From: a virus
Length of the DNA: 29,885 nucleotides
IMG/VR virus record: IMGVR_UViG_3300035201_000291
Coordinates: 1 to 29,885 of that record
Direction: 5' to 3' (one strand)
The number at the start of each line of letters is the position of its first letter. Within the stretch, counting starts at the first letter, position 1. The notes below the pieces were generated by a model that was not told the DNA's origin, did no database searches, and saw nothing but the letters and a program-made list of their open reading frames with translations. The translations under genes and the position numbers were made by a program. This document shows, one piece after another, positions 1 to 29,885 of this stretch.

Positions 1-1
1 A

Positions 2-2074
2 GGAACAGTTTCCTCAGTATCTATTGGAAATAGTGGTTCTGGTTATAGAGTAGGAATTCAGACAAATATTCTTGTTAAGGCTAGAACTAGTTCTGGTGTT
101 ACAACTATTGGTACTGCTAATGTTGATGCTGGTATAGTTACTTCAGTAACTATTACAAACGGTGGTTCTGGATACGATAAAATACAACCACCAGATCTTG
201 AGTTTGAACCACCACTTAATTATGAAAATATGAGATTAACTGGTAGTGCAACTGGTATTGGTGCATCTGTATCTGTAGTTGTTGGTGCTGGTTCTAGTGT
301 TATTGCATTTACTATAACAAACTTTGGTTATAACTATAAGATTGGTGATACTTTAACTCTAGACACTGCATCTGGTGCAAATGCAGGTATTCACACAGAT
401 TCCTCCGCTGGTTCATCCTTTAAGGCATTTGAACTAACAGTTGACGAAACCTTTAATGATAGTTTCTCTGGATGGTCATTTGGACAACTACAGAAGATTA
501 ATACTTTTGAAGGTGACTTTGATGGTAAGAGAAAGACATTTACATTTAAGATAACCGAAGGTGCAGCTGCAACTCAAGTTACTTTAAGAGCTGCGAAAGG
601 TTCTCCAATTAAGATAGAAGATAATATTATAGTCTTTATTAATGATATTCTTCAGGTTTCTAAGGAAAGTTATACAATTAATGGTGGTTCTAGAATTGAG
701 TTCTCTGAAGCTCCTAAAGCTGGTGATAAAGTAAGAATTTACTTCTATAGAGGATCTGATAATGATGTCTTTGATATGGATATATTGGAGACAATAAAAG
801 TTGGTGATGAAGTTCAAATTAACACATATCCCGAAAAAGGATTAACTGACGGATTCCAACAGAATCCAAGAACTGTTACTGGTATTACTACTACTGACAC
901 AATTACTACTAATACATATCCTGGTCCTGGTATTGCTACAGTTCGTGCAGATCTTAGACCTATTGTTTGGACAAAACAACTTAGTGATGTTGTTATTGAT
1001 AATAAGGCAATAACAAAGGATAGGACAGAGTTAGAAGCAGGTATTAGACCAACTGGATATATTATTAACTCAGTTTCTACTGCTTCAACAGACTTCTTCG
1101 TAGACAATGCAGTTCCACTCTTTAATGAGTTTGATGATCGTTCAGAGTCAAAACAGGCTCTTACTATTTTTGATCCAACTACAAGAACAGGTGCTGCAGC
1201 TACTGCTGTTGTAGCTACTGGTATTGGTACTACATTTACTAGTGGTACTATTCAAGAAATCATTATTTCTGATGGTGGTGCTGGATTTACTACTGTTCCT
1301 CATGTTGCTATTGGTGTTACTGCTGGTATCGGAACAGTTCATTCTGGTATTGCTGTTACATTTACTACAAATGCTTCAGCAGTAGCCACTCTCTCAGGTG
1401 TTGGTACTGTATCATCTATCCATGTATCAGTTCCTGGTATTGGTTATACGTATACTAATCCGCCATCTGTACTTATTGCACCACAGAGACAAACTAAGGA
1501 AAAGATAAGTAGTGTTAAATATGATGGGGACTTTGGTATTATTACTGGTATCGGTACTACTACTGTAGCTGGTATTGCTACTACTGGATTAACATTTGAT
1601 CTCTTTATTCCACTTGATTCTCCACTAAGAGATAGTTCTATAATGACTACTCCTAGATTAACTAGTGGAATTCAAACAGGATATTATTTTGTTGCATACA
1701 ATACAAATACTGGAACTGCTAATACTTCATATGCTGATGCTACTGGAATAACAACAGTTGGTATTGGATCTACATTCATTGACAACATTTATAAAGTGAT
1801 GGCTGTAGAAAATGTAACTGGAAGTGCTCATGGAGTTGGTTCTACTACTCTGAGGAGAGTAACAGTTAGTGTGGGTTCTACTGCAGGGGTTAGTATTGGA
1901 AGTAGTGCAACTGCTCAAGATACTGATTTTGGTAACTATAGTTGGGGTCGTATATACGATTTCGTAAGGGCAGATGCACAGTCATTCAGTGTTATTAACA
2001 ACGATGGCGTAACTGGTATTCTTACTGGACCTGTTATTGTTAGAACACGAGACCTAAAGGAAGCCAACATTTAA
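2..2074 (+). CDS. Large virion structural protein, C-terminal part (5' end outside window)
   Basis: The reading frame is open from base 2, so the Met at 230 is probably internal and at least 690 residues of a longer protein are present. The sequence is beta-rich, dominated by Gly, Thr, Ser and Ile. It holds GSGY-type repeats (near 146-205, 305-364 and 1259-1486) and many GIGTT/GVGST motifs. A module at about 620-760 reads FINDILQVSKESYTINGG, then FSEAPKAGD and IYFYRG; I know this type from large cyanophage structural proteins. It lies directly upstream of gp8, where T4 has baseplate gene 7, so a baseplate-periphery or fibre role is inferred from position only. I see no enzymatic motif, and no similarity to T4 gp7 could be verified by eye. 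The gene ends 35 bases before gp8, in a gap with a late-promoter-like octamer. Confidence 0.75.
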   Translation, partial: GTVSSVSIGNSGSGYRVGIQTNILVKARTSSGVTTIGTANVDAGIVTSVTITNGGSGYDKIQPPDLEFEPPLNYENMRLTGSATGIGASVSVVVGAGSSVIAFTITNFGYNYKIGDTLTLDTASGANAGIHTDSSAGSSFKAFELTVDETFNDSFSGWSFGQLQKINTFEGDFDGKRKTFTFKITEGAAATQVTLRAAKGSPIKIEDNIIVFINDILQVSKESYTINGGSRIEFSEAPKAGDKVRIYFYRGSDNDVFDMDILETIKVGDEVQINTYPEKGLTDGFQQNPRTVTGITTTDTITTNTYPGPGIATVRADLRPIVWTKQLSDVVIDNKAITKDRTELEAGIRPTGYIINSVSTASTDFFVDNAVPLFNEFDDRSESKQALTIFDPTTRTGAAATAVVATGIGTTFTSGTIQEIIISDGGAGFTTVPHVAIGVTAGIGTVHSGIAVTFTTNASAVATLSGVGTVSSIHVSVPGIGYTYTNPPSVLIAPQRQTKEKISSVKYDGDFGIITGIGTTTVAGIATTGLTFDLFIPLDSPLRDSSIMTTPRLTSGIQTGYYFVAYNTNTGTANTSYADATGITTVGIGSTFIDNIYKVMAVENVTGSAHGVGSTTLRRVTVSVGSTAGVSIGSSATAQDTDFGNYSWGRIYDFVRADAQSFSVINNDGVTGILTGPVIVRTRDLKEANI
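1259..1486 (+). repeat. GSGY-type beta repeat pair within the first gene
   Basis: Two units of a degenerate protein repeat: a short hydrophobic strand, then GGAGF or PGIGY, then a TTVP or TNPP turn and a second strand. Other copies lie upstream in the same gene at about 146-205 and 305-364. The same pattern occurs in gp8, the 2527-residue protein and gp14. Confidence 0.6.
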
Positions 2075-2083
2075 AATCTTAAA

Positions 2084-2091
2084 CATAAATA
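2084..2091 (+). promoter_or_regulatory. T4-like late promoter octamer upstream of gp8
   Basis: The sequence CATAAATA matches the T4 late consensus TATAAATA at seven of eight positions. It lies in the short gap before gp8, with its end 18 bases from the start codon. T4 late promoters need only this octamer, recognised by the gp55 sigma factor. The start point would fall a few bases downstream, giving a very short leader. Confidence 0.5.
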
Positions 2092-2109
2092 AAACAAAAA
2101 GTCTTTAAA

Positions 2110-3669
2110 ATGTCAGCAATTATAACTGATCAACTTCGTATATTGAATTCTGAGAATTTTGTAGCAGGAGTTGGATCAACAACTAATAGTTATTACGTCT
2201 GGATTGGACTTCCTAACCCAGGTGAGTTTCAGTCGGATTGGGATGAGAATCCCCCTGCGCCTAAAGATTCGTTTGATGATGAGAACGACTATTGGGATAA
2301 TATGATTGCTTTGAAGAAAATTAATGAGTCAGATGTTGTTAGAGTTGTAAGAAAGGTAGATTGGACTTCTGGTACAACATATGAGATGTACCGACCAGAT
2401 TATACAAGAGATAATCTTGCTCCACAGACAGGTGCTTCAACTCTTTATGATGCAAATTATTATGTTATAAACTCGGATTATCGTGTTTATATTTGTATTC
2501 AGAATGGTACGGATCCAGAAAACCCAAATGGTAGACCTTCTCTTGATGAACCTTTGTTTACTGACTTAGAACCAAGGTCTGCAGGTAGTTCTGGTGATGG
2601 ATATATTTGGAAATATCTTTATACAATTAAACCAAATGAACTTATAAAGTTTGATTCTACTAGTTTTATTCCAACACCACAGAATTGGTCTACAAATGCT
2701 GATGTTGCTGCTGTAAGGAATAATGCTGCAACTAGTGGACAACTTAAAGTTGTAACTATCACCAATAGAGGTGTTGGTTATGGTACTGCTACAACTTATA
2801 ACGAAGTTCCAATAAAAGGTGATGGTTCTGGTGGAAAATGTTCTGTTGTTGTGAATGCTGCTGGTAAAATCGATTCTGTAGAGGTTACTAGTGGTGGTTC
2901 AAATTATACATTTGGAACTGTTGACTTGAGTGCTGTAGGTCTTGCAAACCCATCAGGTTCTACTGATGCAGCTTTTAAAGTTATTATTCCTCCTCAAGAT
3001 GGTCATGGATCTGATATCTATAGAGAACTCGGATCATATAGAGTTCTTATCTATTCTCGTTTAGAGAATGATGTGACGAACCCAGATATTATTAGTGGTA
3101 ACCAATTTGCTAGATTGGGTCTTGTTAGAGATCCATATGCTTATGGTTCAACTAGTAATCTAACACTTTCAAAAGCAAGTGCTGTTTATGCACTGAAATT
3201 GACTGGTGCTGGTTCTACTACTACTAAGTACACTGCTGACTCTGAGATAACTCAAGAAGTTGGTATTGGTTCTACTGCTGTTGGTAGAGTTATTAATTGG
3301 GATTCAAACACTGGTGTTCTTAAATATTGGCAAGACAGAAGGGTTGCTATTTCTACAGATGGAACAGCACCAAGTTACGGATATGAATTGTTTAGATTCT
3401 CGTCTGATCCTTCAACTGGTGCAGGTACTACTGTATTTGGTGGTACTAATAATCTGAATATAGATACCAACTTTGGTACTGCTGTTGCTCCAGGTGTGAC
3501 AACTCAAATAAATAATAAGACTTATAACCTTGGAATGAACTTTGTTAAAGGGGTTGCTAATCCAGAGGTTGAGAAGTACAGCGGCGACATTATCTACGTA
3601 GACAATAGAGCAGCTGTTACTCGTAGCTCACAACAAAAAGAAGACGTTAAAATCGTATTGGAATTCTAA
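2110..3669 (+). CDS. 8: Baseplate wedge protein gp8
   Basis: This 519-residue protein begins MSAIITDQLRILNSENFV, a start I recognise from marine T4-like gp8. T4 gp8 has 334 residues and forms part of the baseplate wedge with gp6, gp7, gp10, gp11 and gp53. Conserved stretches include SYYVWIGLPNP near residue 27, the WDNMIALKKI stretch near 62, and DGYIWKYLYTIKPNELIKF near residues 163-181. The extra length comes partly from a Gly-rich insert at about residues 210-285 with GVGYG and GGSNYTFG repeats like those in neighbouring virion proteins. The start has no clear Shine-Dalgarno sequence but follows a late-promoter octamer. The next gene begins six bases after the stop. The assignment rests on the N-terminus and on synteny. 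Confidence 0.85.
   Translation: MSAIITDQLRILNSENFVAGVGSTTNSYYVWIGLPNPGEFQSDWDENPPAPKDSFDDENDYWDNMIALKKINESDVVRVVRKVDWTSGTTYEMYRPDYTRDNLAPQTGASTLYDANYYVINSDYRVYICIQNGTDPENPNGRPSLDEPLFTDLEPRSAGSSGDGYIWKYLYTIKPNELIKFDSTSFIPTPQNWSTNADVAAVRNNAATSGQLKVVTITNRGVGYGTATTYNEVPIKGDGSGGKCSVVVNAAGKIDSVEVTSGGSNYTFGTVDLSAVGLANPSGSTDAAFKVIIPPQDGHGSDIYRELGSYRVLIYSRLENDVTNPDIISGNQFARLGLVRDPYAYGSTSNLTLSKASAVYALKLTGAGSTTTKYTADSEITQEVGIGSTAVGRVINWDSNTGVLKYWQDRRVAISTDGTAPSYGYELFRFSSDPSTGAGTTVFGGTNNLNIDTNFGTAVAPGVTTQINNKTYNLGMNFVKGVANPEVEKYSGDIIYVDNRAAVTRSSQQKEDVKIVLEF
2748..2930 (+). repeat. GSGY-type beta repeats inserted in gp8
   Basis: Two repeat units, one reading VTITNRGVGYG and the other VEVTSGGSNY, lie in a part of gp8 that accounts for some of its extra length over T4 gp8. 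They match the pattern in the first gene, the 2527-residue protein and gp14. Confidence 0.55.
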
Positions 3670-3675
3670 AAAACC

Positions 3676-6600
3676 ATGCCACAGGAAACGAACCTAAATG
3701 TCAATCCGTACTTTGACGATTTTGACAGCGCTAAGAATTATTATAAGGTACTTTTTAAACCAGGAACTCCTGTTCAGGCGAGAGAATTAAGTACGCTTCA
3801 GTCTATTCTACAGAATCAGATTGAACAGTTTGGTACTCACTTTTTTAAAGAGGGTGCAAAGGTTATCCCAGGTAACCTTACATATGATAATAACTTCTTC
3901 TGTGTAGAAATTGAGTCAACATTTTTAGGTATTCCTGTATCGTTATATCTTAATCAGTTAAAGGGTATTAGAATCACTGGCGAAAGGTCTGGTGTTACTG
4001 CAACAGTAAGGAAAGTTCTTACATCCGAAGAATCAGAAAGAGGTAATATAACATTATATGTTAAGTATGAAAAGTCAGGTTCAGAAGATTTCTCTACAGA
4101 GAAATTCTTTGATGGAGAGAACCTTATTACTGATAGGGATATAATTTATGGTTTAAATATCATTGCTCAAAATGAGACTTTTGGTATTACCATTGCTTCT
4201 GGTGCATCTTCTACTGGATCAGCAATGTCTATTGGTGAAGGTGTTTATTTTGTAAGAGGTTGTTTTGTTCAGAATCATAGTGAAACTCTAATTCTTGATC
4301 AGTATAATAATAGACCATCTTATAGAATTGGTTTTGATGTTGCGGAAGAATTTATAACTGCTGATGAAGATCCAGATTTGAATGATAATGCATCTGGATT
4401 TACAAACTTTGCTGCTCCTGGTGCAGATAGACTTAAGATTACTATTCAACTTTCAAAGAAAGATTTACAGGATAAGAATGATCAGAATTTTATAGAAATT
4501 GCTCGTGTTGAAAATGGTACTCTTCAGAGTTTTGTTAAAGATACTCAGTATAATTTAATTCGTGATACTCTTGCTGCTAGAACGTATGATGAGTCTGGTG
4601 ATTACTATGTTAAACCTTTTGAACTCTTTGCAAAAGAGTCATTAAATGACCAGGTTGGTAATAAAGGAATTTATACTTCAGAACAAAAGACTCAACAGGG
4701 AGGTACGCCATCTAAGGACTTGATGTTAATTCAAGCATCTCCAGGTAAAGCGTATGTAAAAGGATATGATATACAAAAGATTGCTTCTACTTTTATTGAT
4801 GTAGAAAAACCAAGAACTACAAAGAAGATAGAACAAGAGTCGGTTAATTATTCAACTGGTGCTCCTATTTTTGTTAATAATGTATTTGGTTCTCCTAGTT
4901 TAGGTATAGGTACTACCGCAACTGTCTCACTTGTTAGTACAAGAAGAGCTGGTTTAACAACTGTTGGTATTGCTCCTGGTGGAGAAGAAGTTGGTGTTGC
5001 TAGACTTTATGACTTTAAAGCACAATCAGCTAGTTATGTTAATGAAGCAACCAAATACGAAGTAAGACTTATTGATATTAAAACATTTACTAAAATTAAA
5101 GTTGGTATTGCTATAACTTCAGTTGCCGATTCAGACCATATTGAAGGTGCAAGAAGTGGTGCTCAAGGTTTTGTATATGGAACAACTGGTGCAAATAAAA
5201 CTGATTTAACCCTTGTTGATACGATAGGTAAATTTGTTAAAGATGAATCGATTCTTGTTAATGGTGTAGCTCAAGGTAGAGTAATTACAAAAGTATCAGA
5301 TTATGGTATGAATGATGTTAAGTCATTCAAGAGTTCTGTAGGTGTATCTACATTTGAAGCTGATATGGTTCTGGATGGTGCAAGGTCACTTTCTAACCAA
5401 GTTTCTGGTTCAATGACTTTAGTATGGGGTGCTGGTAATACGGGTACTATTACTGCAGCTGGTAATAATTTCGCTGGTATTATAACTTCAGGAAATATTA
5501 TTAGTTATCCTGTAGCTGGTAAAACTGTACCAACATTTAATAAAATTACTGGAGTATCTACTGATGGTACTACTGTTAATGTCGTTGGTATAACAACAGT
5601 TCCAAATGTTATGGATGGTGGAGTTCCTACAGGAACTACAAATGTTACTGGGTTAACAATTAGAAGGTCATTATTTAATGTTAACGATAACACTATTACA
5701 ACTCCACTTAATCATAAAAATATTGCGAGTCTTGATGTAACTAATACTACTGTTCAATTTAGAAAACAATATTCTGGTATTAATGTATCAAGTAATTCAT
5801 TTACTTCACCTGATGCTGGTACGAATTTATTTTTCCAACCATTTGATGAAGAAAGATACTTTATATCTTATGCTGATGGTTCTATAGAACCATTGCAGGC
5901 AAGTCAGATGAGTCTTTCTGCCAACAAGAAGACAGTAACTTTTGTTGGATTAAGTAAGGCTTCAGGAAAAGCAAATCTTTTTGCAACAGTATTAAAGGGA
6001 ACTGTAGTAACTAAGAAGAAGAACCTTAATGAGGCAAATACCCTTGTTATAAATCGTTCTAAATTAACTGCTTCAGGTATTGGAACAAATACTTTAAATG
6101 ATGGACTTACTCATAGTAATGTTTATGGAACTAGAGTACAAGATAAGTTTATATCTCTACAAGTACCAGAGGCTGTATCTTTAGCTGCAGTTTATGAATC
6201 AAATGATTCAGGAGATCCAGATCTACCTTCATTAGTACTTGGTGGATATTCTGGACCAAGTGGAAATAATACAGATTTAATTATTGGTGAAAGATTAACA
6301 GGTGTTGAGAGTAATGCTGTTGGTATGGTTGTTGAAAGACCAAATACTGTTAATGTTGGTATAGTTCCTCTTAACTCAACTGAGTTTATTGTTGGAGAAA
6401 CTGTTAAGAGTAATAAGTCTGGTGTTGCTGCTCTTGTTGGAGCTACAACTAGAGGAGATAGAAACGTAACCGAACAATTTATGCTTGGTGTAAATGATCG
6501 AGCAAATTATTATGATTACTCTTATATTAGAAGAAAGAAAGACTTTGGAGAACCAAAGAATAGATTAAAGATTGTATTTAAGAACTTCTTTGTTAATTCT

Positions 6601-9600
6601 GATGATGATGGTGATTTCTTTAGTGCCTCAAGTTATCCAGAGGTCTCTAAGGATCTAATTCCAATGAGTAATATGTATAATCTTAGGTCTAGTGATCTTA
6701 TCGATATCAGACCTAGAGTAAAAACATATGATACAACAACTTCGGTATCCCCATTTAATTTCAAGTCAAGAATATTTTCTGATGATGGTGCTAGTATTCC
6801 AGATCCTTTAGTACCAGATGAATCTATTATTGTAAGTTATGATTATTATCTTGGTAGAAGTGATAGATTATTCCTTGATATTAATGGTACTTGGGAGTAT
6901 ATAAAGGGTACTCCAGCAGATATTCCAACTATACCTCAACCAGTTGGTGATGCAATTGAAGTTGCTACAATTGATTTAGCTCCTTATGTTTATGACCTTA
7001 AAAATGATGTCATGATCACCAGAACCAAACATAAACGGTTCACGATGGCTGATATTGGAAGACTTGAAGAAAGACTGAAGAATGTTGAGTATTATACAAG
7101 ATTGTCTCTTCTTGAGTCTGATACTAAGAATATGTCCATAACTGATGCAAATGGTTTGAATAGGTTTAAATCTGGATTCTTTGTAGATAACTTTAAGACT
7201 CATGATGCACATCAGATTGCTCATCCAGACTTTTCTGCAAGTATTGATGCTAAAAATGCATACCTAAGACCTGGACATTATACTACTGCTATTGATCTTA
7301 TTGTTGGTTCTCAGTCATTAATTGGTATTGGTACTACTGCTAATCCTACTCTTGATATTAATTTTGTAACAGATATTGATGGTTCAAATGTCAAGAAGAC
7401 TGGAAGACTTGTAACTTTAGATTATAATGAGAAGAAATTCCTTGAGCAAGGATATGCATCTAGAGTAGAGAATGTTAACCCATTCCTCATTGTTTTCTAT
7501 GCTGGTGACATTAAACTTAATCCAGACTCTGATATATGGATGGATACTAAGAGATTAGATGCTAATGTTATTCGTAGAACGAGTGAATATGATAATGTTA
7601 TTGCACAACTTGGTATCGATACTCAAACTGGTTTGAGTGAAATGGATTGGGGTGCTTGGGAAACTGACTGGAGTTCTGAAAAGATTACAACAAGAACGGA
7701 AGTTGTTACAGAAAAACTTGATGGTCCTATCAGTCCTCAACAATTGAAGGATATGGGAGTCACGGCTAATTTAGCCAACCATCAAAATGTTAATTATATT
7801 CCTGATTATGGAATGGTGAAAGCTTTGAATAATGGTAATTGGGTTCCTAGAGGTGGAGGAATGTTTACCGATGTTACTCTAACTCATAGACAAGAAATTC
7901 AAGATATTGAGATAACAGATCATCAGTCTAGAGAGGGTATTCAGTATAGGGTAACACCAGTTGAAACTGAAGAATCTTTAGGTGATAGAATGATTAGTAG
8001 GGATAGAATCCCATTCATGAGAGCTAGAAATATTGAAGTAACAAATACAAGAATGAAACCTAGAACTAAGTTCTATACATTCTTTGATGGTGTAGATGTT
8101 ACCCAATATATGACTCCAAAACTTTTGGAAATTACAATGGATAGTGGTTTATTCCAAACTGGTGAAACTATTAATGGATTTAATGCATCTACAGTAACTG
8201 CTGGGGGTACTCCAGAGTTTAGATGTAGACTTGCTACACCAAATCATAAGTATGGTCCATATAATGATCCTACTGATGTATTTGGACTTAATCCTTATGT
8301 AAATAATGCAACTCTTCCTGCAAGTTATTCTACTTCTTCTTCATTATTGAATGTTGATACATTTAGTCTTGCTAGTGAAGTTACTGGAACATTCTATGGT
8401 CATGTTACAAAAGGGATGAAGATAAAAGGTCAGACTAGTGGTGCAGAAGCTACTATATCTGATGTTAGAATGATTAGTGATTCTATTGGTAACTTAATTT
8501 GTTCCTTCAATATACCAAATCCAAATGTTGAAGCTAATCCAAGATGGGAAACTGGTACTAAAACTTTACGGATGACCACTAGTTCTGTTAACTCGGAGAT
8601 TGGTGGAACAGTTACTGGTTCTGCTGAAACTAATTTCTATGCACAAGGTGAATTAGATACTATTCAAGAAAATGTTTTAAGTATTAAGACTCCACAAATT
8701 GAACGTTTAACTACAGAAGAACAAAGAGTTATTCAAGATAGAATTGTTAGTAGACCAGGTGAAAGACAAACTGATATTGGATCTGCTGTTCAGTACTATG
8801 ACCCACTTGCTCAAACATTTAGAGTTGAGGAAGCAACTGGTATATTCTTAACATCAGTTGATGTCTTTATGAGAGATAAAGATGCAGAACTTCCTTTGAC
8901 TTTGCAGGTAAGAACTGTTGAAACAGGTCTTCCAACTTCTAAGATATTACCATTTGCTATTGTTGTTAAAGAACCAAAAGACGTTAATATATCCGAGGAT
9001 GCTTCTATTCCAACTAGATTCACTTTTGAATCTCCAGTTTACTTAGCAGGTGAGAACGAATTTGCTATTGTTCTTGTAACTCCTGCAGAAAACTATAACT
9101 GTTGGATTTCAAGGATGGGTGAAATTGATATTTCAACCGCTAACTTACCTGATGAACAACAGGTGATGATTAGTCAACAGCCATATCTTGGTTCACTCTT
9201 TAAGTCTCAGAACGGTACTACTTGGGATCCAAGTCAGTATGAAGATATGAAGTTCAATCTTTATAAGGCTGAATTTAATACTGACACTCCTGGTACTGCA
9301 AGATTCTATAATCCAGATCTTGCTGAAGGTAATGGTCAGATTCCTACTCTTCAAAACAATGCTATTGAAGTTCTTTCTAGAAAGGCAGTTGTAGGTCTTG
9401 GTACTACATTCTCAACCCCTGCAGGATTTGTTCCTGGAGTAACTGTTACCCAAGAAGGAAATCTATATGCCTCTGCTACACTTACTGGAGTTGCAGGTAT
9501 TGCTAGTGTAGGTGCTCAAACCTTTACTATTGTTAATCCTGGTATTGGTTATACTCCTCAAACTGGTTCTCTTGCATATACCAATATACCTCTTCCAACA

Positions 9601-11259
9601 TTAAGTGGTTCTGGTACTGGAATGATTGGTAATGTTACTGTAAATAATGGACAAATATCTGCGGTAACAGTTACAACGGGTGGACAGAACTTTGCTCTTG
9701 GAGATACTGTAGGAGTTGGTACTCTTGGTCTTGGAAATGGTAGTGGAGCCGTACTTGCAGTTGGAGTTGTTACTTCAAATAATACTCTTCTCCTTGAAAA
9801 TATTCAAGGTTCATTTAATACAGGTGTAGGCACTATTACGTATAATAATGGTTCTAACGTTGTTGTAGTTGGTAAGGGAGTTACAGTTAATTCCTTTGAT
9901 ATTGATTCCGCTAGTGATGGTTTACACTTTAAAGTTAGTCATCGTGCTCATGGAATGCACGCTTTCAATAACTTAGTAACTATTAGTCGTGTTGAATCTG
10001 ATGTTCCTGTAACTACACTTACTGCAGATTTATCGAACACTTCAACTGATGATATTTCTGTCAGTTCTTCTTCTAACTTTAGTGAGTTTGAGGGAGTTGG
10101 AGTTGGAACTACAAATTATGGATACTTAGAAATAGGTGATGAAATTATTTCTTACACAGGAACTTCTTCTGGTTCTATTACAGGTATTACAACTAGAGGT
10201 GTTGATGCATCAGGTTCGTTCTCATATCCTTCAGGAACTGAAGTTAGAAAGTATGAACTTGGTGGAGTATCTCTCAGAAGGATTAATAGAACTCATGATA
10301 TGAATGATCCTGCGGTAACTATCGCAAATGCAAAAGATCTTGATTACTATCATCTTAAAGTTGATATGAACAGCAATGGTTCAGATAGAAGTGGTGGTTC
10401 TTTATCTAATAGGTACTTTACATCAACGAAACGAACAGGCGGAAAACGTATTACTGCATCTCAAAATATGCAGTTTGAAACATTAACGCCTAATGTTCAA
10501 ACAATGACACCTCCAGGTACTGGTGTTTCTGCAAGAGTTAGAACTATTTCTGCTACTAGTATGGGTGGTTCTGAAGAGTCCTTTGTTGATCAAGGTTTTG
10601 ATAATGTGGATATCGGTGGACAGAATCCATTTGATACTCCAAGAATGATTGCTTCTAAGGTGAATGAGAATAACAAAGTTACTAATCTTCCTGGTAATAA
10701 GTCTATGACTTTCGAAGTTAATATGACTAGTACTGATGCAGACCTTTCACCAGTTATTGACTTGGATCGTGTAAGTTTAATTACAACTACTAATAGAATT
10801 AATAATCCAGTATCCGACTTTGCTAAGGATCGTAGAATAGATGTTACTGGCGATGATCCTTGTTCTGCAACATATGTTTCTAAGTTAGTTACTCTACAAA
10901 ATCCAGCAACATCATTGATGGTTGAATTTGCTGCTATGAGACCTATTGCAAGTGATATTAGATGTTTCTATAAGATTATTACTGAGGGTTCTACTGAAAA
11001 TAGTCTAGCACAAAACTTTGAACCATTCCCAGGTTATACTAATATAGACCAGAATGGAAAGATTAAAAATGTTGCTGATAATAATGGACTTCCTGATACT
11101 AAGGTTACTTCAAGTATAGGTGGTCAGTTTAAAGATCACACATTCAATTCTCGTGAACTTCCACCATTTAGTAAGTTCCAAATCAAGATTGATATGGTTG
11201 GAACTAATCAAGCAACACCACCATTGATTAAAGAACTTAGAGCTATTGCACTTGCATAA
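3676..11259 (+). CDS. Giant DUF4815-type baseplate/tail structural protein
   Basis: This 2527-residue protein begins MPQETNLNVNPYFDDFD and continues with VLFKPGTPVQARELSTLQS, the N-terminal signature I associate with DUF4815 proteins of marine myoviruses. Visible regions: DUF4815-like N-terminus (about 1-350); SGA-type modules near residues 95-120 (GERSGVTATV) and 490-520; a conserved block near 940-1020 with YYDYSYIRRKKDFG; a helical segment near 1120-1160 (FTMADIGRLEERLKNVEYY); FYTFFDGVDVTQYM near 1465; a block at about 1708-1815 starting YDPLAQTF and ending WISRMGE; GSGY repeats near 1948-2030; and a GDEIISYTG module near 2115-2190. I see no enzymatic motif. It follows gp8 by six bases and overlaps the next start by one base (TAATG). 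It probably sits at the baseplate rim or carries fibres, and stands where T4 has genes 9-12; that role is inferred. Confidence 0.8.
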   Translation: MPQETNLNVNPYFDDFDSAKNYYKVLFKPGTPVQARELSTLQSILQNQIEQFGTHFFKEGAKVIPGNLTYDNNFFCVEIESTFLGIPVSLYLNQLKGIRITGERSGVTATVRKVLTSEESERGNITLYVKYEKSGSEDFSTEKFFDGENLITDRDIIYGLNIIAQNETFGITIASGASSTGSAMSIGEGVYFVRGCFVQNHSETLILDQYNNRPSYRIGFDVAEEFITADEDPDLNDNASGFTNFAAPGADRLKITIQLSKKDLQDKNDQNFIEIARVENGTLQSFVKDTQYNLIRDTLAARTYDESGDYYVKPFELFAKESLNDQVGNKGIYTSEQKTQQGGTPSKDLMLIQASPGKAYVKGYDIQKIASTFIDVEKPRTTKKIEQESVNYSTGAPIFVNNVFGSPSLGIGTTATVSLVSTRRAGLTTVGIAPGGEEVGVARLYDFKAQSASYVNEATKYEVRLIDIKTFTKIKVGIAITSVADSDHIEGARSGAQGFVYGTTGANKTDLTLVDTIGKFVKDESILVNGVAQGRVITKVSDYGMNDVKSFKSSVGVSTFEADMVLDGARSLSNQVSGSMTLVWGAGNTGTITAAGNNFAGIITSGNIISYPVAGKTVPTFNKITGVSTDGTTVNVVGITTVPNVMDGGVPTGTTNVTGLTIRRSLFNVNDNTITTPLNHKNIASLDVTNTTVQFRKQYSGINVSSNSFTSPDAGTNLFFQPFDEERYFISYADGSIEPLQASQMSLSANKKTVTFVGLSKASGKANLFATVLKGTVVTKKKNLNEANTLVINRSKLTASGIGTNTLNDGLTHSNVYGTRVQDKFISLQVPEAVSLAAVYESNDSGDPDLPSLVLGGYSGPSGNNTDLIIGERLTGVESNAVGMVVERPNTVNVGIVPLNSTEFIVGETVKSNKSGVAALVGATTRGDRNVTEQFMLGVNDRANYYDYSYIRRKKDFGEPKNRLKIVFKNFFVNSDDDGDFFSASSYPEVSKDLIPMSNMYNLRSSDLIDIRPRVKTYDTTTSVSPFNFKSRIFSDDGASIPDPLVPDESIIVSYDYYLGRSDRLFLDINGTWEYIKGTPADIPTIPQPVGDAIEVATIDLAPYVYDLKNDVMITRTKHKRFTMADIGRLEERLKNVEYYTRLSLLESDTKNMSITDANGLNRFKSGFFVDNFKTHDAHQIAHPDFSASIDAKNAYLRPGHYTTAIDLIVGSQSLIGIGTTANPTLDINFVTDIDGSNVKKTGRLVTLDYNEKKFLEQGYASRVENVNPFLIVFYAGDIKLNPDSDIWMDTKRLDANVIRRTSEYDNVIAQLGIDTQTGLSEMDWGAWETDWSSEKITTRTEVVTEKLDGPISPQQLKDMGVTANLANHQNVNYIPDYGMVKALNNGNWVPRGGGMFTDVTLTHRQEIQDIEITDHQSREGIQYRVTPVETEESLGDRMISRDRIPFMRARNIEVTNTRMKPRTKFYTFFDGVDVTQYMTPKLLEITMDSGLFQTGETINGFNASTVTAGGTPEFRCRLATPNHKYGPYNDPTDVFGLNPYVNNATLPASYSTSSSLLNVDTFSLASEVTGTFYGHVTKGMKIKGQTSGAEATISDVRMISDSIGNLICSFNIPNPNVEANPRWETGTKTLRMTTSSVNSEIGGTVTGSAETNFYAQGELDTIQENVLSIKTPQIERLTTEEQRVIQDRIVSRPGERQTDIGSAVQYYDPLAQTFRVEEATGIFLTSVDVFMRDKDAELPLTLQVRTVETGLPTSKILPFAIVVKEPKDVNISEDASIPTRFTFESPVYLAGENEFAIVLVTPAENYNCWISRMGEIDISTANLPDEQQVMISQQPYLGSLFKSQNGTTWDPSQYEDMKFNLYKAEFNTDTPGTARFYNPDLAEGNGQIPTLQNNAIEVLSRKAVVGLGTTFSTPAGFVPGVTVTQEGNLYASATLTGVAGIASVGAQTFTIVNPGIGYTPQTGSLAYTNIPLPTLSGSGTGMIGNVTVNNGQISAVTVTTGGQNFALGDTVGVGTLGLGNGSGAVLAVGVVTSNNTLLLENIQGSFNTGVGTITYNNGSNVVVVGKGVTVNSFDIDSASDGLHFKVSHRAHGMHAFNNLVTISRVESDVPVTTLTADLSNTSTDDISVSSSSNFSEFEGVGVGTTNYGYLEIGDEIISYTGTSSGSITGITTRGVDASGSFSYPSGTEVRKYELGGVSLRRINRTHDMNDPAVTIANAKDLDYYHLKVDMNSNGSDRSGGSLSNRYFTSTKRTGGKRITASQNMQFETLTPNVQTMTPPGTGVSARVRTISATSMGGSEESFVDQGFDNVDIGGQNPFDTPRMIASKVNENNKVTNLPGNKSMTFEVNMTSTDADLSPVIDLDRVSLITTTNRINNPVSDFAKDRRIDVTGDDPCSATYVSKLVTLQNPATSLMVEFAAMRPIASDIRCFYKIITEGSTENSLAQNFEPFPGYTNIDQNGKIKNVADNNGLPDTKVTSSIGGQFKDHTFNSRELPPFSKFQIKIDMVGTNQATPPLIKELRAIALA
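9517..9770 (+). repeat. GSGY-type beta repeats in the giant protein
   Basis: Repeat units include FTIVNPGIGYTPQTG and ISAVTVTTGGQNFALGD, followed by Gly-rich GVGTLGLGNGSG linkers. They follow the same strand, GxGY, turn, strand pattern as in gp8 and gp14. Confidence 0.55.
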
Positions 11260-11492
11260 TGACTGAATTTATTCCTGTAGAAAATTCTCCTGGACTTTAT
11301 AGAGATAGTGATTCTGGAGCTATTGTTAATAAAAATACCAGCGCTTATAACTCATACATGTCTAGAAAAAGGACAATGGATGCAAAAGCTGAAGATTTTG
11401 AAAACATGAAAGATGATCTTGATAATATGAAAACCGACATAGATGACATCAAATCCTTGTTGGTCTCATTAAACCAGAAACTAAATAGTTAA
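11259..11492 (+). CDS. Small coiled-coil protein, cyanophage-type conserved hypothetical
   Basis: This 77-residue protein has an N-terminal part reading FIPVENSPGLYRDSDSGAIV, followed by NKNTSAYNSYMSRK. Its C-terminal half (about residues 40-76) shows regular heptads with MKDDLDNMKTDIDDIKSLL, a clear coiled coil. I recall small proteins of this form from T4-like cyanophages next to the neck genes, but their function is not known to me. The start overlaps the stop of the giant upstream gene (TAATG), suggesting translational coupling. It could be a small structural or assembly cofactor, or a trimerising element in the position of T4 fibritin (wac); I infer the latter from location and coiled coil only. 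Confidence 0.75.
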   Translation: MTEFIPVENSPGLYRDSDSGAIVNKNTSAYNSYMSRKRTMDAKAEDFENMKDDLDNMKTDIDDIKSLLVSLNQKLNS

Positions 11493-11497
11493 CAAAA

Positions 11498-11863
11498 ATG
11501 GCAGAAAAGGTAATTACATTTGATCCAGAAGTTGCCGTCCCGCATGGTGTTAACTTAACTATGTTTTCTGGGGTGGATTTTAATTCTGTATTCACTGTTA
11601 AGACTTCAGCTGGTTCTAGTATAAATTTCACAAATTATACTGGATACAGCAATATGAAGAAATCTGTTATTGGAACTGCTAACACTTTTGGTGTAACTCT
11701 TGGAACTACAAATGGAAGAGTAACTCTTTCAATGGGTTCTACTGTTACTGGAAGTCTTTCTGAAGGAAGATACTTATATGATATAAATGTGAGTTCTGGT
11801 TCTACCTTCTTCAAAATTGTTGAAGGCAACATCATTGTTAGACCAGGTATTTCGACTACTTAA
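11498..11863 (+). CDS. Small beta-rich virion protein
   Basis: This 121-residue protein is predicted to be all-beta: alternating polar and hydrophobic residues, with GRVTLSMGSTVTGSLSEGRY followed by LYDINVSSG near residues 73-102. The arrangement of a G-rich strand, then T, then GxYxYDI, then an xVxEGxIxVxPG strand resembles small Ig-like or BppU-like phage structural domains, which is an inference by pattern. It lies five bases after the coiled-coil gene and 12 bases before gp13, with no clear Shine-Dalgarno. The position between baseplate and neck genes suggests a virion component. I cannot give a T4 counterpart. Confidence 0.7.
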   Translation: MAEKVITFDPEVAVPHGVNLTMFSGVDFNSVFTVKTSAGSSINFTNYTGYSNMKKSVIGTANTFGVTLGTTNGRVTLSMGSTVTGSLSEGRYLYDINVSSGSTFFKIVEGNIIVRPGISTT

Positions 11864-11875
11864 GGGGAAGAATAG

Positions 11876-12715
11876 ATGGCTCAACCAAGTTCTAGATCAA
11901 CATTGATCGATTATGTTAAAAGAAAGCTTGGATATCCTGTACTCGAAATTAATGTCGCTGAAGAACAGTTTCAAGATTTATTAGACGATACGATTCAGAT
12001 ATATCAAGAGAGGCATTACGATGGTATTGCCCGTATGTATCTGAAGTATAAGATTACGCAAGATGATATAGATAGAGGTCGTGCTAGAGGAGCAAGTAAA
12101 AGTATTGGTATTACTACAACAACAGCTACATCTTCAGTAGGATTATCAACATCTTTTTCTTTTGAAGAGAATCAAAATTATCTACAAATACCACCATCAG
12201 TAATTGGTATTAACCAAATATTTAAGATTAGATCGGATACTGTATATGATGGTCTTTTTAATATCAAATATCAGTTGTTCTTAAACGACTTATATCAGTT
12301 TGGTTCTATTGACTTGTTACAATATTCAATGGTTCAAACTTATCTGGAAGATATTACTTTCTTATTAAATCCAGATATGAGATATAGGTTTAATATAAGA
12401 CAAGATAGATTGTATATCGATACGGACTGGGCTCAAGTTAATGTTAATGATTGGTTTGTTATTGATTGTTTTAGGATCTTAGACCCTAATGACTTTACTA
12501 GAGTTTATAATGATCCATTTATCAAGAAGTATTTTGCTGCAATATCTAAGAAACAGTGGGGTATGAACTTGATTAAATTCCAGGGGGTTCAACTTCCTGG
12601 TGGGGTTCAACTTAATGGTAGACAGATATATGATGATGGTGTTAAAGAATTAGATGATTTAGAAATGAAAATGGCTACTACATATGAAATGCCACCACTT
12701 GATCTCATCGGTTAA
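11876..12715 (+). CDS. 13: Neck protein gp13 (head completion)
   Basis: This 279-residue protein is slightly shorter than T4 gp13 (309 residues). It starts with SRSTLIDYVKRKLGYPV and contains the conserved block EEQFQDLLDDTIQIYQERHY (about residues 35-54). The C-terminal part has FIKKYFAAISKKQWGMNLIK and ends with a helical segment KELDDLEMKM. In T4, gp13 and gp14 close the filled head and form the site to which the tail attaches. A Thr/Ser-rich stretch at about residues 77-95 looks like a local insertion in the style of neighbouring proteins. A good Shine-Dalgarno (AGGGGAAG) just after the upstream stop supports this start. gp14 follows after five bases. Confidence 0.9.
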   Translation: MAQPSSRSTLIDYVKRKLGYPVLEINVAEEQFQDLLDDTIQIYQERHYDGIARMYLKYKITQDDIDRGRARGASKSIGITTTTATSSVGLSTSFSFEENQNYLQIPPSVIGINQIFKIRSDTVYDGLFNIKYQLFLNDLYQFGSIDLLQYSMVQTYLEDITFLLNPDMRYRFNIRQDRLYIDTDWAQVNVNDWFVIDCFRILDPNDFTRVYNDPFIKKYFAAISKKQWGMNLIKFQGVQLPGGVQLNGRQIYDDGVKELDDLEMKMATTYEMPPLDLIG

Positions 12716-12720
12716 ACAGT

Positions 12721-14103
12721 ATGTTAAATCCGCATTTTTTACAGGGATCTACAAGTGAACAAGGTCTTGTACAAGACCTTGTAAATGAACAGCTGAAAAT
12801 GTATGGGGTTGAGTGTCACTACCTTCCCAGGAAACTTGTAACATCAAAGACTATCATAAGAGAAGTTGTTGAATCTAGGTTTGATGATGCTTTTCCATTA
12901 GAAGCTTATGTTTCCAATTATGATGGTTTTGTTGGTCAAGGAGATATATTAACAAAGTTTGGGATAAGGTCTCAAGATGAGATGACTTTTGTTATTTCTA
13001 GAGAAAGGTTTGAACAGGCAATTGCACCTTTCTTAGAAAAAGATGATGAATATAATCTCTCCAGACCAAAAGAAGGAGATATTGTTTTCTTTCCACTTTC
13101 TAAGAGTTTATTTGAAATCAAATATGTAGAACATCAAAAGCCTTTCTATCAATTAAAAGAACTTTATGTTTATGAGTTAAGATGTGAACTCTTTGAATAT
13201 GAGGATGAGGTTATCGATACTGATGTTGCTGCTATCGATGAGGTTGTTGAAGATAAGGGTTATATTGCAAGATTAGTACTCGCTGGTATTGGAAGTACTG
13301 CTACTGCAAGCAGTGGTGTTGTTTACAATGCAGTTAATAAGATCTATATTCAAGATGATGGATATGGATATGCTGCTGCACCAGCAGTTTCAATTAGTAC
13401 ATCTCCTGGTGTAGATGCAGAAGCTGTTGCTATCATGACCCAAAGGTCTGGTATTTCAACTGGTAAATCAATTGATAGGATACTTATAATTAATCCTGGT
13501 AGTGGGTATGTTGGAATTCCTACTGTAACCATTCCTGGAACTGGTATTGCTACTGCAGGAATTACTACTTTGGGTGCAGTTGGTGTTGTTACTATCACTA
13601 CTGGTGGTACTGGTTATACAACAACTCCTAATGTTGCAATTACTACTGCTCCTTCTGGTGGTGTAGATGCTAGTGCAGAGGCTGTAATGGTTGGTGGAAC
13701 TGTTAGTGCTATTAGATTGGTTAATGCTGGTGCTGGATATACATCTGCACCTACTATTACTATTGGTGCTGCAACAACTATTGCTGCTGGAGATTACATA
13801 TTCAATGAGGTAGTTCAAGTGTCTTCTTCTTCTGGAGAAACTGCAAGAGTTAAGGCTTGGGATGCATCATCCAGAACCTTAGATATTTCTATGCTTACTT
13901 CAATGCAATTTGGAGTTGGTGAGAAGATAACTGGTAATCAATCTGGTGCTTCCTATATAATAGAATCCGTTGACTATGATACTCCAACTGAGTTTGCTGA
14001 TCCAGACATGTATGGAAATATGTTCAACGAAAACAAACAGATAGAAACAGAAGGGGACGATCTGTTAGACTTTACAGAACGCAATCCATTTGGTTCCTTC
14101 TAA
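12721..14103 (+). CDS. 14: Neck protein gp14 with a Gly-rich repeat insert
   Basis: Residues 1-165 match the gp14 neck family: EQGLVQDLVNEQLKMYGVEC, then YLPRK and FDDAFPLEAYV, followed by the FGIRSQDEMTFVISRERF segment. T4 gp14 has 256 residues; this one has 460. The excess is mostly a Gly/Ala/Thr-rich block at about residues 181-375 with four GxGY units near residues 212, 258, 294 and 335, followed by a GEKITGNQSGAS module near 400. The C-terminal tail (ETEGDDLLDF, ERNPFGSF) looks like the return of family sequence. gp14 joins gp13 in the neck. The insert may project outward from the neck; that is inference. The stop codon lies within a possible late-promoter octamer. Confidence 0.9.
   Translation: MLNPHFLQGSTSEQGLVQDLVNEQLKMYGVECHYLPRKLVTSKTIIREVVESRFDDAFPLEAYVSNYDGFVGQGDILTKFGIRSQDEMTFVISRERFEQAIAPFLEKDDEYNLSRPKEGDIVFFPLSKSLFEIKYVEHQKPFYQLKELYVYELRCELFEYEDEVIDTDVAAIDEVVEDKGYIARLVLAGIGSTATASSGVVYNAVNKIYIQDDGYGYAAAPAVSISTSPGVDAEAVAIMTQRSGISTGKSIDRILIINPGSGYVGIPTVTIPGTGIATAGITTLGAVGVVTITTGGTGYTTTPNVAITTAPSGGVDASAEAVMVGGTVSAIRLVNAGAGYTSAPTITIGAATTIAAGDYIFNEVVQVSSSSGETARVKAWDASSRTLDISMLTSMQFGVGEKITGNQSGASYIIESVDYDTPTEFADPDMYGNMFNENKQIETEGDDLLDFTERNPFGSF
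13336..13780 (+). repeat. Four GSGY-type repeats inserted in gp14
   Basis: Units centred on DDGYGY, NPGSGY, TGGTGY and NAGAGY are spaced about 46, 36 and 41 residues apart. Each is followed by a P-x-V/I-x-I strand such as TPNVAIT or APTITIG. This is the clearest array of the repeat in the window. Confidence 0.75.
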
Positions 14104-14106
14104 ATA
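14099..14106 (+). promoter_or_regulatory. Possible late promoter over the gp14 stop codon
   Basis: TCTAAATA, seven of eight matches to TATAAATA, contains the gp14 TAA stop and ends 16 bases before the gp15 start. The match is weaker than others and the leader would be very short. Confidence 0.35.
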
Positions 14107-14122
14107 ATTAGAAAGTTTAGAT

Positions 14123-15169
14123 ATGTTAGGTACTTATTTCTACCATGAGATTCTGAGAAAGACAGTAATTGCCTTTGGTACACTGTTTAATAATATTCAT
14201 ATTCGTCATAAAGGTTCGGGTGGAGCGAACTTTAGTGTGATGAAAGTTCCTTTGGCTTATGGTCCAATTCAGAAGTTTTTAGCAAGAATAGAACAGAGAC
14301 CGCAATTAAATAAAGAACTTGCAATAACTCTTCCAAGAATCTCTTTTGAGATGACTGGTATTCAATACGATCCAGCAAGAAAGACAAGTGTTACTCAGAC
14401 TTTTGTAGCAGCAGGTGATAACCAGAAAGCAAGAAAAGTTTATATGCCTGTTCCTTATAATATTCAGTTTGAATTGAATATTATTACAAATCTAAATGAC
14501 GACTCTCTTCAAATAGTAGAACAGATACTTCCATATTTTCAACCTGCATTTAGTGTAACTATAAACCTTGTTAGTGCTATTGGAGAAAAGAAAGATATAC
14601 CAATAACGTTAGATAGTATTTCACAGAGAGATGAGTATGAAGGTGATTATTCTCAAAGAACTCTTATAATTCATACTTTAGCATTTAGTGCAAAGACATA
14701 TCTATTCGGACCAGTTGCTGATAGTACTGCTGGACTCATTAAGAAGATTGACGTTGATTATTATCAGGATACTCAAGTTCAGACTGCTAAGAGAGTTCAG
14801 AGATATACTGCAACTCCTGCTGCACTTAAGGATTATGATGATGACGATGCAGCTGTAGTTGATGGTGGAATTACTACTGAAGTAACTAAGATTAAACTTA
14901 GCAGTACTACTGCCATTAGTAAAGGTGATAGAATTATTATTGATGATGAGATTATGTACGTTAAGTCTAAGACTGCAACTACTTTAACAGTTAATAGAGG
15001 ATATGATGGAACTACTATTGCTGAACATCTCCATGAGGCTAGTGTTGATATTCTGAATGCTGCTGATGATGCACTTGTTGAATTTGGTGATGACTTTGGA
15101 TTTAATGAAACAACTTCATTCTTCACTGACAGTAAGAACTATAGTCCATCTCAAGGAATAGATATTTGA
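14123..15169 (+). CDS. 15: Tail terminator/sheath stabiliser gp15 with extra C-terminal domain
   Basis: The protein has 348 residues; T4 gp15 has 272. The N-terminus (MLGTYFYHEILRKTVIAFG) and the block IVEQILPYFQPAF at residues 131-143 agree closely with T4 gp15, as does the LPRISFEMTGIQYDP segment. gp15 forms the hexameric ring at the head-proximal end of the tail, fixing sheath and tube and docking to the neck. Residues about 250-313 form an additional module with GDRIIIDDEIMYV and LTVNRGYDGT, resembling a module in the 2527-residue protein. The last 35 residues are acidic. It follows gp14 by 19 bases. No strong Shine-Dalgarno is seen. Confidence 0.9.
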   Translation: MLGTYFYHEILRKTVIAFGTLFNNIHIRHKGSGGANFSVMKVPLAYGPIQKFLARIEQRPQLNKELAITLPRISFEMTGIQYDPARKTSVTQTFVAAGDNQKARKVYMPVPYNIQFELNIITNLNDDSLQIVEQILPYFQPAFSVTINLVSAIGEKKDIPITLDSISQRDEYEGDYSQRTLIIHTLAFSAKTYLFGPVADSTAGLIKKIDVDYYQDTQVQTAKRVQRYTATPAALKDYDDDDAAVVDGGITTEVTKIKLSSTTAISKGDRIIIDDEIMYVKSKTATTLTVNRGYDGTTIAEHLHEASVDILNAADDALVEFGDDFGFNETTSFFTDSKNYSPSQGIDI

Positions 15170-15176
15170 GGTCATT

Positions 15177-15593
15177 ATGAAAAACTTTGATTCTATAGAA
15201 AAATCTCTTGATATTGAATCTTCTATTTCTTCAGTAGAAGAGAATGCTACTAAAGTGATTAAAAAACCATCTGAAGTAAATCAGGTGAAACAAGACTATG
15301 AATATACTAGAGGTAATCTTTATAGTATTATTGAAAAAGGTCAAGAGGCACTTAATGGTATTTTAGAACTTGCTCAAGAAAGTGATAGTGCAAGAGCTTA
15401 TGAAGTTGCTGGTCAAATGATTAAGAGTGTTGGTGACACTACAGATAAACTTATTGATCTTCAGAAGAAAATGAAGGAACTTGATGAAGAACCAAATAAA
15501 GGTCCAACAAATGTTACAAACGCTTTATTTGTAGGTTCTACTGCAGAACTTTCGAAGTTGATAAAAGCACAAAAGAATCAGGATGATAAATGA
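15177..15593 (+). CDS. 16: Terminase small subunit gp16
   Basis: This 138-residue protein has the layout of T4 gp16 (164 residues): an acidic N-terminus, a central helical coiled-coil part (DYEYTRGNLYSIIEKGQEAL; LAQESDSARAYEVAGQMIKS) and a C-terminal element NVTNALFVGSTAELSKLI, which parallels T4 gp16 NIQNATVFMGSPTELMDEI. In T4 it forms rings, recognises replicated DNA and stimulates the gp17 ATPase. A GAGGT Shine-Dalgarno overlaps the gp15 stop and lies four bases before the ATG. The gene overlaps the next one by four bases (ATGA), so translation is likely coupled. Unlike in T4, the large terminase gene does not follow directly. Confidence 0.85.
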   Translation: MKNFDSIEKSLDIESSISSVEENATKVIKKPSEVNQVKQDYEYTRGNLYSIIEKGQEALNGILELAQESDSARAYEVAGQMIKSVGDTTDKLIDLQKKMKELDEEPNKGPTNVTNALFVGSTAELSKLIKAQKNQDDK

Positions 15594-16996
15594 AGTCACC
15601 AGAACTATCAGAATTTTTCAGTCTGATTGGTCAGGCTAAGAAAGAAAAAGAACAGGAGTTTGATAACTTACTGAAAGATGCTAATGTTGATATTGATCAA
15701 TTAACCACTTCGGTTTTTACAGACTTTGCAGAGGCAAAAGTAGAATTAGAAGAAAAGAAAAAGAAAGAAGAAGTTTTTATACAACAGTTAGATACTATTT
15801 TAGAGACTATTGATAAACCAAGAGATATTAAAGAAAATACTGTTATTGGAGTCCCTGAAGATATAGATATTTCTTCATTAGAAGAAGAGGAAGAAGAAAT
15901 AGTAGTAGAAGAGGAAATACAAGATGATGCAGATGAAGATACTGTAGCAAAGGCTATTAGGTTTATTGAAACTCAACTTGAAGAAGAACTCAAAGAGAAA
16001 GAACCAGATGAAGATAATATTGCAACTATAAAAGCTGAAGTTAAAGAACTTAGGAATATTCTTTATAAAGTTTTAGCTCATGGACCTGGTTCTGGTGAGG
16101 TTAGACTTTTAAGATTAGATGATGTTGATACTGATGATCTTTCAGATGGAAAGATATTAGAATATGATGCATCTTCAGAAAAATTAAAGTTTGTACCAAG
16201 TTCAGGCATTAGTACTACATGGACAGTTGATCCTATTGGTATTAGTACCACAAAGAATGTGGGAATGGGTACTACTGCTAAGTCTGATTATGCACTTTGG
16301 GTTGAAGGTACTGCTCGTATAACTGGTGTATTAACAATTGGTCAAAGTACTATTACTTTAGATCCTACTACAGATAAGGTAACTGTTGGTACAGGAATTA
16401 CATTAGATTCTGCTACTAATAGTATTTTGGTTGGTGGTAGTAAAGTTGCTGATAGTAGTGGTGATGCAAATTATTCTGGTATTATAACTGCTGCTGGTGC
16501 AAACTTTACTGGTAATGTTTCCGTTGGTGGAACACTTACTTATGAGGATGTAACTAATGTTGATGCTGTTGGTCTTATTACTGCACGTAATGGAATCAAT
16601 GTAACCAAAAATGGTATTAATGTATCTGCTGGTATAGTTACTGCAAGTGATGGTGTATCTGGCGATTTACTTTTAACCAACGGTTTTATCTCTAGTGCAA
16701 CCGCTACAACAACATCTACAAGTCAACAAGCTATTGATTCTTCTAATGGTACGGTATACCGTTCAGTAAAATATAATATTCAAGTAACAAGAGGTACGGA
16801 ATACCACATCACAGAAATATACATTGTTCATAATGGAACGACTGCATATGGTACAGAATATGCAATTATAAAGACTGGTTCATCATTAGCTGTTTTTGAA
16901 ACTGACTATGATGATAATGCAATAGTATTAAAAGCAACACCTACGTCTGCAACATCGACTGTTTTCAAAATGGTCAAAACTCTAGTTAAAGTATAA
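15590..16996 (+). CDS. Acidic coiled-coil/fibre-like chimeric protein between terminase genes
   Basis: This 468-residue protein has three parts. Residues 1-160 are charged and helical, with a Lys/Glu-rich stretch (VELEEKKKKEEVF) and a strongly acidic patch (LEEEEEEIVVEEEIQDDADE). A link at about 150-205 reads YKVLAHGPGSGEVRLLRLDD. From 206 to 365 it is a Gly/Thr/Val-rich beta region with GVLTIGQSTITLDP, GGTLTYEDVTNVD and VGLITARNGI, a pattern I know from cyanophage tail-fibre-like proteins. The last 100 residues form a separate compact beta domain. It starts within the stop of gp16 (ATGA). A virion fibre or appendage is the best guess; a packaging role is possible only from position. The stop codon lies within a perfect late-promoter octamer. 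Confidence 0.75.
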   Translation: MKSPELSEFFSLIGQAKKEKEQEFDNLLKDANVDIDQLTTSVFTDFAEAKVELEEKKKKEEVFIQQLDTILETIDKPRDIKENTVIGVPEDIDISSLEEEEEEIVVEEEIQDDADEDTVAKAIRFIETQLEEELKEKEPDEDNIATIKAEVKELRNILYKVLAHGPGSGEVRLLRLDDVDTDDLSDGKILEYDASSEKLKFVPSSGISTTWTVDPIGISTTKNVGMGTTAKSDYALWVEGTARITGVLTIGQSTITLDPTTDKVTVGTGITLDSATNSILVGGSKVADSSGDANYSGIITAAGANFTGNVSVGGTLTYEDVTNVDAVGLITARNGINVTKNGINVSAGIVTASDGVSGDLLLTNGFISSATATTTSTSQQAIDSSNGTVYRSVKYNIQVTRGTEYHITEIYIVHNGTTAYGTEYAIIKTGSSLAVFETDYDDNAIVLKATPTSATSTVFKMVKTLVKV

Positions 16997-16999
16997 ATA
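16992..16999 (+). promoter_or_regulatory. T4-like late promoter TATAAATA
   Basis: A perfect match to the T4 late octamer, with the TAA stop of the upstream gene in its middle. It ends 24 bases before the next start. A GGAG sequence at 17005-17008 lies in the leader. Confidence 0.6.
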
Positions 17000-17023
17000 A
17001 ATCTGGAGAAGTCTTCGAATAGA

Positions 17024-18460
17024 ATGAATTTTAAAGATTTTCGAGAAACAAGAACTGAGGGGAAGAAAAGTTGCCCCGAAGGAGAATATTATTGTTTTGA
17101 TGAATCAAAATGCAAACCTATTCCTAAAGGACATAAAGTTAGAGAGGATGGAGAGTTGGTAAAAGAAGATGCTAAGTATGGTTATGATAAAGATGGAAAT
17201 TCTCTAAACCCTAAAGATAAGAAGAAACTTCCAAAAAGAGAGGAAGATGAAGATCCAAGATCAATGGGAACTAAGTATCGTAATATAAAGAATCAAATGA
17301 GAGCAATGGGACTTAAGATGTCCTATGAACCAGAAATAAATGATGCTGTTGAGTATTTTTATGAACAAGGAATTACTGCTGAAGGAATAGATCTTATTAT
17401 TGAAGAAGTTGGTCTTGATACTTTTGTTGAATTTGTTATTAAGTCAGAGTTTTTGTCTGAAGAGAGACCTGCTCGTAAGATGAATGTAAGGACTAAGAAG
17501 ACTGTTCAGAAAGAAGTTGAGAAGATCAAAGCAAACAAATCTGATGTAGTTCCTCGTGGTACTCCAAAGGATACTCTTGGTCGTGCTCGTGCTGAAAGAT
17601 CTCTTAAGAAACCAAAACTAGCAAAACCAAGTGCTCCTGCAAAGAAGGTTGAAAAGTCTGTAACAAAAGTAAAACCAACTCAACCTGAAAAGACATCAAC
17701 AACTAAGGATGGAATTAAGTCTGGACTTCGCAGTAAGATTACTAGTGCAGTTAAGAAAGGTGTTGAACGTCATCAAGCAGCAACTAAGAATAATAAGTTT
17801 GTAAAAGGTGTAGAATCAGGTGTGAAAGCAGTTGGTAAAGCTGTTAAGGATGTTCATAGTGTTACTCAAGTGAATAAATCTAGAACTGTAAATATGCAGT
17901 CCTATGAATTAGAAGGTGATGTTATTTCTGAGGATGATGTTGTTAAAGTAGAAGGTAAGTTTGGTTATGTGGAATTTATTGATCTTGTAAAACCAGAACC
18001 TATGAAAGGTGTTAGTGAAGAGGCACCTCCAGGAAGAGAGAAACAAGTTAAAGCTTTAAAGAAAAAAGTAGGCGAAAAGAAAGCTTATGCTTATGCATGG
18101 GCTCAACATAATAAAGAAAGTTATGAGATTGATAAAGAAAAATTTAAGAAGGTGCAGAAAATAGATAAGATGCGTAAGCTTGCAATAAAAAATCCAAACG
18201 AGAATGAAGGTAATGTAGCACACAAGAAAGCAGGTGGTCCTAAACTCTATGGTGAAGGAAAGAGTTTTGGGGAATATAGAAAAGCTGTAAGTTCTGTATT
18301 CAAGAAAAAAGAAACTCCTCCACATAAGTATCCAGAAGGAACTAAATATAAAGATCCTGCTGATGCTGCAAAGAAGAAGTTAAAGGTAAGAGCACAAAAA
18401 GCAGTTGGTATTTTTCCAGATGCTGCTGATGAGAATCCAGAACGTAGTTCGTCTAAGTAA
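17024..18460 (+). CDS. Basic Lys-rich protein of unknown function (cyanophage-type)
   Basis: This 478-residue protein is rich in Lys and appears strongly basic. The N-terminus has three Cys (C17, C24, C30) in CPEGEYYCFDESKCKPIP. A predicted helical, acidic segment at about 110-145 reads EGIDLIIEEVGLDTFVEFV. Residues about 155-285 are Lys/Ala/Pro-rich and probably flexible. Near residues 330-365 is PPGREKQVKALKKKVGEKKA, then YAYAWAQHNK, a motif I recall from marine phage proteins. The C-terminus carries GGPKLYGEGKSFGEYRK. I recall similar conserved hypotheticals in cyanophages but no function. Its basic character suggests DNA contact, for instance as an internal head protein or packaging factor; that is inference. 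A late promoter precedes it and gp17 follows after 15 bases. Confidence 0.7.
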   Translation: MNFKDFRETRTEGKKSCPEGEYYCFDESKCKPIPKGHKVREDGELVKEDAKYGYDKDGNSLNPKDKKKLPKREEDEDPRSMGTKYRNIKNQMRAMGLKMSYEPEINDAVEYFYEQGITAEGIDLIIEEVGLDTFVEFVIKSEFLSEERPARKMNVRTKKTVQKEVEKIKANKSDVVPRGTPKDTLGRARAERSLKKPKLAKPSAPAKKVEKSVTKVKPTQPEKTSTTKDGIKSGLRSKITSAVKKGVERHQAATKNNKFVKGVESGVKAVGKAVKDVHSVTQVNKSRTVNMQSYELEGDVISEDDVVKVEGKFGYVEFIDLVKPEPMKGVSEEAPPGREKQVKALKKKVGEKKAYAYAWAQHNKESYEIDKEKFKKVQKIDKMRKLAIKNPNENEGNVAHKKAGGPKLYGEGKSFGEYRKAVSSVFKKKETPPHKYPEGTKYKDPADAAKKKLKVRAQKAVGIFPDAADENPERSSSK

Positions 18461-18475
18461 AAAACTAAAAATATT

Positions 18476-20125
18476 ATGAAAGTTGATGAAATTTATCTCG
18501 GTAATCCGAACCTAAAGAAGGCTAATGTTCAACAAGAATTTACTAAGGATCAAATTCTTGAATTTGTAGCCTGTAAGGAAGACCCTGTTTATTTTGCGAA
18601 ACGACACGTAAAAATTGTTTCTCTTGATGAGGGTTTAACTCCTTTTAAACCTTATCATTTCCAAGAGAAATTAATAACAAATTTCCACGAGAATAGATTT
18701 AATATTTGTAAGATGCCACGACAGACTGGTAAGTCTACTACTGTGGTTGCATATCTATTACATTATGCTGTTTTTAATGATAGTGTAAATATTGGCATAC
18801 TTGCAAACAAAGCTGCAACTGCTAGGGAACTTCTCAGTCGGTTACAAACTGCATACGAGAACTTACCTAAATGGATGCAACAGGGTATAATATCTTGGAA
18901 TAAAGGTTCATTGGAGTTAGAAAATGGCAGTAAGATATTGGCAGCTTCTACATCTGCATCTGCTGTCCGAGGTATGTCGTTTAACATCCTCTTTCTCGAC
19001 GAGTTCGCGTTCGTCCCAAATCACATTGCTGATTCGTTCTTTGCCTCTGTTTATCCTACTATTACGTCTGGTAAATCAACAAAAGTCATAATGGTTTCAA
19101 CCCCTCACGGGATGAATCATTTTTACAGATATTGGCATGATGCGGAAAGAGGTAAAAACGAATATGTTGCAACAGAGGTTCATTGGTCAGAAGTTCCAGG
19201 CAGAGATGCTGTTTGGAAAGAACAAACTATTGCTAACACATCTGAACAACAGTTTAAGGTTGAGTTTGAGTGTGAATTCTTAGGATCTGTTGATACTCTT
19301 ATTGCACCGTCTAAACTTCGTACATTAGTTTATGAAGATCCACTTCAACAAAGTAAGGGGATGGATATTTATGAACAACCTATTGATAACCATGATTATA
19401 TTGTTACAGTTGACGTTGCTCGTGGAGTAGGAATTGATTATTCTGCTTTCATTGTTGTAGATATTACAACATTCCCACATAGGGTTGTAGGAAAGTATAA
19501 GAATAATGAAGTGAAACCAATGTTATTCCCAAGCATTATTCATGATGTATCAAAGGCTTATAATAGTGCATATATTTTATGTGAAGTAAATGATATTGGT
19601 GATCAAGTTGCAAGTATTCTTCATTATGATCTTGAGTATACTAATCTCTTAATGTGTTCTATGAGAGGTAGAGCTGGTCAAGTTGTTGGTCAGGGATTCT
19701 CTGGTAAGAAGACACAACTTGGAGTTAAGATGTCCAAAACAGTTAAGAAAGTTGGATGTTCTAACTTAAAGACTTTAATAGAAGATGATAAGGTTATATT
19801 TAACGACTATGATATTATTGCGGAACTGACAACATTTATTCAAAAATATAATTCATTTGAAGCAGAAGAAGGATGTAATGATGACCTTGCAATGTGTCTT
19901 GTCATATATGCATGGTTAGTTGCACAGGACTATTTTAAAGAACTTACTGATCAAGATGTAAGAAAACGAATTTATGAAGATCAGAGAGATCAAATAGAAC
20001 AAGATATGGCTCCTTTTGGGTTCATTGTAGATGGAACAGAAGAGTCAAGTTTTGTGGATGCCGAGGGTGATAGATGGCATACAGATGAGTATGGAGACCG
20101 TTCATATATGTGGGATTACCTTTAA
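18476..20125 (+). CDS. 17: Terminase large subunit gp17 (packaging ATPase/nuclease)
   Basis: This 549-residue protein has both domains of the T4 gp17 motor. ATPase domain: Walker A PRQTGKST at residues 81-88, Walker B ILFLDEFAF with D175 and E176, and coupling motif VSTP at 207-210. Nuclease domain (RNase H fold): D313 in VDVARGVGIDYSAF, E370 in CEVNDIGDQVA, and D469/D470 in CNDDLAM, which fit the three acidic metal ligands of the T4 enzyme. It cuts concatemeric DNA and pumps it through the portal. T4 gp17 is longer (610 residues). All catalytic motifs are intact and no intron or intein is seen. No clear Shine-Dalgarno precedes the ATG. Confidence 0.97.
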   Translation: MKVDEIYLGNPNLKKANVQQEFTKDQILEFVACKEDPVYFAKRHVKIVSLDEGLTPFKPYHFQEKLITNFHENRFNICKMPRQTGKSTTVVAYLLHYAVFNDSVNIGILANKAATARELLSRLQTAYENLPKWMQQGIISWNKGSLELENGSKILAASTSASAVRGMSFNILFLDEFAFVPNHIADSFFASVYPTITSGKSTKVIMVSTPHGMNHFYRYWHDAERGKNEYVATEVHWSEVPGRDAVWKEQTIANTSEQQFKVEFECEFLGSVDTLIAPSKLRTLVYEDPLQQSKGMDIYEQPIDNHDYIVTVDVARGVGIDYSAFIVVDITTFPHRVVGKYKNNEVKPMLFPSIIHDVSKAYNSAYILCEVNDIGDQVASILHYDLEYTNLLMCSMRGRAGQVVGQGFSGKKTQLGVKMSKTVKKVGCSNLKTLIEDDKVIFNDYDIIAELTTFIQKYNSFEAEEGCNDDLAMCLVIYAWLVAQDYFKELTDQDVRKRIYEDQRDQIEQDMAPFGFIVDGTEESSFVDAEGDRWHTDEYGDRSYMWDYL

Positions 20126-20137
20126 GGTTGTAAAAAT

Positions 20138-20145
20138 AATAAATA
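20138..20145 (+). promoter_or_regulatory. T4-like late promoter upstream of tail sheath gene
   Basis: AATAAATA, seven of eight matches to TATAAATA, lies in the 64-base gap between gp17 and gp18. A strong GGGGAG Shine-Dalgarno is at 20175-20180, nine bases before the gp18 start. Confidence 0.5.
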
Positions 20146-20189
20146 ATCTTAGAAAAAAACTTTGAGAAATCTACGGGGAGCGAACTTAA

Positions 20190-22406
20190 ATGGCTAACAT
20201 AGGTTTAGTATCTCCAGGAGTAAAGGTTAGGGAAATTGACCTTACTGTTGGAAGGATTGATTCTATAAGTGATCAAACAGGTGCCATTGTCGGTCCCTTT
20301 GCACAAGGTCCAGTTTTAGAACCAATTTTAATAGAGAACGAACAGGACTTAATTGACACTTTTGGAAAACCAATTTCTTCTGATAGACAGTATGAATATT
20401 GGTACTCAGCATCTAACTACCTGCAGTATGGTGGTATCTTAAGAGTTGCTAGGGTTGATGGTGGAAATCTTAAGAATGCTAACGTTGGTCCAGTTGGTGT
20501 TGCATCAACAACTAACGTGAAGATAAAGTCTTATGAAGATTATAAGAATAATTATGAAGATACTACTGCTTATAGAGTAGCTGCAAGAAACCCAGGAAGT
20601 TGGGCAGAAGGTGTTAAGGTTTGTGTTATTGACGGTGCTGCAGACCAGACTATTAATATAGGTGATAAAGCTGTTGGTGTTGCAACAGTTGGTGTTGCTG
20701 TAACTCAAGCAAATACTTCTGTTGTTGCTGGTGTAGGAACAACTTCCGTTAACGATGGTTATCTTCAAGGTATCATTGTTGGTAAAGGAACCAGTACTAT
20801 AGATGTTAAAGTTCTTAATAGAGTTTCTGCTGCTGGTACTATCTTCCCAGTTGAATATACGGAAAATGGACCATTTGCTTTCCGAGTAGGTGCTGCAACT
20901 AGTGATGGTGGTATTGCTAAGGGTATTCCAGGAGAAAATGGAATTAGTATTCTTGGTAGTAACTCAACTATTGCTGGACCACAAATTGGTTTCTCAACTG
21001 CTTCTACTATTAATTCTGTTACTGACTGGTATGGTGATCAATCACTTCAGTTAAGTAATGGTTCAATTCCTTGGAAGACTGTTGCTACAAAACCAGGTAC
21101 TAGTGGATATGCAGCTTCAAGAAATTCATCTAATGATGAACTTCATGTAGTTGTTGTTGATGACAGTGGAAAGATTTCAGGTACTTCTGGAACTATTCTT
21201 GAGAGTTTCTCATTCCTATCTAAGGCTAAGGATAACGTAAACGCATTAGGAACAAAAGTTTATTATAAGGATTATATTGCAGACAACTCCAACTACATTT
21301 ATGTCGGAGTTGCAACTGGAGATGGTTCTCTCTCATCTGGTATCTCAACTGCTTTCACAGCAACTGCAACCAGTAATGTTTGGGGAACTGATACTCAGGA
21401 TGTTGACTTCAACTCAGTTGGTAACACACTTTATACTTTAGCAAGTGGTAAAGATTACTCTGCTGGTGCTGGTGCTGCAACTGCTGTTGGTGGATATGTT
21501 TGTGGTCTTGGTGATATCATTGGTGGTTATGAGTTATTTGAAAATGAGGCTGAGTACTCAGTTAACTACTTAATTCAAGGACCAGGTATTGCTACTTCTA
21601 AAGTAGACTCACAAGCAAAGTCCAATAAACTCATTCAGATTGCTGAAAGTAGAAAGGATTGTATCGCTGTAGTCGGACCTCATAGAGGCGCTACTGTTGA
21701 TGTTACAAAGTCTAGTGATCAAACAGATAATGTTGTTGCATATGCTGACGCATTAACTTCATCTTCTTATGCTGTTATTGACTCTGGTTATAAGTATCAA
21801 TATGACCGTTTCAATAATACATTCCAGTATATCCCACTAAATGCAGATATTGCTGGTTTGATGGCTAGAACATCTTCTGAACAATATCCTTGGTTCTCAC
21901 CTGCTGGTTCTCAAAGAGGATCTATTTTAAATGCAGTGAAACTTGCTTATAACCCAAGTAAGGTTCAGAGAGATAGTCTTTATACTAGAAGAGTTAACCC
22001 TGTTATCTTCTCTCCTGGTGCTGGTTTCGTTCTGTTTGGTGACAAGACTGCATTAGGATATGCATCCGCATTCGATAGAATCAATGTTAGAAGACTATTC
22101 TTAACACTTGAACAAACTATTGAAGTTGCTGCAAGAGCACAACTCTTTGAGTTCAACGATGAAATTACACGTTCTAATTTCCGTAATATCGTAGAACCTT
22201 ACCTTCGTGATGTTCAGTCTAAGAGAGGCGTCAGTGATTTTGTTGTTATCTGTGATGAAACAAATAACACTCCTGATGTTATTGATGCTAATGAATTTAA
22301 AGCTGACATCTTCATCAAACCTGCACGTTCTATCAACTTCGTTGGTCTAACCTTCGTTGCAACTAGAACTGGGGTTTCCTTCGAAGAAGTCACTGGTCGA
22401 GTTTAA
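20190..22406 (+). CDS. 18: Tail sheath protein gp18
   Basis: This 738-residue protein starts MANIGLVSPGVKVREIDLTV, the recognisable N-terminus of T4-like contractile sheath proteins. The conserved C-terminal domain (about 600-738) includes RRLFLTLEQTIEVAARAQLF, FNDEITRSNFRNIVEPYLRD and the GLTFVATRTGVSFEE end, which make the inter-subunit strand contacts of the sheath. T4 gp18 has 659 residues. The middle (about 150-460) is enriched in Gly, Ser and Thr with GVGTTS-type motifs and probably corresponds to the variable surface domains. The gene has its own promoter-like octamer and a strong Shine-Dalgarno, fitting a high-copy protein. Confidence 0.97.
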   Translation: MANIGLVSPGVKVREIDLTVGRIDSISDQTGAIVGPFAQGPVLEPILIENEQDLIDTFGKPISSDRQYEYWYSASNYLQYGGILRVARVDGGNLKNANVGPVGVASTTNVKIKSYEDYKNNYEDTTAYRVAARNPGSWAEGVKVCVIDGAADQTINIGDKAVGVATVGVAVTQANTSVVAGVGTTSVNDGYLQGIIVGKGTSTIDVKVLNRVSAAGTIFPVEYTENGPFAFRVGAATSDGGIAKGIPGENGISILGSNSTIAGPQIGFSTASTINSVTDWYGDQSLQLSNGSIPWKTVATKPGTSGYAASRNSSNDELHVVVVDDSGKISGTSGTILESFSFLSKAKDNVNALGTKVYYKDYIADNSNYIYVGVATGDGSLSSGISTAFTATATSNVWGTDTQDVDFNSVGNTLYTLASGKDYSAGAGAATAVGGYVCGLGDIIGGYELFENEAEYSVNYLIQGPGIATSKVDSQAKSNKLIQIAESRKDCIAVVGPHRGATVDVTKSSDQTDNVVAYADALTSSSYAVIDSGYKYQYDRFNNTFQYIPLNADIAGLMARTSSEQYPWFSPAGSQRGSILNAVKLAYNPSKVQRDSLYTRRVNPVIFSPGAGFVLFGDKTALGYASAFDRINVRRLFLTLEQTIEVAARAQLFEFNDEITRSNFRNIVEPYLRDVQSKRGVSDFVVICDETNNTPDVIDANEFKADIFIKPARSINFVGLTFVATRTGVSFEEVTGRV

Positions 22407-22446
22407 TTATTTTTTAACCAAACACATTTAAGGAGAGTATTAACAA

Positions 22447-23079
22447 ATGGCATTAGCTTTCAGAGAAAGAACTATCGACGACTTCAAAGGTAAGTTAGTT
22501 GGTGGTGGTGTTAGACCGAATCTGTTTGAGGTTGAACTTGCTTGGCCCGACGGATATGGTTTAGTTCAGGATGGTGTTGATAGAGACAGTAGATTTCTAG
22601 TTAAAGCTGCATCACTTCCTGCTTCACAAATTCAGTCTATTGAAGTTCCATTTAGAGGTCGTATTTTAAAAATTGCTGGTGACCGTAAGTTTGAAACTTG
22701 GACTATTACAGTCATCAATGATCAAAACTTCTCTATCAGACAGTCTATGGAATCATGGATGAATAATATCAATAACCATGAATACGATAGTGGAGTTGTT
22801 GATCCAAACTCTTATCAGACAAACTTCAAAGTACATCAACTTGGAAGAGGACCAAAATCTGGTGATGGTAACATTCCTATTCTCAGGTCATACGAAATGA
22901 GAGGATGTTTCCCAACTGGTATTGGTGCAATAGATCTTTCATACGATAATCAAGACCAGATTCAAGAATATCAAGTTGAATTCCAAGTCCAGTGGTGGCA
23001 ACCAGTTAGTACATCAGGCGAAAGTCTTTTGACAACTAAGGGTACTGCAAGGTATACTACCAATCAGGTAGCTACATAA
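22447..23079 (+). CDS. 19: Tail tube protein gp19
   Basis: This 210-residue protein matches T4 gp19 (163 residues) at RPNLFEVEL (residues 23-31; RPNLFQVEI in T4), at KAASLPAS, and at GDRKFETWTITVINDQNF (from 78; GDRTFDDWTVTVMND in T4). The C-terminal part GIGAIDLSYDNQDQIQEYQV also fits the family. gp19 forms the inner tube through which DNA passes. The extra length is in a loop near 33-50 and a C-terminal extension of about 20 residues. AGGAGAG at 22431-22437 is a good ribosome site. The stop codon lies within the next late-promoter octamer. Confidence 0.97.
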   Translation: MALAFRERTIDDFKGKLVGGGVRPNLFEVELAWPDGYGLVQDGVDRDSRFLVKAASLPASQIQSIEVPFRGRILKIAGDRKFETWTITVINDQNFSIRQSMESWMNNINNHEYDSGVVDPNSYQTNFKVHQLGRGPKSGDGNIPILRSYEMRGCFPTGIGAIDLSYDNQDQIQEYQVEFQVQWWQPVSTSGESLLTTKGTARYTTNQVAT

Positions 23080-23082
23080 ATA
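23075..23082 (+). promoter_or_regulatory. T4-like late promoter over the gp19 stop, upstream of portal gene
   Basis: CATAAATA, seven of eight matches to TATAAATA, contains the gp19 TAA stop. The following leader to 23118 holds small inverted repeats and no strong Shine-Dalgarno. Confidence 0.5.
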
Positions 23083-23118
23083 CTATTATAAGATACCAGT
23101 TAACGTAACTATAATATT

Positions 23119-24810
23119 ATGCCATCTCTCTTTGGATTTTCCATTGACGATTCTTATAAGAAAGCGTCGAAAACAGTAGTCTCACCCGTTCCCCAAACTG
23201 AGGAGGATGGGTCAGACTATTTTATTGCGTCTGGTTTTTATGGACAATATCTGGATGTTGAAGGTGTATTTAAAACTGAATATGATCTTCTTAGAAGATA
23301 TCGTGAAATGGCACTTCATCCAGAAGTCGATGGTGCAGTAGAAGATATTATTAGTGAAGCTATTGTATCAGATTTAAATGATACTCCAGTAGAAATTGAA
23401 TTATCTAACTTGAAAGTGGGTGATAAGGTAAAAGATATCATCCGTGAAGAGTTCCAGTATATCAAAGATATGCTGGATTTTGATAAAAAATCGCATGAAA
23501 TATTCAGAAACTGGTATGTAGACGGTAGAATCTATTATCATAAGGTTATTGACCTTGATAAACCAGAAGAAGGTATTAAAGAATTAAGGTTTATTGATGC
23601 GTTAAAAATTAAGTATGTAAGGGAAGTTAAGAAGACACAAAAAGATGCAGAAGGTTCTATCGCAGACTATGCTAGAATGGCTGGGTCTAGTGATAATCCA
23701 GAAAAGTTTGATTTCCCAGGTATAAGTGAGTATTTCATTTATACACCTAATACTGTTCAAAAGAACCAATATGGTTCTGTTGCAGTAACTGCTCAACAAA
23801 GAGATGCAATAAAACTTGCAAAAGATGCTGTTGCATATTGCACTTCTGGTTTAGTAGATAGAAATAAGCACACAACACTTTCTTATTTGCATAAAGCAAT
23901 TAAGGCACTTAACCAACTACGAATGATTGAAGACTCGTTGGTTATCTATAGGTTGTCTCGTGCTCCAGAAAGAAGAATTTTCTATATTGATGTAGGTAAC
24001 CTTCCTAAGATTAAAGCTGAACAATATCTTAAGGAAGTAATGAGTCGGTATCGTAACAAGTTAACTTACGATGCACAGACTGGTGAAATTAGAGATGATA
24101 AAAAATATATGTCCATGATGGAAGACTTCTGGCTTCCTAGAAGAGAAGGTGGTAGAGGAACTGAAATTTCTACTCTTCCAGGTGGACAAAATCTTGGTGA
24201 ACTAACTGACGTTGAGTATTTCCAAAAGAAACTTTATCGTTCTCTTGGAGTACCAGAGTCAAGAATGAGTATTGATGATGGATTTAGTCTCGGAAGATCT
24301 TCTGAAATTCTAAGAGATGAACTTAAGTTTACTAAGTTTGTTGGAAGAATGAGGAAGAGGTTTAGTAGACTTTTCCATGATATTCTTAGAACTCAACTTA
24401 TTCTTAAGAATATCATTACTCCAGAAGAATGGGATCAAATGAGTGATCACATTCAATATGATTACCTATATGACAATCATTTCTCAGAACTTAAAGAAGC
24501 TGAGTTAATGAATGAGCGTTTAGGTCTTATTGCACAAGCAGACCCATATATTGGTAAGTATTATTCAGTTGATCATGTTCGTCGTAAGATTCTACGTCAA
24601 ACCGACGAAGAGATTTTAGAAGAAGATAAACAAATGGCTGCTGAAAAGGAAGCCGGAATTATCCCTCCAACTGAAGATGAAATGATGTTAGCACAAGCAG
24701 CACTTAGTGCTGATGGAGGAATGGGTAATATTCCTCAAGATATGGAAGTCGATGCTAGTGCAGTAAATGGACCAAGTACACCAAAAACACCCAAAGGTGG
24801 TGAAATATAA
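23119..24810 (+). CDS. 20: Portal vertex protein gp20
   Basis: This 563-residue protein fits the T4-like portal family (T4 gp20, 524 residues). Conserved blocks include YREMALHPEVDGAVEDIISE (61-80), RAPERRIFYIDVGNLP at 281-296, the segment with SMMEDFWLPRREGGRGTEIS, and LGVPESRM. Twelve copies form the portal ring on which the prohead core assembles, where gp17 docks for packaging, and to which the neck attaches. The acidic C-terminus ends in a Pro/Gly-rich tail. gp20 is a widely used marker gene for marine myoviruses. Its stop codon lies within a perfect TATAAATA. Confidence 0.97.
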   Translation: MPSLFGFSIDDSYKKASKTVVSPVPQTEEDGSDYFIASGFYGQYLDVEGVFKTEYDLLRRYREMALHPEVDGAVEDIISEAIVSDLNDTPVEIELSNLKVGDKVKDIIREEFQYIKDMLDFDKKSHEIFRNWYVDGRIYYHKVIDLDKPEEGIKELRFIDALKIKYVREVKKTQKDAEGSIADYARMAGSSDNPEKFDFPGISEYFIYTPNTVQKNQYGSVAVTAQQRDAIKLAKDAVAYCTSGLVDRNKHTTLSYLHKAIKALNQLRMIEDSLVIYRLSRAPERRIFYIDVGNLPKIKAEQYLKEVMSRYRNKLTYDAQTGEIRDDKKYMSMMEDFWLPRREGGRGTEISTLPGGQNLGELTDVEYFQKKLYRSLGVPESRMSIDDGFSLGRSSEILRDELKFTKFVGRMRKRFSRLFHDILRTQLILKNIITPEEWDQMSDHIQYDYLYDNHFSELKEAELMNERLGLIAQADPYIGKYYSVDHVRRKILRQTDEEILEEDKQMAAEKEAGIIPPTEDEMMLAQAALSADGGMGNIPQDMEVDASAVNGPSTPKTPKGGEI

Positions 24811-24813
24811 ATA
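24806..24813 (+). promoter_or_regulatory. T4-like late promoter TATAAATA over the portal stop
   Basis: A perfect octamer containing the gp20 TAA stop, ending 25 bases before the gp67-like start. It would drive the prohead core, beta-rich and protease genes. Confidence 0.6.
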
Positions 24814-24838
24814 AAACATAGGTATATCTTTTTGTCTC

Positions 24839-25075
24839 ATGGATGAATTAATGGATTTGATTATTGCTGATGAATCTCCTTCAGAAATTAGTGACGGTAT
24901 TAAGAATGTTCTTTATGCTAAATCTGCAGAAAGAGTGGAAGGTTCCAGACCTAATGCAGCCGCTGCTTTATTTGCTGATCAAGAAGAAGATGAAGTTGAG
25001 TATGATGACGCTGCATCTGCAGAATATGAGGTAAATGGTGAAACTGGCGATTACGAATCAGAAGGGGAAATTTAA
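24839..25075 (+). CDS. 67: Prohead core protein, gp67-like
   Basis: This 78-residue protein lies directly after the portal gene, as T4 gene 67 (80 residues) does. The N-terminal half is helical (MDELMDLIIADESPSEISDG, then IKNVLYAKSAERV) and the C-terminal third is very acidic (DQEEDEVEYDDAASAEYEV), the same two-part layout as T4 gp67. In T4 this core component is processed by the gp21 protease and helps set head shape. The assignment rests on size, position and acidic tail more than on residue identity. It overlaps the next gene by one base (TAATG), so the two are probably coupled. Confidence 0.75.
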   Translation: MDELMDLIIADESPSEISDGIKNVLYAKSAERVEGSRPNAAAALFADQEEDEVEYDDAASAEYEVNGETGDYESEGEI

Positions 25076-25644
25076 TGGCACACCAACCCGTAGGTACTGG
25101 ATTTAGTTTTGCGACTAATCAAACAAGTGCATCACAAACTTTTACAGTTCAGTCTGATACTCTTAGAGTTGTTGCAAAAAATGCTGGTCAACATGTAGCG
25201 ATTGGTACAACAGGGCCTGCAACTACTGCAGATTACTATGTTCCTGCAAATACTTCTGCAACTTTATCATTAGGTAGAGTTAGTTCTATAGGAATTGCTG
25301 GGATAACAAAGGGAGCTTCAACTACTATCGATCTTCCAGAAGGAACTGGATGTCCATTCGAAGTAGATGATGTTATTGTAATAAGTGGATGCACTGGTGT
25401 TACTGGATTTAATACAACTGCAAAAGTACTTTCCATTAATAATACTGCTGCTAACAGTTATCAAAACCCTGGATATTTTTCTGAAAGGATTACCACTGAT
25501 CATGATAGTCGTACTCTTAACTCTGATAATGTAGTCGTGACTGCTGCTGAGGCACGAAGACAATTGGCAGTTTCAGCTGTAACTGATCATACAACGGCTG
25601 GTCAATTGTTTGCACAACAAGTTCAAATTTCGGGGGATGCCTGA
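25075..25644 (+). CDS. Beta-rich protein in the gene 68 position, unknown function
   Basis: This 189-residue protein lies between the gp67-like gene and the protease, where T4 encodes prohead core protein gp68 (141 residues). The sequence does not look like an acidic helical core protein. It is Thr/Ser/Gly/Ala-rich with predicted strands (FTVQSDTLRVVAKNAGQHVA, TSATLSLGRVSSIGIAG, DVIVISGCTGVTGF) and a C-terminal helix near ARRQLAVSAV. Gene position suggests a head role such as a minor capsid or decoration protein, by inference only. The gene overlaps neighbours at both ends (TAATG at the start, TGATG at the end). Confidence 0.7.
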   Translation: MAHQPVGTGFSFATNQTSASQTFTVQSDTLRVVAKNAGQHVAIGTTGPATTADYYVPANTSATLSLGRVSSIGIAGITKGASTTIDLPEGTGCPFEVDDVIVISGCTGVTGFNTTAKVLSINNTAANSYQNPGYFSERITTDHDSRTLNSDNVVVTAAEARRQLAVSAVTDHTTAGQLFAQQVQISGDA

Positions 25645-26294
25645 TGAAGTTAATCACGGAAGAAATTACACAAGTTGAAGTTATCGTTGAACAACGTAAC
25701 GGCAAAAAGAATCTCTTCATTGAAGGCATCTTTCTTCAAGGGAATAAGCAGAATAGAAACAATAGATACTATCCTGTTGATATTCTGAATAGAGAGGTAA
25801 CTAGGTATAACGAATCTTTTGTTCAAAAAGGTCGTGCCTTAGGAGAGCTTGGTCATCCCGACGGACCAACTGTTAACCTCGATAGAGTTTCACATAAAAT
25901 TACTGACCTTCACAGGGAAGGTAATAACTTTGTCGGTAAAGCTCAAATCCTATCCACACCAATGGGTAAGATTGCTTCTTCCTTATTAGGTGAAGGTGTT
26001 CAACTTGGGGTTTCCTCAAGAGGTGTTGGTTCATTGAAACCAACCAATGAAGGATACAGTATGGTGGGAGAAGATTTCACTCTTGCTACTGCAGCAGACA
26101 TTGTTGCAGATCCATCAGCTCCAGATGCATTTGTAGATGGAATTATGGAAGGCAAGAACTGGGTTTGGGATGGTGGTGTTCTTAGAGAACAACTTGCAGG
26201 AAAAACTTACAAGAGGATTAATACTCTTGTAGATCAAAAAAGACTCGATGAACAGAAATTGAATCTGTTTAACGATTTCTTGCAAAATCTTTAA
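25644..26294 (+). CDS. 21: Prohead maturation protease gp21
   Basis: This 216-residue protein matches T4 gp21 (212 residues), a serine protease that degrades the core and trims capsid proteins during head maturation. The likely catalytic His is H71 in GELGHPDGP and the Ser lies in GVSSRG (S124 most likely, or S125). The NRYYP stretch near residue 40 is conserved in the family. The start overlaps the preceding stop (TGATG), with GGGGGA six bases upstream. Candidate cleavage sites of its kind, L/V-x-E before Gly or Ala, are visible in the scaffold and in the capsid N-terminus encoded downstream. Confidence 0.95.
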   Translation: MKLITEEITQVEVIVEQRNGKKNLFIEGIFLQGNKQNRNNRYYPVDILNREVTRYNESFVQKGRALGELGHPDGPTVNLDRVSHKITDLHREGNNFVGKAQILSTPMGKIASSLLGEGVQLGVSSRGVGSLKPTNEGYSMVGEDFTLATAADIVADPSAPDAFVDGIMEGKNWVWDGGVLREQLAGKTYKRINTLVDQKRLDEQKLNLFNDFLQNL

Positions 26295-26296
26295 AT

Positions 26297-26308
26297 AATA
26301 AATAAATA
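26297..26308 (+). promoter_or_regulatory. Tandem late-promoter octamers upstream of scaffold gene
   Basis: Two overlapping AATAAATA copies (26297-26304 and 26301-26308) lie just after the gp21 stop. Each matches TATAAATA at seven positions. They precede gp22 and gp23; no separate octamer is seen directly before gp23. Confidence 0.5.
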
Positions 26309-26346
26309 TAGATTAATTTTACAAGGTAAAAATCGGAGCTGTTCAA

Positions 26347-27489
26347 ATGACCCGTGGGAAAAATTTACAAGAAATGGAGAACGCCGTCACCAAAAATGCA
26401 ATCGCTGGTGATAAGGCTATGCCGAAGTTGACAACTGGTGGTACTTCTCCCACATGGGAAGACCTCGGTGGTCCCACTCCATTTAATTCTAAACCTGACG
26501 ATGACTCTAATAAAGTCAAAACAGGCACGGGGGTTCCAGATGGCGCTCATGGGAAGAACCTTAAATCTGTGAAAGGTCATGCAAACGGAGATCCAATGAA
26601 AGGACTTACAGCAAAAGATGCTCTCAAGTCGGGAGATGAGGTCGAAGTTAAAGATGACCAAGAGATAATTTCTGAGGATGAGACTACTACAGAAGAAGTA
26701 GTTGCTGAGAATCCAGAAGTTAAAGAAGAAAAAGTAGAAGAAGAAGTTGTACAAGAACTTCCTGAAATTAATGATGAAGTAGATGTTGAGGAGGATGTAA
26801 ATGCTCTCCTTGGCGGTGAAGAACTTAGTGAAGATTTCAGAGACAAGGCTAAGACAATCTTTGAGGCCGCTCTGAAGACTAAAGCCGTTGAACTTAGAGA
26901 GGCTTTAGAAAAGCATCATGAGGCTAAACTTGTAGAAGAAGTTAAGTCCATGAAGGGTGAACTCATCGAACGTATGGATTCCTATTTGGAGTACGTTGCT
27001 GATGAATGGTTCACTGCAAACTCCCTGCAAGTTGAAGCAGGACTTAAAACAGAAATGACTGAATCGTTCCTTACTGGAATGAAGTCACTATTTGAAGAAC
27101 ATTATGTATCAATCCCTGAAGAGAAATATGATGTCGTGGCTAACATGGTAGAAAAACTTGATGATATGGAGACGAAACTCAACGAGCAAATCGAGAAGAA
27201 CATATCTATCAACAAGCGCCTAGCTGAGGCGACTGCTGGTGGTATTCTTGCCGATGTTTCTGAAGGTCTATCGACTTCTCAGAAAGATAAGCTCTCTTCC
27301 CTTTCCGAAGGTGTTGAGTTTGAGAGTGAAGAATCTTATAAGGAGAAACTTGAAACTCTAAAAGAGTCATATTTCAAGAACACTCCAAAACGAACTGAAT
27401 CTGAAGTGTTGACAGAAGAGTCCAACCCATCATACGAAGGTGCAATGGACGCTTATATGCAGGCACTCGGTCAGGCAGTTAAAAAGTGA
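26347..27489 (+). CDS. 22: Prohead scaffold (core) protein gp22
   Basis: This 380-residue acidic protein stands between protease and capsid genes, as T4 gp22 (269 residues) does. The N-terminal 100 residues are Gly/Lys/Asp-rich and likely flexible. A Glu-rich section at about 110-150 precedes a long helical region (about 160-300). The C-terminal part has three sites fitting gp21 cleavage: LAE/A at 292-295, VSE/G at 304-307 and LSE/G at 319-322. The scaffold directs capsid assembly and is then degraded. A GGAG ribosome site lies at 26335-26338. The C-terminal half uses more C-ending codons than upstream genes, approaching the style of gp23. Confidence 0.9.
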   Translation: MTRGKNLQEMENAVTKNAIAGDKAMPKLTTGGTSPTWEDLGGPTPFNSKPDDDSNKVKTGTGVPDGAHGKNLKSVKGHANGDPMKGLTAKDALKSGDEVEVKDDQEIISEDETTTEEVVAENPEVKEEKVEEEVVQELPEINDEVDVEEDVNALLGGEELSEDFRDKAKTIFEAALKTKAVELREALEKHHEAKLVEEVKSMKGELIERMDSYLEYVADEWFTANSLQVEAGLKTEMTESFLTGMKSLFEEHYVSIPEEKYDVVANMVEKLDDMETKLNEQIEKNISINKRLAEATAGGILADVSEGLSTSQKDKLSSLSEGVEFESEESYKEKLETLKESYFKNTPKRTESEVLTEESNPSYEGAMDAYMQALGQAVKK

Positions 27490-27534
27490 ATTTAATATTA
27501 TAAGCAAACTAAACACTATAGAGGAAAAAAGCAA

Positions 27535-28932
27535 ATGTTCTCCGCTGAACATCTGCAGGAGAAGTGGTCACCCCTTCTAGAACATGACGGTCTAGATCCT
27601 ATTAAGGATTCCCATCGGAAAGCTGTAACCGCAGTCCTGCTAGAAAATCAAGAAAAGTTTTTAAGAGAAGAGAAGTCCTTCCTTGCTGAAGGCCCAACAA
27701 TGGGTGTTGGAAACGGTGGATACACTGGTTCTGCAACTGCAACTGGACCTGTTGCCGGTTTCGACCCTGTTCTCATCTCTCTAATCAGACGTTCAATGCC
27801 AAACCTGGTCGCTTATGACCTGGCTGGTGTTCAACCAATGAATGCCCCAACTGGACTCATCTTTGCGATGCGTTCACGTTATGTTGATGGAACCAACGCC
27901 GACCGCCGCTTAGGTACAGAAGCTCTGTTCAACGAAGCAGATTCTGCCTTCTCTGGTCAGTCTTCGGCCTTCAACAATACCGATGGATTCGTAAGTGCTT
28001 CCACTGGTTTGGGTACTACCGCACAGTCTGGTACTAACCCAGGTGCTCTTAACCCATCTACTAATGCAACTCAGGTTGCTTATGATGTAGGTCAGGGCAT
28101 GAGAACTGATGACGCTGAGAACTTAGGTTCTACTGCGGCTCAACAGTTCAACGAAATGGCATTCTCTATCGAGAAAGTCACCGTTACCGCTAAGTCAAGA
28201 GCTCTGAAAGCTGAGTACTCACTAGAACTCGCTCAAGACCTTAAGGCTATTCACGGTCTAAACGCAGAGGCAGAACTCGCTAACATCCTCAGCACTGAGA
28301 TACTTGCTGAGATCAACCGCGAAGTTATCCGTACTATCTACAAGGTTGCTGAGTCTGGTGCTCAGGTCAACACTGCTAGTGCCGGAACGTTCAACCTCGA
28401 CGTTGACAGTAACGGTCGTTGGAGCGTTGAGAAGTTCAAGGGTCTGCTATTCCAGATTGAAAGAGACGCCAACGCAATCGCACAGAGAACTCGTCGCGGG
28501 AAGGGTAACATCATCCTTTGCTCTGCTGATGTTGCTTCTGCTCTAACAATGGCTGGTGTACTAGATTACACTCCTGCATTGAATGCAAACTTGAATGTAG
28601 ACGACACTGGTAACACCTTCGCAGGTGTCATCAATGGTAAGTATCGTGTCTACATTGACCCATACGCCGCTAACAGTGCTGCAAATCAGTACTACGTTAT
28701 TGGTTACAAGGGTAGTTCACCTTACGATGCTGGATTGTTCTATTGCCCATACGTTCCACTACAGATGGTACGTGCGGTCGGACAAGACACCTTCCAACCA
28801 AAAATTGGCTTTAAAACTCGTTATGGCATGGTTGAGAACCCATTCTCACAAGGTACTACACAAGGTTCAGGAACTCTTACTGTTAATAGCAACCGCTACT
28901 ACAGAAGGGTCACCGTTAGCAACCTTATGTAA
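27535..28932 (+). CDS. 23: Major capsid protein gp23
   Basis: This 465-residue protein is the T4-like major capsid protein (T4 gp23, 521 residues). Family blocks include PNLVAYDLAGVQPMNAPTGL, then IFAMRSRY, the EMAFSIEKVTVTAKSRALKA segment, and YSLELAQDLKAIHGLNAEAE. The N-terminal region is removed in maturation; FLAE/GP after E52 fits the gp21 rule and would leave 413 residues. A GLGTTAQSG stretch near residue 160 shows that even the capsid carries the local GxGTT style. Third codon positions are markedly richer in C than in most of the window, as expected for a very abundant protein. GAGGA at 27521-27525 is the ribosome site. No late octamer lies directly upstream. Confidence 0.98.
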   Translation: MFSAEHLQEKWSPLLEHDGLDPIKDSHRKAVTAVLLENQEKFLREEKSFLAEGPTMGVGNGGYTGSATATGPVAGFDPVLISLIRRSMPNLVAYDLAGVQPMNAPTGLIFAMRSRYVDGTNADRRLGTEALFNEADSAFSGQSSAFNNTDGFVSASTGLGTTAQSGTNPGALNPSTNATQVAYDVGQGMRTDDAENLGSTAAQQFNEMAFSIEKVTVTAKSRALKAEYSLELAQDLKAIHGLNAEAELANILSTEILAEINREVIRTIYKVAESGAQVNTASAGTFNLDVDSNGRWSVEKFKGLLFQIERDANAIAQRTRRGKGNIILCSADVASALTMAGVLDYTPALNANLNVDDTGNTFAGVINGKYRVYIDPYAANSAANQYYVIGYKGSSPYDAGLFYCPYVPLQMVRAVGQDTFQPKIGFKTRYGMVENPFSQGTTQGSGTLTVNSNRYYRRVTVSNLM

Positions 28933-28960
28933 GAAAGAAGTTAATATACTTCTATTTCCA

Positions 28961-28988
28961 AGAGTCTCCTTCGGGGGACTCTTTTTTT
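28961..28988 (+). terminator. Intrinsic terminator after the capsid gene
   Basis: The stem AGAGTCTCC / GGGGACTCT (nine pairs, one G-T) closes a TTCG tetraloop at 28970-28973 and is followed by a run of seven T (28982-28988). This is a textbook Rho-independent terminator, 28 bases after the gp23 stop. Confidence 0.93.
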
Positions 28989-28995
28989 ATAAATA
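28988..28995 (+). promoter_or_regulatory. Late promoter TATAAATA fused to the terminator T run
   Basis: A perfect octamer whose first T is the last base of the terminator T run. It would restart transcription near base 29001 for the small genes downstream. Confidence 0.6.
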
Positions 28996-29002
28996 AATAC
29001 GA

Positions 29003-29018
29003 TCTCACTACAGTGAGA
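29003..29018 (+). promoter_or_regulatory. Short perfect hairpin at the predicted transcript 5' end
   Basis: TCTCACT, AC, AGTGAGA forms a seven-pair perfect inverted repeat with a two-base centre. It starts within a few bases of the start point expected from the octamer at 28988. A 5'-terminal hairpin could stabilise the message; alternatively the palindrome could be a protein-binding site. Confidence 0.55.
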
Positions 29019-29042
29019 CAAACACAAAACAAAACATAACAC

Positions 29043-29050
29043 AAGGAGGT
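29043..29050 (+). promoter_or_regulatory. Full-strength ribosome binding site
   Basis: AAGGAGGT is nearly the full anti-Shine-Dalgarno complement, ending four bases before the ATG at 29055. It is the strongest site in the window; many structural genes here have weak ones. Confidence 0.8.
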
Positions 29051-29054
29051 TATT

Positions 29055-29291
29055 ATGGCTGCAAATCCATACGAACTGCGATGGGAAGTTTATACCCGTG
29101 CAGAAGATTTATTAAGAACTAGATTCGATTCAGAGGTTACTGCTTGGGACCAGAAGAAAGAAGCAGGAATTGATCCAGGAACTTATCCAACTTTTCCATC
29201 AGACGAAGATATATACGCTGCAGCACAGCGTATGAAAGATTGGTATGAAAATTCGGAGTGCCGATTTGGCTTACTGCAAATGGAGAAGTGA
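29055..29291 (+). CDS. Small conserved hypothetical protein with NPYELRW motif
   Basis: This 78-residue protein starts MAANPYELRWEVYTRAEDLL and is mostly helical, with two helices (about 5-35 and 50-70) joined by a Pro/Gly-rich turn (GIDPGTYPTFPSDEDI). I recall small ANPYE(L/I)R proteins in many marine T4-like phages, sometimes in several copies per genome, with no function known to me. Helical content and acidic/aromatic composition would suit a small regulator or host-protein binder; this is inference. It has its own promoter octamer, a 5' hairpin and a very strong ribosome site, which suggests high expression. The next small ORF begins one base after its stop. Confidence 0.75.
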   Translation: MAANPYELRWEVYTRAEDLLRTRFDSEVTAWDQKKEAGIDPGTYPTFPSDEDIYAAAQRMKDWYENSECRFGLLQMEK

Positions 29292-29292
29292 T

Positions 29293-29418
29293 ATGGAAAC
29301 GGTACTACCTCTTAAAAATATTGAGACCGTATGTAGTAATAAAAAGAATGCTGAATTATTTTTAATACTTCAAATGCATTTACTATATCCTCATCTTTAT
29401 CGAAAAAATAAAAAATGA
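29293..29418 (+). CDS. Possible 41-residue microprotein
   Basis: A short ORF from ATG at 29293 to TGA at 29416-29418, beginning METVLPLKNIETV and ending YRKNKK. The start lies one base after the preceding stop, with GGAG at 29282-29285 seven bases upstream, so translation by coupling is plausible. It ends 14 bases before the stem of an intrinsic terminator. The middle is hydrophobic (AELFLILQMHLLYPHLY) with a basic end, which could be an amphipathic or short membrane-associated helix. I do not recognise it, and its short length leaves real doubt. Confidence 0.5.
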   Translation: METVLPLKNIETVCSNKKNAELFLILQMHLLYPHLYRKNKK

Positions 29419-29432
29419 TTAAACCATCACAC

Positions 29433-29458
29433 GACCTCCTTTTTGGAGGTCTTTTTTT
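29433..29458 (+). terminator. Intrinsic terminator
   Basis: Perfect seven-pair stem GACCTCC / GGAGGTC around a TTTTT loop, followed directly by seven T. It closes the small two-gene unit that starts at 29055. Confidence 0.92.
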
Positions 29459-29459
29459 G

Positions 29460-29467
29460 TCTAAATA
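29460..29467 (+). promoter_or_regulatory. Late-promoter-like octamer directly after terminator
   Basis: TCTAAATA, seven of eight matches to TATAAATA, begins two bases after the terminator T run and ends 23 bases before the start of the synthetase-like gene. This repeats the arrangement at 28961-28995. Confidence 0.45.
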
Positions 29468-29490
29468 AATTAGTTTTGTCAAGAATTAAA

Positions 29491-29885
29491 ATGACCGCAC
29501 TGATTGACCCAAAAAAGTATAGTGAGACCGTTGACCTATTGAGGTCATTTTTTTTGTCTAAAAACTTTCTTGAAGTCCATACTCAGAATAGATTAAGTAT
29601 TCTTGCTGCATGTGAAGATCCAGAAACAGTAGCAACATATGAATATAATGGTAATGTATGGCCACTACCACAGACAGGTCAAATGTGGTTAGAATATGAA
29701 TTACTTTCCAACCCTGATGCAGCAGGGTTTTTTTGTGTCTCAACTTCATATAGGGCAGAACCTAACCCTGTAGAAGGAAGACATGAAACTATTTTCCCAA
29801 TGTTTGAGTTTGAAATGAAGGGAGGTGTAGAAGAACTTAAACAAATGGAGATTGAACTATGTGAATGGTTAGGAATACCTTTAGA
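29491..29885 (+). CDS. Class II aminoacyl-tRNA-synthetase-like protein (Asp/Asn type), 3' end outside window
   Basis: At least 131 residues are present and the frame runs off the window. Residues 16-31 (LLRSFFLSKNFLEVHT) resemble class II motif 1, which normally ends in Pro; here Gln follows. VWPLPQTGQMWLEYELL (57-72) parallels the LPQSPQxxKQ segment of AspRS/AsnRS. CVSTSYRAEPNPVEGRHETI, then FPMFEFEM (82-109) parallels motif 2, FRxE ... RH ... EF ... E. The protein begins almost at the catalytic core, so the N-terminal anticodon-binding OB domain of true AspRS/AsnRS is missing. That would suit a paralogue making an aminoacyl adenylate, such as an asparagine-synthetase-like or protein-modifying enzyme. 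I recall similar proteins in cyanophages. Motif 3 lies beyond the window. Confidence 0.75.
   Translation, partial: MTALIDPKKYSETVDLLRSFFLSKNFLEVHTQNRLSILAACEDPETVATYEYNGNVWPLPQTGQMWLEYELLSNPDAAGFFCVSTSYRAEPNPVEGRHETIFPMFEFEMKGGVEELKQMEIELCEWLGIPL
29532..29555 (+). terminator. Terminator-like hairpin inside the synthetase-like coding sequence (first)
   Basis: TGACCT / AGGTCA, six perfect pairs around an ATTG loop, is followed immediately by eight T (29548-29555). It covers codons 14-22. The protein motif continues in frame across it, so coding here is real. Whether it terminates transcription is unknown; ribosomes would mask it during active translation. Confidence 0.45.
29710..29734 (+). terminator. 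Terminator-like hairpin inside the synthetase-like coding sequence (second)
   Basis: AACCCTG / CAGGGTT, seven perfect pairs around a six-base loop, merges into seven T (29728-29734, the first two of which also pair in the stem). It lies in codons 74-82, just before the motif 2 segment, and the frame continues through it. Confidence 0.4.

Follow-up and report, generated by a model that had tools for sequence, protein, structure and literature searches.

Transfer RNAs for asparagine that take part in normal decoding have U33 and a purine at position 37, and we know of no tRNA that feeds pyrimidine synthesis. The pair U1-A72 is recognised by bacterial GatCAB (PMC4206432). In the cyanophages P-SSM2 and P-SSM7, a gene that GenBank names 'tRNA ligase' has been listed as a sporadic gene, T4-GC 194, with no function given (PMC3037559). 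We found nothing in the papers searched on the family of this gene, on a cyanophage AsnRS or on tRNA-dependent pyrimidine synthesis. Here we have analyzed a relative of it located at the end of the IMG/VR virus record IMGVR_UViG_3300035201_000291, a fragment with structural genes of a T4-like cyanophage that was taken at its whole length of 29,885 nucleotides (the window in what follows).

The gene runs from an ATG at 29491 to the end of the contig at 29885 (plus strand) and is truncated at its 3' side; the open frame and the homologues identify its product as the N-terminal part (131 residues out of about 265) of a class II catalytic core of the AsnRS/AspRS type. A longer frame started by TTG at 29443 is mechanical, and it is the ATG (MTALIDP...) that is conserved in the relatives. 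The preliminary description, made from the letters of the window, had pointed to three segments, and all of them are in the frame: a motif 1-like one (LRSFFLSKNFLEVHTQ, 29539–29586, plus strand) in which the class II Pro is replaced by Gln, the segment LPQTGQ (29665–29682, plus strand), which aligns in an AsnRS-like GQxxxE context lacking the AspRS-type Lys, and a motif 2-like one (GFFCVSTSYRAEPNPVEGRHETIFPMFEFE, 29725–29814, plus strand), with strands predicted at residues 79–88 and 101–110 of the homologue L002; the motif 2-like SYRAEPNPVEGRHETIFPMFEFE is likewise present in the frame. The gene had also been placed beside phage structural genes, as is the case, with the major capsid protein gp23 encoded upstream (27535–28932, plus strand; context only). 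P-SSM7, a relative sharing the gene order around gp23 with the window, has gp23 in the same place followed by three tRNAs and then the core gene. None of these three tRNAs was found in the window between gp23 and the core gene (28933–29490), where there are a small ORF (29056–29292) and terminator-like stems. The contig ends upstream of the part coding for motif 3, and because it ends first, the window's own copy of the tRNA that follows the gene in most phage relatives (see below) is absent, lost beyond the end.

Across the same 131 residues the relatives are 86–95% identical to the fragment (86–89% for the 'tRNA ligase' of P-SSM2 and P-SSM7), which belongs to phrog_29758, a family of unknown function (E 1.4e-84). 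In viruses, relatives occur at no fewer than 596 loci, and no plasmid homologues were found. The match of PF00152 to the window fragment alone was weak (E 1.4e-4, below the cut-off), and full-length relatives were over the cut-off at E 4e-15. The AF2 model of L002, which is 95% identical (mean pLDDT 91.5), had AsnRS 1x54 as its best PDB match in Foldseek, with AsnRS and AspRS on top and the archaeal asparagine synthetase AS-AR 3rex lower among the matches, in agreement with the AsnRS/AspRS-derived class II fold proposed before. Full-length relatives (about 265 aa) start at the core, without the N-terminal OB anticodon-binding domain either there or elsewhere in the gene, again as described. 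Two checks suggested at that time, for a motif 3 downstream and for a C-terminal extra domain, gave a GGGIGxxR at the C-terminus in the relatives, with the proteins stopping just after it, and no such domain in the full-length ones. At 43% identity over the structural alignment, a protein of Pithovirus LCPAC304 (BFVD A0A481Z9R2) points to a possible relative in eukaryotic giant viruses.

We have compared the family with AsnRS, AspRS, LysRS, EpmA and AsnA. It lacks the AspRS Lys and keeps, in the manner of AsnRS, GQxxxE and the motif 2 Glu, together with an E...R pair before motif 3, positions that presumably help to set Asn versus Asp. Compared with the class IIb synthetases, the changes are Pro to Gln in motif 1, Glu to Ile, Leu or Met in motif 2, His to Arg in PHxG, and Asp or Glu to Thr or Gln before the Arg of motif 3, this last being near the Ser of AsnA. 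The Gln of motif 1 noticed in the window is real, and in the alignments all phage and bacterial members have it, at a position occupied by Pro in the AsnRS, AspRS, LysRS, EpmA and AsnA sequences compared. Active-site residues are near-invariant across the cyanophage clade, the bacterial members and the phage members linked to pyrimidine (pyr) genes. All scores against curated models were below the cut-offs: 21.7 bits vs. 342.6 for NCBIfam asnS, 23.1 vs. 389 for the NCBIfam asparagine synthetase and 15.7 vs. 286.9 for EpmA/PoxA. Because the signature positions differ and these cut-offs were failed widely, we have not filed the family as AsnRS, AsnA or EpmA. An asparagine synthetase, AsnA or AS-AR-like, making Asn for other uses would agree with the free-standing core, the AsnA-like motif 3 and the presence of 3rex among the structural matches, but the model score far under the cut-off (23 vs. 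389 bits), and the pyr operons and pyrB absence that it leaves unexplained (see below), make this a reading to which we give little credence.

Directly 3' of the core gene, most phage relatives have what ARAGORN calls a 'tRNA-Asn (GTT)' of 83–94 nt. Within the cyanophage clade it starts 7–12 bp past the stop codon (once 90 bp) at 72/72 loci, these being all the loci with enough downstream sequence, and 70/79 loci of a second, more divergent set of phages likewise have it after the gene, mostly at 4–11 bp and with CCA encoded. L283, where the match is a different tRNA, was not counted among the 70. Over the sample of 142 copies (100 distinct), the GUU anticodon, U1-A72 and G73 are found in 142/142. 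The molecule is type II, with a long variable arm, a total of 82–108 nt, a Leu-like body and intact acceptor and T stems. As both sides covary in 20 of its 25 base pairs, with none of 500 shuffles matching this figure and slid controls collapsing, the tRNA is real. The Rfam tRNA model gave 52.8 bits on the P-SSM7 copy, and a covariance model made from the phage tRNA cross-matches tRNA-Leu. It does not look like tRNA-Asn in the features tested (a type I short variable loop, U33 and A37): position 33 is U in 126/142 and C or G in 16/142, and position 37 is U or C, mostly U, in 126/142 and A in 16/142.

That this could be an ordinary hitchhiking phage tRNA, unconnected with the enzyme, appears very improbable. 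Transfer RNAs do occur at mobile regions of T4-like cyanophages (PMC3037559) and P-SSM7 has three further ones upstream, but here the same kind of tRNA sits in the same 3' position in 142 loci, with constrained identity positions, and the genome contexts differ (beside gp23 in P-SSM7, among metabolic genes in P-SSM2). As the main rival to the metabolic role that we propose below we see a private translation pair, in which a mini-AsnRS would charge the type II tRNA next to it with Asn and so keep the Asn decoding of the phage insulated from host control or host tRNases. The proximity of gene and tRNA in 72 loci of the one clade and in 70/79 of the other speaks for such a pair, as do the invariant GUU, the U1-A72 and G73 that match tRNA-Asn, and the AsnRS-like substrate positions. 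We nevertheless consider it unlikely, since position 37 (U/C in 126/142) and position 33 (C/G in 16/142) are unlike those of a normal decoding tRNA-Asn, class IIb positions are altered in all three motifs, and the bacterial members lack an adjacent tRNA and are placed among pyr genes. A core without anticodon domain, next to a tRNA with a frozen anticodon and drifting neighbours, would fit reading by a host synthetase better than reading by the ribosome, and as part of our overall proposal the tRNA is perhaps metabolic, not mainly decoding. Four-base decoding by GUUU was discarded, because the loop has 7 nt and position 37 varies when the copies of the second phage clade are added. The annotation of P-SSM2 puts its tRNA-Asn (PSSM2_199) about 2 kb off the site given by ARAGORN directly after the gene (L083, 8813–8900 vs. 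10825–10910), and the 'tRNA-Leu (UAA)' of P-SSM7 (L082, 7871–7943) has only 73 nt and lacks the long variable arm that a tRNA-Leu should have.

We have found similar cores in bacteria. A genome scan gave 125 loci, the best 80 of the 125 at 49–70% identity, many of them in Patescibacteria, Bacteroidota, Rickettsiales and Gammaproteobacteria. Those that carry the tRNA (L087, L088, L096, L105 and L164) are probably phage contigs in MAG bins. No adjacent tRNA was found at chromosomal bacterial loci, and since a dedicated tRNA is not recognisable in most bacterial carriers, this molecule is not essential to the family; searches for a bacterial partner in trans (R1/R2) gave mostly tRNA-Leu. A tree built from 123 proteins placed the phage clade linked to the tRNA within the bacterial members, which suggests that the tRNA joined later. 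At L122, L137, L138 and L145 (Weeksellaceae/Flavobacteria) copies of the core adjoin PEP carboxykinase, and a short gene resembling PEP carboxykinase lies near the core on the phage-like contig L105 (8234–9424, minus strand).

We also came across giant tRNA-like RNAs of 112–154 nt in Chitinophagales, in tandem arrays of 1–5 copies (L231 7614–8049, minus strand; L232 7277 and 7512; L235 7489–7956; L241 7961–8682; others in L201–L229). They have U1-A72, G73, a Leu-like D arm, a loop YTGTCTC and a huge variable arm with GGGATAAAC...GGCTAACC; ARAGORN reported none of them, and Rfam was silent on the three loci tried. Although they resemble the phage tRNA, we have set them aside as partners of the enzyme, as they occur in many genomes without it. 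Just upstream of the array, 6 of the 13 giant-tRNA loci examined have a protein of about 120 aa (L232 5752–6117, L233, L234, L237, L239 and L241 7317–7694); the two tested are SET-domain proteins, and in the phage contig L164 a SET protein comes after the tRNA.

The genomic context of the bacterial cores is pyrimidine synthesis. A pyrD, pyrE or pyrF neighbour was found within 6 kb at 26/72 chromosomal loci belonging to several phyla. The order core-pyrF-pyrE-pyrD(-prs) forms an operon in Midichloriaceae and Rhodospirillaceae, Pasteurella atlantica has core-pyrF-pyrE with pyrD alongside, and in Aureispira/Chitinophagales pyrD and pyrE-F adjoin the core; pyr neighbours were checked with Pfam in Myxococcota, Dependentiae, Gammaproteobacteria and Patescibacteria. 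The carrier genomes (n = 29) had pyrB above the cut-off in 1/29, a real carB in 3/29 and pyrC above the cut-off in 1/29, and the control genomes had pyrB and carB in 14/14. Weaker 'pyrC' matches (200–260 bits) were allantoinase or dihydropyrimidinase in the six checked. The exceptions are G035, a MAG with pyrB, carB and pyrC besides the core gene, and G005 and G007, which have carB. In 399 Chitinophagales genomes, with the core gene in 11 and pyrB in 355, the latter was absent from 11/11 carriers vs. 33/388 non-carriers (Fisher P 9e-12, ignoring phylogeny and with many MAGs in the comparison). All 121 Pasteurellaceae sampled lack pyrB, with or without the core gene, so P. atlantica adds operon evidence only and not independent support for this contrast.

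The same linkage appears in phages. We found pyrD-core-tRNA-pyrE in loci L290 and L329, core-pyrE in L312, and pyrD-core in L087, L245–L249, L255, L256 and L258, with the tRNA too where this was examined (L087, L255, L256, L258). In L290 and L329 the pyrD-like products gave DHO_dh matches (E 1e-16 to 1e-17); the phage pyrE-like ones were found by their similarity to operonic bacterial proteins, and their Pfam signal is weak or absent. No pyr gene is local to the core in the cyanophage clade of the window, so the pyrimidine role of this clade would rest on homology, i.e., on the shared near-invariant active-site residues.

This family context hints at a new way to start the synthesis of DNA and RNA building blocks. 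Carriers keep PyrD, PyrE and PyrF, are mostly without the three steps leading to dihydroorotate, and have the core gene adjoining, and for these reasons we propose that the core is an AsnRS paralogue, catalytic core only, serving pyrimidine biosynthesis and not ordinary translation, and enabling a bypass of CarAB, PyrB and PyrC to dihydroorotate; we give this about an even chance of being right. The preliminary description had offered amidation of Asp, modification of a tRNA or protein, or inhibition, which are not the best fit given the dedicated GUU tRNA, the pyr-gene context and the absence of pyrB, pyrC and carB, all of them invisible in the window; amidation of Asp does survive as a live rival. 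New beyond it are the dedicated phage tRNA and the pyrimidine-gene context in bacteria and phages.

As for the exact chemistry, we put forward tentatively, as possible but doubtful, the reaction L-Asn + CO2/HCO3- + ATP to L-dihydroorotate + AMP + PPi. Asn holds ring atoms N1, C6, C5, C4 and N3, with only C2 missing and coming from CO2/HCO3-, and with five of the six ring atoms in Asn, the combination of Asn, CO2 and ATP would be the shortest route for an adenylating core that binds Asn. The class II site, binding Asn and ATP, would adenylate an N-carboxy group, and the side-chain amide of Asn would then close the ring to give dihydroorotate. The same context and gene absences would also suit an ATP-dependent replacement of PyrC and/or PyrB, in which the beta-carboxyl of carbamoyl-aspartate or Asp is adenylated and the ring closed, and the motif 3 GGGIGxTR resembles the GGGIGQSR of E. 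coli AsnA, which activates the Asp beta-carboxyl. However, carB is missing in most carriers, so there would be no known source of carbamoyl phosphate, and the substrate positions are AsnRS-like, without the AspRS-type Lys; we hold such a replacement to be distinctly improbable.

Returning to the bypass from Asn, the phage tRNA may be charged, and perhaps amidated, by host enzymes, perhaps as a source of asparagine, or alternatively may be a substrate or cofactor of the core enzyme. In a fully tRNA-dependent version it would be aspartylated by a non-discriminating host AspRS (through G34-U35-U36 and G73) and amidated by host GatCAB (through U1-A72) to Asn-tRNA, from which the core would take Asn and join it with CO2 to make dihydroorotate. 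With all its steps taken together, this start of pyrimidine synthesis bypassing CarAB, PyrB and PyrC seems to us quite unlikely. The benefit for the phage would be pyrimidines made outside the regulated entry steps of the host.

If true, the bypass would be a second entry into one of life's oldest pathways, without carbamoyl phosphate, shared by abundant ocean phages with uncultured Patescibacteria, intracellular Rickettsiales and free-living Bacteroidota. The ability of genomes lacking carAB, pyrB and pyrC to keep and use pyrD, pyrE and pyrF would then be explained, and an aaRS paralogue, possibly together with a tRNA, would have a new function. Should the chemistry differ, the pairing of a synthetase core in phages and a private tRNA, its anticodon frozen and positions 33 and 37 drifting, would still call for an explanation and is directly testable.

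Among known systems, AsnRS (class IIb; PDB 1x54, 2xgt) is alike in its catalytic fold, with the best structural and profile matches, and in GQxxxE, RxE, the motif 2 E and the conserved E...R before motif 3; unlike it, the family lacks the OB anticodon domain, has four signature positions altered and is found in a genomic context of pyrimidine synthesis. E. coli AsnA and archaeal AS-AR are also free-standing class II cores working in metabolism, with a GGGIGxSR-like motif 3, but with AsnA the sequence similarity does not reach beyond the stretch of motif 3 (30 columns in hhalign), and the family differs from both in having no Lys in the QSPQ region and in its pyr context. The EF-P lysine ligase EpmA/PoxA/GenX is another aaRS core without anticodon domain, with different substrate positions and a model score of 16 bits vs. 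a cut-off of 287. PyrB and PyrC (aspartate carbamoyltransferase and dihydroorotase) occupy the pathway slot that the core seems to fill, but their folds are unrelated to it and they are mostly missing in the bacterial carriers. Finally, tRNA-dependent metabolism (Glu-tRNA to ALA, or Asp-tRNA(Asn) to Asn-tRNA by GatCAB) provides the precedent of a tRNA as metabolite carrier; the phage tRNA differs in its type II, Leu-like body, and shares with the GatCAB system the U1-A72 pair that the bacterial enzyme reads (PMC4206432), present in all 142 phage tRNAs.
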